Notes: generated by a model from the letters alone, not told the origin. A stretch of DNA of 64,000 bases from Armatimonadota bacterium (GCA_023511795.1 JAIMAU010000004.1:62001-126000); one strand, 5' to 3'; numbered from the stretch's first letter, positions 1 through 64,000 are shown. Numbers and translations are program-made.

Positions 1-1
1 G

Positions 2-706
2 AAGCTTTTTGAAGGCTGTATGCCTATTGAAGAATTGGCATCAAGGGGAAAACAAACACTCCTCTTTGGACCGTTAAAACCAGTAGGTCTAATAGATCCC
101 AGAACAGGCAAGCGCCCCTTTGCTGTCGTTCAACTTCGGCAAGAGAACATAGAAGGCACACTATATGGCCTTGTGGGCTTCCAGACCCGGCTAAAGTGGG
201 GAGAGCAAGAACGCGTTTTCCGCATGATTCCCTGCCTAGAACACGCAGAATTTGTTCGGTTTGGTGTAATGCACCGAAATACTTATATAGACTCGCCACG
301 CCTCTTGCAACCTACCATGAAGTTTGACCCCCAAAAAACTACCCGCCAGCCTCAGACAAAGAATACTCACTCTGCGTCAAACTTGTTTTTTGCCGGGCAA
401 ATCACAGGCGTCGAAGGCTATGTGGAATCAGCGGCAATGGGGTTGGTCGCTGGTATTAATGCATCACGACTCCTAAAAGGCGAGGAACTTCTTACCTTTC
501 CCCGGGAGAGCATGATTGGCTCACTAGCAAACTACATCTCTTCGCCCACAATAACCAATTTTCAACCAATGAACGCAAACTTTGGCATTCTTCCAAAACC
601 GGAGCCGCCAATTCGAAACAAGCAAGAGCGTCAACGCCGCCAAGTCGAAATTGCAATTGGGTCAATTCGAAAGATGGCCCTTGTGCTGCAACAACATGTT
701 TGTTAG
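2..706 (+). CDS. trmFO: TrmFO, folate-dependent tRNA U54 methyltransferase (C-terminal part)
   Basis: This is the 3' part of the FAD- and methylenetetrahydrofolate-dependent enzyme that makes 5-methyluridine at position 54 of tRNA. The reading frame is open from base 2, before the first internal ATG at base 20, so the gene starts outside the window. Family hallmarks visible are [14 protein letters not shown] at the left edge, [33 protein letters not shown], the [19 protein letters not shown] block with [10 protein letters not shown], and the C-terminal FAD-site sequence [19 protein letters not shown]. About 235 residues are present against roughly 440-470 for the whole family, so the N-terminal FAD-binding half is missing from view. 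The C-terminus has a basic tail after the last conserved block. The identification is secure; only the start is unknown. Confidence 0.95.
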
Positions 707-903
707 AATCGAATTATCAACGTCATGCTCCTTTTCCATAGAGGACAATTAATTTTAATTAAGTAGCGCTGGCTTTTATTTCTCTTGGAGCAAAAGAGGA
801 ATAAGCAAAGGGTGCAGTGTCTCAACCTTGTAATCGAATAAGGCCACAAACCCCACATCAATCCAACGCCAATATGAAAGTATGCAGGACAAGGTGGTAA
901 ACA

Positions 904-1659
904 ATGCTTTCGCCTGATTTGCGACGCAAGCTATCGAAATTTAATCTAGAGCGCAATAAAACAGAAACTTTAGAGTACCACATCACTCCAACGACACTTG
1001 AAAGCGTCATCCCTGGCCGCGTTCATGAACATGAGTATGGCGAATTATACATAGTCGAACGCTCGGCTGGCGATTTCGGCATCCTGCCCCAAGAGGAGCT
1101 TATTAGTAGACTGACCGTACTCACTACTTTAGGCTATTCACCTGAGGAGACACTGTTCCTAGACATCGAAACTTGCGGCATGGCTAGCCGTCCTCTTTTC
1201 TTAATAGGAATTATGCGAGTGTGTGATGGCGAATTGAGGATAGAACAGTTCTTTGCGAGAAACTACGCCGAAGAAAAAAGCATTCTCGCCCATGCCGCCG
1301 ACACTATTGCCAAGCATAAAATGTTAGCAACGTTTAACGGCAAAGCCTATGATATTCCATATATACGCGACCGTATGCTATACCACAAGCTAGAGGCAAA
1401 GTTTGACGTCGAGCACCTCGACCTCCTGCATCATGCGCGACGAAAGTGGCGTCGAATACTCCCAAACTGCCAACTTAAGACCCTGGAAGAGAACATTTGC
1501 GGTCGTAGGAGATTTGGCGATATTCCCAGAGAAATCATACCCGAGCTTTACCATGCTTTTGTGCGCACTGGAAATGCCGAGACCATCGAGATCATCTTTC
1601 GCCACAATGCCCTCGATTTGATAGCAATGGCAGAACTCCTGCCCCATATCGGGCTATAA
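904..1659 (+). CDS. YprB-like RNase H-fold exonuclease domain protein
   Basis: A 251-residue cytoplasmic protein with the DEDD-type (DnaQ/YprB) nuclease pattern. The N-terminal 80 residues are not recognisable. Then come FLDIETCG with Asp87 and Glu89 as the first metal ligands, ATFNGKAYDIPYI with Asp150, HLDLLHHARR with Asp173, LKTLEENICG (191-200), and HNALDLIAM with Asp238 near the end. In the YprB family these blocks occur in this order, and many members carry the same DIPG/EIPELYHAFVRTG-like segment, here DIPREIIPELYHAFVRTG. The substrate of this family is not established; single-stranded nucleic acid 3'-5' trimming is the usual inference. An AGGTGG ribosome site 6 bases before the ATG supports the start. 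It follows trmFO after 197 bases and probably has its own promoter. Confidence 0.85.
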   Translation: MLSPDLRRKLSKFNLERNKTETLEYHITPTTLESVIPGRVHEHEYGELYIVERSAGDFGILPQEELISRLTVLTTLGYSPEETLFLDIETCGMASRPLFLIGIMRVCDGELRIEQFFARNYAEEKSILAHAADTIAKHKMLATFNGKAYDIPYIRDRMLYHKLEAKFDVEHLDLLHHARRKWRRILPNCQLKTLEENICGRRRFGDIPREIIPELYHAFVRTGNAETIEIIFRHNALDLIAMAELLPHIGL

Positions 1660-1749
1660 GCCTGGAAAGTTATTCAAAAATCCCCAAGCGACTCAAAATT
1701 ATCCAAACAACCCTATTATTTTCCTTTCAGAGCTTTATCCCAGCTTATT

Positions 1750-1765
1750 TGGCATTCTTCTTGCA
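1750..1765 (+). promoter_or_regulatory. Sigma-54 (RpoN) promoter core, distal copy
   Basis: TGGCATTCTTCTTGCA matches the -24/-12 pattern TGGCAnnNNNNTTGCW, with the invariant GG and GC exactly 12 bases apart (first G to first G). It lies 303 bases before the ATG of the PEP-CTERM gene and points at it. The match is visible directly; use in vivo is inferred. Confidence 0.7.
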
Positions 1766-1859
1766 TTATCCCCCATTGAACCCTCTAAGGGGTAAAGTGG
1801 GACTTGCAAAACCATCCAATCGATGGCCAGAGCAAAAAAATTAAAATCCAAAGTTCGAT

Positions 1860-1875
1860 TGGCATGATAATTGCA
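1860..1875 (+). promoter_or_regulatory. Sigma-54 (RpoN) promoter core, proximal copy
   Basis: TGGCATGATAATTGCA is a second site with the same TGGCAT...TTGCA core and the same 12-base GG-to-GC spacing, exactly 110 bases downstream of the first. Two such cores in one intergenic region pointing at one gene are very unlikely by chance. Transcription would start near base 1887, giving a leader of about 180 bases. Confidence 0.75.
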
Positions 1876-2067
1876 AGTACCTCTATTGGAGTGAAGAGCA
1901 AAGCACGCCACTGATGAAAGAGAGAGAAATCTCTAAAGCAGGTTAAGAGCTCTCACTCTCAAAGAAAGAACGGAATTTAAAATCCGCGGACGATGTGATT
2001 GGAGCTGAATGGCGGCCGGCTGCAATCGACAAAGCCGCGAAAATTTCTGAAAGGAGTAAAGAAAAAA

Positions 2068-2820
2068 ATGAAGAAGGTTCTGATTCTCTCTGTGGCTGTC
2101 CTGATGGTGTTCGCTATATCCGTAACCGCACAGGCAGCCGAAAACAACTGGCGGTTTAAAATCACCGCCGACTTTGGCACCGATGAATACATGAGCACCA
2201 CTCAATTGGGTATGTACCCGGCGTCTGTAGACGGCTATGACGCTCAGGATGGCTCAGCTCAGTTCCTCCCTGACCCGTTTGGCAAAACGTACGCGGCTTG
2301 GCTTACCACCATAATCCCAGGCAGAACTGAGGCAATGATGAAGGATATCAAGGCTCCGTTTGCTACCAATGATTTGTCACTTACCAAGACTTGGGATGTT
2401 CGGGTGTATGGATTGAGAGATGCTCCTGCTCAGTTCACTACTATTAGATTGCGCTTCTATCCATTGGGTTTGGCTGTCGCGCCACCTAGCGTGTTCAACG
2501 GAAAGCAGTATGGTATAGACTGGATTTACTACATCAAGATGATAAATAACCGCGGTGTAGCGGGCGCGCCAGCAGATGGCACAGAGTGGCAAATTCCAGT
2601 TCCAACCACTCCGTCAGCAACAAATGTTGAGTTCTTCACGCTTACTCTACCTATAATAAGACTAACCGCAAGCACCCCGGCAAATGCGGAATCAGAGGGC
2701 TATGTAATGGAGTATGGAATTAAGCCCTTGACTCCAATACCTGAGCCTAGCAGCCTACTGGCTTTGGCTACTGGCTTGAGCGGACTTGCTGGATTTGTGA
2801 TTCGGAGAAGAATGTCATAA
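2068..2820 (+). CDS. PEP-CTERM sorting-domain exported protein
   Basis: A 250-residue secreted protein. The start at base 2068 is chosen over an upstream in-frame start because AAAGGAG lies 10 bases before it and because the product then opens with a clean signal peptide (MKKVLILSVAVLMVFAIS, then VTAQA, cleavage near residue 23). The mature part is beta-rich and otherwise unrecognised. The C-terminus is a textbook PEP-CTERM tail: PIPEPSSLL, a hydrophobic stretch of about 16 residues, then RRRMS. In known systems this tail is cut by exosortase and the protein is delivered to the envelope or extracellular matrix, usually alongside exopolysaccharide genes. No exosortase gene is in the window. 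Two sigma-54 promoters precede the gene and a hairpin terminator follows it, so it is probably a single-gene unit. Confidence 0.88.
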   Translation: MKKVLILSVAVLMVFAISVTAQAAENNWRFKITADFGTDEYMSTTQLGMYPASVDGYDAQDGSAQFLPDPFGKTYAAWLTTIIPGRTEAMMKDIKAPFATNDLSLTKTWDVRVYGLRDAPAQFTTIRLRFYPLGLAVAPPSVFNGKQYGIDWIYYIKMINNRGVAGAPADGTEWQIPVPTTPSATNVEFFTLTLPIIRLTASTPANAESEGYVMEYGIKPLTPIPEPSSLLALATGLSGLAGFVIRRRMS

Positions 2821-2903
2821 AGACATAAGGCAAATGACTCGTTACAGGTGTGCAATTTAGCCGCCAGATTAGCAAAAGTACTAATCAAAAAGCACACCAA
2901 ATC

Positions 2904-2938
2904 GAGGGCCATCCAAAGCAGCAATGAGGATGGCCCTC
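2904..2938. terminator. Hairpin between convergent PEP-CTERM and epimerase genes
   Basis: An 11-bp perfect stem (GAGGGCCATCC with GGATGGCCCTC) and a 13-base loop lie between two genes that face each other. It is followed by TTACATT on the plus strand and, a little further, by a T-run on the minus strand. It could end transcription in both directions. Confidence 0.65.
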
Positions 2939-2943
2939 TTACA

Positions 2944-3882
2944 TTATAAAGAGAGCATCCAGCTAACCTGACTTGCAAGGCCATCATGAAGCGAAACTTT
3001 AGGGCTATAACCTAACCTTTTCCTTGCCGCAGAGATATCCGACAGCGTATGCCGCATATCCCCCAATTGGTCTTCAACACGCCGAACATTCAAGCTGTGC
3101 CCAACAAGTTCGCCGATAGCTTCAACGACTTTATTTAGGTCGACATGCGACCCGCCGCCAATGTTGAAAACCTCGCCCTCAACCTCCTTCGCCTGTGCAG
3201 CCAAAAGGTTGGCATCGCATACATCGCTTACATAAGTAAAATCGCGAGTCTGCTTGCCGTTGCCGTAGATAATCAACTCTTCGCCCTTGATTGCTGCCCT
3301 GATGAAGCGGTGGAAAGCCATATCAGGACGCTGGCGGGGTCCATATACAGTGAAATAGCGGAGGGAGACCACGGGAAGACCGTAATTTACAAAATAAAGG
3401 TGGCAAAGGTTCTCCGCAGCAAGTTTTGTGACCCCATAGGGCGATACGGGCTGTGGCTTAGCCGACTCCCTGAGTGGAAGTTCGGGCGAGTTGCCGTATA
3501 CCGAAGATGAGGAAGCATAAACCAAGCGCCGAATATTCGTACCTACCGCTGATTCCAGCAACCTTTGCGTGGCAAGGATGTTGTTGCGCACATATACGCC
3601 AAAGTTTGCACCCCAACTCATGCGCACACCCGGCTGGGCAGCTTCGTGGAAGACCCAATCAACCTCCGATAAAAGGGGCTTTAAATCAAGGGCAAGCAAG
3701 TCGCCCTCAACGAATCGAAACCTTGGGTGGCTGAGAACAATGCTGAGGTTTAAAAGCTTGATGTCTTTTGAATAATAATCGCTGAAATTATCTATTCCGA
3801 CAACGTTGCATCCGAGTGAGAGAAGCTTCTCTGAAAGCGTTGAGCCTATAAATCCTGCACAACCCGTTACGAGGCAATTCAT
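2944..3882 (-). CDS. NAD-dependent epimerase/dehydratase, UDP-glucuronate epimerase-like
   Basis: A 312-residue extended short-chain dehydrogenase acting on nucleotide sugars in the cytoplasm. The NAD-binding TGCAGFIG (residues 6-13), the acidic residue Asp31 ending strand 2, the SSS segment at 124-127 and the YGVTK catalytic Tyr149/Lys153 pair are all present. HEAAQPGVRMSWG and SLRYFTVYGPRQRPDMAFH are typical of the UDP-glucuronate 4-epimerase and related decarboxylase/epimerase branch, so the product is probably an epimer of a UDP-hexuronic acid or UDP-hexose for cell-surface polysaccharide. The exact substrate cannot be read from sequence. The gene stands alone, convergent with the PEP-CTERM gene. 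Pairing of a matrix-type protein and a surface-sugar gene is suggestive but not proof of a shared role. Confidence 0.88.
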   Translation of the reverse strand: MNCLVTGCAGFIGSTLSEKLLSLGCNVVGIDNFSDYYSKDIKLLNLSIVLSHPRFRFVEGDLLALDLKPLLSEVDWVFHEAAQPGVRMSWGANFGVYVRNNILATQRLLESAVGTNIRRLVYASSSSVYGNSPELPLRESAKPQPVSPYGVTKLAAENLCHLYFVNYGLPVVSLRYFTVYGPRQRPDMAFHRFIRAAIKGEELIIYGNGKQTRDFTYVSDVCDANLLAAQAKEVEGEVFNIGGGSHVDLNKVVEAIGELVGHSLNVRRVEDQLGDMRHTLSDISAARKRLGYSPKVSLHDGLASQVSWMLSL

Positions 3883-3935
3883 CTCGTTTGTTTTATTCCT
3901 CCGTCATACCCTTTGTTGAAAAACATAACAAAACT

Positions 3936-3971
3936 GGGGGCAGTGCGTCATTTTTCGCGCACACCGCCCCC
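3936..3971 (-). terminator. Intrinsic terminator after the DUF5679 gene
   Basis: On the minus strand a GGGGGC/GCCCCC stem, extended by GTGCG/CGCAC with a small bulge, is followed by CAGTTTTGTTATGTTTTTC, a T-rich tail. It sits 25 bases after the stop of the small DUF5679 gene and before the epimerase start. Confidence 0.65.
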
Positions 3972-3996
3972 TAAAACTTGCTGTGCGTAACTAGTT

Positions 3997-4134
3997 TTAC
4001 TTTCCAATCCTGTACATCGTCGTGCCGCAGGTAGGGCAAGTACCCTTGGTCGCCGGCTTCTTATTCTTCATAGTCGTTGCAACTGGGTTCTTCATTTCCT
4101 TCTTTGCTTTGCACTTGACGCAGTATGCCTCCAT
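3997..4134 (-). CDS. DUF5679 small zinc-ribbon-like protein, 45 aa
   Basis: A complete 45-residue gene. The protein begins MEAYCVKCKAKKEMKNP, continues through ATKGTCPTCGTTMYRIGK, and has two CxxC pairs (Cys5/Cys8 and Cys33/Cys36) suited to one structural zinc. Sequence and length match the DUF5679 family, which is found in several deep bacterial phyla and has no known function. The lysine-rich middle suggests nucleic-acid or ribosome contact, as inference only. The ribosome binding site is exceptional: AGGAGGTGATC, complementary to most of the anti-Shine-Dalgarno tail, three bases before the ATG. This implies very high translation. A terminator follows at once, so it is a single-gene unit. 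Confidence 0.88.
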   Translation of the reverse strand: MEAYCVKCKAKKEMKNPVATTMKNKKPATKGTCPTCGTTMYRIGK

Positions 4135-4303
4135 TTAGATCACCTCCTCTGCCTTTGGCGTCGGCGCTTGAATTTGACTGCTTTCTACTTCTCAGAATTC
4201 GCTCTCCACTAGCGTGAGAGCTCCTCAAGCGCAGAAAAACTTGCAATTCTAGCCTATATATTCTCCCACCTAGCGAAAAAATCCTTCAAATACAAGCAAT
4301 TTT

Positions 4304-5314
4304 TCATGCTTTAGCAAGTTTTTGCAAAGCCTCAAGCTGCTTTGGAGTACCAAGGACTACAAGGATATCGCCCTCTCTGATTTCGACATCCGGCGACGGA
4401 CTTGGGGTTAAAGCACCTTCTTTAGTTTTCAGTGCTATTACGTTTGCACCGGATTTCTCGCGGATGCCTGATTCGCGCAAAGTCTTGCCAACAAACTCGG
4501 AATCAGCCGAAACAGTAACTTCGCTTATCTCAAGCTCGTATTCCTCGCTATATAAAGCATTTTCCAGAAAATCCACTACCGTTGGGCGAAGAGCGGCCCA
4601 AGCCATTCTCTTTCCTCCTAAAATATAGGGCGACATCACCCTATCCGCGCCAGCCCTTCGAAGCTTCGGCTCATCTTCAACCTTAATAGACCTAGCAACA
4701 GTATATAGGTTAGGATTCAATCCCTTTGCCGTCAAGACTATGAAGGTATTGTCGGCATCGGTAGGAGCGACTGAGATGAGTCCTCTAGCCCGCTCAACTC
4801 CGGCTGCGAGAAGCACCTTTTCATCGGTGGCGTCGCCTTCTACGAAAAGCGCTCTCTCAGCAACGAGCTTGGGCAGCTGCTCTGGGTTATTTTCAACAAC
4901 CACAAATGGTATATTTCGCCGTCGAAACTCAGACGCAATGGCTTGACCCATTCTCCCATATCCGCACACTATATAGTGATTCTTTACGGAGTTAATCGAT
5001 TTTTGCATCCTTCTCCTCCAGAAAAGATGTTGCATTCTTTCAGTTGCAGCAAACTCTATTGCATTGCCTATTGTCCAAAATACCACTGTAAAAAGAGTCG
5101 AAACGCCTGCAAGAATTAAGACAATGGTAAAAATTTTCCCATCTTGCGAAAGGGGATGCACTTCACGATAACCAACGGTTGTAATGGTTATCACAGTCAT
5201 GTAAAGAGCATCCAATAGTGGCATGTTCTCTATATACGAGTAGCCAAACGTACCTAGAGCGATGAGGGCAAACACAACCAAAACAGCGAACTTAAGCTGT
5301 CTAATTGGGTCCAT
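4304..5314 (-). CDS. Two-TM potassium channel with RCK (TrkA-N/TrkA-C) domains
   Basis: A 336-residue MthK-type channel subunit: two membrane helices (about 8-26 and 62-88) around a pore loop, then a cytoplasmic TrkA-N/RCK domain starting HYIVCGYGRMGQAIA (GxGxxG at 118-123) and a TrkA-C domain at about 260-336. It would form tetrameric potassium channels gated by ligands bound to the RCK ring. The pore signature reads TTVGYREV, so the last glycine of TVGYG is Arg50; this is covered in the findings. The ATG at 5314 is preferred to a GTG nine codons upstream because it starts just before the first helix and has a GGAAA ribosome site. The gene stands between endonuclease V and the DUF5679 gene with no close partner. 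Confidence 0.88.
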   Translation of the reverse strand: MDPIRQLKFAVLVVFALIALGTFGYSYIENMPLLDALYMTVITITTVGYREVHPLSQDGKIFTIVLILAGVSTLFTVVFWTIGNAIEFAATERMQHLFWRRRMQKSINSVKNHYIVCGYGRMGQAIASEFRRRNIPFVVVENNPEQLPKLVAERALFVEGDATDEKVLLAAGVERARGLISVAPTDADNTFIVLTAKGLNPNLYTVARSIKVEDEPKLRRAGADRVMSPYILGGKRMAWAALRPTVVDFLENALYSEEYELEISEVTVSADSEFVGKTLRESGIREKSGANVIALKTKEGALTPSPSPDVEIREGDILVVLGTPKQLEALQKLAKA

Positions 5315-5360
5315 AGGATGTTTCCAAAAACATAATTGCACAAATTGTGCTTTGGATTAA

Positions 5361-6056
5361 TTACACAGCGAGCGTACTAACTCCTGCTTTTTCAGCTGCA
5401 AACCTGTGGGCCACCCGAATAGGTTCTGGAAGCCTATATTGAGGCGCACAATCCAAAACAATCTTTACTGCGGAATCAAAACTAATCTTATGTCCTGGTG
5501 AAACGAAGACTGGCTTTACGCCGGTGCGCGTGCGAACAACATTCCCAATCTGTCTGCCATCCAAATCAAACAAGGGCGTGCTGGAACCTCGCTCAAGTCC
5601 TGGTTCCTCATATACCCCATAAAGGTAAGACTTCGCGCAACCAATGGTTGGTATGTCAAGCAAAACACCAAGATGAGAAGCTATTCCGAACCCTCGTGGG
5701 TGAGCGATTCCTTGACCATCCACTATAACCACATCAGGAACGTGCTCAATTGCCAAAAACGCCTGAAGAATTACCGGACTTTCTCGAAAAGAGAGAAAAC
5801 CAGGAACATAAGGAAACTGCAGTTTGCGGGTAGCCTGACGAACTTCAACTAAGTTTAAATCTGGAAAAGAAAGGACAACCACAGCAGCATGGCCCTGCTG
5901 GCTTGCCTTTGAAATACTCATATCCACACCGGCAATTAAATTTAGGTCAAGAAACCCATCCTCCAACGACACTCTGCTTTTGAGGGAGTGCTGAATTTCA
6001 ACTGCTTCCCCAACCGAAACCTCCCATTTGTGAAGTTCAAAGAACCTAATACTCAT
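5361..6056 (-). CDS. nfi: Endonuclease V (deoxyinosine 3' endonuclease)
   Basis: A 231-residue repair enzyme that cleaves DNA (and in some organisms RNA) at the second phosphodiester 3' to deoxyinosine. Hallmarks: AGVDMS with Asp45, FPYVPGFLSFRESPVIL with Glu92 and the Pro-Tyr-Val-Pro wedge, VIVDGQGIAHPRGFGIASHLG with Asp113, CAKSYLYG, and GHKISFDSA near the C-terminus. Length is normal for the family. The start ATG lies inside the last codons of tsaD (11-base overlap), so it is the third gene of a rimI-tsaD-nfi operon and is probably translated by coupling. An upstream in-frame start three codons earlier is possible but less natural. Confidence 0.94.
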   Translation of the reverse strand: MSIRFFELHKWEVSVGEAVEIQHSLKSRVSLEDGFLDLNLIAGVDMSISKASQQGHAAVVVLSFPDLNLVEVRQATRKLQFPYVPGFLSFRESPVILQAFLAIEHVPDVVIVDGQGIAHPRGFGIASHLGVLLDIPTIGCAKSYLYGVYEEPGLERGSSTPLFDLDGRQIGNVVRTRTGVKPVFVSPGHKISFDSAVKIVLDCAPQYRLPEPIRVAHRFAAEKAGVSTLAV

Positions 6057-7050
6057 CCTTAACAAGCGGCTCGCTGGCGATGGTATCCAAATCTAAACCA
6101 TCAATTTCGCCTCTCAGCAGATGGTAATAACCTGCACATGCAATCATAGCGGCGTTGTCAGTGCACAATCTAGGAGGAGGATACGTTAGCCCAATTCCCC
6201 GTTTTGCTGCCTCGTCGAGCATTCTCCTCTGAAGACCAGAGTTCGCTGCCACTCCGCCTGCGAGCGCTATATTGCGGACGCCAGTGAGTTCAGCGGCTTT
6301 CATTGTGTTCTCAACAAGCATGTCCACTACTGCCGCTTGAAAGCTAGCGGCTATATCTTCTATCCGAAAATCCGAGCCATGTTCCCTAAAGAACCGAATT
6401 ACCGCGGTTTTCAAGCCACTAAAGCTGAAATCGAGCGTCCCCTCAAGCTTGGCACGCGGGAAGTGGATAGCCTCAGGATTGCCTTCTTTTGCCAATCTAT
6501 CAATAATTGGACCGCCTGGATACCCCAAACCTAGAACCCGAGCAGACTTATCGAATGCTTCCCCAGCGGCGTCATCCCGTGTTCGCCCTAGCATTTTGTA
6601 GTCTCCATGCCCCTTCACCAGCACTAAATCGGAATGTCCGCCAGAGACTACAAGGCACACGAACGGAAACTCTAACTCGGGATTGACCAGGAAATTTGCA
6701 TAAATATGTCCTTCGAGATGGTGAATGCCCATCAATGGAATTTCCACAGCGGCAGAAACAGCTTTTGCGGCAGATACGCCAATTAGAAGCGCCCCAAGAA
6801 GTCCTGGGCGGTTTGTTACAGCGACTGCGTTTAAATCCGAGAAGCAGACATGCGCATTATCAAGCGCTTCTTTTATTACAGGATTTAATAGCTCGAGGTG
6901 CTTGCGAGAGGCAATCTCTGGCACTACTCCACCAAACTTTGAATGTAAGTCGACCTGAGAAGCTATTATGTCGGAGAGTATCTCCCGTCCATCACGAACA
7001 ACAGATGCTGCTGTTTCGTCACAGCTAGTCTCAATACCAAGTATTATCAT
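6046..7050 (-). CDS. tsaD: TsaD, tRNA t6A37 threonylcarbamoyltransferase subunit
   Basis: A 334-residue ASKHA-fold protein that transfers the threonylcarbamoyl group to adenosine 37 of ANN-decoding tRNAs, working with TsaB and TsaE. It opens MIILGIETSCDETAAS, carries the metal-binding HHLEGHIYA (His111 and His115), the CLVVSGGHSDLVLV segment and the C-terminal ALAGGVAANSGLQRR and CTDNAAMIA blocks, all in order. Length is typical. The ATG overlaps the stop of rimI by four bases (ATGA) and its own stop overlaps the start of nfi. tsaB and tsaE are not in this window, although rimI commonly sits beside tsaB or tsaD. Confidence 0.97.
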   Translation of the reverse strand: MIILGIETSCDETAASVVRDGREILSDIIASQVDLHSKFGGVVPEIASRKHLELLNPVIKEALDNAHVCFSDLNAVAVTNRPGLLGALLIGVSAAKAVSAAVEIPLMGIHHLEGHIYANFLVNPELEFPFVCLVVSGGHSDLVLVKGHGDYKMLGRTRDDAAGEAFDKSARVLGLGYPGGPIIDRLAKEGNPEAIHFPRAKLEGTLDFSFSGLKTAVIRFFREHGSDFRIEDIAASFQAAVVDMLVENTMKAAELTGVRNIALAGGVAANSGLQRRMLDEAAKRGIGLTYPPPRLCTDNAAMIACAGYYHLLRGEIDGLDLDTIASEPLVKDEY

Positions 7051-7580
7051 TCGGCTTCTCTTAATTTCTCCCTGTTGATTCGCAGATTGCGAAGAAAATT
7101 CTCATCCCACAAATCATCAATCCACATAACCAGCGCGTTCTCATTATTGTCCGTGTAGTAACCTCGGCGAATCGCTGCAACGTAGAAACCGTACCTGCGA
7201 TAAAGATTCTGGGCTATTAGATTGTGCTCACGAACTTCCAATGTGGCCCGCCTAGCGCCACGGTGTATCGCCTCATCGAGCAAATTTACCAGCATGCGCT
7301 CGCCTATCTTCATACCTCTAAAATCAGGATCCACACCTATAGTAGTTATGTGAGCCTCTTCCATCACCAACCACATTCCTGCATATCCCACTATCTTACC
7401 GTTGTGTCTAGCTACAATGTAGTACGCATTAGGGTTGTGAACTTCGGTTGAATAGGCGCTGACTGACCAAGGCGTAGGAAAGCACTTAGTATCTAGCTCT
7501 GCAACTGCCTCTATGTCTTCGGGCTTCATCTGTTCAATTGTAATTTGAACTTGCCTATCAGCGGATTTCTTAGCAATCAT
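7047..7580 (-). CDS. rimI: RimI, ribosomal protein N-alanine acetyltransferase family
   Basis: A 177-residue GNAT enzyme that acetylates protein N-termini (ribosomal protein S18 in E. coli). The acetyl-CoA loop reads VDPDFRGMKIGERML (residues 83-97), followed by LEVREHNLIAQNLYRRYGF and the YYTDNNENALVMW strand typical of RimI. The start at 7580 is chosen because GGAGA stands nine bases before that ATG and because upstream in-frame starts would add 46 residues with no family match. The protein has a 20-residue N-terminal lead and a 20-residue C-terminal tail beyond the GNAT core. It is the first gene of the rimI-tsaD-nfi operon. Confidence 0.93.
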   Translation of the reverse strand: MIAKKSADRQVQITIEQMKPEDIEAVAELDTKCFPTPWSVSAYSTEVHNPNAYYIVARHNGKIVGYAGMWLVMEEAHITTIGVDPDFRGMKIGERMLVNLLDEAIHRGARRATLEVREHNLIAQNLYRRYGFYVAAIRRGYYTDNNENALVMWIDDLWDENFLRNLRINREKLREAE

Positions 7581-7597
7581 AGTGTTATCTCCACGGC

Positions 7598-7627
7598 AGT
7601 CTAACATAAATATTTTTGGAGTGTCAA
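7598..7627 (-). promoter_or_regulatory. Candidate sigma-70 promoter for rimI-tsaD-nfi
   Basis: On the minus strand TTGACA (7622-7627), an 18-base spacer, then TAGACT (7598-7603). The -35 is perfect and the -10 matches four of six. Transcription would begin only about ten bases before the rimI ATG, so the leader would barely include the ribosome site, which lowers confidence. Confidence 0.4.
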
Positions 7628-7723
7628 ACATAATCCGAAGGAAACATACCCTCTGAATCCAAATATGAAAACTAGCGCGTGCCCTCAAACCGATTACTTC
7701 CACCAACCTAGGTTCCAAAAAAC

Positions 7724-7739
7724 TCTCTAATTATAGAGA
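7724..7739. repeat. Inverted repeat upstream of the GH2 gene
   Basis: TCTCTA, ATTA, TAGAGA forms a 6-4-6 perfect inverted repeat in the divergent region between rimI and the GH2 gene. Its place about 70 bases before the GH2 start suits a regulator operator, but no regulator gene is nearby. Confidence 0.35.
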
Positions 7740-7807
7740 ATATTGAAGGAAAAAGTTTGAGCTACAACGAAACTTGAAAGAAATCCAATTTTAGAGAGGT
7801 GATAAAC

Positions 7808-10669
7808 TTGTTTTACTATTCGCTTTTCGCTGGAATTGTCCTTGCGTCCCTGATGTCGCTTTACTTCTCTGAAAGCTCATTTGCTGCAGTAATCCCATCT
7901 GAGCCCAAATACGTACAATCGCTCAATGGTATATGGCGCTTCAAGCTCGAACAAGGTGCGGTTAAAAACAAAGGACAAAAGCGGAAACTCAGCGCAAAGG
8001 ACCCAATCACAACGCCAGCGACGTTCGAACCATTTTACGAACTTACCTATAAGGAAGACAAAGCTTGGCATGACCTCGCTGTGCCCAGCAACTGGGAAAT
8101 GACTGGCTTCTCACCCGCAACTTATGACCAACCAGACAATGCATCTGGATTCTACCGCAAGTGGTTTGAGGTACCAGCTTCCTGGAAAGGTCGGTTGGTA
8201 TTTGTGAATTTTGACGGCGTGCAGAATGGTGCCGAAATATGGCTAAATGGCCACCCTGTTAACGTTAGCGAACCTAGTTGGGACCGTCCAAACTATCACG
8301 AAAGCGGCTGGACCGCCTGGCAGGCTGATCTTACTCCTCACATTAGGTTTGACGAACGCAATCTTTTAGCCCTACGAGTGACCAAGAACACAAAATCGGC
8401 AGATCTTGACTCAGGTGATTATTTCTTTCTGGGCGGCATCCATCGGCCTGTAACTTTATTCTCTGTTCCGCAGACATACATTAAAGATATTACAGTACAA
8501 ACGAGACTCCTTGACGGAGGAAAAGCGGAAGTTAAAGTTCTAATCGCCATTGGTGGAGAGCAATCCGACAATGCAATTGTCTGCATGCATCTCGGCGAAC
8601 TCAAGGAGAAAATAGAATCGCGAGTTGCAGGAGGAAAAGCAGAACTTGTGCAAATCGTTTCAAACCCGAAACTTTGGTCAGCCGAACATCCAAATCTCTA
8701 CAACTTAACAATAGAGATTAGGGACACAAACGGAAAATCAATTGAAAAGGTCGTCCGCCGCATTGGCATTAGGGAAATATCAATAAAGGATGGAGTTTTC
8801 TTGGTCAACGGGGTCCCTGTAAAACTTGTAGGAATATGCAGACATGATGTCTATCCATCGAAGGGTACTGCAATTGATGAAGAAGTCTGGCGCAAAGATT
8901 TAACCCTAATGAAAGCCGCAAATTTTAATGCTATTCGTACTTCACATTATCCATATGGTTCTAAGTTTTACGATCTTTGCGATGAAATGGGTTTCTACGT
9001 GGTCGATGAGCTCCCATACTGCTGGTGCCCAACTGATGACCCTGAAATGACTCCCGCATGGCTTCAGAGGGCTAGAGAAACCATTGCTCGCGATAAAAAC
9101 CATCCGTGCGTGGTAATCTGGGCAATCGGAAATGAAAACAAGGAGGGACGGAACCAGAAGATTACTGCGGACCTAGTAAAGCAGCTAGACCCTACACGGC
9201 CGAGGCTAAACTCCTGCCGCCCTGCAGACGAGAATAATGTGGAGTTCGACGACCACCACTACACACGGCCAGAAGTAATAGCTTCACATGCGGCCAATAA
9301 AGAGCGGAGGGCGAAATGGCCCCTCATCTATACGGAAAACCCAAATGTCTGGGATGTGCGAAATGGCGCAGATTATGGTTGCCTTGACCTCTGGGGCACT
9401 GTCCACAAACGCACATGGGACGTAATATGGAACTCCGAGGTTATTGCCGGAAATTTCCTTTGGGAATGGCAAGACAGAGCTGTATCCGACAAATATCCTC
9501 TCAAATACTATGAATACGACCCAATAACCGGCGTACATTATGTTAAGACAAAAGGGGTAGTGGATGGCTGGCGTAATATTCGACCCGAGTATTACCATAT
9601 TAAAATGGTTCAAACGCCGGTGCTTCTCGATTCCCAAGCCGACCTTGAAACAAAGCCTGGGGTTGCCGTCCTAAACGTAACTAACCGATACTCATTTACT
9701 GACCTCTCAGAGCTCAAGACGACATACCATCTCCTTAGAAAAGGCAAAGAGATTGCATCCGGCGCTATCAAGCCCAATCTCGCCCCTATGGCGTCGGGCA
9801 AAATCGAAATCCCTCTGCAAAAAGGTGCTGATACGTTGCGTGTAGAATTCAACCATCCTGGCGGTTGGAATATAATAAGCTATCAATTTAATATTGCAAA
9901 GCAAGAGCAACCTCATTTGCCTACGGTAAACGTGAAGCCACCTAATGAACTTACATTCCCAAGGCTCAACCTCATTAGAAACATCACAGGGAATAACCCA
10001 TACCGCTGGAAAGTGTGCAAAAGATACCGAGGCAAGCTGGTAAATATAATCTCGTCGCCAGCTGTACCAGACATTTATTCGACTCCGCTAAGTAAAATAA
10101 AATCTGTAGATGCTGATATAGTATTGGAACATATACCAAAGACGGTTGTAGGCCACCTGCATGCAGAATACGAAAACGGCCTGTTTAGCTACCGAATAGA
10201 ATGGAAATGGCAAAAGGCTGATATCCAAGAACTCGGTTGGACTTTTGAGATGCCTCATGAATACAATCGGTTTTCATGGAAGCGGCAGGCACTTTGGTCG
10301 GTCTACCCGGAGACACACATCGGTCGTCCGAGTGGAACAGCCTTACCCGATAGCGCAAATATGCACCTAACAAATATCAACAGACCCGATGCTTTTGACT
10401 TTAACTCGACGAAGTATAACTGCGATTGGGCATCGCTTACGAATTCGCAAGGTCATGGCTTAAAAGTTGAGTTTGCACCTGACCAACGACATCATTGCAA
10501 AGGCGGCTTCGGCGAAAATGGGAAATACCAACTCATTGTGAACAAACAATGCAGTCCGCCAAGGGATATTAGCTCAAATGTGGTGCCAGATTTTTACCTT
10601 GAGTTGTCGAAAGGCAACGTTATCGAAGGAAACTTTTGGGTGGGCGCAACAAAGACAACTAATAAATAA
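7808..10669 (+). CDS. Secreted glycoside hydrolase family 2 protein (beta-galactosidase-like)
   Basis: A large exported enzyme of about 953 residues. After a signal peptide of about 27 residues come the GH2 jelly-roll sugar-binding domain (GRLVFVNFDGVQNGAEIWLN), an immunoglobulin-like domain ending VRRIGIREI, and a TIM barrel with CRHDVYPSKG and NAIRTSHYP. The acid/base Glu443 is in WAIGNENKEG and the likely nucleophile Glu510 is in PLIYTENPN. A LacZ-type C-terminal beta domain follows. It should hydrolyse a beta-linked glycoside outside the cytoplasm; whether galactoside, glucuronide or another sugar is not clear. I place the start at the TTG at 7808: AGAGAGGTGAT precedes it by five bases, whereas the GTG at 7799 lies inside that ribosome site. 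Convergent with the KGG-repeat genes, with a shared hairpin between. Confidence 0.9.
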   Translation: MFYYSLFAGIVLASLMSLYFSESSFAAVIPSEPKYVQSLNGIWRFKLEQGAVKNKGQKRKLSAKDPITTPATFEPFYELTYKEDKAWHDLAVPSNWEMTGFSPATYDQPDNASGFYRKWFEVPASWKGRLVFVNFDGVQNGAEIWLNGHPVNVSEPSWDRPNYHESGWTAWQADLTPHIRFDERNLLALRVTKNTKSADLDSGDYFFLGGIHRPVTLFSVPQTYIKDITVQTRLLDGGKAEVKVLIAIGGEQSDNAIVCMHLGELKEKIESRVAGGKAELVQIVSNPKLWSAEHPNLYNLTIEIRDTNGKSIEKVVRRIGIREISIKDGVFLVNGVPVKLVGICRHDVYPSKGTAIDEEVWRKDLTLMKAANFNAIRTSHYPYGSKFYDLCDEMGFYVVDELPYCWCPTDDPEMTPAWLQRARETIARDKNHPCVVIWAIGNENKEGRNQKITADLVKQLDPTRPRLNSCRPADENNVEFDDHHYTRPEVIASHAANKERRAKWPLIYTENPNVWDVRNGADYGCLDLWGTVHKRTWDVIWNSEVIAGNFLWEWQDRAVSDKYPLKYYEYDPITGVHYVKTKGVVDGWRNIRPEYYHIKMVQTPVLLDSQADLETKPGVAVLNVTNRYSFTDLSELKTTYHLLRKGKEIASGAIKPNLAPMASGKIEIPLQKGADTLRVEFNHPGGWNIISYQFNIAKQEQPHLPTVNVKPPNELTFPRLNLIRNITGNNPYRWKVCKRYRGKLVNIISSPAVPDIYSTPLSKIKSVDADIVLEHIPKTVVGHLHAEYENGLFSYRIEWKWQKADIQELGWTFEMPHEYNRFSWKRQALWSVYPETHIGRPSGTALPDSANMHLTNINRPDAFDFNSTKYNCDWASLTNSQGHGLKVEFAPDQRHHCKGGFGENGKYQLIVNKQCSPPRDISSNVVPDFYLELSKGNVIEGNFWVGATKTTNK

Positions 10670-10729
10670 GCTAACTTAAGTGCAAATTCTAAAACCTGTT
10701 TTAATACCAAGGATGCCAGTAATTAATGT

Positions 10730-10758
10730 CAAGCGGCAGGTAGAATACCTGCCGCTTG
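10730..10758. terminator. Bidirectional hairpin between GH2 and KGG-repeat genes
   Basis: A 13-bp perfect stem, CAAGCGGCAGGTA with TACCTGCCGCTTG, and a three-base GAA loop lie between convergent genes. The plus-strand tail is TCTTCCTTG, only moderately T-rich. The compact, perfect stem makes a transcription-end role likely. Confidence 0.7.
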
Positions 10759-10791
10759 TCTTCCTTGTATCGAAGTTTCTAGCACTAGACC

Positions 10792-10968
10792 TCACATCAG
10801 TGATTTCTTGCCTTCCTCGATTAGCCTTTTTACCTTTTGACCGCCCTTACGACCGATTTCCTCATAGAAGCTGTGGCCATACTTCCTGGCAGTCACTTCA
10901 CCACCTTTTTCTCCACCCTTCTTCCCAGCCTCACTGACAGTCATCTCACCTTTCTTTTGAGGAGTCAC
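10792..10968 (-). CDS. KGG-repeat small stress-type protein (copy 1), 58 aa
   Basis: A small hydrophilic protein with the KGG (Em-like, stress-induced) repeat: VSEAGKKGGEKGGEV, then GHSFYEEIGRKGGQKV and a lysine-rich tail KRLIEEGKKSL. Proteins of this family (YciG and GsiB types) are induced by starvation, desiccation or stationary phase and are thought to be disordered protectants. The start at the GTG at 10968 is chosen because GGAGG lies seven bases upstream; longer in-frame starts would run over this ribosome site. It lies just downstream of a paralogue on the same strand, after a gap of about 117 bases. Confidence 0.85.
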   Translation of the reverse strand: MTPQKKGEMTVSEAGKKGGEKGGEVTARKYGHSFYEEIGRKGGQKVKRLIEEGKKSLM

Positions 10969-11085
10969 AATGACACCTCCTCTCAATCATTCTCAGCAAA
11001 CCCATTAAACATATATCTACTAAGGTAAGCAACCTTACAAGGCAAATGGAAGACAGGCACTTCCTACCTAGTCAAATGATTTTAA

Positions 11086-11268
11086 CTATAATTCCCCAAG
11101 GGCTTTCTTTCCAGCCTCGATTAGCTGCTTGACCTTTGGACCGCCTTTAATGCCTCCCTTATGGCCGATGCTCTGATAGAATTCATGACCATGAGTTTGC
11201 GAGGTCCGCAGGCCGCCCTTTCGACCAGCCTCTCTGACAGTCATTGGATTTCCCTCGCGCTTGCGCAT
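11086..11268 (-). CDS. KGG-repeat small stress-type protein (copy 2), 60 aa
   Basis: A paralogue of the downstream gene, with the same plan: MTVREAGRKGGLRTSQTHG, then HEFYQSIGHKGGIKGGPKV and KQLIEAGKKALGEL. The MTV.EAG.KGG, YGH/HGH.FY..IG.KGG and K.LIE.GKK.L blocks align with copy 1, so the pair arose by tandem duplication. The ATG at 11268 has AAAGGAGGTGG nine bases upstream; a longer frame upstream starts before this site and is not supported. Expected to be a disordered, strongly expressed stress protein. The intervening and upstream noncoding stretches show no further gene. Confidence 0.85.
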   Translation of the reverse strand: MRKREGNPMTVREAGRKGGLRTSQTHGHEFYQSIGHKGGIKGGPKVKQLIEAGKKALGEL

Positions 11269-11453
11269 GGCAGTCCACCTCCTTTTGTGATTCTCTTTTT
11301 GGAAATTCCCAGGCGGCGAATCCTTTAAACCCACTGGGTTTTCATCTTTTTATGCGTTCAATACCTATTGGCATACGAAATACGGTTTATGCACTTCTTT
11401 GGGGATAATTTGTATTACTTGAAATAAAAGAAATAGCAAAAGGGTGGTAAAAA

Positions 11454-12527
11454 TTACTTCAGATTCCCAGATGCACATTTCGCCAGAGTGTTCCAATCGT
11501 TGTCGCTGAGTTTGTCTGCAGGCACAAATAACCACCCATCCGCGTCACCTTTTATAGCCGCCTGGGCAAGTTCCATAAGCTCATTGGTAGGCACATCTTG
11601 TGGTGGAGGACTGCCCAGCCAGCAGTTGAGCAAAGCTATTACTTTAGACTTTTCTGGAACACGGCGTTTCCAACTCTGGCAAGCTCTGGTTATCTCCTCA
11701 TAAGATTCAAGTGTACCAGCAACTCTTGAGCCAAACAACACAGGCGCGTGAATATCGAATATTGCACCACAATACTCCGGTTCAGTGCCAGCTCCCCCAG
11801 CGCACTGCCCAACCCAGAAATCTCTTTTATTTTTCGAAGCAACTTCTTGCGCAAATTTGACGAGTTCTGCGGCAATGTCGGTGCGAATTTTCATTTTTCT
11901 GTCCCACCATGCCGAGACAATGCCTTCGTCATAAAGAATCTTAATAGCAAGTTCGTCTCTAGTGAATTTTTTTTCGATTGAATCACAGAACTCCCGAACA
12001 CAAGTATCGCAAAAGCAAATCTTATCATTTTCGGTGCCCCAATCAAAAAAGTTCAGCAAGACGCCATCAAAGCCTAATTGAATTCCTCTCTCAATACACC
12101 GCTTAATCTGAAGAACACGGGTTGTGCGGCTTGCTGCCATACAAAAGTATTCCTCGCCATAAGGATTTCCTTTGCAGTCTCTCCAAGCAAACTCCTTATT
12201 TCGCTTTTGCTTATCTAGGAACGTATTAATGCAATAACTAACAGTCAAACCCTTTTCGTGCAGTTTGGAGACAAGCGCTTCTATTCGAGAATCTACGTCG
12301 GAGTCATAAAAGAGGAGTGGACCAACAAGATTAACATGATTCAAGCCAGCGTTCCTACAACGGTCTGCTATCTCGAGTGCGGCTTCTACTTCCCCCTCCT
12401 TCGCCAGAGGATGGTTCTCAGGATAAACCGGCACATAGCCAACCCCATAAATTGGCTCTTTCGGCGCACCTGTGGCAAATTGGGAAACCAAACCCAAAAG
12501 AACAAATAACAGTAGGACTAACCTCAT
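11454..12527 (-). CDS. Secreted protein of unknown function, TIM-barrel glycosidase-like
   Basis: A 357-residue exported protein with signal peptide MRLVLLLFVLLGLVSQFATG and cleavage near residue 20. The mature part reads like a beta/alpha barrel: YGVGYVPVYPENHPL, then AGLNHVNLVGPLLFY, GLTVSYCINTFLD, GIQLGFDGVLLNFFDWG, and a late strand DGWLFVPAD. A CFCDTCVREFC motif after the DGVLLNFFDWG strand resembles the Cys-rich loop in several uncharacterised glycosidase-like barrels, where a FCxxC segment follows a catalytic-side strand. I cannot assign a family or substrate. Eight or more cysteines suggest disulfides. It is divergent from the alkaline phosphatase gene, with about 120 bases between. 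Confidence 0.7.
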   Translation of the reverse strand: MRLVLLLFVLLGLVSQFATGAPKEPIYGVGYVPVYPENHPLAKEGEVEAALEIADRCRNAGLNHVNLVGPLLFYDSDVDSRIEALVSKLHEKGLTVSYCINTFLDKQKRNKEFAWRDCKGNPYGEEYFCMAASRTTRVLQIKRCIERGIQLGFDGVLLNFFDWGTENDKICFCDTCVREFCDSIEKKFTRDELAIKILYDEGIVSAWWDRKMKIRTDIAAELVKFAQEVASKNKRDFWVGQCAGGAGTEPEYCGAIFDIHAPVLFGSRVAGTLESYEEITRACQSWKRRVPEKSKVIALLNCWLGSPPPQDVPTNELMELAQAAIKGDADGWLFVPADKLSDNDWNTLAKCASGNLK

Positions 12528-12649
12528 GCTAATTGAATTTTCTATAAATTTTGGCTAAATCCTGCAAACAACCGAAAATAAAGAGGAAGTGCCCGGGCTC
12601 AAGATGAATTAATTAAGATGCTAATTACTTCCAGTAATGAGGTACGAAA

Positions 12650-13765
12650 ATGATTAAACGAACAGTAATATTCGTTTTGCTCACCATCTTACTAGCAACA
12701 ACTCTCATTCCTGCTTGTTCGGCTCAAAAGCCGAAGAATATCATTCTCATGATTGGCGATGGAATGGGAATTGCCCAGATAGCTTTAACTAGAATGACAT
12801 TGGAACGCGAACATACAACACTGAAAATGGATTCTATGGCATACACAGCCCTAGTTAAAACCCACTCGGCGAACTCCACCGTAACCGACTCTGCTGCCGC
12901 AGGCACCGCATTGGCAACTGGCTTTAAAACAAACAACGGGATGGTTGGAGTTCTTCCAAACGGCAAAGTGGTGCAAAATATACGTGAGGCAGCAGCAAAA
13001 CTAGGCAAAGCCACGGGATTGGTAACGACCACAACTATCACTCATGCAACCCCAGCATGCTTTGGCGCTCATATAGCCAAAAGAGGCGAGGAAGCTGACA
13101 TTGCGCCCCAACTAATTGAGAACCGCATCGATGTTCTCCTTGGTGGCGGGCGCCAGGTTTTCATCCCAGGGTCCGCCGACGGAAGCAAACGCAAGGACGA
13201 ACGCAACCTCATCGCAGAAGCAAAATCCGCAGGGTACGCCATTGCTGAGAATAGAAAAGATTTGTTTGCTATAAATGCGGGAAAGCTACTTGGCTTGTTC
13301 CAAATGGGGGCTCTAACTACGGAACTACCAGAGCCAAGCCTTGCTGAGATGACTGCTAAAGCAATTGAAATCCTCTCGAAAGATAAGGATGGCTTTTTCC
13401 TCATGGTCGAGGGTGGCCAAATTGATTGGAAATGCCATGCGAACGATACTCAGGGCATGATAAAACAACTGCTCGACTTCGACGCCGCGGTAGGAAAAGC
13501 GCTAGGGTTCGCCCGCAAATACAAAGACACCTTGGTAGTAGTCACCGCCGACCATGAAACCGGCGGTCTTTCAATCCTCGGCTCAGAAGAAGGCAGTTTG
13601 GATTTTACCGCCAATTGGGCGACAAAAAGCCATACGGGTGTAAACGTTTTGCTTCTTGCCGACGGACCTGGTGCTGAGTCCTTCCGTGGTTTATTAGATA
13701 ATACTGACGTTCCAAAGATTCTTGCAAAGCAATGGGGAATTAAAGGATTCGCAATAACTCGGTAG
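12650..13765 (+). CDS. Alkaline phosphatase (PhoA family), exported, possible lipoprotein
   Basis: A 371-residue phosphomonoesterase of the classical alkaline phosphatase family, releasing phosphate outside the cytoplasm. IILMIGDGMG supplies the metal ligand Asp37, TVTDSAAAGTA carries the nucleophile Ser81 that becomes phosphorylated, and MVEGGQIDWKCHAND plus VVVTADHETGG give the remaining metal ligands; a late SHTGVNV histidine is also in place. The N-terminal signal ends TLIPAC at Cys23, an acceptable lipobox, so the protein may be lipid-anchored rather than free. Length is short for PhoA but normal for the compact bacterial subgroup. No phosphate-regulation genes or clear Pho box are nearby. 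Confidence 0.93.
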   Translation: MIKRTVIFVLLTILLATTLIPACSAQKPKNIILMIGDGMGIAQIALTRMTLEREHTTLKMDSMAYTALVKTHSANSTVTDSAAAGTALATGFKTNNGMVGVLPNGKVVQNIREAAAKLGKATGLVTTTTITHATPACFGAHIAKRGEEADIAPQLIENRIDVLLGGGRQVFIPGSADGSKRKDERNLIAEAKSAGYAIAENRKDLFAINAGKLLGLFQMGALTTELPEPSLAEMTAKAIEILSKDKDGFFLMVEGGQIDWKCHANDTQGMIKQLLDFDAAVGKALGFARKYKDTLVVVTADHETGGLSILGSEEGSLDFTANWATKSHTGVNVLLLADGPGAESFRGLLDNTDVPKILAKQWGIKGFAITR

Positions 13766-13821
13766 TTGGCTAGCTTTTACCTTTACGCAATTGACTAGCA
13801 AATATGAACCAATACAGCAAC

Positions 13822-14514
13822 TTATATCTCTGGCTTAGCATGCAATTCATCTTGAAGGTCGCTAAACAATCCTTCAATTAGGTCCCTGAAACCATCCTCT
13901 GGTGATGATATCGCCAGTGATTTTTCCGCCATTATCAAGGCTTCTTGGCTTCTTCCAAGCATTTGGAATGTCTTAGCCAGTGTAAAATATATCGCAGGTG
14001 CATTTGGATCAATCATTGCTGCACGCTTTAGGTATGGAAGAGCTTGCAATGGGTTATCAATGGCAATGTAAGCATTGCCAAGTGAGAAAAGCGCATCTAC
14101 ATCAGCATCATCACGTGAAATGGCTTCTTCCAGAAGCTGGAGCATTTGCTGTTCTCTTTCCTGAGCCAGCTCCCTGTGGTGGAGATAGCTTCCAAATGCA
14201 GCCTGTCCTAGTGCAGTAAAAAGGCCAGGATAGTTTGGGTCTTGTGCAGCAACGGCTAAAAGTTCCTCCATCGCAGTATCACATTGATTATTGAGGGAAT
14301 ATGCAATCCCAAGGTTGAAGCGAGCTGTCAGGTGACTTGGATTCAAATTTAGACAATCACTGAACAGCACGATGGACTCCTCAAGATTGCCAGCATCCAA
14401 GGCCGCCATTCCCGCCTTGAAGTAGCGGTCCGAATCAGTTTCCAGTGGCCGTCCACAAATTGCACAAATCCTCGTATCATAGTCAAAGTCTATTGTACAA
14501 GCAAAGCAGCGCAT
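13822..14514 (-). CDS. TPR-repeat protein with N-terminal zinc-ribbon-like segment
   Basis: A 230-residue cytoplasmic protein. It begins with a four-cysteine segment (Cys3, Cys6, Cys17, Cys20: CFAC...CAIC) that looks like a small zinc ribbon, then about four to five tetratricopeptide repeats. Examples are YFKAGMAALDAGNLEESI, then LTARFNLGIAYSLNNQCD, DALFSLGNAYIAIDNPLQAL and AIYFTLAKTFQMLGRSQEAL. TPR domains mediate protein contacts; no partner can be named. The ATG at 14514 is used because GGAGG lies nine bases before it and the cysteine segment starts right after. It faces the alkaline phosphatase gene. An acidic C-terminus (DLIEGLFSDLQDEL) ends the protein. Confidence 0.82.
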   Translation of the reverse strand: MRCFACTIDFDYDTRICAICGRPLETDSDRYFKAGMAALDAGNLEESIVLFSDCLNLNPSHLTARFNLGIAYSLNNQCDTAMEELLAVAAQDPNYPGLFTALGQAAFGSYLHHRELAQEREQQMLQLLEEAISRDDADVDALFSLGNAYIAIDNPLQALPYLKRAAMIDPNAPAIYFTLAKTFQMLGRSQEALIMAEKSLAISSPEDGFRDLIEGLFSDLQDELHAKPEI

Positions 14515-14770
14515 TGAAACCGACCTCCTCAGTCTCCCCCAAATCAAAGGCAAGAATAGAATTAAAACTATATTCTGGGGAGAATACTTAATTTTTGTAT
14601 ACCCTTGCTAGTTTAATTCTAGAATGGCGTTCGTAATATGTCATATCGCCACATGAGAATTTTTGAAAAAAGATAGAATATAATTGCTCCTGGAAGTAAG
14701 TCTTGACACATTAGCAAGCTACGCATACCATTTAAGACTGAAGCGCTCCACATCCGAGGTATGAAAAACT

Positions 14771-16162
14771 ATGGAAGCTTATAGCATTGAAAAGTTTCTA
14801 GACTGGCTGAACAGCTACTTGTGGGGGCCTCCAATGCTGATTCTTCTAATTGGCACCCACTTGTACTTAACTTTCCGCCTTAAAATCATCCAGAGGTTCA
14901 CTCCGCTAGCAATTAAACTATCTTTATGCAAGTCGCGAGAAGGCGAGGGAGACGTGAGCCAATTTGGTGCGCTAACAACTGCACTCGCGGCCACTATTGG
15001 CACAGGAAATATCGTTGGCGTCGCAACAGCAGTTGCCTTGGGCGGTCCAGGGGCTATTCTTTGGACCTGGTTGACTGGCGTGTTCGGCATCGCAACAAAG
15101 TACTCAGAGGCTCTGCTTGCTGTTAAATATCGCGTTCGGACCCCTGATGGAAGGATGATTGGCGGCCCAATGTACGCTCTGGAACGCGGTTTGGGAATGA
15201 AATGGGCTGCAGTGCTCTTTTCCATATTTACAGCAATCGCAGCCTTTGGAATCGGAAATATGGTCCAATCTAACTCGATATCACATATGGCAAATGAGGT
15301 CGCGGGAGTACCATTTTGGATTACCGGAATGATTCTAACAATTCTGACAGGAACTGTAATTTTGGGTGGCATAAAATCAATTGCTCGCGTATGCGAAGCA
15401 CTTGTACCATTCATGGTAATCTTTTATGTACTTGGCTGCATAATCATTCTAGGAATAGGTTATTCTAATATACCTAGCTCAGTCGCATTAATAATCAAAT
15501 CGGCATTTACGGGAAAGGCAGCCGCAGGAGGATTTGCAGGAGCTACCGTAATGATGGCGGCAAGATATGGTGTCGCACGGGGTCTTTTCTCAAACGAATC
15601 TGGCCTTGGCTCTGCTCCAATAGTGGCGGCCACAGCACAAACAAAGAACCCTGTACGTCAGGCTCTTGTCTCTTCCACTGGTACGTTTTGGGACACGGTT
15701 GTCGTATGTTTGATGACAGGCTTGGTGCTCGTAAACACAGGAGTTTGGCAAACCGGGCTCCAGGGTGCGGCACTCACAAAGCAATCCTTCCATCACATTC
15801 CTATAGTAGGACCAATTGTATTGACTGTTGGCCTATTTGTTTTCGTATTCTCTACGATTCTTGGGTGGTCATACTACGGTGAGAAAGCCGTGGAATATCT
15901 TTTTGGCAGCCGAGCAATTTTACCGTATAGAACATTATGGGTCGGAGCCGTAATGCTAGGATCAGTAACAACACTCAAGGTTGTATGGAGCTTTGCAGAC
16001 GCGGCAAATGCCCTAATGGCAATTCCAAATCTTGCTGCTCTTATTCTTTTAAGCGGTGTGGTGGTTGGTGAGACACGAAAGTATTTATGGGAGAGAAATC
16101 TAGAATTAGTTGCTGAGGACGAACCTGCAGTATCGTTAGCCGAAATCAGTGCAAATAGTTAA
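14771..16162 (+). CDS. Sodium:alanine/glycine symporter (AGCS family)
   Basis: A 463-residue inner-membrane protein of the alanine-or-glycine:cation symporter family, taking up small neutral amino acids with sodium. Family signatures: [19 protein letters not shown] at the N-terminus, [20 protein letters not shown], the [10 protein letters not shown] segment, [43 protein letters not shown] and [16 protein letters not shown]. About ten to eleven membrane segments are visible. Length is typical. A TTGACA lies about 65 bases upstream with a weak TACCAT -10. Its stop codon overlaps that of queC on the other strand. The substrate preference between alanine, glycine and D-forms is not readable. Confidence 0.93.
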
Positions 16163-16854
16163 GGCGCCACTAGTGGGTCATTGACTCCAGCCTCACGAAA
16201 ACCTTCGGCACGCAGGAGGCAAGAATCGCACCTGCCGCAAGGCTTTTCCTGGCCGAGATAGCAACTCCAAGTTAGCGAATAGTCAACCCCAAGCTCAACT
16301 CCACGTCTTATTATTTCGCCCTTCGTCATATGAAGAAGGGGAGCATAAATGCGAAACCGATGGCCCTCTCTGCCCGCTTTCGTGGCTAGGTTCGCCATCT
16401 CTTCGAACTTCCGCAGATAGTCTTCCCTGCAATCGGGATAGCCGCTATAATCTAGCTGATTAACGCCTATTACGATAGTATCCGCGCCGACTACTTCAGC
16501 GTAACTCAAAGCGAAAGACAAAAATATTGTATTTCGCGCTGGAACATAGGTAATAGGAATCTCTGACAATATCTCAGGTTTTTGACGGTCGAGTGGAACC
16601 TCAATATCATCTGTTAGGGCACTTCCACCCCATCGGCGCAAGTCGAATTCTATTGTGATGTGGCGAACACAACCAAGCAATTCGCCGACTTTTTTTGCAC
16701 TTATAATCTCCTTCGAGTGGCGCTGGCCATATGCGAAAGTTATGCCAAAAAGTTCATAACCCTCCGCTTTTGCAATCGCCGCTGCCGTTGCGCTATCCAA
16801 ACCACCTGAAATGAGAACCACGGCCCTGGGATTATGAATACTGTTTGAGTTCAT
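16159..16854 (-). CDS. queC: QueC, 7-cyano-7-deazaguanine synthase
   Basis: A 231-residue ATP-dependent enzyme that converts 7-carboxy-7-deazaguanine to preQ0 in queuosine (and 7-deazaguanine DNA) biosynthesis. The PP-loop [11 protein letters not shown] starts at Ser16, [18 protein letters not shown] and [16 protein letters not shown] are family blocks, and the zinc site [15 protein letters not shown] (C-x7-C-x2-C-x2-C) is intact near the C-terminus. Length is normal. It lies 56 bases downstream of dnaE on the same strand and may be co-transcribed with it. No queD, queE or queF lies nearby, and I saw no preQ1 riboswitch in the short leader. Its stop overlaps the AGCS stop. Confidence 0.96.
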
Positions 16855-16910
16855 GTTAGATTAATTGTAGCCGAAATTGCGCTTACAAATCTAGACGCGC
16901 TTTTGGTAAA

Positions 16911-19900
16911 TCATTCCAACCAAACTGCGTCATTGCCAACAATCTGTCGAATTTCGGTGAGTAGTTTTGGGGTAGGTTCGACTTTGTTTTTGAGGAAATA
17001 TTTTTTTATTCCGCCGTTTGCCTTGATGTGGAAAAAGACTGGGTTCTCGCCTGGAGACTTTTGCAATAATTCCTGAAGCATTCTTAGGCTCTGTTTATCT
17101 AAATCGGCTATCTCCACAATGACCGATTTAGATAGCTTGCCATTACTATTACCATTTATTCCGTCAGATAAGGGAGTGATGCTATCACAGATGACTCCGA
17201 TTTGCTCTGAAGAAGTTTCCTCGTCGTCCCTAATACGTTCCCTGCGATTTGCCTTACCTTTCACCACAACAATTCCATCGTTTACTAGCCATTTCTTATA
17301 CTCTTCGTATGCCGACGGAAATACAGTAACATCAATTGCTCCAGCAAAATCTTCTATAGTAACAAAAGCCATTGGTTCATTCTTTTTCGTTCGAACTTTT
17401 CGAATTCGGGTAATAACTCCGCCGACAACTACTTCTTCTTTCTCGGATTTTTCCTTTAGTTGCTCGCTACTGACAACACCAAGCTTCTTAAGCTTCTCCT
17501 GAAATTGGAGCAATGGATGGTCGGACAGATACAAACCAAGAAGCTCCTTCTCCCATGCAAGTATGTCATTCTTGGTAGCCTCTTTTACCTGTGGAAGCAT
17601 AGACGGCTCCATAAAGGACGTTTCCTCCTGTGCTGCATCGGAGCCAAAGAGTGAAACCTGACCAATTCGTTTATCTCTTTGGGCTTTAGCTGCCACCATA
17701 AGGGCATCCTCTAAGATAAAAAGCAACAGCGCTCTGTTCTTGTTGATAGAATCAAAAGCACCAATCTTAATTAGGCACTCAATAGCGCTTCGTGTCACTG
17801 TAGAATCGCAAACACGACGGCAAAACTCATGAAGCGAAACGAATGGTCCTCCCCTCTTCCTTTCAGCGATGATTACGTCTATCACACCACGGCCCACGTT
17901 TTTTACAGCTCCCAAACCAAAACGGATTGCTCCATTCTCTACTTCAAACTCGACACCGCTTGCGTTAATATCTGGGGGCAAAATTTCGATACCAAGCCGC
18001 TTGCAATCCTCTATATATACAGCCAGACTATCCTTGTCGTCCATGTTTGCCGAAATAAGCGCTGCATAGTATTCCACAGGATAGTTTGCCTTCATATATG
18101 CAGTTCTATACGCGACAAAGGCATAACATACTGCATGGGCTTTGTTGAAAGCATAGCCGGCAAATGGCTCAATCTGGTCATAAATTTTTGCTGCTATCTC
18201 CGCATCAATTCCGTTGTTCTTGGCGCCCTCAATAAACCGTTCACGTTGTTTGTCGAGAATTGCGCGATTCTTGCTCGACATCGCTTTTCTGAGCACATCA
18301 GCTTGACCAAGAGTAAAACCAGCTATAGCCCGAGCTATATTCAGAACTTGCTCCTGATAGCAGATGACGCCATAGGTTTCTTTTAAGATTGGCTCAAGAA
18401 GTGGGTGAAGATATTCAATTGGCTGTTGGCCAAACTTCGACCTAATAAATTTGGGTATCTCTCCCATTGGACCTGGACGATATAGGGCAACAATGGCAGC
18501 CAGCTCCCTAACAGAGTTTGGTTTGAGTTCCATAACATTTCGCCGCATACCAGTTCCTTCAAGCTGGAAGACTCCATTTGTATCGCCCCTGGCCAGCATT
18601 TCGAAGGTTTTTTGGTCGTCGAGCGGTATATTCAAAATATCTATATCAATACCCCGATGGCGTTTGACGTTCTTTACGGCATTTGCCAGTATTGTGAGGT
18701 TCGCCAAGCCCAGGAAATCCATCTTTAAAAGGCCAACCTTGGCAATATCTTTCTTTGCCAACTGAGCGACCACTTCACCCTTACTGCCATAGTGGACAGG
18801 CACGTGATTTGTAAGCGGCTCATCAGAAATTAGTATTCCAGCTGCATGAATACCAACATTGCGGTTAATGCCTTCTAGCGTGCGCGCAGTATCTAACAAG
18901 CGAGCTACTTCTAGATTATTCTGATACTCCTCTGCAAGCTCTGGATTTTCCTCGAGCGCCATGTCAATGGTCATGCCAACTGGGACGGCTGGAATCATTT
19001 TCGCTATTCGGTCAACCTCATGTGGGGCCATACCGAGTACGCGCCCACAGTCCCGAACGGCCGCTCGGGCCTTGAGACTGCCGAAAGTGGCTATTTGGCC
19101 TACTCTGTCTTTGCCATACTTATTTATCACATATTGAATCAACTCTTCTCGACGGTCATCTTGAATATCAAGGTCAACATCGGGCATCTCAGCCCGCTCA
19201 GGATTTAGAAATCGCTCGAACGTTAGTCCGTACTCGATAGGGTCTACATCCGTAATTCCGAGGGCATAGCAAACTAAGCTTCCTGCTGCTGAACCACGAA
19301 TTCCAACGTAAATACCTTGCTCCCGTGCAAAGCTGGTGAAATCGCGAACAATCATCATATACTTCGCAAAGCCGCATTGCTTAATGACATCACACTCATA
19401 CCTAAAGCGTTTTTCGTAGTCTTCGGGTACTTTACCGCCAAACTTTGCAAGCAAGCCAGCGCGCGCCTCGGCTTCCATGTATTCTCCTGGGTCAACCCCC
19501 GCGGGAATACCAGGGTCTGGAAGATTAAGTTGGCTGAAATCAAAACTGCAGTTGCACCGTTCGGCTATTTCCAGGGTATTTTTGAGCGCATCCGGAAGGT
19601 GACCGAAAATACTAACCATTTCCTCAGGGCTCTTCAAGTAAAATTCTTCCGACCCAAACCTTAAGCGATTTGGGTCGTCGAGCGTAGAACCAGTTTGGAT
19701 ACACAGCAGAACATCGTGCGGCGCTGCATCTTTTTTTGCGATATAATGGACGTCATTCGTGGCAACGATCTTGAGGTTCATGCGAGTAGCCATCTCAACT
19801 AGTGTCCGATTGACAGGCTCCTGCTCGGAAAGACCATGCTCCATCAGCTCCAGGTAAACATTCTCTCTACCGAAAATGTCTACGTAATCCCCAAGGGACT

Positions 19901-20375
19901 TCTCTGCTTGAACAATATCTCCTTGTAGTATGTGGTATGGAACTTCACCCGCTAAGCATGCAGTCAATGCAATTAGGTCGCCGCTGTATTGGCTTAAGAG
20001 CTCCTTATCCACGCGTGGTTTATAGTAGAATCCCTCAGAATGGGCGAGGCTTACTAGTTTAATGAGGTTCTTATAACCTTTTTCTGACTGCGCCAGAAGC
20101 ACGAGGTGATGTTGGTCTTTATCCAACCTTGGGTCACGACGCGTTCTTGATTCCTTTGCAACGTAAACCTCGCATCCTAAAATAGGCTTGATACCTGCAT
20201 CCTTCGCCTCGCAATAGAAGCTTATGTTGCCATACATGACGCCATGGTCGGTAATAGCAATAGCCGGCATGTTCATTTCTAATGCTCGTTCGATTAGCCC
20301 TTGGATGCGACAAGCGCCGTCTAGCAGGCTGTACTCAGAATGAACATGCAGATGCACAAACTCAGGAGTTGACAT
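16911..20375 (-). CDS. dnaE: DNA polymerase III alpha subunit
   Basis: The 1154-residue catalytic subunit of the replicative polymerase. The N-terminal PHP domain (HLHVHSEYSLLDGACRI, ITDHGVMYG, ATNDVHYI) keeps its histidine and aspartate metal ligands, so it may still bind metal. The palm carries MPDVDLDIQDDRREE with the two catalytic aspartates and LLKMDFLGLANLT with the third. NVGIHAAGILIS, GPGVICYQEQ-like YGVICYQEQVLNIARAIAGF and the FNKAHAVCYAFVAYRTAYMK block follow. The C-terminal OB-fold (VVVGGVITRIRKVRTK) and a tail domain complete the usual DnaE1 layout. Length is normal. Start at the ATG 20375 with a GGAAG ribosome site. Confidence 0.98.
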   Translation of the reverse strand: MSTPEFVHLHVHSEYSLLDGACRIQGLIERALEMNMPAIAITDHGVMYGNISFYCEAKDAGIKPILGCEVYVAKESRTRRDPRLDKDQHHLVLLAQSEKGYKNLIKLVSLAHSEGFYYKPRVDKELLSQYSGDLIALTACLAGEVPYHILQGDIVQAEKSLGDYVDIFGRENVYLELMEHGLSEQEPVNRTLVEMATRMNLKIVATNDVHYIAKKDAAPHDVLLCIQTGSTLDDPNRLRFGSEEFYLKSPEEMVSIFGHLPDALKNTLEIAERCNCSFDFSQLNLPDPGIPAGVDPGEYMEAEARAGLLAKFGGKVPEDYEKRFRYECDVIKQCGFAKYMMIVRDFTSFAREQGIYVGIRGSAAGSLVCYALGITDVDPIEYGLTFERFLNPERAEMPDVDLDIQDDRREELIQYVINKYGKDRVGQIATFGSLKARAAVRDCGRVLGMAPHEVDRIAKMIPAVPVGMTIDMALEENPELAEEYQNNLEVARLLDTARTLEGINRNVGIHAAGILISDEPLTNHVPVHYGSKGEVVAQLAKKDIAKVGLLKMDFLGLANLTILANAVKNVKRHRGIDIDILNIPLDDQKTFEMLARGDTNGVFQLEGTGMRRNVMELKPNSVRELAAIVALYRPGPMGEIPKFIRSKFGQQPIEYLHPLLEPILKETYGVICYQEQVLNIARAIAGFTLGQADVLRKAMSSKNRAILDKQRERFIEGAKNNGIDAEIAAKIYDQIEPFAGYAFNKAHAVCYAFVAYRTAYMKANYPVEYYAALISANMDDKDSLAVYIEDCKRLGIEILPPDINASGVEFEVENGAIRFGLGAVKNVGRGVIDVIIAERKRGGPFVSLHEFCRRVCDSTVTRSAIECLIKIGAFDSINKNRALLLFILEDALMVAAKAQRDKRIGQVSLFGSDAAQEETSFMEPSMLPQVKEATKNDILAWEKELLGLYLSDHPLLQFQEKLKKLGVVSSEQLKEKSEKEEVVVGGVITRIRKVRTKKNEPMAFVTIEDFAGAIDVTVFPSAYEEYKKWLVNDGIVVVKGKANRRERIRDDEETSSEQIGVICDSITPLSDGINGNSNGKLSKSVIVEIADLDKQSLRMLQELLQKSPGENPVFFHIKANGGIKKYFLKNKVEPTPKLLTEIRQIVGNDAVWLE

Positions 20376-20773
20376 TGCCGGCTTCCAAGTAAAAAACTTT
20401 CAATGCTTGAGTTCAATACCGAACCATATGTTACCTGCAGAAATACTAACTTTTCGTACAAATGACTGTTTAGCAAGCAAACTCGATGTAATTTTTCAGG
20501 ATGGTTGCGTTAGTATGTTGAGGATAATGAGCATTCCCTTTGCCATTAAATTCTACCCTAGCTGCCAATCAAATGTCGAAGAAAAAAATTCTAAATCTTA
20601 TACCCTCATTTGTCACAATTCATTAATTACTTAACATTTCGAGATCCAGCCCAAACCTAATTTTCAATCGGAAGGGAAAGGCATAAAGCCGGCTTATCCT
20701 TTTAAAATGAAGGAGTAAGTCCTGCAATCAGCGAAAAGAAAGAAAGGTTCACACTAGTTTGACGTAAGGTTCA
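20376..20773. other. 398-base divergent noncoding region between dnaE and an LPP20-like gene
   Basis: The stretch separates two divergent genes and is AT-rich. A frame of 75 codons at 20407-20634 has no ribosome site and no recognisable product, so I do not call it. I found no convincing promoter pair on either strand. A weak GG/GC pair in AGGCATAAAGCCGGCT near 20687 has sigma-54-like spacing but a poor -12 element. Confidence 0.5.
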
Positions 20774-21586
20774 ATGAAGGCAAACATTTTCTTTCTACCA
20801 ATTGTATTTATACAGGTGCTTACATCCACAGCGCTACTTGTTCCAAAAGGAAATCCCGCTATTGAAAATCTCCCAGACGCTGGTGGATGGATCAACTGGG
20901 AACGCCTAATTATCAAAGCCATTGGCGTTTGCAACCTCCCCGGCGACGTTGAGAGTGAAGCTGAGGCATTGGAGATAGCTCGCGCCGCAGCAACCACACG
21001 CGCCCATCGAAATCTTGCTCTAGTAGCAAATTCTGTTCGCGTTTCAGGAAACACATACATCAAAGATCTTGCCAGCAACTCTGAGGAGATACGCCTAAAA
21101 CTCGAAGACTTTGTGAAGAACGGACAGATAGTAAGTGGAAGGCAACTTTGCGACCGCTCTTATGAGATAATTATTCAGGCAACCCTGTGCGGCAAAGACG
21201 GCATTACAGCTATTATATCTTCAAAAACGCCCAATGAAGGAGTGGCTAACCGAAATAATAAGTTGCCGCTAGGATTAGTTATTGACGCACGTAGCATTGA
21301 TTTGAAGCCATGCCTGTTTCCTGTCATATTCAATCTTGAAGGTCAAAAAATTTTAGACACGGCAGAAATTGGCTTAGTAGCTTACTCAAACGACGCAAAG
21401 CAAGCTTTAAAATCGAAAAAAAACAGAGCTCATCCAATCGTTGTAAAAGCATTAGGAAAGAATAAGAAATCACCAACCGACATAATGGTTAATACTGAAG
21501 ATGCTGCCCGTATTCTGGAAGCAAAGCGTCAAACTGGTATTCTTTCGCATTCCCGCGTTTTGGTTCTTATAGGTTCTCCAAAGTGA
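20774..21586 (+). CDS. Exported LPP20-like protein of unknown function
   Basis: A 270-residue protein with an N-terminal signal or anchor (MKANIFFLPIVFIQVLTSTA). Residues 40-140 resemble the LPP20/FlgT-N type fold: GWINWERLIIKAIGVCNLPG, then EALEIARAAATTRAHRNLAL, an internal VRVSGNTYIKD and later IVSGRQLCDRSYEIIIQATL. In other bacteria such domains occur in outer-membrane lipoproteins and flagellar or envelope proteins. Here there is no lipobox and no flagellar gene nearby, so the role is open. The C-terminal half (GLVIDARSIDLKPCLFPVIF, IGLVAYSNDAKQAL) is a conserved extension with a final strand SRVLVLIGSPK. It precedes ruvC by about 110 bases but ruvC appears to have its own promoter. Confidence 0.68.
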   Translation: MKANIFFLPIVFIQVLTSTALLVPKGNPAIENLPDAGGWINWERLIIKAIGVCNLPGDVESEAEALEIARAAATTRAHRNLALVANSVRVSGNTYIKDLASNSEEIRLKLEDFVKNGQIVSGRQLCDRSYEIIIQATLCGKDGITAIISSKTPNEGVANRNNKLPLGLVIDARSIDLKPCLFPVIFNLEGQKILDTAEIGLVAYSNDAKQALKSKKNRAHPIVVKALGKNKKSPTDIMVNTEDAARILEAKRQTGILSHSRVLVLIGSPK

Positions 21587-21613
21587 CTTTCAAACGTGCA
21601 AGGTAAGCAATAC

Positions 21614-21643
21614 TTTACAATCACATCGCTCAGGTGTTACAAT
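21614..21643 (+). promoter_or_regulatory. Candidate sigma-70 promoter for ruvCAB
   Basis: TTTACA (21614-21619), an 18-base spacer, then TACAAT (21638-21643); each hexamer matches five of six consensus bases. It ends about 55 bases before the ruvC start. No SOS (LexA) box could be recognised around it. Confidence 0.5.
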
Positions 21644-21697
21644 GGTTTTACACATACACAGAACAAATGTACGATTGCAGAATGAAGGACAAACCAA

Positions 21698-22222
21698 TTG
21701 GCAGGCCAAAGCAACGAAAGTCTTCGCATACTGGGAGTTGATCCCGGCCTAAATGTCACCGGATATGGAATTATTGAAGTCATCGGCGATAAGCCGGCGC
21801 TCGTTGAAGGGGGCGTAATCCGCATATCTCAAAAACTACCCTTAGAGAAACGACTGTCTACAATCTTCCATGGAATTGAGGAATTAATAAAAGACTTCAG
21901 TCCCCAAGCACTTGCGCTGGAAGAGATTTATACACACTATGATAGACCTAGAGTCGCGGTCATGATGGGACATGCGCGAGGTGTTATATGTTTAGCGTCG
22001 TCTTTGAACCAGATTCCTGTCTTCAGCTATGCCTCGACTCACATAAAGGGATCTCTTACGGGCAATGGGCGAGCAAGCAAAGAACAAGTTCAGCGCATGG
22101 TTCAAGCCCAACTTAATCTGAAAACTCCGCCAGAGCCGCTTGATGTAAGTGATGCGCTTGCGGTAGCGCTTTGTCATTTCGTTAGGCAAGGCAAAAATCA
22201 AAACCTAATTCAGGAACTTTGA
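21698..22222 (+). CDS. ruvC: RuvC Holliday-junction resolvase
   Basis: A 174-residue dimeric nuclease that resolves Holliday junctions with RuvAB. ILGVDPGLNVTGYGIIE holds the first catalytic Asp15, LALEEIYTHYDRPRVAVMMG the catalytic glutamate (about 75), and EPLDVSDALAVALCH the last two aspartates. YASTHIKGSLTGNGRASKEQ is the usual basic loop. Length is typical. The start is a TTG at 21698, supported by AAGGA eight bases before it; an ATG 16 bases upstream is out of frame. Thirteen bases separate it from ruvA, so ruvC, ruvA and ruvB form one operon. Confidence 0.96.
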   Translation: MAGQSNESLRILGVDPGLNVTGYGIIEVIGDKPALVEGGVIRISQKLPLEKRLSTIFHGIEELIKDFSPQALALEEIYTHYDRPRVAVMMGHARGVICLASSLNQIPVFSYASTHIKGSLTGNGRASKEQVQRMVQAQLNLKTPPEPLDVSDALAVALCHFVRQGKNQNLIQEL

Positions 22223-22235
22223 TAAGGAACAAAAA

Positions 22236-22868
22236 ATGATTTCGTATATCCGAGGAACTCTGATTCCAAAAAGCGAATCAGAAGTTATAATATGGTCAAA
22301 CGGCATAGGCTATGAAGTTATGGTCCCCTCGCCTGTGATGAAGGGACTGCTCAAAAAGACCGATGAGGAACGGAAAGATATCACGCTTGTAACTTATCAC
22401 TACTTCGAAAACAACCAGTCAAAGCTCATTCCTCGTCTAGTGGGTTTTAACAATGAGATAGAGCGTGAGTTCTTTGAGCTTTTTATCACGGTAACGAACA
22501 TGGGGCCAAAAACCGCCGTCCGAGCACTATCTCGCTCGTTTCATGAAGTAGCAGAAGCTATTGAGAATGGCGATCACAAGGGACTTGCAACACTACCCGG
22601 AATTGGTGAAAAAAAAGCACGTCAGATTATCGCAACCCTTCAAGGAAAAGCCGGCAAATTCGCATTGATAAGAGACGAAGCCCTTGCTGCTGAACCGCTG
22701 CCAAAGGAAGACATTCAAGCTGAAGCAGTAGAAGTGCTTCTTCAACTAGGCTACAAACGCTCTGAAGCACAGCAAATGGTGGAACAGGCAATTGAGACAT
22801 CGTCCTCGAAGCCGAAGACCAGCGAGGAACTAATTCAGCAAATTTATGAATTGAAGCTGATGAGATAG
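22236..22868 (+). CDS. ruvA: RuvA, Holliday-junction DNA-binding subunit
   Basis: A 210-residue protein that binds four-way junctions as a tetramer and loads RuvB. It has the N-terminal OB-fold ([27 protein letters not shown]), two helix-hairpin-helix units in the middle ([20 protein letters not shown] and [19 protein letters not shown]), and the C-terminal RuvB-contact domain ([20 protein letters not shown]). Length is normal. AAGGAA lies before the ATG. The linker between HhH2 and the C-terminal domain is short. It is the second gene of ruvCAB and is followed by ruvB after eight bases. Confidence 0.97.
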
Positions 22869-22876
22869 CAACTACC

Positions 22877-23941
22877 ATGGCACGACAGAAAACGATAAGC
22901 GCGAAGGATACGCAACAAAAATCAAGCATGCCAAATCTGCAGGAAGAGGACCGCAGTTTATGGAACCTGCGGCCACGCACGCTGGACGAGTATATAGGCC
23001 AAACTGCAGTGGTAGATAATATGAGGATTGCAATTACTGCTGCACGGAATAGGCGAGAGCCATTGGACCACGTACTTCTTCATGGTGCGCCCGGCCTCGG
23101 CAAAACAACCCTAGCACACATAATCGCCGCCGAGATGGGAGCTAGCATTATCGCAACGTCTGGCCCAGCACTTGAAAAACCAAAGGATGTTATGGGTATA
23201 CTTTCAAGCCTAGAGGTCGGGGACGTACTTTTCATCGATGAAGTCCATCGCTTGTCACGCGTAGTCGAAGAATTCCTTTACTCCGCAATGGAAGACTTTC
23301 AAGTTGATTTTGTTCTAGACAAAGGCGCTTATGCCAAGACAATAAAAATTCCGCTAAAGCGGTTCACTCTAGTGGGAGCAACAACCAGAGCAGGCATGTT
23401 GTCTGCACCATTGCGAGATAGGTTCGGCATATTTGCGCACATGGATTACTACTCGCCTGAGGAACTGACTATGGTTGTTCAGCGGTCAGCAAAGCTATTG
23501 GGTGTAAGGGTAGAACCAGATGGTGCTGAGGAAATTGCCCGCCGTTCGCGGGGCACTCCTAGAATCGCCAACAGGCTCCTTCGACGCGTGCGGGATTATG
23601 CCGAAGTCGAAGGAGATGGCATTATAACACGCGAAATCGCTGACATAGCCCTAACAAGAGAAATGGTCGATGCAATCGGACTAGATAAACTCGACCGAAG
23701 CTATCTCCGAACGATAATCGAGTACTACAACGGCGGACCCGTCGGAATCGAAGCGCTTTCGGCAACCCTAAATGAAGAAACTGACACACTAGTTGATATG
23801 GTGGAGCCTTACCTTCTCAAAATAGGTTTTCTAAATCGCACTCCCAGCGGGAGGAAGGCAACCCACCTTGCATATGAACATTTGGGAATCCCATTCAAAG
23901 GACCTGAAACTAACGGGCTCCAACTCAAACTAACACCTTAA
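22877..23941 (+). CDS. ruvB: RuvB, branch-migration ATPase
   Basis: A 354-residue AAA+ motor that drives branch migration with RuvA. The Walker A reads [14 protein letters not shown] (most RuvB proteins have GPPGLGKTT), Walker B is [11 protein letters not shown], sensor 1 is [20 protein letters not shown] with the arginine finger, and the winged-helix domain contains [20 protein letters not shown] and [17 protein letters not shown]. An N-terminal extension of about 25 residues, [20 protein letters not shown] and onward, precedes the usual [11 protein letters not shown] start. Last gene of ruvCAB; a strong hairpin follows. Confidence 0.97.
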
Positions 23942-24020
23942 GTACGCCGGCAAATTCTGCTCTTAAAATTAATAAATGGCATCAAACAATTAATCTGGCA
24001 TGAGTTTTTACTCTAAAAAC

Positions 24021-24054
24021 GTTTGGGGCGGGAGCTATGCCCCCACCCCAAAAC
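24021..24054. terminator. Bidirectional terminator between ruvB and the M6-type protease
   Basis: GTTTGGGG pairs with CCCCAAAAC around a further GGG/CCC stem and a small loop, between two convergent genes. On the minus strand the stem is followed by GTTTTTAGAG, a T-run suited to end the protease transcript; on the plus strand the tail is A/T-rich and weaker. Confidence 0.72.
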
Positions 24055-24076
24055 ATCTCTTAATATTTTAATCTTC

Positions 24077-27000
24077 CTATTGTATCGTAAAGGCGCCCAT
24101 TTGGTCCCAGCCGTCGCGTGTGTTTGCATTATCATATACAAGCATCCAAGCCTTACAGCTTTTGTTTGCCATTGTTGACTTAAATTCGATTCGCCAATTT
24201 ACGTCGAGGTATGTCTCTCTGCGAACAATAGTGGTTTCAGAACAATAAAGCCTGCAATAGCTATTCTCAAGCACAACTGACGAACCAGGAGCCGCACCCT
24301 CTCCCCAAGTGGTGTTCGCATCATTCTTCACGTATAGTTTGTTTGTATTTGCATCGTATCTGACAAATACTGCGTTTGTTTGGCTAAGCGTTGTGTTTAG
24401 CAACAAGTAACAATTAGCAAGATTAGCATATCCCTCATTGTCCGAGTATTTGCTTGTGAAGGTAGTCTTGACACCAACCGCAATGCCGCCGCTACTTGGC
24501 GCCAAACTGAGGTTCTCTGGAGCAAGCGGCCTGTATTCGTCAGCTCCAATGTCGACAGTTTCTCCGCTGATGCGCGCTTGATTATCTAGATCCTTCCATC
24601 CCTCGCCGACAACGCCATTGCTACCAGCGTTTATGCACGGTGATGTTGGAATTATGTGATAGTTGCCGCCAACCCTATCCACTAGCATTGGATCTGCTAA
24701 AATATCCCTCACAGGGTTAGTAATCCCCGAGTAGTCATATGCTCCATTCGAATAGAGACAGTTCGTCTGCATATATGCTGATGAATTGTACGAGTATACA
24801 CCTGACGAGCAGAATGCAATAATATTATTCACAATGCTCGCACCGCTTCTTTCGACGCAACCGATGCCTCCACCATCGCTGGACGCAGTGTTTCCAACGA
24901 TGGTATTGTTTGCGATAATCGGGCTTGAGCCGAAGTAGCAATAAATACTGCCTCCAAACTTAGAAGCAGTATTGTCAGCAATAACATTGTTCATAATATT
25001 CGGTAATGAGTCAACCTCGCATGCAATACCACCACCGCTAACCTTCGCGATGTTCTTCTTGATCGTGTTGTTTGAAATAGTTGGCGAACATCGATAGCAG
25101 CTTATACCGCCACCATCTGTAGATGTCGCTTTATTCGCAGTTAGCGTATTGCTAGAAATCACTGCATCTGAGGTATAGCAAAAGACTGCTCCTCCTTGAT
25201 AGGCGGAGTTCTCCGCCATCGTGTTCCCCTTGATTGTTGCTGCGGACGAATAATAGCAGCCAATAGCCCCGCCGCCATTGGTAGCTGTGTTACCATTAAT
25301 CTTGTTGCCAGTAATAGTAGGTGTGGACGAGTAATAGCAACCAATGCCTCCGCCGCCATGAAGTGCAGTATTGTTGGTGATTGTGTTTCCGGTGATGGTT
25401 GGCGATGATCGATATTGGCAGTGGATTCCACCGCCTCCATAGGAAGACGTGTTACCAGTAATGACATTATTAGCTATCACTGGCGAAGCATAGTAACAAA
25501 AGATTCCGCCGCCGCCAACTGTGGAACTTCCGTTCCTAATGGTAAATCCATCTATACGGCCACTCTCGCCAACGCCGGGCAAGAAGGTAACCACACTGCC
25601 CTCTTTGCCGCCGTCTATGATTGTTATATTTGTGCTGGGTTTCCTTTGCGCAAGCGAAACCTCGGTACCTGCAAATCCACCATATAATTTGATGCCAGCT
25701 CTAATTGTAAGACGTTCCTGATAGGTTCCAGCAGCAACCCAAACTTGATCGCCATCTATGCATTTGCTAAGCGCATCATTGATGGTGAGAAATGCCTTTT
25801 CCCAAGTCGTGCCGTCATGCACTTCCCCAGGCGCGTTGTATTTGACGCGGAAAATTGTCGGCTGACGTATAACAAAATATGCTGAACTAATCTCACTTGG
25901 CTCGTAATTGCCCTTCCAAGCCTTTGCCTTAAGGGTCAATGTCCTATCAACAACTATTGGACTTTCGTAAACTTTACCATTAGTCAGCGTTGGGTCAGTT
26001 CCATCCGTAGTATAGCGTATCGTAGCGCCCGCTGTGCCACAAGTAATAGTAACGTTCTGCGGCGTGCTGTAAGTGCCCCCGTTAGGAATAATTACCGGGG
26101 TTTCGACTTTGCCAAATCTTACTGTAAAACTGATTGTGCTTCCGGCGCTTCCAATGTTGCTTATTTTCAAGCCGCCTGGGCTACCGTCTGCTAGAAAACT
26201 TGAAGGGTCCGTGGTATCATCAATTTGAATTCTGCCTTCTTCCAATGAGAAAGTAGCATCATCAGGGTTTCCATTTTCTTCGATGGTGCCTCCAGGTCGA
26301 TAAATATATACTTCATCAGGTGGTCCGAAAGCATTCCCCATCCCATCGCATTCGGTGTTAATTCGATAGACAAGCAATCCTGACCCCGGTAGCATGCTTT
26401 CAAACGTCGGTCTGTTATTATTGCGGTATTCCACGACAAAATACTGCGTATCAGAATAAGGCGAAGATATTTTGTAGCAGTTATTTGTTGGAGAAGTTAT
26501 TGGTCGAATAGAATAAGTTCCAGCTTGAACGATCTCTGGAATTTCTTCAATCCACCTGGTGTACCGCCATTTCATATAAGCGCCCATGTGTTGCGGTGGG
26601 TCGGTGTTATATTCCATAATATCCCAGAGCCATACAGGATAAAGCCCGTCGAATTCATAATGATAGAGGTCCGGCATGCCAAGCGAGTGATTCATCTCGT
26701 GGCAAAGCACGCCGACTCCTTCTGATTCGAGAAGATAACTCTGCAATTGGAAATTATAGGTTCCCACGGTCTTTCCATTGATTTCAGGCGGAGTGACACC
26801 ATCGAACTCAGGGGTAAACGTCCACATATGTGGCCACAGGAGATCACTCCAAGCGCCTGGCGAACCGTAGACAATAAAGCATACGTTATCTACATATCCA
26901 TCGCCATCTGAATCAACAACCAAGTCAGAAGGAATATATCTTTTTACTGTGTTTATAGCGCTTTTCAAGAGGATATGCTCTCTGGTAGCCATATCCAAAC

Positions 27001-27700
27001 CATCATCCTCATAAGGGTCAGTATAGCCAATAGGATTTGATTCACTCTTGGGCTGATAGTAGGCTCTAGGGTTGTAGTCCTGGTATGAGACGACGGTTTC
27101 CTCGGCGGGTGGATAAAAAGTTGTGCTTACCGACAGTTTATTATATGAAACTTCGGTGTAGTAATTACTCATCGAATTTGCCAGAGGAGCTGTGAGGTTG
27201 AACATATTATCATAGGTAGAAATCTTGTCGGTAAATTCGTTTTCGTCTGAAAATCTGATAAAAATGACAATATTATTGATAGTCCCAGTGCTAGGCGCTG
27301 GCCGAACAGGCCGAATTCTGCTTGGCATGAACAAAGCATACGGCTTTCGCATGCCCCGCAAGTTCGGCATTACTCCCCTTTTCAATCCTACGGCAGCCGG
27401 GTTAACCTTCCCGGCTACATAACGTGAAGGTAGCAGCTTGCCACCTGTCTCAAAAGCGTATGTATAGAAGCCGGTTTTGGGGTCGCGGACGATGACGTAT
27501 CCATCCGCATCATGTAGCCACCTGTAACGCTCATCTCCACTGCAAAAGCATTTTAGCACTTCTCCATTTGGCTGCACCAGGGTTTGCGGCACATTTCTCA
27601 GAAAAGCTCCGCAAGCAAATGAACTAATCAAAATTGTCAACGGAATTGATAGTGCAACCGCCGCAAGCCAGAGAGGTATGCGCCTTTTTTGAACTTTCAT
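24077..27700 (-). CDS. Secreted M6-family metalloprotease with chitobiase-type and beta-helix domains
   Basis: A 1207-residue exported protein. A signal peptide (about 1-33) is followed by an M6 (immune-inhibitor-A-like) domain with HEMNHSLGMPDLYH, the zinc-binding HExxH at residues 334-338 and the downstream GMPDLY typical of the family. Around 540-620 lies a CHB_HEX_C-type beta domain (GATIRYTTDGTDPTLTNG). From about 625 to 960 comes a right-handed beta-helix opened by YNAPGEVHDGTTWEKAFLTI and built of about nine repeats of roughly 24 residues (GNTITNNTA.HGGGGI.CYYSS type). A final domain of about 100 residues (SLAPSSGGIAVGVKTTFTS onward) ends it. It probably degrades proteins outside the cell while the helix binds a surface or glycan. 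A near-consensus promoter lies 190 bases upstream. Substrate unknown. Confidence 0.87.
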   Translation of the reverse strand: MKVQKRRIPLWLAAVALSIPLTILISSFACGAFLRNVPQTLVQPNGEVLKCFCSGDERYRWLHDADGYVIVRDPKTGFYTYAFETGGKLLPSRYVAGKVNPAAVGLKRGVMPNLRGMRKPYALFMPSRIRPVRPAPSTGTINNIVIFIRFSDENEFTDKISTYDNMFNLTAPLANSMSNYYTEVSYNKLSVSTTFYPPAEETVVSYQDYNPRAYYQPKSESNPIGYTDPYEDDGLDMATREHILLKSAINTVKRYIPSDLVVDSDGDGYVDNVCFIVYGSPGAWSDLLWPHMWTFTPEFDGVTPPEINGKTVGTYNFQLQSYLLESEGVGVLCHEMNHSLGMPDLYHYEFDGLYPVWLWDIMEYNTDPPQHMGAYMKWRYTRWIEEIPEIVQAGTYSIRPITSPTNNCYKISSPYSDTQYFVVEYRNNNRPTFESMLPGSGLLVYRINTECDGMGNAFGPPDEVYIYRPGGTIEENGNPDDATFSLEEGRIQIDDTTDPSSFLADGSPGGLKISNIGSAGSTISFTVRFGKVETPVIIPNGGTYSTPQNVTITCGTAGATIRYTTDGTDPTLTNGKVYESPIVVDRTLTLKAKAWKGNYEPSEISSAYFVIRQPTIFRVKYNAPGEVHDGTTWEKAFLTINDALSKCIDGDQVWVAAGTYQERLTIRAGIKLYGGFAGTEVSLAQRKPSTNITIIDGGKEGSVVTFLPGVGESGRIDGFTIRNGSSTVGGGGIFCYYASPVIANNVITGNTSSYGGGGIHCQYRSSPTITGNTITNNTALHGGGGIGCYYSSTPTITGNKINGNTATNGGGAIGCYYSSAATIKGNTMAENSAYQGGAVFCYTSDAVISSNTLTANKATSTDGGGISCYRCSPTISNNTIKKNIAKVSGGGIACEVDSLPNIMNNVIADNTASKFGGSIYCYFGSSPIIANNTIVGNTASSDGGGIGCVERSGASIVNNIIAFCSSGVYSYNSSAYMQTNCLYSNGAYDYSGITNPVRDILADPMLVDRVGGNYHIIPTSPCINAGSNGVVGEGWKDLDNQARISGETVDIGADEYRPLAPENLSLAPSSGGIAVGVKTTFTSKYSDNEGYANLANCYLLLNTTLSQTNAVFVRYDANTNKLYVKNDANTTWGEGAAPGSSVVLENSYCRLYCSETTIVRRETYLDVNWRIEFKSTMANKSCKAWMLVYDNANTRDGWDQMGAFTIQ
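24840..25520 (-). repeat. About nine in-frame ~72-base coding repeats (beta-helix with cysteine ladder)
   Basis: Within the metalloprotease gene, units of roughly 24 codons recur with the pattern N.ITxNTA...GGGxIxCYYSSxPxI. Each unit carries a cysteine at the same place right after the GGG(G)-I stretch: IFC, IHC, IGC, IGC, VFC, ISC, IAC, IYC and IGC. The units are diverged, not identical, so this is a protein solenoid rather than a recent DNA expansion. Confidence 0.8.
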
Positions 27701-28042
27701 AACTTTTCCTCTTTCCGCATGATGAATGTATAAATTATGCAGACCCCATGCAACATTCGCCGGTGGTCAAAGGTTCGGGGGATATTTCATTGTTAGACCT
27801 AAGTATACTCTACACTTGTTCCCGCTGAAACTGAACTAGCTCAAAAGGTTCTACCACAGAGTTTTGTAACTCAATAATACCTAGAATATTCTAACCCACA
27901 AAGGATTTGATGTCAACCATTTGGAGTAATACCGCATATTTTCAAACTAGAAAGATGTGAAAAGCGCTTATTCTATGCTCAACAAGCACTTATTGCGTTG
28001 TACAACCATTGAAGTTTTTATAATTACTTTGCCTTATTAGAT
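27701..28042 (-). other. 342-base leader and promoter region of the M6-type protease
   Basis: Apart from the promoter listed separately I see no gene in this stretch. It contains the roughly 180-base leader of the protease transcript and the 3' flank of the GH10-like gene, which runs in the same direction. No T-tailed hairpin was found after the GH10-like gene. Confidence 0.5.
27888..27916 (-). promoter_or_regulatory. Near-consensus sigma-70 promoter for the M6-type protease
   Basis: Reading on the minus strand: TTGACA (27911-27916), exactly 17 bases, then TAGAAT (27888-27893), a perfect -35 and a five-of-six -10. Transcription would start near 27881, giving a leader of about 180 bases before the protease ATG. 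Confidence 0.72.
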
Positions 28043-29569
28043 TTACCCCAAATTCGCCGCATAACTTTTAATAAAACCCCATTTCTCAAGTAAACCTTTC
28101 AATCGAATATAAGCAGGTTTTGGAGAGCAGTCGCCCCTCAGTAATCCACCATATGGCCAAAATGAGACAGCATCCGCCAAATCCCACCAACAAATGGCCT
28201 TTATATAGGGTTTCGAATAGCAGATTGTATAAATAGCCTCTACCCATTCTGCTTGCATTTCCTCTGTCCAATCTCCATGCCAGCCTGCTGATGCTTTTTT
28301 CCTTTGGCCATTTGGATCAATTCCTGGCGATGAAGAACAACCCATCTCAGTAATATGGATTGGCTTTCCTAACTTTGCATAACGGTCAAGAAGGCGGTCA
28401 ATTTCAAAAAGGTCGTACTCAGGGTAATACATTTGCAAGCCGATTACTTCAAAATCAACACCATATCTAATACAATCTCGCAGGTAGGCATAAGGTGATC
28501 GCTTAGGTGGACCCATTTTAGGTGGCTTTGCCGCATATTCGCCCCAAAGGTGACAACAATTAATTATCCGCTGGACATTTGGGTCACCTTCGCGTGCGGC
28601 TTTGGAACACACCTTAGCCAGATTCGTCAGTTCCTCTGGCTTGAGTCGCAGAGAATTTGAGTAATCATGTGCCTCATTCATTATCTCGCAAAATTGAACT
28701 TTCCCAGCATATCTTGTACAAACTTGTTTTACAAGTTTGTACGCGGCCCGTCGGGTATGAGAATATGGCTTATTCTTCAGCCACTCCGGAGTCACACTAG
28801 CCGCAAGGTAAAAAGGTGGGCACAATTTGATTGCCATACCCATTGAGCGCAACCAGTTGACCTCCATATCCGTCCTATCGAAATTACGTACAGTCTCTGT
28901 GGGCGCATAATGGCTGAGGTAAAGGTGTGCTATGCCAAAGTTGAAAATTTCCTTGAATCTCTTATCATATTCATATCCCCTCGCCGGATGCCCAAATGAG
29001 TTGCACCCAAAATAGAAACCTTTTCTATGAACACCCATTTTCTCTATTCTGTGCTTAGCAACGGCAAGTGTGAGTTCCTCACCAGCAGCAAGCGTTACTG
29101 CTAAAGATTTGTATGGTGGTGCTTTCTCTGCGTCTGCCAACTCACGGTAAAACTCATTTGGCATTCGAATGCCCTCATGTTCAGCACGCTTAAGAGCTTC
29201 TCTTACCCGCATCAATCGAGTAGCAGCAGCTTCCTTTACAAAGTCTATGTCACCTGGCTTTGAGTATCCCTTCCCCTTGCCATCCGCATAGATAGTAACC
29301 TCTCCAAAACCTGGTATTTTAATCAAAGCACAAACTTGCACGGGTTTATCTGGAAGCACCACAGTCGCATATCCATCATGAACATAAGTGCGCGTTGGAC
29401 ATGGCTCGTCCGACAAGTCTCTGCAATGGAAGCGTTGTATAAAATCTTTTGACAACCTTTCACCTTGGACGTTGCGAAAATGCACACGTAATTTTCGCGC
29501 CTCATCAGCTGACAAGCCATCGATATGGGTAAGAATAACACAAAGCAAGAAAATTATAAGCTTTCTCAT
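28043..29569 (-). CDS. Secreted GH10-like (endo-xylanase-type) glycoside hydrolase
   Basis: A 508-residue exported protein: signal peptide MRKLIIFLLCVILTHIDGLS, then a beta domain of about 100 residues, then a TIM barrel with the GH10 layout. The acid/base glutamate is in VQFCEIMNEAHD and the nucleophile in IHITEMGCSSS; DFEVIGLQMYYPEYD and AICWWDLADAVSFWPYGGLL follow in GH10-like positions, though loops differ from classical xylanases. It likely cuts a beta-1,4-linked plant polysaccharide outside the cell. The two catalytic residues and the final W-WDL motif are visible; the substrate is inferred. It is divergent from copB with only 61 bases between. On its strand a perfect TATAAT (29595-29600) with a poor -35 may be its promoter. 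Confidence 0.82.
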   Translation of the reverse strand: MRKLIIFLLCVILTHIDGLSADEARKLRVHFRNVQGERLSKDFIQRFHCRDLSDEPCPTRTYVHDGYATVVLPDKPVQVCALIKIPGFGEVTIYADGKGKGYSKPGDIDFVKEAAATRLMRVREALKRAEHEGIRMPNEFYRELADAEKAPPYKSLAVTLAAGEELTLAVAKHRIEKMGVHRKGFYFGCNSFGHPARGYEYDKRFKEIFNFGIAHLYLSHYAPTETVRNFDRTDMEVNWLRSMGMAIKLCPPFYLAASVTPEWLKNKPYSHTRRAAYKLVKQVCTRYAGKVQFCEIMNEAHDYSNSLRLKPEELTNLAKVCSKAAREGDPNVQRIINCCHLWGEYAAKPPKMGPPKRSPYAYLRDCIRYGVDFEVIGLQMYYPEYDLFEIDRLLDRYAKLGKPIHITEMGCSSSPGIDPNGQRKKASAGWHGDWTEEMQAEWVEAIYTICYSKPYIKAICWWDLADAVSFWPYGGLLRGDCSPKPAYIRLKGLLEKWGFIKSYAANLG

Positions 29570-29630
29570 GTTTTTCCCTCATGGTTTGTTAGAAATTATA
29601 TAACCACTCGTAATGTTTTGGAAATAGAAG

Positions 29631-31694
29631 ATGAACCATAGTACCCAAAATCATATTGTTCATGGCATGCCAGGAGTACGCTCTGTGTCTGACAGGCATG
29701 CAGCGCATGATATAGAACTGCTCAGGCGCAAGTTTTGGATTGCGCTTATTTTAACTATTCCTGTGTTGGTTTATTCTAAAGAGGTCCAAGAATTACTTGG
29801 CTTCCGCCCACCAGCATCCCACTGGTCGGAATATATATCGTTCTCTTTCGGAACAGTCATTTTCTTCTATGGAGGAATCTTTTTTCTTAATGGAGCAGTT
29901 GGCGAACTAAAAACTCGCCAACCGGGGATGATGACGCTTGTTTCTATTGCCATCACGGTTGCATTCGTGTATAGCGCCCTCACAACCTTTCGTCTTGTAC
30001 CAGGCAAGGCACTTTATTGGGAGCTCTCCACATTGGTTACAGTAATGTTGCTTGGCCACTGGATGGAAATGCAGGCAGTAGGAAAAGCAAAAGGTGCGCT
30101 TCAAGAATTAGCAAGACTCATGCCAGACGAAGCTGAACGAATTAAGGATGACACAATAGAGCGCATATCAGTAGGTGATATTCAGAAAGGTGATTTGCTA
30201 CTAGTTCGCCCTGGTGCAAAGGTCCCAGCAGATGGTGAAGTTGTTAGCGGAGAATCCAGCGTTAACGAGGCAATGATCACTGGCGAATCCATGCCCGTGC
30301 GTAAATCTCCAGGATCGAAAGTCATCGCTGGCACAGTGAATGGCAATGGTTCACTGAGGGTAAGGGTGACAAAAGTTGGAGAGGAAACTATGCTTGCGGG
30401 AATCATGCGCCTAGTTGCAGAAGCTCAAAGCTCACGTTCAATGGCTCAAAACCTTGCCGACCGCGCAGCATACTGGTTAACAATAATCGCTATCACCGCT
30501 GGAGTACTTACGTTGCTCTTCTGGACCCTCTTGTCACCTCCTCAGCCATTCGCAAACGAGCCACGAGGTACCTTCGCGATTGTCCGAGCAGTAACTGTCC
30601 TTGTTATTGCCTGCCCACATGCACTTGGTTTAGCAATTCCACTTGTTATTGCCATTTCAACCTCACTTGCGGCTCGTAATGGGCTACTGATTCGTGACCG
30701 CCTTGCTCTTGAACAAGCAAGAAATCTTGATGTGGTTGTTTTTGACAAAACCGGCACGCTTACCAAGGGCGAGTATGGAGTTGTCGCTATCTATCACGTT
30801 GCAGGCTTAGACGAGAATGAGGTTCTAGCAATAGCTGCAGCAGTAGAAAAGGACTCAGAACATATACTCGCGCAAGCAGTGGTGCGGTCAGCCCAAGCGC
30901 GTAATCTTAGTATCCCTGATGCCGTGGACTTCAAGGCGCTACCTGGGCTCGGCGTTGAGGCCAAGATAGGGGGACGAACCATCCGGGTTGGCGGCCCTCG
31001 CCTGCTAGAATCACTCGGTCTCAATATCCCAGAAGAACTCAAGCACTCACTTGACCAATCCCGCAGAGCTGGTCAGACTCTAGTGTTTGTCTTGAATGAA
31101 GATGAAATACAAGCGGCAATTGCCCTAGCGGATGTAATACGCAGCGAGTCTAAAGAAGCGGTGATGGGGCTCAAAAGGATGGGTTTGCAAGTTGCCATGA
31201 TGACCGGCGACAGCTGGGACGTCGCCAGATGGGTTGCTGAGGAGCTTGGAATTGATGAATACTACGCTAATTTGTTGCCTGAAGACAAGGCGAAACGCAT
31301 ACAACAAATACGCCAAGAAGAACGACGCGTAGCAATGGTAGGCGATGGTATTAATGATGCCCCAGCACTTGTTTTGGCAAACATCGGAATAGCGATTGGC
31401 GCAGGCACAGACATTACCATTGAGTCTGGTGGCATCATACTCGTGCGCAACGACCCTAGAGATATCTTTAAAATTATCCGCTTAAGCCAAGCAAGCTATC
31501 GTAAGATGGTTGAGAACCTCTTTTGGGCAACTGGCTACAATGTTGTTGCTATGCCGCTAGCTGCTGGCGTTTTTGCCAATAAAGGAATCATTTTCTCACC
31601 AGCACTTGGGGCGCTATTTATGTCTATTAGCACAATAATTGTAGCTGTGAACGCCCATCTATTAAGAAGATTAAAATTAGGAAGTCTACGATAG
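29631..31694 (+). CDS. copB: Copper-type P1B ATPase (CopB-like, CPH motif)
   Basis: A 687-residue metal-exporting P-type ATPase of the inner membrane. No CxxC heavy-metal domain is present; instead the N-terminus is histidine-rich ([20 protein letters not shown]). The membrane metal site is CPH (Cys328-Pro-His330) in [13 protein letters not shown], the P1B-3/CopB signature linked to Cu(II) or Ag transport. Asp372 in DKTGTLTKG is phosphorylated, TGES is in [11 protein letters not shown], and [10 protein letters not shown] closes the hinge. The N-domain histidine reads SEHILAQ (His411-Ile) rather than the usual SEHP. About eight membrane helices. It stands alone, with no copper regulator or chaperone beside it. 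Confidence 0.94.
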
Positions 31695-31807
31695 AAGTAA
31701 TTACCCTGAACCTTAGACAACCGGAGAAACCAAAAAAGCTATAGCTTTCTTGTATTGCTTTGTTTAGAATCTCATATTTAGTTAATTAAAGAAACTTTCG
31801 CATGACG

Positions 31808-34027
31808 CTATGTATTTTGCCTAGCTTCCAACTCCATTCTAACCATCCAAATTAAAGGAAACGCCATGTATAAAAAAGTTGTCGTCGCCATCACAATTCC
31901 CGAATCATTCGTAGCCATTCCTACCACTGCTCCCGCAAGCATCCCAGCAAATGCAGCATTCATCATTGGGTGTTTGAGAAGTGTTCGCTTAAGGATGCCC
32001 ACAGGTCTAATGAACAAGATAACCATTCCCACAATTAGGCAGAAAAACATATAGGTCCAGAATGAGTATTTAATCAATCTTAGGTTCATTGCCCATTTCC
32101 TTAATGCTAACTCTGCCAGTATATGGGGACCTAAAACTTTCGATTGAGTTATTGCCCTTCCAATGTGTGTTTTATGTTCAGAGTCAACCATTACGTTTGC
32201 AATTATGACACCCACAAACAATATGACAGCAACCACAACAACAAAAATAACCATTCTGAGCTTAGGGTGAGAACTATATGCGCGGAGTATCGAAAAGCCA
32301 AAGCCAGCAAGCATGGCCAGCATTCCACCAAAGTTCGTGCCAAAGTTGGGTGCACCCACCACCAATACTACTGCCATAAAAAGCAATGCTACTGGCACTA
32401 TATGCTTCAAGTCCACAAACTTTTTGCGGTCGAGAAAGGAGAAAATACCCAAAATAAACGCACCCATAAGTACGCCAACGGATTCATTGCCAATGCCGTA
32501 GAATCTGAGGCCTATAATAGGGTCATAACCAAAGATCGAATGCTTCGATAACGGTGACTTTGCCAGCATATCGAACATGAAAACTGCGGCCACCCCTACC
32601 CCAGTAACTCCAAAGACGGTACAGGAATCTCTAATTTGGCTTAATACTAATGCCAAAATGAGAGAAGATACCACAAAATAGACTAAAACAACTGAAAATT
32701 TGAAAAGATGAAATGCAGGCGCAAGCAGCAGAATTGCTGGAGAAATTAGACAAGCAAGCATGAGGAATCTCAATCGCGAAGGATAAAGGATTGACCGCAA
32801 TATCGGCAACCCAGGATTCTGCCAAATGACTCCCAGTATACCCATCGCCGTCACGATAATGACAATAGCTATATAGGTAAGAAGTACTGGCCTTCGACCA
32901 TTAAACACTTGCGTTGTCTCTTCATTTAGCTTTTTAACTTGCCCAATGGAATCAGCAACATGCCTTGAAACTATTGGCTGTCCAAGCATACTAGGATGCG
33001 GTTTTATTCCAAAGAACTTTAGAACTGTAGGAGCTATATCGAGATTCGTTATCAAACCGTCTCTTTTTGTAACACTTGAAGTAACAACTCCGGGCGTCAC
33101 GTCTGTGCCAACCATAATTATTGGGGTCAAACGTTCACCATTTGCATACGCGTCCGTATTAGGTGCCGGCACAATAAAAACAAGAAGGTAACGCTCAGTG
33201 GAGGCCTTTAGATACTTGTTTAAATCAACGAGGAAATGAGCGCATCCAGCCGCTGCCAATCGTTTGTAGTACTCGAACCTATTAGGCATGAGGTCCGCGC
33301 CTGCTGCTTCAACTCGTCCTCCATCACCAGCTTCGACAACTACGAACTTATCTCCACTAAGCTCCCGAATGCGATTTAAAATATACGCATAGTTCGTACG
33401 CATGCCAAACGGCCAATGCCCGTCACGGCTGGTTACTTTTTTGCTGACGTCTCCAGTTGAAACAACACCTCGCCTGTTCATGGGAATCATTACGCTTGGG
33501 CGGAACGGAGATGAGCCTCGGTCGGAATTGCCGTAAACAGCCGTTTTCACACCTGCGTCATAGAGAAGTTCGCCAAGAATGCCGGGGATTACATCATAAT
33601 TAAGACCAGAATTGGCGGCAATAACAGCAGCTATTTTAGTTTGGAGTACTGCTGTAGGCTCTTTGAGGCTAAAGCCAGTGTTCCTTTGCCAGATTGTCGC
33701 GGCAGTCTCGCCACCTAGTTTTTCGTTTGCATTTGCTGCGTACCTTGAAAAAGCATCAATCGTTGGACGCTCGAAACCCATTCCACGCGTGCCAGCTCCA
33801 ATGGTAACAGCGTTATCCTCGAAATTTTGACATGCCGCTGTTTTGTTATTCATCAGCCCAACGGCGCCAATGCGAATCAACTGCCTAAACTCTTGAATAT
33901 CCCATCGGAGCATGTCGCTTAAAGACAGCCCTTCGAATGTAACAAGGACGACAGCTTTCCCCTCTGGTTGTGCTGGGTGCACACTTGCGAATAGCAATAT
34001 AATTGATAGCCAAACTAGCCTTTTCAT
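31808..34027 (-). CDS. Alkaline-phosphatase-superfamily-like membrane protein
   Basis: A 739-residue protein in two parts. After a signal segment (MKRLVWLSIILLFASVHP) comes an exported domain of about 350 residues with features of the alkaline phosphatase/phosphoglyceromutase fold: VVLVTFEGLSLSDM, NNKTAACQNFEDNAVTIGAG, VVVEAGDGGRVEAAG, TPIIMVGTDVTPGVVTSS and LITNLDIAPTVLKFFGI. From about residue 388 on there are nine or ten membrane helices with YGIGNESVGVLMG, APNFGTNFGGMLAML and ATNDSGIVMATT as polar motifs. It probably acts on a lipid- or polymer-linked phosphate or sulfate at the outer face; substrate unknown. Its ATG overlaps the stop of the upstream glycosyltransferase by four bases, so the two are translated together. 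Confidence 0.78.
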   Translation of the reverse strand: MKRLVWLSIILLFASVHPAQPEGKAVVLVTFEGLSLSDMLRWDIQEFRQLIRIGAVGLMNNKTAACQNFEDNAVTIGAGTRGMGFERPTIDAFSRYAANANEKLGGETAATIWQRNTGFSLKEPTAVLQTKIAAVIAANSGLNYDVIPGILGELLYDAGVKTAVYGNSDRGSSPFRPSVMIPMNRRGVVSTGDVSKKVTSRDGHWPFGMRTNYAYILNRIRELSGDKFVVVEAGDGGRVEAAGADLMPNRFEYYKRLAAAGCAHFLVDLNKYLKASTERYLLVFIVPAPNTDAYANGERLTPIIMVGTDVTPGVVTSSVTKRDGLITNLDIAPTVLKFFGIKPHPSMLGQPIVSRHVADSIGQVKKLNEETTQVFNGRRPVLLTYIAIVIIVTAMGILGVIWQNPGLPILRSILYPSRLRFLMLACLISPAILLLAPAFHLFKFSVVLVYFVVSSLILALVLSQIRDSCTVFGVTGVGVAAVFMFDMLAKSPLSKHSIFGYDPIIGLRFYGIGNESVGVLMGAFILGIFSFLDRKKFVDLKHIVPVALLFMAVVLVVGAPNFGTNFGGMLAMLAGFGFSILRAYSSHPKLRMVIFVVVVAVILFVGVIIANVMVDSEHKTHIGRAITQSKVLGPHILAELALRKWAMNLRLIKYSFWTYMFFCLIVGMVILFIRPVGILKRTLLKHPMMNAAFAGMLAGAVVGMATNDSGIVMATTTFLYMAFPLIWMVRMELEARQNT

Positions 34028-35145
34028 AGAATTTCCATATACAATTTCTGCGTTTCGTTGATCATAACCTCGCTACTGAACCGTTCACGCACCAGTCTTG
34101 CCCCTGTTTCGGCAAGTTGGCGTGCTAGGTCGGGGTCTGCAAGCAAACGACAAACTTGATTTGCAATTTCATAAGGATTCCCTGGCTCGGCAAGAAGTCC
34201 GCTAATCTCATCATCAACAATCTCCACGATGCCACCCGTCCGAGAAGCAACAACGGGGATTCCTTGAGACAGTGCCTCGACCAAGGTCAGGCCAAAACTC
34301 TCCCGCGTAGAAGCTAAGACAAAGACATCGAATGTTCGCACGATATCAAGCGCATCTCTGCGGAAACCAAGAAAATCAATCTTATCCCGTATGCGAAGTG
34401 ACTCTGCAAGCAATTCGAGAGATTGTCGCTGAGGCCCATCCCCTACGATACAGAACCTTGCCTGCGGAAACTGCTCGGCAATCAACGCTGCCGCATGGAT
34501 AAAGTAGTCCACACCTTTTTGAGGCGCAAGCCGTGATACTGTGCCCACAAGCATTCCATTCTTTATTTTGCGTTCGATAGGGGCAAATGTGACGCCATTG
34601 TAAATTGTAACAATTTTGGAAGGTTCAATCTTTTGTTCAGAAATCAACTCATTCTTTAGCGCATTAGAAACGGTAATGATTCTATGAGTGAAGCGGGAAA
34701 GGAACCACCCTATGCCACCAATCAAAGCCCGTTTGAGATATGTAGTACGCTCGTCAAATATGAAAGCATGTTCTGTTAGAATGAGTTTTGGACGCCGAGC
34801 GATAGAAAGCGCAGCCAATCGACCCATTAGGCCTGCTTTAAAGCTATGCATATGAAGAATATCTGGCTTTAGCTCTTGGAGAATCCGCCTAAGTTTTGTT
34901 ATTGCAAAAAAATCCTTCGATATGCTTATCTCTCCAACCATGTCCAATAGTATCGCAGGGATTCCTTTCTCTTGTACTTCTGCAAAAAGGGAAATTCTAG
35001 GTGGACAAATAACAATTGGTTCAAACTTCGACCTATCGAGCCCCGATAGGAGTGTTAAAAGATGTACTTTGATTCCACCCTCAGCCGGTCTGACAAGATA
35101 GGCTATTCGGATTTTTCTTCCACCCATGAGCTCTCTGTTTCCCAT
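34024..35145 (-). CDS. Glycosyltransferase family 4 (GT-B fold)
   Basis: A 373-residue cytoplasmic or membrane-associated glycosyltransferase. IAYLVRPAEGGIKVHLLTLL is the typical N-terminal acceptor-side strand and loop, IITVSNALKNELI and GVTFAPIERKIKNG follow, and the donor-binding half contains VGTVSRLAPQKGVDYFI, ARFCIVGDGPQRQSLE and the EX7E-like region VLASTRESFGLTLVEALSQG, then PVVASRTGGIVEIV. It adds a sugar from a nucleotide donor to a surface glycan or lipid. It forms a two-gene unit with the overlapping phosphatase-like membrane protein. An ATG six codons downstream (35127) is an equally acceptable start; neither has a strong ribosome site. Confidence 0.9.
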   Translation of the reverse strand: MGNRELMGGRKIRIAYLVRPAEGGIKVHLLTLLSGLDRSKFEPIVICPPRISLFAEVQEKGIPAILLDMVGEISISKDFFAITKLRRILQELKPDILHMHSFKAGLMGRLAALSIARRPKLILTEHAFIFDERTTYLKRALIGGIGWFLSRFTHRIITVSNALKNELISEQKIEPSKIVTIYNGVTFAPIERKIKNGMLVGTVSRLAPQKGVDYFIHAAALIAEQFPQARFCIVGDGPQRQSLELLAESLRIRDKIDFLGFRRDALDIVRTFDVFVLASTRESFGLTLVEALSQGIPVVASRTGGIVEIVDDEISGLLAEPGNPYEIANQVCRLLADPDLARQLAETGARLVRERFSSEVMINETQKLYMEIL

Positions 35146-35289
35146 AGCTTTCTCTATTATATCAGGTATTACCTTTTATCTTTCATGAATAAGCTAATCC
35201 TTCAAGATAGTTTGATTTTCTGGGGGGAGTTTTGTGAGGAATTTAGAGCTTATTTAGCAGAAAGGTAGTTATAAATAAAGCAGTCGAAC

Positions 35290-37587
35290 TTATTGAGAGT
35301 GATAGTTTGCCAAATAATTCGGAATATTAGCCATAGCTGGTTGATGTTCAGAAGGTCGGAGGCTCATCTCAACAGCAACCGTGGTCCCGCCGTGGCCAGT
35401 AGCCAAATATACTTTATCTGCAACAGTTAGAACAGCTTTATAGCCCATTCCCAACGTCCCAGCAGTTGAGTATCCTTTGACCAGCGCTACTTCAGGGAGA
35501 ACTAATGCTTCTATGCCGGGACCACGGTCAGCGACCACAAACATTAGCCTATCATCTAACCTATGGAGCGATGCTGTACCTGAACCTGCATGTTTGAGGG
35601 CATTAGTTGTCAACTCACCCACACAAAGAACAAAGTCATAAATTCGAGATTGGTCCATCCCTTCAGTCTCTGCCAATTTGGCCACTTCATGTCTAATTAC
35701 TCCTAAATCCTTACCACTTTTTATTTCCCATGATGCAATTGGTTTCCCAGCAATCTTTTCAATCTCTTCCTTTTCCGAGATTACAAGTTTCCCTTGGGTT
35801 GCTGCCAAAATAGTTTTCCGGTAGAACTCCCTCTTCTGCCTCTCCAATTCAAGCCGTCGCTCCTCTGCCTTTACACGCTCAGTAATATCAAGCAAGGTGC
35901 CGATAATCGCAGGCTTACCTTTAAATGTGGTACGCGTCCCATATACTTCAACATCTATGATACTCCCGTCTTTTTTTAGGCCCTTAAATGTGTAGTGGAT
36001 GCTTTTCACTTCGCCTTTTATTCGCTTGCTTATGTTTTCTGCAACGAGAGCTCTACTCTCTGGAGCCGTTAGGTCTATTGCGGTTTTCTTTTCAATAATT
36101 TCATCAGGGGTATAACCAAATATTTCCGCAGCCCTCGGATTTACATATATTAACTTTCCGTTTTGGATTATGTAAACTCCAACTAGCGATTCTTCAACCA
36201 AACTCCTATACTTTGACTCAGCTTCCATAAGTGCTTCCTCGGTCTTTTTCCGGTCGAGCGCATTCGCCAGTATTTCGCCTAAAATTTTAAGGAGCACAAC
36301 CGAGTCCTCAGACCATGTCTTCTCCTCCTTAACAGTCTCAAAACCTAGAAAACCAATGCTTACGCCCTGAGATATCATGGGTAAGGCAATAAATGACTTG
36401 ACATCTTCTGATTCGAACACTTCCCTTTCTTTTGCATACTCCGGTGGCATTTCGCTAACGCGTGGTATAATGACCGGCTCGTACCCTGACAATCCTTTTT
36501 TCATAAGTGGGTAATCCTCAACTCTCATATTCTGAAAAAGATGAATTGTAGGCTCTACCCCTTCAGCACACCACTCGTACACATTGCTTACAGTCTTGCC
36601 GTCCTCGCTTATCAAGAATACAAAACTGCGGTCAGCACCAATAAAACTACCAATTACTCCCAAAGCTCGGTTGATACCTGCGTCAATCTCCTCGGGCGGA
36701 AGGTTTATGAACTTCGTGGATAACTCTACAATGACACGTTCAAGCTCCATCCTATATTTCAGTTGCTCTTCAACGTTCTTCCGCTCCGTCATATCTCGGG
36801 AAATTCCACGCAACCCAATTATTTTGCCATTTTCATCAAACATCGGCCTAGCATTCGTCTCAAGAAAGCGAATCGACCCATCTTTATGAAGAAATCTTGT
36901 TTGAATGCTTGTAATTTCTCTATTTTCTCGAATCGCTGATAAAAAAATTTGCTCAACATGTTCCCGGTCAGTAGGAATAACAAAGTCAAAACCATTGCGC
37001 CCTATTGTTTCATTTGGCTTGTAACCCAATATTTGTTCCACAGCTGGATTGGTAAACTTGATTCGTCCGTCGACGTCGATTTCCCATACCCAATCTGAAA
37101 CACCTTCGACGACTTCGCGATATTGCGCTTCAGAAACTTCAAGAGACTTTGTTGCCCGCCAGGTTGAAGTGTAATCTTCATGTTGGACTACAACATTGCA
37201 AACCTTATCTTCAGCATCCTTAATGGCAAAAACAAACATTCGGAGAATTTTGCGGCTTGGGTGAACAGGAGAAATGTGCCGAACCCTAGCAAGGTCGTAT
37301 TCCATTATAAACTCAATAGACCCACCATCTTCGAAGACCTGCCTGATTTTAGATGCAAAGCCCTGTCGAATGATCTCATTGTCTTTGAAAATGTTGTATT
37401 TTCCAACAATTTCTTCATCGCTTTCAATGCCCAAAAGTCGCCTGCAAGCCTCATTTTCAAAAATTAGCATACCTTCTTTGTCCAGGATCCATATGCATAT
37501 CGGGCTGTGGCTTAAAACGGCAGAACAAATATTCTTAATGACGTCACCTACATTGGCTAGCTTGCACTTGTTACTTTTTTCGCTCAT
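35290..37587 (-). CDS. PAS-PAS-GAF-PAS sensor with RsbW-like ATPase domain
   Basis: A 765-residue signalling protein with no membrane segment. PAS domains lie at about 20-130, 150-270 (YREVVEGVSDWVWEIDVDGR) and 460-575 (YRSLVEESLVGVYIIQNGKL), with a GAF domain at about 290-450 (ELSTKFINLPPEEIDAGINR). The C-terminus (about 620-745) is an ATPase of the anti-sigma/RsbW type: FVLCVGELTTNALKHAGSG (N-box), VVADRGPGIEALVLPEVAL and GTLGMGYKAV. No HisKA phospho-acceptor helix is visible between PAS3 and the ATPase, so it may act as a serine kinase on an anti-sigma antagonist rather than as a classical histidine kinase. No partner sits beside it. The ribosome site before the ATG is weak. Confidence 0.85.
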   Translation of the reverse strand: MSEKSNKCKLANVGDVIKNICSAVLSHSPICIWILDKEGMLIFENEACRRLLGIESDEEIVGKYNIFKDNEIIRQGFASKIRQVFEDGGSIEFIMEYDLARVRHISPVHPSRKILRMFVFAIKDAEDKVCNVVVQHEDYTSTWRATKSLEVSEAQYREVVEGVSDWVWEIDVDGRIKFTNPAVEQILGYKPNETIGRNGFDFVIPTDREHVEQIFLSAIRENREITSIQTRFLHKDGSIRFLETNARPMFDENGKIIGLRGISRDMTERKNVEEQLKYRMELERVIVELSTKFINLPPEEIDAGINRALGVIGSFIGADRSFVFLISEDGKTVSNVYEWCAEGVEPTIHLFQNMRVEDYPLMKKGLSGYEPVIIPRVSEMPPEYAKEREVFESEDVKSFIALPMISQGVSIGFLGFETVKEEKTWSEDSVVLLKILGEILANALDRKKTEEALMEAESKYRSLVEESLVGVYIIQNGKLIYVNPRAAEIFGYTPDEIIEKKTAIDLTAPESRALVAENISKRIKGEVKSIHYTFKGLKKDGSIIDVEVYGTRTTFKGKPAIIGTLLDITERVKAEERRLELERQKREFYRKTILAATQGKLVISEKEEIEKIAGKPIASWEIKSGKDLGVIRHEVAKLAETEGMDQSRIYDFVLCVGELTTNALKHAGSGTASLHRLDDRLMFVVADRGPGIEALVLPEVALVKGYSTAGTLGMGYKAVLTVADKVYLATGHGGTTVAVEMSLRPSEHQPAMANIPNYLANYHSQ

Positions 37588-37701
37588 AAGGAAACAACTC
37601 GATTTCGGGATGTTTGTGCGGGCGGGAGTTGATATTTAAGTATACCCAATTTTGACAACATAAACGCTTGATTTGTCTGCTGAGATGAACCTAAAGCCCT
37701 A

Positions 37702-37730
37702 AGGACAACATGACTAATATTTGCTATAAT
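37702..37730 (+). promoter_or_regulatory. Extended -10 promoter for hypFCDE
   Basis: AGGACA (37702-37707), 17 bases, then TGCTATAAT with a perfect TATAAT at 37725-37730 and the TGn extension. Transcription would begin near 37737, which lies downstream of the first in-frame ATG (37710) of hypF and supports the second ATG at 37755. Confidence 0.55.
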
Positions 37731-37754
37731 TTATGGGTAGCTAAGAAAGCTCAA

Positions 37755-40055
37755 ATGAACATCCAGAGTACAAATCCGCAAATGCAGAGGCTCAGAATTA
37801 CTGTAAAGGGAATCGTCCAAGGGGTTGGATTCCGACCATTTATATATCACCTTGCGTGCAAGCATAGCTTAGCCGGTTGGGTTTGCAATACGAATGACGG
37901 CGTTTTAATTGAAGCAGAAGGCAACGAAGATAACCTCCAAGGATTTATGGAATCGGTCAAAACCGATGCCCCACCGCTTGCCGTAATTACAGATGTTTCT
38001 GCCGAACCTCTGCAACCCATTGGCGAATGCGAATTCATTATTCGCCACAGCCTAAGCAACTTCGAACCCCAGACAACCATCCCCCCAGACGTTGCTACAT
38101 GCGCAGATTGCCTTGCAGACATCTCAAACCCTGCCAACCGAAGATATCACTACCCTTTTACAAATTGCACAAACTGCGGCCCTCGATTCACAATAATAGA
38201 ACGAATACCCTACGATCGGCAAAATACAACAATGGCGGCCTTCGACATGTGCCCAGACTGCTTGGCTGAGTATGAGAACCCCAGCGACCGGCGATTTCAC
38301 GCCCAGCCAAATGCCTGTCCTGTGTGCGGGCCCCACCTTATCATAGACAGTCAGAAATATACCAATGACTCTGAAGCCATCTCCAAAGCAGCCGAGATAC
38401 TCCGCCGTGGAGAAATCCTTGCAATCAAGGGTCTTGGAGGATTTCATCTGGCTTGCGATGCCAGAAATACCAAAGCGGTAGGCACACTGAGAAAACGCAA
38501 GGGAAGAGCAAAGAAACCCTTTGCAGTAATGTGCGTTGATATCAATGAAGCCCGCCGAATTTGCGAAGTAGATCCAATTTCCGAAAAGCTACTTTTGTCA
38601 TTTGAACGGCCAATTGTAATCATGCAAGCGCGCACAAATAACGGGATATCCCCTGAAGTTGCACCAGGAAATAATACGCTTGGTGTGATGCTTCCATACA
38701 CTCCCCTCCACCATCTCCTACTTGCACAAAGCCCCCCAACGCTAGTAATGACTAGTGGAAACTTAAGCGAGGAACCAATAACTTACAAGGATGAGGATGC
38801 CAACCTCCGGCTGGGTCATATCGCCGACCATATCCTAATGCATAACCGTTCCATACACATGGCTTGCGATGATTCGGTGGCGCGAGCATTTTGTGATAAA
38901 CCTATGCTGCTCCGCCGTGCAAGAGGTTACGTTCCTCAACCTATTAAAATTGACTTTAAAACGCCAATGATATTAGCATGTGGGGGTGACCTCAAAAGCG
39001 CATTTTGTCTCACAAAAGGGGAACTTGCAATTCTAAGCCAGCACCTTGGCGATTTGGAAAACGCGCAGACAATCGAACACTATAATTCAGTCGTCAAGCA
39101 CTTTTGTGAGTTTTTTGATGTCAAACCAGAGATAATAGCTCACGATTTACATCCTGACTATCACTCTACAAGATTTGCTGAGTCGCTTCGATGCAAAAAA
39201 AAGATAGCGGTTCAGCATCACCACGCTCACATTGCAAGTTGTATGGCTGAAAATAATATATCTGGCAAAGTAATTGGAGTCGCTTTCGACGGCACAGGAT
39301 ATGGAACGGATGGCCAGATATGGGGGGGCGAATTCCTAATTGCAGATTTCAAAGATTTTCAGCGGGCGGCTCATTTGGCGTATATACCTATTCCGGGCGG
39401 CGAGGTAGCAATCAAAAAACCGTGCAGGATAGCAGCTGCATACCTTTTAAAAACCTTTGGTGATAGCGGCGAAAGAGTGGCTACCATGATAATGCCGTCA
39501 TTCACACCTAAAGAAACACAAGTTGTTAAAATGCAAATAGATAGAAATCTCAACGCACCGCTTACCTCAAGCATGGGAAGGCTTTTCGATGCAGTCTCGG
39601 CCCTTCTAGGAATATGCACGGAGGTTACTTACGAAGGCCAAGCGGCAATTGAGCTTGAGGCAGCGGCTAGCCCTAATGGCGAACCGTATAACTTTGAGCT
39701 TATAATTGGTAAAGAGGACACCATTGAAATTGATGTTCGGCAAATGCTTAAACAGATAGTATTCGAAATAGAAAAAGGAACGCCATCTAGCATAATATCT
39801 AGTCGTTTTCATGCAACTATCGCTGAAATCATAAGCATAGTCTGCGCAAAACTGCGTGACTGCACAAATCTGAACCGCGTTGTTTTAAGTGGCGGGGTCT
39901 TCCAAAATATGGTGCTCCTTGGACTTTCAACAAAGAAACTCGAAAAACGAGGATTCGAGGTATTCTGCCACGCGCTTGTCCCACCCAATGATGGAAGCAT
40001 CTCGCTTGGACAGGCTGTTATAGCAGCCGAAAGGTGGAATTGCCAATGTGCTTAG
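37755..40055 (+). CDS. hypF: HypF, carbamoyltransferase for NiFe-hydrogenase maturation
   Basis: A protein of about 766 residues that makes the carbamoyl group, from carbamoyl phosphate and ATP, that becomes the cyanide ligands of NiFe hydrogenase. Domains in order: acylphosphatase (RLRITVKGIVQGVGFRPFIY), two zinc fingers (CADCLADISNP...CTNCGPRF and CPDCLAEYENP...CPVCGPH), a YrdC-like domain (LRRGEILAIKGLGGFHLACD), and a C-terminal Kae1-like domain (HHHAHIASCM, VAFDGTGYGTDGQIWGGEFL, LSGGVFQNMVL). I start at 37755 because an extended -10 promoter lies between the two possible ATGs and the acylphosphatase domain begins soon after; 37710 is the alternative. It overlaps hypC by ten bases. Confidence 0.96.
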   Translation: MNIQSTNPQMQRLRITVKGIVQGVGFRPFIYHLACKHSLAGWVCNTNDGVLIEAEGNEDNLQGFMESVKTDAPPLAVITDVSAEPLQPIGECEFIIRHSLSNFEPQTTIPPDVATCADCLADISNPANRRYHYPFTNCTNCGPRFTIIERIPYDRQNTTMAAFDMCPDCLAEYENPSDRRFHAQPNACPVCGPHLIIDSQKYTNDSEAISKAAEILRRGEILAIKGLGGFHLACDARNTKAVGTLRKRKGRAKKPFAVMCVDINEARRICEVDPISEKLLLSFERPIVIMQARTNNGISPEVAPGNNTLGVMLPYTPLHHLLLAQSPPTLVMTSGNLSEEPITYKDEDANLRLGHIADHILMHNRSIHMACDDSVARAFCDKPMLLRRARGYVPQPIKIDFKTPMILACGGDLKSAFCLTKGELAILSQHLGDLENAQTIEHYNSVVKHFCEFFDVKPEIIAHDLHPDYHSTRFAESLRCKKKIAVQHHHAHIASCMAENNISGKVIGVAFDGTGYGTDGQIWGGEFLIADFKDFQRAAHLAYIPIPGGEVAIKKPCRIAAAYLLKTFGDSGERVATMIMPSFTPKETQVVKMQIDRNLNAPLTSSMGRLFDAVSALLGICTEVTYEGQAAIELEAAASPNGEPYNFELIIGKEDTIEIDVRQMLKQIVFEIEKGTPSSIISSRFHATIAEIISIVCAKLRDCTNLNRVVLSGGVFQNMVLLGLSTKKLEKRGFEVFCHALVPPNDGSISLGQAVIAAERWNCQCA

Positions 40056-40258
40056 CAGTGCCAATGAGAATTACTGAGATAAGCGGAAATATAGCAGTGG
40101 TCGAGCAGGAAGGAGTATCTCGCAGAGTAAGAATTGACTTTATACCTAATCTTCAAGTAGGCGACTACGTCCTAATACACGCTGGAATTGCGATAGAGCG
40201 ACTAAAAGCAGAAGAAGCCGAAGAAACACTCAAGGTAATTAGGACGTTGAACAAATGA
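40046..40258 (+). CDS. hypC: HypC/HupF, hydrogenase maturation chaperone
   Basis: A 70-residue chaperone that holds HypD and the hydrogenase large subunit while the Fe(CN)2CO group is built. It begins MCLAVPMRI, so the essential cysteine becomes N-terminal after methionine removal, and continues with a compact beta barrel (VRIDFIPNLQVGDYVLIHAG) and the final helix ERLKAEEAEETLKVI. This start is preferred to one four codons upstream because all family members begin MCLA and AGGTGG lies eight bases before it. The start lies inside hypF and the stop overlaps the hypD start (ATGA). Confidence 0.95.
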   Translation: MCLAVPMRITEISGNIAVVEQEGVSRRVRIDFIPNLQVGDYVLIHAGIAIERLKAEEAEETLKVIRTLNK

Positions 40259-41340
40259 GATACGTAGACGAATTTCGGGATTTTACGTTAGCTCGCACCA
40301 TAGTAGAGAACATCAACAGGATTGCCGCAAGGCCTCTAACGCTTATGGAAGTCTGCGGCACCCATACAATGGCAATCGCTAGGTTTGGAATTAGAAATCT
40401 CTTGCCTCCGAATATTAGATTGATTTCCGGTCCTGGATGCCCCGTGTGCGTTACTCCCCAGGCAATAATCGACTGCTTCATCGAGCTAGGTCGTGCCCCC
40501 AATGTTATCTTGGCAACCTTTGGGGATATGATTAAAGTTCCAGGTAGTCGAACAACGCTCGAAGCTGAGCGCGCACGTGGAATTGATGTTCGAGTAGTAT
40601 ATTCTCCGCTCGATTCTGTCATAATTGCCCGCGAGAATCCCGAAAAGCAAGTGGTATTTTTTGGTGTTGGCTTTGAGACGACAATCCCTGCAGTAGCACT
40701 TGCTGTTCTGGAAGCTAGGGAACTTAGGCTGAACAACTTTAGCATTCTATCAGCGCATAAGCTGATACCACCAGCAATGATGGCTCTCGCATGCGACCCA
40801 GAAGTTGCCATCGATGGATTCATTTGTCCGGGCCATGTGAGTGCAATCATCGGAAGTGCAGCCTACGAACCCATCACCAGCAAATATGGCATTCCATGCG
40901 TAATCTCTGGCTTCGAACCGCTCGATATCCTTCAGTCAATTTTCATATTGACCAGGCAAATAATTGAGGGACAAGCTAAGGTGGAGGTTCAATACTCAAG
41001 AGTAGTAACACGAGAGGGCAACCCAGCGGCGATTAAGTGTCTTAGACAAGTTTTCGAGCCGGACGATTCTGAATGGCGAGGATTAGGGATTATTACAGGA
41101 AGCGGCCTTCGACTCCGACATGAGTTTGCAGAGTTCGATGCATCAAGGTTTGTCAATAATCAAATCCTGCGACCTATAGAAAACAAAGCCTGCGAGTGCG
41201 GCTCAATACTTAAAGGATTGAAAACCCCTTCCAAATGCCAAGCATTCGGCAACAAATGTACACCAGAGCACCCTTTAGGCCCTTGCATGGTCTCAACTGA
41301 GGGCGCATGCTCAGCAGAATATAGGTACGCAACAAGATGA
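40255..41340 (+). CDS. hypD: HypD, iron-sulfur protein for Fe(CN)2CO assembly
   Basis: A 361-residue protein that forms the scaffold complex with HypC on which the iron centre is assembled. LMEVCGTHTMAI and SGPGCPVCVTPQ are the characteristic cysteine motifs of the first domains, GFETTIPAVALAVLEA and CPGHVSAIIGSAAYEPI follow, and the C-terminus carries the 4Fe-4S cysteine cluster (CECGSILKG, CQAFGNKCTPEHPLGPC). Length is normal. Its ATG overlaps the hypC stop and its stop overlaps the hypE start, each by four bases, so translation is coupled through hypFCDE. Confidence 0.97.
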   Translation: MRYVDEFRDFTLARTIVENINRIAARPLTLMEVCGTHTMAIARFGIRNLLPPNIRLISGPGCPVCVTPQAIIDCFIELGRAPNVILATFGDMIKVPGSRTTLEAERARGIDVRVVYSPLDSVIIARENPEKQVVFFGVGFETTIPAVALAVLEARELRLNNFSILSAHKLIPPAMMALACDPEVAIDGFICPGHVSAIIGSAAYEPITSKYGIPCVISGFEPLDILQSIFILTRQIIEGQAKVEVQYSRVVTREGNPAAIKCLRQVFEPDDSEWRGLGIITGSGLRLRHEFAEFDASRFVNNQILRPIENKACECGSILKGLKTPSKCQAFGNKCTPEHPLGPCMVSTEGACSAEYRYATR

Positions 41341-42350
41341 ACGACAACGTAATTCTTTTAGCCCACGGGGCAGGTGGCAAAAAAAGCGCAGAACTTATTC
41401 ACAGTTTGTTTCTCCAATACTTTGATAACCCGGTGCTCAATAACCTAGGCGACTCGGCAATCTTAAATGCAAGGCCAGGCCAACTTGCGTTTACAACCGA
41501 TTCTTTTGTAGTTGACCCACTTTTCTTTCCTGGCGGTGACATTGGGAAGCTAGCCGTTTGCGGTACCGTAAATGACCTTGCGGCAGTAGGAGCGCGCCCC
41601 ATAGCATTGAGCACCGCCTTCATTCTTGAGGAAGGTCTGAAGTTGGAAACTCTGGAGCAAGTTGTGGCCTCGATGGGAACAGTGACAGGCGAACTCGGCA
41701 TCTCAATAGTTGCAGGCGACACAAAAGTTGTGCCTCATGGCTCGGCAGACAAGATGTTTATAACCACGTCGGGCATCGGTTACCTGTCAGAAAACCAAAA
41801 ACCTCCAGCGCCCAACCGCGCAAAACCAGGCGACATAGTTCTAGTCAGTGGAACAATCGGCGAGCATGGCATGGCTGTAATGCTGGCAAGAGAGGGAATC
41901 GAGTTTTCTACAAACATCGAAAGCGATTGTGCGCCACTCTGGGGCTTGGTGTCTTCCATGCTGGAAACAGCGTCTGACATCCACTGCCTTCGCGACCCAA
42001 CACGCGGCGGACTGGCGGCAGCCCTAAATGAACTTGCTGTTCAGTCGGGTGTTTGTATCGAAATCGAGGAATCGGCAATTCCGGTAAACGAGGACGTTCG
42101 CGTGGCTTGTGAGCTACTCGGGATTGATCCCCTACATGTTGCGAATGAAGGTAAAATCATTGCTATTGTCCCTAAAGATGATGCAGAGGCAGTATTAGAA
42201 ACGATGAAAGCCCACCCTCTTGGCAAGCATGCTGAAATCATTGGCTGCGTTAAATCTTCCCCCGCCGGGCGTGTCCACCTTCGAACCCCGATGGGAACGC
42301 TACGCATCCTCGACATCCCTTCGGGAGACATCTTGCCAAGAATTTGTTGA
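41337..42350 (+). CDS. hypE: HypE, carbamoyl dehydratase in hydrogenase maturation
   Basis: A 337-residue PurM-like ATPase that dehydrates the carbamoyl group received from HypF into a thiocyanate on its C-terminal cysteine. ILLAHGAGGKKSAELIH opens it, FTTDSFVVDPLFFPGGDIGKL and CGTVNDLAAVGARP are ATP/Mg sites, LRDPTRGGLAAALNELA is the later nucleotide motif, and the protein ends GDILPRIC with the catalytic Cys as the last residue. Last gene of hypFCDE. HypA, HypB and hydrogenase structural genes are not in the window; the operon ends facing the metallopeptidase-like gene. Confidence 0.97.
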   Translation: MNDNVILLAHGAGGKKSAELIHSLFLQYFDNPVLNNLGDSAILNARPGQLAFTTDSFVVDPLFFPGGDIGKLAVCGTVNDLAAVGARPIALSTAFILEEGLKLETLEQVVASMGTVTGELGISIVAGDTKVVPHGSADKMFITTSGIGYLSENQKPPAPNRAKPGDIVLVSGTIGEHGMAVMLAREGIEFSTNIESDCAPLWGLVSSMLETASDIHCLRDPTRGGLAAALNELAVQSGVCIEIEESAIPVNEDVRVACELLGIDPLHVANEGKIIAIVPKDDAEAVLETMKAHPLGKHAEIIGCVKSSPAGRVHLRTPMGTLRILDIPSGDILPRIC

Positions 42351-42472
42351 CAGATAACAATAATATCAGCCTACGCAGCAAAATCAGCTATTCATTAGCC
42401 GAGGAATTACTGACTTAGACAGCAATCTATTATCGAAAATCTACCTTATATCTTTCAACATCAGCAGAAAGC

Positions 42473-43840
42473 TTAGGGTGCAGTACGGCTGTGGGTACTT
42501 GTAATACCTAACGCCTCCGACATATGAAATATATCACCTGGGGCGGGATGATTGATATCCACGGCCGCTTTAATCTGGTCCCGCTTCTCCCAATATGCCT
42601 GGATAAGCCGGGAATCCAACATGTTTTCAAACACGTTAGCAAACTCACTTTGCGTCTGCGACTTAAAACAAGTAAAATAATCACATAACGCCAGGGTCAA
42701 GAGATACTCATCGGGGGATGATTCAACCTGGGGAGATGCTCGCTGACTACACAGTGCTTCAACTAGGCGAGCAAATGCGCTGTCGCAGGTCCGATATAAG
42801 CTTGGATTTACTTGCTGAATTGCCTCAAACACATCGTCAAAACTGGTATACCAACCGTGATTGTATAGGATTAAAGCAATAATCCTCTCATTTTGCTTTA
42901 TTATATCTGCAGGTAGACTTCTAATCCTAAATATCCCATATGTGCTAGCCACGCTTGAACCATATAACTTTTTAAAGTACTCAAAATCTGACCCACTAGT
43001 TATCTCGGGTACGCCAGCTTGCTTCAACATAGAATATAAAAACAGGTTGGATGAATAACCAGGTGGGACTGTCTTTTCGACTATTATAAACCCATTTCTA
43101 GTGAACCATGAAAGCGCTTGCTCAGCCCACCTACCATAAAAATAGAAGCTAACCATATTTGCTATGCCTTCTTTATAGGTCATTGACATGTCGGGAATAG
43201 CTTCGATGAAGTAATGGTTTTCATCCGCACCATAATAATAGTTGCCATACATATGTGTGCGGTCTTCCGACAAATCCTGAGCATGCATCAATTCATGGCA
43301 AAAAGTCGCAAGAATTGAGCTAAAGTCCGGAAATTGCGAGGTGTCATTTAACCAATATGAACCAAAAGTTATACTGGGCGGGGCGGTATCCGTACCTGCG
43401 TACGAACAAGGCCAAGCATGACCACTATCCAGGCAAGCATCGTACCAAGTGGGGTTTGTGTTTGTGATTGAAGTATTCAAATCGTCAATGAAATATATGG
43501 TAACAGACTTTTCCGTAATACGCAGAAGTCTCTCGATAATATTCCTAAAATGATTGCAATCTGCCCCTGACACTGTGCCTCCACAAGCCGCTTTTATTAT
43601 TTTCCTAAACTTGTCACAAGATTGACCAGTATAAGGTGCGCCCGACCCGCTCCCATCCAACACCTGCTGAACGTTGATACGCTGGGCAGTCCCTGTAGTG
43701 GAATTCGGGTTTGCAACAAAACGGAAATCGAGTTTGCTCTTTATATATTGCACATCAGCAGCCTGCATAACATTCGCAAATATCATAATTAAGCAGACGG
43801 CGAAAAGAACCTTTAAAATTGTTGGCATGTGTTTTTTCAT
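42473..43840 (-). CDS. Exported HExxH metallopeptidase-like protein at the end of the YYxP operon
   Basis: A 455-residue secreted protein (signal peptide MKKHMPTILKVLFAVCLIMI, then FANVMQAA). Residues 179-186 read TFCHELMH: an HExxH zinc motif at 182-186, and MTYKEGIANMVSFYFYGRW supplies Glu224 38 residues on, spacing that suits a gluzincin-type third ligand. I match it to no named peptidase family. Several cysteine pairs (about residues 75-95 and 136-145) suggest disulfides. The ATG overlaps the stop of the preceding YYxP gene by four bases (ATGA) with GGAGG six bases upstream, so it is the last gene of that operon. It may process or anchor the YYxP proteins, as inference. Proteolytic activity is unproven. 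Confidence 0.75.
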   Translation of the reverse strand: MKKHMPTILKVLFAVCLIMIFANVMQAADVQYIKSKLDFRFVANPNSTTGTAQRINVQQVLDGSGSGAPYTGQSCDKFRKIIKAACGGTVSGADCNHFRNIIERLLRITEKSVTIYFIDDLNTSITNTNPTWYDACLDSGHAWPCSYAGTDTAPPSITFGSYWLNDTSQFPDFSSILATFCHELMHAQDLSEDRTHMYGNYYYGADENHYFIEAIPDMSMTYKEGIANMVSFYFYGRWAEQALSWFTRNGFIIVEKTVPPGYSSNLFLYSMLKQAGVPEITSGSDFEYFKKLYGSSVASTYGIFRIRSLPADIIKQNERIIALILYNHGWYTSFDDVFEAIQQVNPSLYRTCDSAFARLVEALCSQRASPQVESSPDEYLLTLALCDYFTCFKSQTQSEFANVFENMLDSRLIQAYWEKRDQIKAAVDINHPAPGDIFHMSEALGITSTHSRTAP

Positions 43841-45936
43841 GATATGCCTCCATTCCCTTGTGCAGATGCTTGGGTGGGCAATTCATCACAGAATATAAAG
43901 TCGTCGGTAGCGCTCTTGCGGCCTGAAGTTATCGTTTGGCCACCTCTAAGCCGCCAAGTTATCTCATAGCTATACTGAAGCTGGTCCGCGGGGTGAATGT
44001 ATTCGAGGGTTTGCGAAAGCTGGCCACTCGCCGGATTAAGCGCTGCTTGCTTTACTTGTTCGACATCGCCAAGCTTATAGAATAACTTCACTGTGATTAG
44101 CCTGACCCCTGTTTGTTGAATTATATTTGGGTCTGCTTCCAAATGTATTGTCCTCTTAAGATAAGGCGGTGTAACCGTAATGGCAAAATTACTGGACTTT
44201 TGCCACCCCATTTCTACCTCCTTGCCCCCGTGGAAACTCCAAACCGTCTTATACTCATAATCCATCCACTTGTCGCGGTCCTTGTCGTCCTTCCAACCAT
44301 ACATAAGCCTAAAGTAATTGCCATTCTGGTTGAAATTTATGCGGTCAATGCGAATCTCGTCGTTAGTCTGAGCGCCTCCTTCGTGGATTTTTCGCAACCT
44401 CACAGCAACATAATTAACATAATTTGCGAAATCGGAGGCGTTCTGGCCATCCAAATAGACGCTTATCTCACGTTGCTTGAAGACAGGATCGTCAAGGTTT
44501 ACTTCAAAGAAATGTCTGCGATCACTCATAAGTTTGGAAAGGTTTCCAATGTTTTCGTCAAATCTAAGCTGTAGGGTATCGGACATATATTTTTTAAAAC
44601 TCATTTGGAACTTGCCAGTTCTGCGAACCTTCTTCATAGTATAGGAGGCAATCAACGAGAAAGAAGGCTCACTTTGTTGTGAGCTTCGCACTGACTGACC
44701 GTCTTGCGTCTCCCTATCTGATACTGGCACAGGTCGCTTTCCCCTTAAGTCTTGGCTTTGGTGTCGCCTAAACGGCCCTGGAGGACGAGCGGGTTCTTGC
44801 TCATCGGAAGAAGTTGCAGGAGAAGTAGTTTGCTCACCTGCAGAATCTGTTTCAGACGTTTCCGAAGACACTTGTTCACTCACGTGAGACGACTGGCCTT
44901 GTTCCAAACGCTGACCACCTTCATCTCCAACGCCGTTCCGCTTGTCCGCCCTAGCAGCAATCATTGTTTGAATCCAATCAAACTGATTGGGAACCAGACT
45001 TGCACCCAAACTCCGAGACTGTTGCCGTTGGGTTCTGAGAAATTCTGAAGCCTTGTCAAGCAATCTGGTTGCACTTCCCTGCTCCGACGCGCTTTCTTGA
45101 ATCTTATCGAACATTGCCTCACAAATCTTACCGTAAGCCATTCCGATTAGCGTATCCATCCTGGCATCTTCGCCTTTGACCACAAGTTTGATAGCACCAG
45201 TATCCCTTAATTCGTCAAAGGCATCGCGGATTTGAAAGCCTAGGTAACTGCTAGCGAAGGCTGTTGAGAAATCTCTGTGGCTATATATTTTCTCCCATTC
45301 AGCCTCCAGCGTTGCATCGTAAGGATTCCGGTAGCCTGCCAACTCCATCTCAAAGGTAAAGCTAATGTCTGGAGTAGCCGTTTTGAAACTTTCCCAGAGC
45401 AATGTTGCCCCCAGCTTGGTAAGCCTAATACTGATTGCCGCTTTTTCACCATCGAGAATGGGTGCGTTGCCTAGCCCAAGTACCTTGGTTGTCCAATCCC
45501 CATTTTCTTGTTGAAAGCTTGAGACTATACCAAACTTTCCGGACTTGAATATGACTGGTCCTGCTATATTGGCACCTGGGATTTTCCGCCTTAGCTCAGC
45601 TTTGGCCTCTGCAAGCTGCTCCTCGGTTGCTCCAAGCTGTACCAAGCAGTGAAGAATTCCACCGCCCTCACCTTCTTCTGATTCCGTTCCACCGGGAGTG
45701 CCTGCAACGTTTTTTACAAACTTAATAAAGCTAAACTGCGGCTTGCCATCGTCACCCACAGCCAAACGCGCTTTGTCCGGTACATAGTAATAGGTTTTAG
45801 GATCGTCGAAATCCTGAAATAAGGTCAATTGACCTGCTTTCACGCTCTTATCTAGGAGAATCTCTTGCCCACAGCCAAACCCAAAAGCTCCAAATACGCC
45901 AACGAGAATTGGAACAATACGAAATATTACTCTCAT
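43837..45936 (-). CDS. YYxP-family exported protein, member C (gene 6 of operon)
   Basis: An exported protein of 699 residues and unknown family. The ATG at 45936 is used (GGAG nine bases before); a TTG three codons earlier abuts the ribosome site. The signal segment ends near GFGCGQE, so lipidation at Cys22 is conceivable. Shared motifs: FDDPKTYYYVP (YYYVP at 49-53), DGKPQFSFIKFV, GGGILHCLV, IAGPVIFKSGKFGIVSS, GNAPIL, then VNLDDPVFKQREISVYLDG and VAVRLRK, DYEYKTVWSFHGG, VTPPYLKRTIHLEAD and YSYEITWRLRGGQ, ending FIFCDELP. Residues of about 320-410 form a Ser/Gln/Glu/Thr-rich low-complexity insertion that its paralogues lack. Closest relative in the array is member D (both end F-DELP). No enzyme motif is visible, so a structural or binding role is more likely. 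Confidence 0.8.
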   Translation of the reverse strand: MRVIFRIVPILVGVFGAFGFGCGQEILLDKSVKAGQLTLFQDFDDPKTYYYVPDKARLAVGDDGKPQFSFIKFVKNVAGTPGGTESEEGEGGGILHCLVQLGATEEQLAEAKAELRRKIPGANIAGPVIFKSGKFGIVSSFQQENGDWTTKVLGLGNAPILDGEKAAISIRLTKLGATLLWESFKTATPDISFTFEMELAGYRNPYDATLEAEWEKIYSHRDFSTAFASSYLGFQIRDAFDELRDTGAIKLVVKGEDARMDTLIGMAYGKICEAMFDKIQESASEQGSATRLLDKASEFLRTQRQQSRSLGASLVPNQFDWIQTMIAARADKRNGVGDEGGQRLEQGQSSHVSEQVSSETSETDSAGEQTTSPATSSDEQEPARPPGPFRRHQSQDLRGKRPVPVSDRETQDGQSVRSSQQSEPSFSLIASYTMKKVRRTGKFQMSFKKYMSDTLQLRFDENIGNLSKLMSDRRHFFEVNLDDPVFKQREISVYLDGQNASDFANYVNYVAVRLRKIHEGGAQTNDEIRIDRINFNQNGNYFRLMYGWKDDKDRDKWMDYEYKTVWSFHGGKEVEMGWQKSSNFAITVTPPYLKRTIHLEADPNIIQQTGVRLITVKLFYKLGDVEQVKQAALNPASGQLSQTLEYIHPADQLQYSYEITWRLRGGQTITSGRKSATDDFIFCDELPTQASAQGNGGIS

Positions 45937-45972
45937 ATACCTCAACTCCTTCCAGGTTCTTGGGTGACATTC

Positions 45973-47859
45973 TTACATTCCAAGCTTCTCTAAAACTCGC
46001 TCAATTGCCCCTGTAACAAGACTTTCTGCTCTCTTTTTGTAAAGCTCCGTGATCAACAGGTCATCTGGTATTGTCGCATAAATATACTCATCACTGACGT
46101 TTGCCACCCACGGACCCACTAGCTTTCCAGCTGTCTTGTGGTTGTAGATAAGCCTATAAGCGTAGTTTTTCTTATCGCGGTCCATGAATATCTTCGCAGA
46201 AACCAGTGGTTCTTTCTTTGTCGGCGATAAATGGATGTTGGTTTCAACTTCCTTACCAAATTGATAATAATGCAATTGAGCCGTACACCTGGTGATATCT
46301 TTCTCCTTCATTGCATCCAAATCGCCCTCGAACTCAATAGTTATAGGACGAACAGGCGGCGTGAGAGTAACACCTTCCCAGCTTCCTTGCATCCATTGTG
46401 GGTTTGCAGGATAGATGTTGCCGCCCTTGAGGCTCCATTGCGCTTGGTATTCGTATACATCGGGATTGGAATCATCTCCACGAGCGTATGTAACAGAAGC
46501 TGTTACACCATTATTTTTAAGATAATTTGCATCAATCGTTACATGGTCTTCAAAGTCCCGACCGCTTGTTCTCTTTTTCCGAACATTAACAGTCACATAA
46601 TTAACAGCCTCATCAAAAATCTCTTTGGCATCAAGGTCGAGAATGAATTTTATGTCTCTATGAGTGAAGAAAGGATCATTCAGGTTTACTGCAGCTACAC
46701 ACTTCGGATTATTCCTGACGCCGTCATACCACTCAGCAAGATTTGCCGTCAGCTGCAAAGTTTCACGATAAGGAAGGCTGTATTTAAGGTACCAAAAGCG
46801 GTCCTTCATTTGTTCCGATTTTGCAAACTTGTAATGACTCATCTTATAGCTGTCACCGCGTACCGCTGGTGCTTTCGGGTCACTGTCGCCCGACTTGTCT
46901 CTATCCTCTTCATTCAGCATTTCTTCAGGGCTTACTTGCTCACTTTCTGCAAAGCTGTTGAGAAAGAATTGGAAGAATGCGTCGCGAATTTTTGCTGTAC
47001 GCTCGTCGGAGATCTTTTCCTTGAAATTCATGACTATAATTTCTTTTTCGCATAAGAAATCAAACATTTGGCGGGTTTCATTGTAAGTATATTTGTGGTT
47101 GCTATTACTACACCAAAATAGGAAACACTTTCTATTGTATTTGTGCTCATATTCAACGGCGAGACTGTCTGCTTGTTGCTGTAGCTTTGACCAATGGAAA
47201 TAGATTGTCCCCTCAACAGCAGGCATCATGGTATAGTATGCTAAGTTGAATGAAAGCGATATGTCGGTTATACTCCGAGATTTTTGGAATGTTGCATCTA
47301 GCAATTGCGCGCCGTTCGCGGTGAGCCTTGCCGCAGCAGCTACTCGCTGCCCAGGCATAAGTGGCGCTTTGCCCGATGTTATAAGAGATTTCGTCAACCC
47401 TTGGTCTGTCAGTGTTGCAGATGTAATCTGAAAAGTACTTGTTTCGCCATCAGGCACAACAGGCGCCGCACCAAGTATTTCCGCCTTTGGTTCTTTCTCC
47501 CTAACAAGCCTCAAGAGCTCTGCTTCCTGGTCTTTCGTGAGACCAAATTCCATCAGGAAGTGGAGAAGCCCCCCTTTTATTCCTCCAGCTTCCTCCCTCT
47601 GCTCTGTTGTAAATTTTAGAAATAGAAATTGGGGCGTGCCATCCTCCTTTGTTGCAAGATGCAAGTTCGTTGGCAAGTAATAATACTGCGGTTTCATCTG
47701 GGTTGAGGACTCCGATTGCAACAATGTTACCGCTGTCCCATCCGACAGGGTTACAGTTTTCCGCCCTTCATACATCATCCCTGCGGAGCACTGAAATGCA
47801 ACAATCAAAATAACCAAAATTGTAATAATCCCTGCAAACAGAATCTTCGTTTTGCTCAT
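45973..47859 (-). CDS. YYxP-family exported protein, member B (gene 5 of operon)
   Basis: A 628-residue exported protein with signal peptide MSKTKILFAGIITILVILIV. It carries the same plan as its neighbours: QYYYLP at 58-63, EDGTPQFLFLKF, GGLLHFLMEFGL, ILGAAPVV, SGKAPLMPGQRVA, then VNLNDPFFTHRDIKFILDLD, VTVNVRKK, YEYQAQWSLKGG and TPPVRPITIEFEGD. Differences: a long insertion with paired cysteines (KCFLFWCSNS) and an extended C-terminus after YIYATIPDDLL with a helical tail TELYKKRAESLVTGAIERVL. Function unknown. GGA before the ATG is a modest ribosome site. The 274-codon open frame on the opposite strand inside this gene is a shadow. Confidence 0.8.
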   Translation of the reverse strand: MSKTKILFAGIITILVILIVAFQCSAGMMYEGRKTVTLSDGTAVTLLQSESSTQMKPQYYYLPTNLHLATKEDGTPQFLFLKFTTEQREEAGGIKGGLLHFLMEFGLTKDQEAELLRLVREKEPKAEILGAAPVVPDGETSTFQITSATLTDQGLTKSLITSGKAPLMPGQRVAAAARLTANGAQLLDATFQKSRSITDISLSFNLAYYTMMPAVEGTIYFHWSKLQQQADSLAVEYEHKYNRKCFLFWCSNSNHKYTYNETRQMFDFLCEKEIIVMNFKEKISDERTAKIRDAFFQFFLNSFAESEQVSPEEMLNEEDRDKSGDSDPKAPAVRGDSYKMSHYKFAKSEQMKDRFWYLKYSLPYRETLQLTANLAEWYDGVRNNPKCVAAVNLNDPFFTHRDIKFILDLDAKEIFDEAVNYVTVNVRKKRTSGRDFEDHVTIDANYLKNNGVTASVTYARGDDSNPDVYEYQAQWSLKGGNIYPANPQWMQGSWEGVTLTPPVRPITIEFEGDLDAMKEKDITRCTAQLHYYQFGKEVETNIHLSPTKKEPLVSAKIFMDRDKKNYAYRLIYNHKTAGKLVGPWVANVSDEYIYATIPDDLLITELYKKRAESLVTGAIERVLEKLGM

Positions 47860-47902
47860 TGCTTTCCATCCTTTCCTTTTGGACTATATCATAACAATCG
47901 CT

Positions 47903-49630
47903 CTATCTCGGCAACTCGTCTACAAATATAATGCCACTAGTATCGGCTGTCAGTGGCTTTGTTACTTCACTTCCATCGTTTAACCCCCACCTAACCTCAT
48001 AATCATAGCGATATTCTCCTTTAGGTTGGATTACAGCAATCCTTTCCTCAATTGGCTCGTTCTTAACCCTAATTAACAGTTGCCTACTCTTCGGTTTGCC
48101 AAAAAAGTCGTATACCAACTTAACTACGCAGTACTTAACCCCTGTGTTCTTCATTGCTTGTACATCGCCTTCGATTAATATCTCACGCCTTTCATAGGGA
48201 GGCACGACATTTATCATAGGAGAACTTGTTTTGCGCCATGCTTCTTCCAGCATTGCGCCATCACGAAAACTCCACTTTACGCGATACTGGTATTCAAGCC
48301 ATTTAGCTCTATCATTGTCGCCATTCCAGCCGTATACAACCGAGAATTTGTTTGCTTTCTGTGCGAATGTATCCCTATCTACTACTACCTCCCCTACCGT
48401 AGAATTGCCATTTTCATGTTGTTTCTCGATTGTCACAGTAACGCTGTTAATATACTTGTCAAAGTCCTCAAGGAGGCTACCATCAACACTAACAAACACC
48501 TCTCTCTGGGAAAACATTGGGTCGGCTAGATTGACTGCTTTGAAGTATTTTTCATTGCCGCCGTATTTCTTGTAGAGGTCACCTATGTTAAAACTAATCA
48601 GCGCTATTCGCTTTGACACTGCTTGGTGGCTGAAATTAAGCACAGTATGACCGCTTGAAGATATCTCTTTCAGCCTGTATGAACCTGTTAGCGAGAAATA
48701 AGAAGAACCACTGCTTGACCCACGTGTGACTAACTTCATCAACGAATCAAGAGCATTTTCTTGTTGAGAAGGCGGTGGCGGCTCTTCGACTCTTGTAAAA
48801 AGTAGATCAAGCAACTTGCTATAAACAGTATTCAGTAGTGCCTCAGTCGGGGCATGTTCTCCTCTGCTAATCAACTTAATTGCATTGTTTCGCATCAGAC
48901 GCTGGAAAGCGAGGTCTACCTCCGCGCCAATACAATAGACTTTCGCTCCTGCTTTAAATTGCTGATCCTTCTGCACCTCGCTCCAATCAATGTCAACTGT
49001 AGCGTCATATGCGTCGCTGAGACCCTCAAATTGCATTTCAAAAACGACTGAGACATCGGGATTAGCCATTTGAAAACTGTTGTAAAGTATTTGAGCACTT
49101 TGTTTATCAAGGTTGAACGAGACAGCTATTTTATTCCCCTCAAGAACTGGGGCATTTCCTGTTGCAATCATTTTCCGCTTCGCGTTATTTTCGCCATTCA
49201 GTGCATCAATCGTTGCCAAAGAAGAAATTATTGCGTATCGTCCGGAGGTGAATATTACTGGTCCTCTCAGCCTGACTTCTTCATCATCGAGAAGCTTCCT
49301 AAGCTCAGCCTCCGCTTTCGAAACTTGTTCTTTTGGAGTTCCGTATTCTGCAAGGAAATGAAGAACACCGCCTCCTGCCGCCTCTGTGATTGTGGTGGAG
49401 TCCTCAGAACTCGACTTTATGTTTTCGACATAGCGCATGAAGCTAAATTCAGGTCCACCATTCATGTCAATGCTTAAGTGACCATCGGCTGGGATATAAA
49501 GATATTCCTTTGGATTCGTAACGAGTGGAAAGCACCACAATCCAGCTACTCGAACTGCCCTATCAATCAGTATTTGCTGGGCATGGCATGCGATTGTAGT
49601 AATTGCAAAAACAATGACTAGATAAAGCAA
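47903..49630 (-). CDS. YYxP-family exported protein, member D (gene 4 of operon)
   Basis: A 575-residue exported protein. The only in-frame conventional start is a TTG at 49630, with no ribosome site; the frame stays open upstream to a stop overlapping the end of member A, and those codons (FQRFRLCFWTPFLL) would extend the signal peptide with positive charges. Motifs: TNPKEYLYIP (43-47), GGPEFSFMRYVENI, GGGVLHFLAEYG, LRGPVIFTSGRYAIISS, TGNAPVLEG, then VNLADPMFSQREVFVSVDGS, VTVTIEK, WLEYQYRVKWSFRDG, VVPPYERREILIEGD and YDYEVRWGLNDGS, ending IIFVDELPR. Most like member C. A Ser/Gly-rich linker (GSSSGSSYF) stands in the middle. Function unknown; the product should be periplasmic or extracellular. 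Confidence 0.78.
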   Translation of the reverse strand: MLYLVIVFAITTIACHAQQILIDRAVRVAGLWCFPLVTNPKEYLYIPADGHLSIDMNGGPEFSFMRYVENIKSSSEDSTTITEAAGGGVLHFLAEYGTPKEQVSKAEAELRKLLDDEEVRLRGPVIFTSGRYAIISSLATIDALNGENNAKRKMIATGNAPVLEGNKIAVSFNLDKQSAQILYNSFQMANPDVSVVFEMQFEGLSDAYDATVDIDWSEVQKDQQFKAGAKVYCIGAEVDLAFQRLMRNNAIKLISRGEHAPTEALLNTVYSKLLDLLFTRVEEPPPPSQQENALDSLMKLVTRGSSSGSSYFSLTGSYRLKEISSSGHTVLNFSHQAVSKRIALISFNIGDLYKKYGGNEKYFKAVNLADPMFSQREVFVSVDGSLLEDFDKYINSVTVTIEKQHENGNSTVGEVVVDRDTFAQKANKFSVVYGWNGDNDRAKWLEYQYRVKWSFRDGAMLEEAWRKTSSPMINVVPPYERREILIEGDVQAMKNTGVKYCVVKLVYDFFGKPKSRQLLIRVKNEPIEERIAVIQPKGEYRYDYEVRWGLNDGSEVTKPLTADTSGIIFVDELPR

Positions 49631-49688
49631 TAAAAAAGGCGTCCAAAAACATAATCGGAAGCGCTGAAAACTTTAGCTTTTCCCATAC

Positions 49689-51482
49689 TCAACTTTGGGC
49701 CTCCTGCGAAGGCGGAATAAGCACAAAGTAGGTTTCTTTTGTTTCGCCGAGATCCTGCACAATCTTCCCACCATCTTTGAAGTACCAGGTTACTTTGGCC
49801 TTGACTTTTGACCCCTTATCCAAATACAGTGTGACTTGCGAAGTACTCTCGGTATCTCTTGCTCTAAGAGTAACCCTCGTTCTCTTTGGCTCGCCAAGAA
49901 CAGGATATTCGAAAACCAGATTCGCGCTAATAACGCCCTTATCGTTGAATAAACCGCGGTCGGCATCTACTTCAATAACCTGCTTGTCGAATGGTGGTAC
50001 CAAGCTAATTGCCGGGTCGTTGGCTTTTAACCACTTAGTTGGGTCAGATGGAATGCTTATGGTATCGCGATTTCGCACACTCCACATAACTTGATATTCG
50101 TAATCAAGCCAGCCTGCATCTTTTTCGCCTAGTCGAGGATATGTTACCTCTTGCACCAGCTTTCCATCCTTAACGTTTTCATGGCTAAAACGCAAAGTGC
50201 TTGTAAACTCAGGATTGTCACCTATTTTCTTTCTTACATTCACCGCAACAAAATTGATAGCGTCACTGAAACTACTTGCAAAGTCGCCATCGACCTGAAA
50301 GTAAATTGTTCGGAACTCGAAAGCTGGGTCTCCAAGGTTTATAACGCGGAAATACCGGGGGTCGTCTTTCAATGCATCATAGAGCCCTCTAATATTGCCG
50401 GCTGTATTGACGGGCACTTTCACAGTGGAGTTCTTTGTAAGGATTACTGAAAAGGTATTTTGACGAATATCCTCACGTTTCTTCATCACGTATTGATTGT
50501 CCGTATAATATTTCTGGTCACCAGTTCCTGTGAAAAGCCTTGCAAGCCACCCCTTCGATTGACGACCTGCAATTTGACTCTGCTCTACAGCAACTTCACG
50601 CGGCGGATCTGCCGAGAAGCCAGTTTTTGCATCAAACATTAGTTCAATAATCTTGTTTGTAATCGTATCGACTAACGACTGAAGATCCCCAACCTTAAGG
50701 TCCAAAGCCTTTGTCCTATCAAGCACCTCTACTTTGATGGTGCCGTTCCGTCGAAGTTCATCAACAATGTCGCGAACTTGCCGCCTGGTGTAATCTTGTT
50801 GGACGTTGATTACCTTAGAAAAGTGGTTATAGACAGTAGTAACGTCAGCTGTAATCCGAGCATCAAAGCCCACTACTGCCGCCTCGTAGTATGCATTAAT
50901 GCCAATCGAAACATCAGATGTGGGGCCGGATAAAGAATCCCATAAAAGGGTAGCACCTTGCTGATTTAGAACTGCCGCCACAGCCGCACGGCTGCCGGGC
51001 GTGATGGGAGCTCTTCCACTTGTAACTACCTTTCGCGTAAACCCGCCTACATCGCTCAACACCGCCGATACTACTTCGAAGCTACCTGGTTCATCCTCTC
51101 CCTCAGCAGGTTCTGCCTGCATTAGCGGAACAGGACCCACAATTTTCGCGTCCGGAATGTTTTTCTTTAGCTCTTTATCGAGTTCGGCGACTACTTCGGC
51201 CGGCAGGGTAAACTCGACCAATGCATGAAAAAGGCCGCCCCCTGTCTTGCCTGCCGGGTCAACATACTTTAGGCACAGAAAGGCTAGCGTCCCATCCTCA
51301 TTCACGGCAATTCGGGGATAAGTAGGCACATAATAGTATGACTTTGGATCGGCATAGTCCTGAAGTAATTGAACCCCATTAATCATCATTCTGCCTTCGT
51401 CCATTTTTACCAAGGCATAACCAGAACTACAAAAAATCACTAATACAACTACCACCAGGCAAAGTATATGGATTTTTGTCAT
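49689..51482 (-). CDS. YYxP-family exported protein, member A (gene 3 of operon)
   Basis: A 597-residue exported protein with signal peptide MTKIHILCLVVVVLVIFCSS. The ATG at 51482 has GGAG seven bases upstream and overlaps the stop of the preceding gene (ATGA); a longer frame upstream is not supported. Motifs: YADPKSYYYVP (YYYVP 49-53), NEDGTLAFLCLKYVD, GGGLFHALVEFTLP, IVGPVPLMQ, VTSGRAPITPGSRAAVA, then INLGDPAFEFRTIYFQVDGD, VAVNVRKK, WLDYEYQVMWSVRN, LVPPFDKQVIEVDAD and VKAKVTWYFKDGG. The two C-terminal modules each end in a Y-x-Y or V-x-V strand, a tryptophan strand and a turn with Gly, as expected for tandem beta-sandwiches. No catalytic motif. Function unknown. Confidence 0.8.
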   Translation of the reverse strand: MTKIHILCLVVVVLVIFCSSGYALVKMDEGRMMINGVQLLQDYADPKSYYYVPTYPRIAVNEDGTLAFLCLKYVDPAGKTGGGLFHALVEFTLPAEVVAELDKELKKNIPDAKIVGPVPLMQAEPAEGEDEPGSFEVVSAVLSDVGGFTRKVVTSGRAPITPGSRAAVAAVLNQQGATLLWDSLSGPTSDVSIGINAYYEAAVVGFDARITADVTTVYNHFSKVINVQQDYTRRQVRDIVDELRRNGTIKVEVLDRTKALDLKVGDLQSLVDTITNKIIELMFDAKTGFSADPPREVAVEQSQIAGRQSKGWLARLFTGTGDQKYYTDNQYVMKKREDIRQNTFSVILTKNSTVKVPVNTAGNIRGLYDALKDDPRYFRVINLGDPAFEFRTIYFQVDGDFASSFSDAINFVAVNVRKKIGDNPEFTSTLRFSHENVKDGKLVQEVTYPRLGEKDAGWLDYEYQVMWSVRNRDTISIPSDPTKWLKANDPAISLVPPFDKQVIEVDADRGLFNDKGVISANLVFEYPVLGEPKRTRVTLRARDTESTSQVTLYLDKGSKVKAKVTWYFKDGGKIVQDLGETKETYFVLIPPSQEAQS

Positions 51483-52639
51483 TGTTCGTCTCCTAAATTT
51501 GAACTTTCGGAAGGCTTTGGTAGTTCTTCCGAAGGCGTTGTAACGTCTAACATCTGTGACCATGGCTTGCCAAGTTGCCAAGGTTTGATTTTCTCTTCGC
51601 CACTCGCTGTAATCTCGCGAATCCTGTATACATAAGGTTCCTTTAGAGAAACGGCAAATTTAAAGCGAACTGTGGCAGAATATATATCTGGCGTTGATTT
51701 TGAGAAAGTTACCATAGCGGTTAACGGCTTTCCCGTGATAGATTTCGCTTGGATTTCAACTACTTTCTCAAATAGGTCAGGGCGAAGCGAATTATTGAAA
51801 TCATAGCAATAAACAGAGAGTGCTGCATAATTAGCTGGCACGCTTTCATTAATATCAATCTGCTTGAATATGTTCGGGTATTTCGCGGCATCAACAGTTA
51901 CGGACACCGCATCTGCTAAAACTATATAGGGGTCGGGTTTTGGCTTCTCAGCCTCGCTTGATTCTTCATCGTGATTAATGTCAATATTTCCCTCAACCTG
52001 TGGGGTTTCTTGTTCCGAAGCGATGCCTTCAGCATAAAAAGCATAAGACAGGCTCAGTATCACTCTTCCCGCCTGCAATGCATCCCAAAGGGCTTGGCTA
52101 GTCAAATCATCAGGAGCTATTGTAAAAATGCGCTCGCTCCAATAACCCTCTCCAGGAGCCGTGCCTTCGACATTTTCCAACGAACCAGCTCCGATAACTG
52201 AGGACTTAGAATCTGAAGCAAGCTCCTCGCGAGGTTGGTCAACTAAACGAGTATAGTTTAGCAGGGTTTCTACTTTGCGAATCGGCAGTGGTCGAAGATT
52301 TGGCACAGATACGCCTTGAGTTCCGAGCTTTGCCTTCACCAACGCAATTCTTTTTGCTTCGATTGACGCCATCTTGACTCGAAAGCTGAGAATGCTTTGG
52401 GTGCGGAACTCCCCTTTGTCGCCTGAAACACTAGTGCCCATATACCGCATTTGCAAGAAGCTAATCTCAGGTGCCCCACTAGCATCAACGGGTATTAACA
52501 ACTTCCCCGGCGCATAATAAAAGATTGAGGGATTCACACTGTCGGGGTAGATTCGAACTCCATCAATTTCTTGTGGCCTCCCAAGAAGTGGAACTGCCAC
52601 CGACCAGGCATCCGAGATCAGCAAAAGAAGAATGGTCAA
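51479..52639 (-). CDS. YYxP-domain exported protein, member E (gene 2 of operon)
   Basis: About 386 residues from the TTG at 52639. It shares the N-terminal module of the array (SVNPSIFYYAP, ASGAPEISFLQMRYM) and then diverges, with a beta-rich middle, an acidic stretch (HDEESSEAEKPKPD) and a final VYRIREITASGEEKIKPW strand pair. The start is uncertain. The natural signal peptide would be IIKRLSAFLTILLLLISDAW, but its first codons are ATA-ATA-AAA with no ATG, GTG or TTG; TTG 52639 falls inside it, and the next conventional start upstream is a GTG at 52780 with a good AAGGAAGG site but a 121-base overlap with the gene before. Its stop overlaps the start of member A. Function unknown. Confidence 0.68.
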   Translation of the reverse strand: MTILLLLISDAWSVAVPLLGRPQEIDGVRIYPDSVNPSIFYYAPGKLLIPVDASGAPEISFLQMRYMGTSVSGDKGEFRTQSILSFRVKMASIEAKRIALVKAKLGTQGVSVPNLRPLPIRKVETLLNYTRLVDQPREELASDSKSSVIGAGSLENVEGTAPGEGYWSERIFTIAPDDLTSQALWDALQAGRVILSLSYAFYAEGIASEQETPQVEGNIDINHDEESSEAEKPKPDPYIVLADAVSVTVDAAKYPNIFKQIDINESVPANYAALSVYCYDFNNSLRPDLFEKVVEIQAKSITGKPLTAMVTFSKSTPDIYSATVRFKFAVSLKEPYVYRIREITASGEEKIKPWQLGKPWSQMLDVTTPSEELPKPSESSNLGDEQ

Positions 52640-52659
52640 GAATGCACTTAGGCGTTTTA

Positions 52660-54828
52660 TTATCCTTGGGTAGCTGGTTGCTCGGCAGGCGCGGGCGATT
52701 CGGGCATCGTTGGTACTCCTATAATTGAACGAAGCTGTGCCGAACCCACATAAATCGTTAGGTTGTTCGATTCCGTCCACGTTGTACCTTCCTTTGTGGT
52801 GCCATCGGGATTGACAACCGTCAGCTTGTATTTAAACAAAGGATCTCCTGGTTTTTCTTCGCCAGGTTGTCGATTTACTAGGTAAACTGGGCCAACTTTG
52901 AAGCTTGTTCCATCTTGGGTCAATTCAAGAGTCTTCACTATTTCTCCCGACGCATTCGGGTCAAAATACTTAGAAGATACGCTCACAAGCACTAGCGCTA
53001 CCCCAGTGTCAGCCAACGGAGTCAAAGTGCGGAAAGTAATCTCAGACTGAGTAATGGAAGTCACGCCGCCAGTTACAGCTTCGATTGCTTTTGCGGTAGC
53101 ATCCTGGTCGTCTGCAATCAAGGAATAATCTACCCACATTTTGAGCGCTGTTGTATCCAGCCACGATGGCACTTTGTGAGCTTCAATAGTAGCGCTTGCC
53201 CCGCTGGGAACAATTGTGTCAGCTAGTTCATAACTATAGACAACAGGTGACTCCCCAGGCACAAGAACGTTGAGATACTTTATTTTTGCAGGGAAGAAAG
53301 ACGCATTCCTGAACTTCACACCACGAGCAAACTGCCTGGTTCCAAAAGAATGTTTATCTGCAAACTTTATGAGAATTGGAATGGTAACCTCAAGTGAACC
53401 ACTACCTGAGCTTGAAGCAGATTGATATGTTACCGTTCCGCTTACCCCAAGGCCTTGGGTTAAAACCATTTGCAAGTTTTCTTTTGTAACTGGGTCTGTG
53501 GTCAGAGAGATATCAATCATACCAGCAATATCACTAATCCCAGTCACGCTTATTCGCTCTGGTGGAATATTATACTGCCCCAAATCGCCTTTCAGCGAGA
53601 CCCACATACTGCTGAAGGGGAATGGTTTAAGATCTCTAAACTTTCGTGAAGTGCTTTCGCAATACTTCTGAAGCAACTTTCGAATAAGAGCAATATCCGA
53701 TGGGTCCACGCCTGACGTTAGGCGCGCGGCTATTGACACAACATTTGCATTAGACTCACCGGTTGATACTCCGTAAAGCATGCAGAGTGCGTATCCTGTA
53801 TCTTCATCCCAATATAGATAGTAACCACGCGGAAGATAATAGAAATAACCCGAGTCGGGGTTCGCATCCTCGTAAATATTGGAGTGTAGGTCCATTATAT
53901 CCTCAGCGGTCAATCCAATATCAGAAGATAAAGTATCGAAAAGCCGTATTGCATTGGTGCTTGGACCTTGCCCATTGTTGTCTTTCACGTCTTTCGGCAA
54001 TCCCATAACCAAGTTTGCTGCTTTCAATCCAGCAAGGGATGGGGTTATCTTTATTACTGATGTGGTGCTCTCAGTACCACCAATATTTGATGGCGGACGC
54101 GGAGTCACATCTTTAGAGATTGTTTGTACTACAGGTTGAAGCTTGTCGACTGCAATTTTGGGACCTGACGAGCGCCCATCACCAACCGGTCTGAGCACCG
54201 GATTCGCTGTTACAAAAACCTTTGGATTGAGTACAAGGCTCGGTCCGCTTCCGGCAGTAAGCGATTTGCTTTTCCCAATAGGCTCTGCAACTACCTTAAT
54301 TATCATCTCTTCGGGTGCAAGGCTCTTCTCCCATTTTTTATTGCACTGGAAGACCTTGATAGCAGCTTTTTTAAAATCACCTTCCTTGCCTATCGAGACC
54401 ACGAGAAACGATTGGTCAAATTGTGTTCCGCGGGCGACATTTGCCCCTATTTGCAGCTTTATTGTAATTTCCCCTTCGGTTGCGGTTAGAACTGTTTTCG
54501 ACGTGCCTACTTCTTTTAAAGTCCTTCGTTTACCATCCTCAGCACTTACTATTAGAAACATAGCCTCAGTGGTTTCTAACTCTTTGTAAGCTACCCTAAC
54601 TACTAAGGAATCTGCTCGGTCCTCAATAACTTGGACGCCCTCAATCTGTGCTTTCTTTGTTGAAAGAAGTTCACGCGCAAGATCCGGAAGCGCTGTGCTT
54701 TCCTTGAGAGTCACCCCTTTCAACCCACTGAAGTTGTCAGGGGTAGCACAAGAAACCCTGGCACCCAAAAGCGCAAAAATAATTCCTAGGAAAGCACAGG
54801 GAGCTGGGGAGCGGAAATACGACGGCAT
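52660..54828 (-). CDS. YYxP-domain exported protein, member F (gene 1 of operon)
   Basis: A protein of 722 residues and the first gene of the operon. The ATG at 54828 has AAGGAGG nine bases upstream. A signal or anchor segment (CAFLGIIFALLGARVSCA) is followed by about 290 residues of beta-rich sequence not shared with the others, with a Pro/Ser/Thr-rich linker, then the array's module: NPDSGYFYYLPRGYYLYWDE (FYYLP at 329-333). The second half resembles none of the four core paralogues closely; it contains a GVSGTVTYQSASSSGSGSLE segment and strands such as TLELTQDGTSFKVGPVYLV and FKYKLTVVNPDGTTKEGT. The C-terminus is proline-rich (PTMPESPAPAEQPATQG). No enzyme motif is seen. It is preceded by a consensus promoter. 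Confidence 0.75.
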   Translation of the reverse strand: MPSYFRSPAPCAFLGIIFALLGARVSCATPDNFSGLKGVTLKESTALPDLARELLSTKKAQIEGVQVIEDRADSLVVRVAYKELETTEAMFLIVSAEDGKRRTLKEVGTSKTVLTATEGEITIKLQIGANVARGTQFDQSFLVVSIGKEGDFKKAAIKVFQCNKKWEKSLAPEEMIIKVVAEPIGKSKSLTAGSGPSLVLNPKVFVTANPVLRPVGDGRSSGPKIAVDKLQPVVQTISKDVTPRPPSNIGGTESTTSVIKITPSLAGLKAANLVMGLPKDVKDNNGQGPSTNAIRLFDTLSSDIGLTAEDIMDLHSNIYEDANPDSGYFYYLPRGYYLYWDEDTGYALCMLYGVSTGESNANVVSIAARLTSGVDPSDIALIRKLLQKYCESTSRKFRDLKPFPFSSMWVSLKGDLGQYNIPPERISVTGISDIAGMIDISLTTDPVTKENLQMVLTQGLGVSGTVTYQSASSSGSGSLEVTIPILIKFADKHSFGTRQFARGVKFRNASFFPAKIKYLNVLVPGESPVVYSYELADTIVPSGASATIEAHKVPSWLDTTALKMWVDYSLIADDQDATAKAIEAVTGGVTSITQSEITFRTLTPLADTGVALVLVSVSSKYFDPNASGEIVKTLELTQDGTSFKVGPVYLVNRQPGEEKPGDPLFKYKLTVVNPDGTTKEGTTWTESNNLTIYVGSAQLRSIIGVPTMPESPAPAEQPATQG

Positions 54829-54962
54829 TGGGCTATACCTCCTTGCTAGCATGCCATACTCTCAACGGTAGCGGCTCACTCACCCTAGTGTAGTCTATGA
54901 ACGCTAATCTAATAATGGCAAGTCCCAACACCGCCGAGAGAGGATTTTACCTTGTAAGAATA

Positions 54963-54991
54963 ATTATAGGTTTGTGAAAAATAAATGTCAA
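54963..54991 (-). promoter_or_regulatory. Consensus sigma-70 promoter of the YYxP operon
   Basis: On the minus strand TTGACA (54986-54991), exactly 17 bases, then TATAAT (54963-54968): both hexamers and the spacing are perfect. Transcription would start near 54956, giving a leader of about 128 bases before member F. It is the best promoter match in the window and implies high basal transcription of seven exported proteins. Confidence 0.85.
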
Positions 54992-55061
54992 TTAATTTTT
55001 GAATAAGCAACCTGTTTATCTATCAACAAGACCCTAGACTCAACAAGCAGACTATGTTAGG

Positions 55062-55075
55062 ATTGGTTATCCAAT
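55062..55075. repeat. Inverted repeat before the MDR dehydrogenase
   Basis: ATTGG, TTAT, CCAAT is a perfect 5-4-5 inverted repeat 22 bases before the dehydrogenase start. It is a possible operator, but no regulator gene is adjacent and short repeats of this kind can arise by chance. Confidence 0.3.
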
Positions 55076-55097
55076 TGCTTTTAGGGAGGATTCATAG

Positions 55098-56192
55098 ATG
55101 CCAGTATATGGGCAAGAATTGCCTAAAACAATGAAGGCTGTTGTTACTTACGGCCCAGAGGACTATCGTCTAGAAGAGCTTCCGGTTCCTCAAGCAGGCC
55201 CTGGCGAAATAATCATAAAAATTGACCACGCTGGAGTTTGCGCAAGCGATACCAAATGTTACTTCGGCGCTATCCATTTCTGGGGCGATGGGAAGGTTGA
55301 AGGTTACTGTAAGCCTCCTTGCATTGCCGGTCATGAATTTGCCGGCACAGTAGTCCAACTAGGCGAAGGAGCGGCTGAACAACATGGGCTTGATATTGGA
55401 GATATGGTTGTTTCCGAGCAAATCGTCCCTTGCGGAAAGTGTCGCTATTGTACAACGGGTCGTTACTGGCTTTGCGCCGTGCATGACATCTACGGCTTTA
55501 GGAGATGGATGCCTGGCGCATGGGCAGAATACATGAAACTCCCAGCAAATTCACGCAACTACAAACTTCCCAAAGACATGCCTAGAAACCACGCAGCGGT
55601 TGTCGAACCGCTCGCGTGCTCTATTCATGCTGTCAAGCGAGCACAAATCCAACTTGGCGACGTAGTTGTCATTGCAGGCGCAGGTCCCCTTGGCTTAGGC
55701 ATGGTTGGGGTTGCACGTCTACTAAATCCATCGCTTCTAATTTCAATTGACCCTAGGGATTACCGCCTCAAAGTAGCAAAAGAGCTTGGGGCTGATCTCA
55801 CAATGAACCCCAATAAAGAGGATGTTGTCGCTCGTGTATTGGATCTCACTGACGGCTATGGATGCGATGTTTACATTAATGCAACAGGATATCCTGAATC
55901 TATTCTCCCCGGCTTGATGATGCTCAGAAAGCTTGGTACTTTTGTAGAGTATGGCGTTTTTCTAGCGCCTGCAACAATTGACTGGACGATTATAGGCGAC
56001 AAGAAAAACCTAAACGTCCTCGGAGCTCACCTTGCTCCGTATACTTTTCCTCTTGCAATTGACTACATAAACCGCGGATTAGTTGACGTCTCACCAATAG
56101 TCACTCATGAGCTACCGTTGGAAGATTTTAAAAAGGCCCTGCATATGGTTCGAGAGGCAAAGGAATCTATCAAAGTTCTCCTGAAGCCGTAG
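55098..56192 (+). CDS. Zinc-dependent MDR dehydrogenase, erythritol/L-threitol dehydrogenase-like
   Basis: A 364-residue cytoplasmic oxidoreductase of the medium-chain family. Catalytic zinc ligands are in GVCASDTKCYFG and AGHEFAGTV, structural zinc is held by the PCGKCRYCTTGRYWLC cysteines, and the NAD site is VVIAGAGPLGLGMVG with an Asp after strand 2 (SIDPRDYRL). HDIYGFRRWMPGAWAEYM, INATGYPESILPGL and the closing block THELPLEDFKKALHMV resemble the erythritol/L-threitol dehydrogenase subgroup, so oxidation of a four-carbon sugar alcohol is the best guess; other polyols are possible. GGGAGG eight bases before the ATG fixes the start. The gene is divergent from the YYxP operon and followed by the GHL10-like gene, which has its own promoter. 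Confidence 0.9.
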   Translation: MPVYGQELPKTMKAVVTYGPEDYRLEELPVPQAGPGEIIIKIDHAGVCASDTKCYFGAIHFWGDGKVEGYCKPPCIAGHEFAGTVVQLGEGAAEQHGLDIGDMVVSEQIVPCGKCRYCTTGRYWLCAVHDIYGFRRWMPGAWAEYMKLPANSRNYKLPKDMPRNHAAVVEPLACSIHAVKRAQIQLGDVVVIAGAGPLGLGMVGVARLLNPSLLISIDPRDYRLKVAKELGADLTMNPNKEDVVARVLDLTDGYGCDVYINATGYPESILPGLMMLRKLGTFVEYGVFLAPATIDWTIIGDKKNLNVLGAHLAPYTFPLAIDYINRGLVDVSPIVTHELPLEDFKKALHMVREAKESIKVLLKP

Positions 56193-56232
56193 TTTGGCAT
56201 CAGGTATTCTTGCCAGTTTTTCTCATTTAAAG

Positions 56233-56261
56233 TTGACAATCTATATCCCTGACGCTAAAAT
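56233..56261 (+). promoter_or_regulatory. Sigma-70 promoter of the GHL10-like gene
   Basis: TTGACA (56233-56238), 17 bases, TAAAAT (56256-56261): perfect -35, perfect spacing and a five-of-six -10. Transcription should start near 56268, about 20 bases before the ATG. Confidence 0.7.
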
Positions 56262-56287
56262 GGAATCGTATTAAGAAGGTGTCTCCA

Positions 56288-58957
56288 ATGCTCCGCGGGC
56301 TAATTGCGTGTCTTCTCATAATCGTTCTTTTTTCTACCATTTCGTTCGCCCAGCCCGATGATTTTCGTTCGATATTAGTAGACGCTTGGTACTGGGGCTC
56401 TGGATATGCAATCATAAGCCCAGAAGCAATCCAAGAAACCGTAAATCGCATCAAGTCGTGGAATTGCAATGCTATACTAATTCAGGTCCGAAAAAGATGC
56501 GATGCATATTACAGCTCTTCAATAGAACCATTAGGTACAGACCCCTCGCCAAACCCTGGATTCGACCCATTGGCTGATATGGTGAGCAAAGCTCATCAAG
56601 CCGGCTTAGAGGTTCACACGTGGGTTGTGCCATATCGGGTGTGGACCTTGCCTACCCCTCCACCCCACACCATGCCAGAGCATATCTACTACCTGCACCC
56701 CGAGTGGTTCAGCCAATATGCAAACGGCGACAAGCTTTGGGATGGCCGTTACACAAGCCTCGACCCAGGACTACCGGAAGTGGAGAACTACCTAATTCAG
56801 GTATTTTTAGACATAGTAAGCAGGTATGACATAGACGGTTTCCTATTGGACTACATTCGCTATTACGATATTGGATGGGGCTACAACCCAGCAGCGGTTG
56901 GGAGGTTCAATTCTGAATACGGGCGTACGGGGCTACCCTCAAGCATGGATCCCCTATGGCAAGAGTGGCGGCGCAATCAGGTATCTAACCTTGTCAAGCG
57001 CACATACCTTGAAATTAAAGCGATAAAGCCCCATGTTAAAGTAGGAGCTCTTGTCTGGCGCACAGCGGCTTCCGGACGCGCGGAAGTTCTCCAGGATTGG
57101 GACAAATGGATGGCAAGTCACTGGTTGGATTATGCATCCCCTATGAATTACACAACAGACAACCAAACGTTTTATACTAATGCCCTTGACAGTTTGAGCC
57201 GCAGTTACGGCCATCACATCTACATGGGCATAGACGGAGAAATGAATAGCATCTCAAACAGCATTTGGCAGATAGAGAATGCACGCAACGCAGGTTTTCC
57301 AGGAATGCATTTATATAGCTATGCTCACCCAAACGCTGGTGTACCTGACCAAGATGGTTTCAAAGCGGCCCTACTTGCAGGTCCCTACCCAACGCCAGCA
57401 ACAGTGCCTGCCATGCCGTGGCTTAATAATCCAACTAAAGGCTACCTCAAGGGATTCATTCGCAACGAGGCAGGCAATGCTGTCTATCCGGCGACTGCAA
57501 AAATCCTGGAGCTCGGGCTGAGTGATAAGAACTCTGGCACAGGGTTCTATGGCTTTTCTGAAATCACGCCTGGAACATATACCATCTGCGTAGAAGCACC
57601 TGGATACACTGCCATCCAAAAAACAACCACAATATTGGCCGGTCAGGTCGCCTGCCTAGATTTCACTCTTCAACACGAGACAAGCCCCCCTACAATATCC
57701 AATGTCCGTGTCGAAAATGTCCATGCCACGCATGTACAAATCAAATGGGACACAAATGAGCCCGCTACTAGCATGGTGGAATACGGCATTAGCCCAAACT
57801 ATGAAAATTCTTCTATGGAAGACATGGCGTTAGTAACGTCCCATACCGTTCAGCTTTCCGGCCTTAAGCCGCTCACTACATATCATTTTCGCGTGAAATC
57901 ATGGGATGCGGCAAGAAACATGGCTTATTCCTCAGATTATATTTTCACCACTACCGCCAACGACGAACCATATGAAATAATTATCGATAACCTTGATGCT
58001 GGATGCTCTGCTTATGGAGATTGGTGGACAGGAACAATTGCAAGCCAAAAATATGGCGCCAATTACTTCTATACCACAACCGCCGACCCTCGAAGATTTG
58101 CTATTTTTAGGCCCGAGATTTTGATTCCCGGCTTGTATGATATCTATATTTGGTACACCACAGGAACAAATCGTAGTACACAAGCTAAATGGCGCGTTTA
58201 TTACGACGGCGGAATGGAGGAATTCAGAGTTAATGAGCAGATTAACGGTGGAAAATGGAATCTTCTAGTTGCCGGCAAGCCATTTGCTAGGGGAAACTCC
58301 GGCTACGTTGCAACTTACAGCGACACTGGCGAAACTTCTACGATGGTAATCATAGCAGACGCTGTGAAGTTCGTGCCATCTGCTATTACAATAGCAGACG
58401 CAAAGAACCGCCCTGACGGCATGCCGGTTGTACTCGCTGGCAAAGTTGTAAGTGCTGGGTTTGGCGACCATTTCTACATATGCGAGAGCAAAGAGGAGCA
58501 GGTCTCAGGTATTCGCGTAAACGGCGCTTCGCCTGCAGAAGGAAGCTATGTGAACGTTTCGGGTACCTTGGATACGATGGATGGCGAGCGCGTAATTACG
58601 CCATGGAGCATAAACTCATATCCGGGCCCAGGAACACCAAACCCCTTGTTAATGCTGACCAGATGTGCAGGAGGTGCGAGATTGAACCAATACACCCCAG
58701 GCGTAAGTGGGGGCATTGGCACAAATAACATAGGCTTACTTATCACCATTGCAGGCCGAGTTATTCGATTGGCGGACAGTTTCAAAGTTGATGATGGTTC
58801 AGGCACTCCACTCGAAGTTGATTGCTCAAACCTAACAAGTTTCCCGGATGAGGGAAGCTTCGTCCTAGTTACTGGGATAAGCAGAACAAAACAAACTGAA
58901 GACAAAATACTTCCACTCATAAAGCCCAGGCGCGACTCAGATATTATTAAGCCGTAG
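56288..58957 (+). CDS. Secreted GHL10-type glycosidase-like protein with FN3, golvesin-like and OB domains
   Basis: An exported 889-residue protein. Signal peptide MLRGLIACLLIIVLFSTISF; then a family-10-like glycosyl-hydrolase (GHL10/DUF187-type) barrel, about 25-365: VDAWYWGSGY, ILIQVRKRCDAYY, LEVHTWVVPYRVW, RYTSLDPGLPEVENYLI, RYDIDGFLLDYIRY, VGALVWRTAASG, YASPMNYTTD. Then a carboxypeptidase-regulatory-type domain (YLKGFIRNEAGNAVYPATAK), an FN3 domain (PPTISNVRVENVHATHVQIK), a golvesin-like domain (VIIADAVKFVP end) and two OB-like domains (GTLDTMDGERVITPW). It probably cleaves a polysaccharide or peptidoglycan-type polymer. The ATG at 56288 has AAGG eight bases upstream; a GTG three codons earlier overlaps that site. 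Confidence 0.85.
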   Translation: MLRGLIACLLIIVLFSTISFAQPDDFRSILVDAWYWGSGYAIISPEAIQETVNRIKSWNCNAILIQVRKRCDAYYSSSIEPLGTDPSPNPGFDPLADMVSKAHQAGLEVHTWVVPYRVWTLPTPPPHTMPEHIYYLHPEWFSQYANGDKLWDGRYTSLDPGLPEVENYLIQVFLDIVSRYDIDGFLLDYIRYYDIGWGYNPAAVGRFNSEYGRTGLPSSMDPLWQEWRRNQVSNLVKRTYLEIKAIKPHVKVGALVWRTAASGRAEVLQDWDKWMASHWLDYASPMNYTTDNQTFYTNALDSLSRSYGHHIYMGIDGEMNSISNSIWQIENARNAGFPGMHLYSYAHPNAGVPDQDGFKAALLAGPYPTPATVPAMPWLNNPTKGYLKGFIRNEAGNAVYPATAKILELGLSDKNSGTGFYGFSEITPGTYTICVEAPGYTAIQKTTTILAGQVACLDFTLQHETSPPTISNVRVENVHATHVQIKWDTNEPATSMVEYGISPNYENSSMEDMALVTSHTVQLSGLKPLTTYHFRVKSWDAARNMAYSSDYIFTTTANDEPYEIIIDNLDAGCSAYGDWWTGTIASQKYGANYFYTTTADPRRFAIFRPEILIPGLYDIYIWYTTGTNRSTQAKWRVYYDGGMEEFRVNEQINGGKWNLLVAGKPFARGNSGYVATYSDTGETSTMVIIADAVKFVPSAITIADAKNRPDGMPVVLAGKVVSAGFGDHFYICESKEEQVSGIRVNGASPAEGSYVNVSGTLDTMDGERVITPWSINSYPGPGTPNPLLMLTRCAGGARLNQYTPGVSGGIGTNNIGLLITIAGRVIRLADSFKVDDGSGTPLEVDCSNLTSFPDEGSFVLVTGISRTKQTEDKILPLIKPRRDSDIIKP

Positions 58958-59029
58958 TCCTGGAAGAGATTCCACAAAATCTACTTTTTCCTCTTCCTGC
59001 AAAAAGCACCTTACCCAGGTTGTGCTATG

Positions 59030-59059
59030 TTGACTCAAAAGCCCTCAATGGAATATTAT
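59030..59059 (+). promoter_or_regulatory. Candidate sigma-70 promoter of the GH20 gene
   Basis: TTGACT (59030-59035), 18 bases, TATTAT (59054-59059), each five of six. Transcription would begin about 30 bases before the GH20 ATG. Confidence 0.5.
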
Positions 59060-59096
59060 CTATTCGACTAAAATGATATTCTTTAGGAGTAAAACG

Positions 59097-60971
59097 ATGA
59101 TCGACGGAAAAGACCTGTATCTTGCACCTATGCCGAAAAAGATAAGCCGCAGCAGCGGCGTCTTTAATATAGAAGGAAAACGTTACATTGTCTTAGACGC
59201 CAAAAACCCGCAGTCGCTGATTCCTGCTGCGAAGATGACAGGACTTGACCTGGAGATCACGGCTAGCCCAAGAGTCCCAAAACAACTCATAGGAGCAGTT
59301 ATTCGCTTAGACGACATATCACTGGCAAAGATAGTTACTCACGCAAGCAAAACCGCCCCCGAAGGATATAAGCTAACCATAAGCCCAAAAGGAATAGAAA
59401 TTACAGCACGCACACCAGCAGGCGCATTCTACGGCGCTTGCACACTAGCTCAAATTCTTCGTCAATCTCAGAGTGAAAATTCCGGGTCTCATAATCAAAA
59501 ATCAAAACCCAGAAATGTAATTCTTCGATGCCTTTCTATTTCAGACTGGCCCGACTTTCCCGCCCGCGGCGTAATGATCGACATAAGCCGTGACAAAGTG
59601 CCGACAATGGAAACCCTATATCATATTGTGGATTTGCTGTCTGAATGGAAGATTAACCAGCTGCAACTCTACACCGAGCATACATTCGCATATCCTGCGC
59701 ATCCCACAGTCTGGGAAAAAGCAAGCCCAGTGACTGGCGAAGAAATCATGGCTCTTGACGCATACTGCCGCGAGCGATTCATTGAACTGGTGCCAAACCA
59801 AAATTCATTCGGACATATGGAGAGGTGGTTAAAACATGCAAAATATCGGCCAATGGCCGAAGCTCCACGGGGATGCGATACCGAATGGGGACATTTTGAT
59901 TACCCGTTTAGCCTCTGTCCAAGTGATAAACGAACTATTCCATTCATTAAAGGACTCTATGAGGAACTCTTACCGCACTTTACTAGTCAAATGTTCAATG
60001 TCGGCTTAGACGAAACCATAGACCTTGGCTGTGGCAGAAGTAAAACCTTATGTCAGGAGCGTGGAACGGGGCGAGTATATCTAGACTTCGTCTTGGAAAT
60101 ATACCGGCTGGTCAAGGAACACGGCCGAACAATGCAGTTCTGGGGGGACATAATCCTTAAATACCCTGAACTTATCTGTGAACTACCGAAGGACATAATC
60201 GCACTTGAATGGGGCTATGAAGCCGACCATCCATTTGCGGAGCATGGAGCAAAATTCCGCGATTCAGGGATCCCATTTTATGTATGTCCCGGAACATCAA
60301 GCTGGAACGCTCTGGCGGGCCGCACAACAAATGCAATCGAAAATATTGTAAACGCGGCAACGAATGGCAAGAGATTAGAAGCGATTGGACTTCTAAACAC
60401 AGATTGGGGCGACAACGGCCACTGGCAACCGCTTTCAGTGTCGTATCTTGGTTTTCTAGCGGGGGCGATGGTTTCATGGAACTCAACGGTTGACCCAAAG
60501 AAAACAATAGTAGAAAACCTTTCTATTCATGCCTTCGGAGACCGCACTGGGAAAATGGGACGGGCATTCTATGACCTTGGCGACATCTACCGCCGTTTCA
60601 AAAAGAGAACGTTCAACTCAACCGTACCTTGGCAGATGCTATTCAGAGATATGAACGATCCCAAATTCGCAGAGAATCTCTCGCTCGAAGAATTCGCAGA
60701 AATGGAGCGGCGACTAAAGGAAATAGCAGACACCGCAAGAGGAGATGATATGCATGCTGTAGATGCGGAGATTGTACGCGAAGAGTTTGCTCAGGTTATA
60801 AAGATGCTCCAACTAGCTGCCGATGTTGGAAGAATCAGGCTCGGTACACCAAAACCAAGAAACCTTGCCTCACGCGTGGCCGAGCTCAAAAGGAAACAAG
60901 AGCGAGTTTGGCTTCTTCGAAATCGGCCGGGAGGATTGCAAGATAGTTTATCTAAGATTAAAATAGGATAA
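59097..60971 (+). CDS. Glycoside hydrolase family 20 (beta-N-acetylhexosaminidase type)
   Basis: A 624-residue enzyme with no signal peptide, hence probably cytoplasmic. The N-terminal domain (about 1-150) has the GH20b fold and ends GAFYGACTLAQILRQ. The barrel opens PARGVMIDISRDKVPTM and contains LLSEWKINQLQLYTEHTFAY, then ELVPNQNSFGHME and FNVGLDETIDLGCG with the Asp-Glu catalytic pair, followed by MQFWGDII and LNTDWGDNGHWQPLSVS. It would remove terminal N-acetylhexosamine from chitin- or peptidoglycan-derived oligosaccharides. The ATG at 59097 is chosen because TAGGAG lies seven bases before it; an earlier ATG adds eight residues. The HNQKSKPRN linker between the domains is short. Confidence 0.9.
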   Translation: MIDGKDLYLAPMPKKISRSSGVFNIEGKRYIVLDAKNPQSLIPAAKMTGLDLEITASPRVPKQLIGAVIRLDDISLAKIVTHASKTAPEGYKLTISPKGIEITARTPAGAFYGACTLAQILRQSQSENSGSHNQKSKPRNVILRCLSISDWPDFPARGVMIDISRDKVPTMETLYHIVDLLSEWKINQLQLYTEHTFAYPAHPTVWEKASPVTGEEIMALDAYCRERFIELVPNQNSFGHMERWLKHAKYRPMAEAPRGCDTEWGHFDYPFSLCPSDKRTIPFIKGLYEELLPHFTSQMFNVGLDETIDLGCGRSKTLCQERGTGRVYLDFVLEIYRLVKEHGRTMQFWGDIILKYPELICELPKDIIALEWGYEADHPFAEHGAKFRDSGIPFYVCPGTSSWNALAGRTTNAIENIVNAATNGKRLEAIGLLNTDWGDNGHWQPLSVSYLGFLAGAMVSWNSTVDPKKTIVENLSIHAFGDRTGKMGRAFYDLGDIYRRFKKRTFNSTVPWQMLFRDMNDPKFAENLSLEEFAEMERRLKEIADTARGDDMHAVDAEIVREEFAQVIKMLQLAADVGRIRLGTPKPRNLASRVAELKRKQERVWLLRNRPGGLQDSLSKIKIG

Positions 60972-60975
60972 GAAA

Positions 60976-61044
60976 CCACCGTATTTATTGAGCGTTAGTT
61001 GGATTTATCCTAGCAATGACATCCAATAATCACGCTCACGGTGG
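60976..61044 (+). ncRNA. Long interrupted hairpin between GH20 and glnA
   Basis: Three nested perfect stems fold one element: CCACCG (60976-60981) with CGGTGG (61039-61044), TGAGCGT (60989-60995) with ACGCTCA (61032-61038), and TTGGAT (60999-61004) with ATCCAA (61021-61026). They total 19 bp, with a seven-base bulge and a small internal loop. It begins four bases after the GH20 stop and lies about 75 bases before glnA. There is no T-tail, so it is either a processed or Rho-linked 3' end or a structured glnA leader; it does not look like the known glutamine riboswitch. Confidence 0.5.
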
Positions 61045-61120
61045 ATTCCGCTTATAAAACAAAATAACAAAAGGCTCGATGGTGAGCTGAAGAAATTACT
61101 CCAAAGGAGGAGAACAGTTC

Positions 61121-62623
61121 ATGGACGAAACACGTCTAGCGTTGACGCCCAACAAGATTGCTCGTTTTCTTAACAAACCCCCCGCAGAGTTTACAAAGCA
61201 AGACCTCATAGCCTTTATAGAATCCAACAACATCGAGATGGTAAATTTCCGTTATGTTGGCGGGGATGGGCGCCTCAAGACACTTAATTTCGTAATCAGT
61301 AGCCAAGAACACCTCGATCAATTGCTTTCAGTTGGAGAAAGGGTTGATGGCTCAAGTTTGTTTTCATATATCGATTCGGGGTCAAGCGATCTCTACGTGG
61401 TGCCCAAATATAAAACTGCCTATGTAAACCCATTCGCACCCATTCCAACCGTAGACATCCTCTGCTCCTACTATACAAGCGAAGGCGAACCTCTTCCTAT
61501 TGCTCCAGAAAACATTGTCCGAAAGGCACACGAATCGCTTAAGCGCGCCACTGGACTAAGCCTCGATGCATTAGGTGAGCTGGAATATTACGTCCTTTTC
61601 GAAAAGCAACCCCTCTATCAAACCCAACCACAAAGAGGCTACCACGAATCACCTCCATTCACGAAATGGGAAAACCTGCGAGTTGAGGCAATGCAAGCAA
61701 TAGCTCAGGCCGGCGGCAAAATCAAGTATGGGCACTCGGAGGTTGGCAACATCCATGATGAAGACTTAGAAATGGAACAAGCCGAGATTGAGATGACGCC
61801 AGCTCCCATCGAAGATGCAGCTGACCAACTCGTAATAGCTAAATGGATTCTCCGAATGATAGGCTACAAATATGGAGTAACAGTTACGTTTGCACCAAAA
61901 ATCATGGTTGGCCATGCGGGCAGCGGACTCCACGTTCACATGCGATTATTAGATAATGGTAAGAATGCGATGGTCCAAGGTAACAAACTAAGCGATGCCT
62001 GCCGTAAAGCTATTGCTGGTTGCCTTAAGATGGCACGCTCACTAACAGCATTTGGCAATACTGTACCTACGTCCTATCTAAGGCTTGTCCCACACCAAGA
62101 AGCACCAACGAACATATGCTGGGGCGACCGAAACCGGTCGGTCTTAATCCGCGTACCTCTTGGATGGCTTAATGTAAAAAATATGATTAGGGACGCCAAT
62201 CCGCAAGACGAATCTTGCGAAACCAAATGTGTTGATGCACAAACCATAGAGTTCAGAGCCGGCGATGGGTCGGCAAACATTCATCATTTGCTAGCTGGCT
62301 TAGCAGTAGCCGTGCGACATGGCTTTGAAATGAAAGACGCCTTGGAGCTTGCCAATAAACTTTACATAGATGTAAACATATTTGCGGAGGAACACAAAAA
62401 GATTCAAGAGAAGCTTCCCCAGCTTCCAGCTTCTTGCTGGGAATCAGCCAACTGCCTAATAGAAGATAGAGCCATCTACGAAAAAGATGGCGTCTTCTCG
62501 CCATTAGTGATCGATGGTATTGCTAAGACCCTCAAATCCTATGACGATAAGGATCTAAGCGAGCGTCTCTATGGCAAAGACGAAGAAATTAGGAAACTCG
62601 TAGAAAAATACCTGTATTGCTGA
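61121..62623 (+). CDS. glnA: Glutamine synthetase family protein (GlnA, type I-like)
   Basis: A 500-residue enzyme making glutamine from glutamate, ammonia and ATP. The beta-grasp part carries VNFRYVGGDGRLKTLNFVIS and VDGSSLFSYIDSGSSDLYV, and the catalytic part contains ELEYYVLFE, EVGNIHDEDLEMEQAEIEMT, the ATP-site GHAGSGLHVHMRL, and NTVPTSYLRLVPHQEAPTNI with CWGDRNRSVLIRVP. The adenylylation segment of type I-beta enzymes (NLYDLPP) is absent; the region reads ANKLYIDVNIFAEEHKKIQE, so regulation by adenylylation is unlikely. AAAGGAGGAG before the ATG is a very strong ribosome site. A structured hairpin lies upstream. A related gamma-glutamyl-amine ligase cannot be fully excluded. Confidence 0.9.
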   Translation: MDETRLALTPNKIARFLNKPPAEFTKQDLIAFIESNNIEMVNFRYVGGDGRLKTLNFVISSQEHLDQLLSVGERVDGSSLFSYIDSGSSDLYVVPKYKTAYVNPFAPIPTVDILCSYYTSEGEPLPIAPENIVRKAHESLKRATGLSLDALGELEYYVLFEKQPLYQTQPQRGYHESPPFTKWENLRVEAMQAIAQAGGKIKYGHSEVGNIHDEDLEMEQAEIEMTPAPIEDAADQLVIAKWILRMIGYKYGVTVTFAPKIMVGHAGSGLHVHMRLLDNGKNAMVQGNKLSDACRKAIAGCLKMARSLTAFGNTVPTSYLRLVPHQEAPTNICWGDRNRSVLIRVPLGWLNVKNMIRDANPQDESCETKCVDAQTIEFRAGDGSANIHHLLAGLAVAVRHGFEMKDALELANKLYIDVNIFAEEHKKIQEKLPQLPASCWESANCLIEDRAIYEKDGVFSPLVIDGIAKTLKSYDDKDLSERLYGKDEEIRKLVEKYLYC

Positions 62624-62693
62624 GAGTAGGTAAAAATAATGCACTCCGGCGTTCAATAATTTTGGCTAGCTAACGTAGGCAAAATTAATCATT

Positions 62694-62726
62694 GGCAGAG
62701 ATTCTCCTGGCTGGAGAATCTCTGCC
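62694..62726 (+). terminator. Perfect 14-bp hairpin after glnA
   Basis: GGCAGAGATTCTCC pairs over its full length with GGAGAATCTCTGCC around a five-base loop TGGCT. It lies 70 bases past the glnA stop. No T-run follows, so it may mark or protect the 3' end rather than act as a classical terminator. Confidence 0.55.
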
Positions 62727-62807
62727 GCAAGTGAAACCTGAATGCCTAGGATACCTTTAAGATGCACTGGGTTTTTTCATTGACTGATGAGTAACATACC
62801 CGTATCT

Positions 62808-62823
62808 CCTATAAAATTATAGG
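62808..62823. repeat. CCTATAA-AA-TTATAGG inverted repeat
   Basis: A 7-2-7 inverted repeat in the glnA-mlaE gap, just downstream of a TGACTGATGAGTAAC stretch. It may be an operator or part of an uncharted transcript; nothing else identifies it. Confidence 0.35.
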
Positions 62824-63096
62824 AATGAGAAATAACGCTATTGAAGTGGCTTTTAAGAAACTCTTTGCTAATCATAGAACTTTAAAGTGTAAGCACGGCT
62901 GCCACACAAAACAACCAGACTAAAAGCGCTTTGGCGAATTCGGACTTTGGGTAATTTCGTATAGCGATTTAAAACCTCTTCAAAATGACTACATGCGCCG
63001 ATGAACAAAGCACCTAATTCCCCAACATGGCAATATTCGGATTATACCTAAGGGCTTGCCTATTATCACATCAAATAAGACTCGCGCTTCAGCCAG

Positions 63097-63126
63097 TTGA
63101 AAACCTACTTTCGGTTCGGTTATAAT
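63097..63126 (+). promoter_or_regulatory. Sigma-70 promoter of the MlaE-type gene
   Basis: TTGAAA (63097-63102), 18 bases, then a perfect TATAAT (63121-63126). Transcription should start near 63133, giving a leader of about 56 bases. Confidence 0.65.
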
Positions 63127-63188
63127 ACCATCAAACGACGCAGAAAGTTCACACACCCTCATTGCCGTCGTATTGTTGAGGAGGCAAA

Positions 63189-64000
63189 CGTGACCAACGG
63201 GCTTGAATCAGCCACACAAGCTTCACGGTGGGTGACCCTGAAACAGCTCACCGGCTTCTTCAACTTTATTGGCGAGGCAACCATAATTGGCCTTTCTTCT
63301 ATTCGCCGCATTATTGCGGGAGACATCAACATCAGCGATACAATCAATCAGATGGCTCTAATTGGTTTCAATTCCCTTCCTATTGTTATAGTAACTACTG
63401 CTTTTTCAGGCGCCGTTCTCGCACTATACACTTCGCAATTGATGGTTCAGTGGGGCGTTGGGAGTCTAGTTGGCGGCGGAGTTTCAATTTCTGTCGTACG
63501 CGAACTTGCCCCTGTTCTAACCGCAATCGTGGTTGCCGCCCGTGCAGGGTCAGCCATTGCCGCCGAAATTGGCACTATGAAAGTCACTGAGCAAGTGGAT
63601 GCACTACGTTCATTAGGAACAAGCCCAATCCAATACTTGGCTGTACCTAGATTCCTTGCACTGGTGCTCATGCTACCGGTACTCACCATGCTAGGTGATA
63701 TTGTTGGAAGCTTCGGTGGCTATGTCGTAGCAATGGCAAATGGGGTTTCATCAGCATCGTATCTGAACTCGGCACGGACATGGCTTACCATTGAAGATAT
63801 TACCAAGGGGCTCTTAAAAACAGTCTTTTTTGGTGCTTTTATTGCCATTGTGGGCGTCCAACAAGGATTGTCAACAACCGGCGGAGCAGCCGGCGTTGGC
63901 CGTAGCACTATGAATGCAGTTGTCATTTCGATGATACTTATCTACATTTCGAATTATTTTTTGGCAGCTATCCTTTTCGGTGGCCGAACACCAGGATTCT
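63189..64000 (+). CDS. mlaE: MlaE-family ABC transporter permease (3' end outside window)
   Basis: An inner-membrane permease of the MlaE/YrbE family that moves phospholipid or another lipid between membranes with an MlaF-type ATPase and an MCE protein. The start is the GTG at 63189, five bases after AGGAGG. The product begins MTNGLESATQASRWVTLKQL and shows PIVIVTTAFSGAVLALYTSQ, then VVRELAPVLTAIVVAARAGS, the conserved AAEIGTMKVTEQVDALRSLG loop, and LAVPRFLALVLMLPVLTMLG with several membrane helices. It is open to the last base, about 270 codons in, so nearly the whole usual length of 250-280 residues is visible. The ATPase and MCE genes should follow outside the window. Its presence argues for an outer membrane, as inference. 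Confidence 0.9.

What the first reader, a model, noticed from the sequence alone, without database searches (positions are those of the whole stretch)
42473..54991. Seven-gene operon of exported proteins built on an unrecognised YYxP family
Seven minus-strand genes with four-base overlaps or 20-58-base gaps run from one consensus promoter, and all seven products begin with an export signal. Six carry a P-x(2-4)-YYxP module followed by a DG.P.FSF-type strand; the seventh is an HExxH protein. There is no ATPase, channel or cytoplasmic protein in the operon, and I cannot name the family. A set of diverged paralogues expressed together suggests a hetero-oligomeric envelope or extracellular structure, with the last protein perhaps processing it. 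What is seen: gene order, motifs and signals. What is inferred: assembly and function.
Basis: partly seen in the sequence, partly recalled or inferred. Interest (0 to 1): 0.9.

Follow-up and report, generated by a model that had tools for sequence, protein, structure and literature searches.

The report
Undescribed exported six-paralogue gene cassette
Seven neighbouring genes make exported proteins, six of them sharing a protein module that matches no family or structure we could search, and the same ordered set turns up in a few species of at least five bacterial phyla, which points to an undescribed envelope or extracellular machine passed between bacteria as a unit.

Summary
Seven minus-strand genes (A–G, 54828→42473) follow a perfect TTGACA-17-TATAAT promoter. 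All seven have an N-terminal hydrophobic leader, and six carry a YYxP module. None matches Pfam, NCBIfam, PHROGs, PADLOC or PDB sequences. The shared N-terminal module (AlphaFold pLDDT 82) has no Foldseek PDB match at E≤0.001.

The set is not a local oddity. A–F, in that order or with A–B moved behind F, recur in Armatimonadota, Gallionellaceae, Eiseniibacteriota and Bacteroidota, with a decayed copy in a Kiritimatiellae genome. C, D, E and F each form one clade spanning the phyla. It is rare: 4/291 Armatimonadota genomes and 1/395 sampled Bacteroidota.

The scaffold is constant, while A's N-terminus (ricin lectin, DUF7452×3, or split off as its own gene) and the hydrolase slot (HExxH…E protein G, or astacin–papain) vary. 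Leaderless homologous arrays lie on two alphaproteobacterial plasmids and in one more Pseudomonadota genome, beside protease, phospholipase-D-like or amidase genes.

Best reading: an exported hetero-oligomeric scaffold with a variable targeting subunit and a hydrolase partner, transferred as a cassette. Assembly is inferred. The function (target-binding hydrolase particle, perhaps antagonistic) is a hypothesis.

The parts
54963..54991 (-). sigma-70 consensus promoter, TTGACA (54991-54986) N17 TATAAT (54968-54963)
   Evidence: 12/12 match, only one in the region; sequence read
52660..54828 (-). gene A, 722 aa exported protein; YFYYLP at residue 328 (53847-53830); in relatives its N-terminus is fused to a ricin lectin or three DUF7452 domains, or a separate gene
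   Evidence: weak profile link to B
51479..52780 (-). gene B, N-module with a short tail; start codon uncertain (GTG 52780 is the first candidate; overlaps the end of A)
   Evidence: FYYAP at 52522-52508
49689..51482 (-). gene C, core paralogue 1 (597 aa)
   Evidence: ATGA overlap with B
50613..51410 (-). N-terminal module of C
   Evidence: alignment A5/A7
47903..49630 (-). gene D, core paralogue 2 (575 aa); AlphaFold pLDDT 84.9: N-module, low-confidence linker (residues 287-313), then C-terminal beta-rich part read here as two Ig-like domains
48776..49576 (-). N-terminal module of D, modelled alone (267 aa, pLDDT 82.2); no PDB fold match with E<=0.001
45973..47859 (-). gene E, core paralogue 3 (628 aa), 55-57% identical to the orthologues of another class of the same phylum
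46933..47781 (-). N-terminal module of E
43837..45945 (-). gene F, core paralogue 4 (702 aa), closest to D, long low-complexity linker between N-module and beta-rich tail
45088..45864 (-). N-terminal module of F
42473..43840 (-). gene G, exported HExxH...E protein (455 aa), predicted metallopeptidase of no known family; overlaps F by 4 bases
43160..43297 (-). putative zinc site of G: HELMH (43297-43283) and YKEGIA (43177-43160) with the E that is invariant in alignment A8

Best explanation
A-G encode one exported multi-protein assembly. Shown: the genes form a compact unit behind one consensus promoter; all products carry leader-like N-termini; C-F are full-length paralogues (N-module, flexible linker, C-terminal beta-rich part that looks like two Ig-like domains), B shares the N-module, and A carries a diverged copy; the ordered set A-F has been kept across phyla as distinct orthologous subunits; G is a HExxH...E protein. 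Inferred: after Sec export to the periplasm or beyond, C-F build a hetero-oligomeric scaffold through the N-module, B and A cap it, A's exchangeable N-terminal part (ricin lectin, DUF7452 or its own domain) binds a target such as a glycan surface, and the exchangeable hydrolase (G, or astacin-papain in relatives) is the scaffold's catalytic partner or cargo. The cassette spreads horizontally. A hydrolase-bearing, target-binding particle used against other cells or surfaces is the function I consider most likely; purely structural roles remain open.
For: Order A-B-C-D-E-F(-G) in Gallionellaceae, Eiseniibacteriota, Armatimonadota and Flavobacteriaceae, and C-D-E-F with A-B moved behind it in other Bacteroidota. 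Each of C, D, E, F one clade across phyla, support 99-100. One cluster per genome in 14 genomes, apart from extra single copies in the two Eiseniibacteriota. A is one protein in Armatimonadota but two or three genes in several Bacteroidota. Ricin lectin on A at 2e-59, three DUF7452 at 5e-71 and 1e-61. HExxH at the G position in Armatimonadota, Eiseniibacteriota, Gallionellaceae and several Bacteroidota. Astacin plus Peptidase_C70 within two clusters. Sporadic spread: 4/291, 1/395, 2/398, 5/47 genomes. In Aquimarina two diverged cassettes sit beside the same sigma-factor/TPR/CHAT genes in opposite orientation, sigma 80% identical. Leaderless arrays of the same module beside a PLD-like protein, EAD1-trypsin and STAND-type ATPase (Paracoccus), or NAL1 protease and amidase (another Pseudomonadota genome).
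Against: No direct evidence of physical assembly: no multimer model and no experiment. Localisation beyond the inner membrane is unknown, and no T9SS sorting domain was found in the Aquimarina proteins, so export across the outer membrane is unsupported. G has lost HExxH in Flavobacteriaceae. The EAD/STAND neighbours occur at one leaderless locus only. The CHAT/sigma triad exists in many copies in those genomes, so its position may be partly chance. No functional annotation exists for any member.
Confidence: 0.45

Rival explanations
1. A hetero-oligomeric envelope or cell-surface structure (layer, stalk, sheath or adhesin) with no attacking role; G trims or matures it.
For: Sec leaders, beta-rich Ig-like C-terminal parts, lectin domain on A in Flavobacteriaceae, HExxH protein at the end of the operon in most loci. 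Eiseniibacteriota loci carry two further large proteins downstream, one with a weak outer-membrane barrel match.
Against: HExxH is lost in Flavobacteriaceae while the scaffold persists; astacin-papain enzymes lie within two other clusters; very sporadic, horizontally spread distribution is unusual for a basic envelope structure; leaderless arrays exist.
Confidence: 0.3
2. A conflict or defence system: the module is a scaffold or effector array activated by proteases, with cytoplasmic (leaderless) and exported branches.
For: Leaderless Paracoccus array next to EAD1-trypsin, EAD1-AAA and a STAND-like ATPase; trypsin-fold NAL1 protease and amidase beside the G758 array; TPR-CHAT (caspase-like) genes beside several Bacteroidota cassettes; sporadic spread.
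Against: No EAD, STAND or CHAT gene was seen next to the window cassette; no PADLOC model hits A-G; EAD neighbours seen at one locus only; exported proteins cannot sense an intracellular phage directly.
Confidence: 0.12
3. Paralogous exported proteins with independent or redundant functions that only share an operon.
For: No interaction data; F and E are duplicated and A split in some Bacteroidota.
Against: Four subunit classes have stayed distinct, together and in order across phyla; independent proteins would be expected to be lost or scattered singly, and none was found alone outside Eiseniibacteriota.
Confidence: 0.08
4. A phage-derived or tailocin-like particle.
For: Beta-sandwich-rich structural proteins; weak Foldseek resemblance of D to phage tail and baseplate proteins.
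Against: TM-scores below 0.2 by query length; no relatives in viral contigs or phage records; no PHROG match; Sec leaders.
Confidence: 0.03

Closest known systems
Extracellular multi-protein toxin particles (e.g. Streptomyces umbrella toxin particles, PMC11062931; listed, abstract only)
   Same: Exported multi-subunit scaffold with targeting and enzymatic parts, at the level of idea only (partly from general knowledge)
   Different: No sequence relation was tested or found; the cassette has six related subunits, no polymorphic toxin gene and no immunity gene recognised
EAD/STAND conflict systems (Kaur et al. 2020, PMC7159879)
   Same: One leaderless Paracoccus array lies next to EAD1-trypsin, EAD1-AAA and STAND-type ATPase genes
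   Different: Window cassette is exported and has none of these genes; that paper's text contains none of the terms 'secreted', 'signal peptide' or 'Paracoccus'
SusCD-type glycan uptake loci and T9SS cargo of Bacteroidota
   Same: Exported, partly lectin-bearing proteins, some next to an ECF sigma factor
   Different: No SusC/SusD/TonB or T9SS sorting-domain match in the proteins scanned; found also in phyla without T9SS
MACPF/CDC and other pore formers
   Same: Foldseek lists pneumolysin and intermedilysin among weak hits of protein D
   Different: TM-scores about 0.1 and no Pfam match; the N-module alone does not list them

Membership tests
Any curated protein family (Pfam, NCBIfam, PHROGs, PADLOC) | profile match above the curated cut-off | tested here: not met
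   only sub-threshold chance-level hits for A-G
Known fold of a solved structure | confident structural match of the N-module | tested here: not met
   no match with E<=0.001, TM-scores of listed hits 0.22 or less by query length; sequence profile also negative
Ig-like beta-sandwich domains | structural match of the C-terminal part of the core proteins | tested here: inconclusive
   many Ig/A2M/adhesin hits, some with fair probability, but TM about 0.1 over the multi-domain model; the C-terminal part was not searched alone
HExxH metallopeptidases with a downstream Glu ligand (gluzincin-like) | HExxH plus conserved downstream Glu | tested here: met
   for G and its orthologues outside Flavobacteriaceae; activity and fold not tested
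T9SS cargo | C-terminal type A/B sorting domain | tested here: not met
   eight Aquimarina cluster proteins against NCBIfam: none
Phage tail, tailocin or contractile injection system | tail, sheath or baseplate homology | tested here: not met
EAD/STAND conflict system | EAD adaptor plus STAND NTPase in the gene neighbourhood | tested here: not met
   Pfam search of seven neighbouring proteins in the window, of further flanking proteins and of A-G shows none; present only beside the leaderless Paracoccus array
MACPF/CDC pore-forming proteins | MACPF or thiol-cytolysin domain | tested here: not met
   no Pfam hit; Foldseek TM about 0.1
Hetero-oligomeric complex | physical association of the subunits | not testable with these tools
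   no multimer prediction or experiment available

The most novel reading that the evidence does not exclude
A previously undescribed class of bacterial macromolecular machine: an obligate set of six distinct subunits built on a new N-terminal fold, existing in an exported form (at least five phyla) and a leaderless form, carrying interchangeable targeting domains and interchangeable hydrolases, and moving between phyla as a cassette.
Probability: 0.4. Interest if true: 0.9.

Novelty: categorically new. Interest (0 to 1): 0.74.

Why it matters
A gene set kept in order across phyla, with distinct subunits and no match to any curated family or solved fold, is a strong sign of an unknown machine. 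It gives structural biologists a defined target (six subunits plus a hydrolase) with cultured hosts to work in: several relatives come from named strains (Flavivirga jejuensis KACC 14158, Aquimarina spongiae DSM 22623, Dawidia soli, Emticicia sp.). The exported and leaderless branches beside different hydrolases could link envelope biology with bacterial conflict systems. The families need names and models in public databases whatever the function turns out to be.

Tried and rejected
Pfam, NCBIfam, PHROGs, PADLOC and PDB sequence searches of A–G: nothing. Viral contigs and phage records: nothing. BFVD fold search: only TM<0.2 by query length. Pore-former idea from pneumolysin hits: rejected after folding the N-module alone. 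Phage tail or tailocin origin: rejected. Tandem duplication of a two-gene unit (C with E, D with F): the tree supports CE|DF, but the program warns of long branches and HHalign does not put C nearer to E than to F or D, so only D–F kinship is kept. Empty insertion site in the family: not resolvable, the flanking genes lie on different contigs in the only relative that has both. CHAT/sigma link: positional only, as such genes are numerous in those genomes. Literature searches returned no paper on this set; only open-access full text is searched, so earlier mention elsewhere cannot be excluded.

Full report
The finding describes seven minus-strand genes with export signals. I read them as A (52660–54828), B (51479 to at most 52780), C (49689–51482), D (47903–49630), E (45973–47859), F (43837–45945) and G (42473–43840). 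Gaps are short and B/C and F/G overlap by four bases. A 12/12 sigma-70 promoter lies at 54991–54963. The crude leader score is high for all seven.

No part matches a described family. Pfam, NCBIfam, PHROGs and PADLOC give only chance-level hits for A–G, and sequence or profile searches of the PDB give none. Profile–profile comparison shows that C, D, E and F are full-length paralogues (probability 100%), B shares their N-terminal module (96–98%), and A is linked to B only weakly (87%).

The set is conserved. The sister species has it at about 95% identity. Two genomes of another class of the same phylum carry the same genes in the same order, all seven in G254 and B–G at the edge of a short contig in G255; the G255 contig is the same length as, and appears to be, a record named Armatimonadetes, so the window is most likely from Armatimonadota. 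A scan of about 85,000 species genomes with E found 19 loci in Gallionellaceae, Armatimonadetes, Candidatus Eisenbacteria, Bacteroidota and Kiritimatiellae. Because that scan relied on two short peptide patterns, 19 is a lower bound. In the loci with long enough contigs A–F are present together (in one, B would lie beyond the stretch held), in the order A–B–C–D–E–F–G or with A–B moved behind F. A tree of 78 core proteins puts C, D, E and F each in a single clade that spans phyla, with support 99–100. The subunits therefore diverged before the cassette spread. In the C part of that tree the Gallionellaceae protein groups with one from Armatimonadota, which is not the species tree and fits horizontal transfer.

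The cassette is rare. It occurs in 4 of 291 Armatimonadota genomes, 1 of 395 sampled Bacteroidota, 2 of 398 sampled Pseudomonadota, one of them a divergent leaderless form, and 5 of 47 Eiseniibacteriota. These counts include the genome used as the centre. The 14 genomes examined hold one cluster each, except that the two Eiseniibacteriota have an extra F-type copy elsewhere. The Kiritimatiellae copy is broken by stops and by two transposase genes.

Variation falls at the edges of the cassette. A's N-terminal part is a ricin-type lectin in Flavobacteriaceae loci (scanned in two), three DUF7452 domains in Aquimarina spongiae and Lacihabitans, or a separate gene in several Bacteroidota. The G position holds a HExxH…E protein in Armatimonadota, Eiseniibacteriota, Gallionellaceae and several Bacteroidota, but its counterparts in four Flavobacteriaceae loci lack HExxH. 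Two Bacteroidota clusters contain an astacin–Peptidase_C70 protein. This is why I favour a partner or cargo enzyme over a maturation protease, without excluding the latter.

Structure. AlphaFold on D with 68 sequences in the alignment gives pLDDT 84.9: an N-terminal module, a low-confidence linker at residues 287–313, and a C-terminal beta-rich part that I read as two Ig-like domains. The N-module modelled alone (pLDDT 82.2) has no PDB match with E≤0.001. Whole-D hits are Ig-like, macroglobulin and cytolysin entries at TM about 0.1, so no fold is assigned to the module. BFVD gives nothing convincing.

A second branch of the family lacks leaders. Multi-gene arrays on plasmids of Pararhizobium and Paracoccus and in another Pseudomonadota genome match the family profiles (best 107.7 bits on a plasmid protein; E 9.7e-31) and begin directly with the module. 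Their neighbours include a PLD-like protein, EAD1–trypsin, EAD1–AAA and a STAND-like ATPase, or a NAL1-type protease and an Amidase_3 protein. The recurrent theme is a scaffold of related subunits beside hydrolases.

In several Bacteroidota an ECF sigma factor, a TPR protein and a TPR–CHAT protein lie next to the cassette. In Aquimarina the same flank carries two quite different cassettes in opposite orientation, while the sigma factor stays 80% identical. This looks like cassette exchange at a resident locus, but such genes are numerous in these genomes, so a regulatory link is only suggested.

Conclusion. What is shown is conservation, orthology, leaders, domain layout and variation at the edges. 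What is inferred is the assembly, the role of A as targeting subunit and of G as hydrolytic partner, and the use against other cells or surfaces. I file it under no known family.

Noticed in passing
window 49600-49700: In the start region of gene D the window has six T where the sister species has seven, which shifts the frame of the upstream ATG and leaves a TTG-started, shorter leader; real or an assembly error in a homopolymer.
   Followed up: partly
window 52560-52780: Gene B has no ATG in frame near the end of A in the window or the sister species; its translation start is unusual or coupled.
   Followed up: partly
L036 16818-22550, L046 16757-22214, L051 2-6169: The same Aquimarina flank (ECF sigma, TPR protein, TPR-CHAT and further genes) carries two diverged cassettes in opposite orientation: a likely exchange hotspot.
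   Followed up: partly
L084 9722-26786; L085 1-22865; L104 8926-19900 with L105 3-6345: Leaderless arrays of the same module beside PLD-like, EAD1-trypsin, STAND-type ATPase, NAL1-type protease or amidase genes: a possible unreported conflict system.
   Followed up: partly
L039 9226-9924 and orthologues in nine Bacteroidota loci: Exported protein of about 230 aa with conserved GH.GIA and NCADF motifs, between the short E-like gene and E; may be a permuted papain-like hydrolase; no Pfam match.
   Followed up: no
L050 5978-14233: Kiritimatiellae copy decayed: several stops and two transposase genes within the cassette.
   Followed up: no
L035 15385-22069, L047 15349-21620, L107 1-5650: Eiseniibacteriota cassettes are followed by two further large proteins, one with a CARDB domain and one with a weak outer-membrane barrel match.
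   Followed up: no
window 31808-34027: 739-aa minus-strand ORF overlapping a glycosyltransferase gene by 4 bases, without any Pfam match.
   Followed up: no
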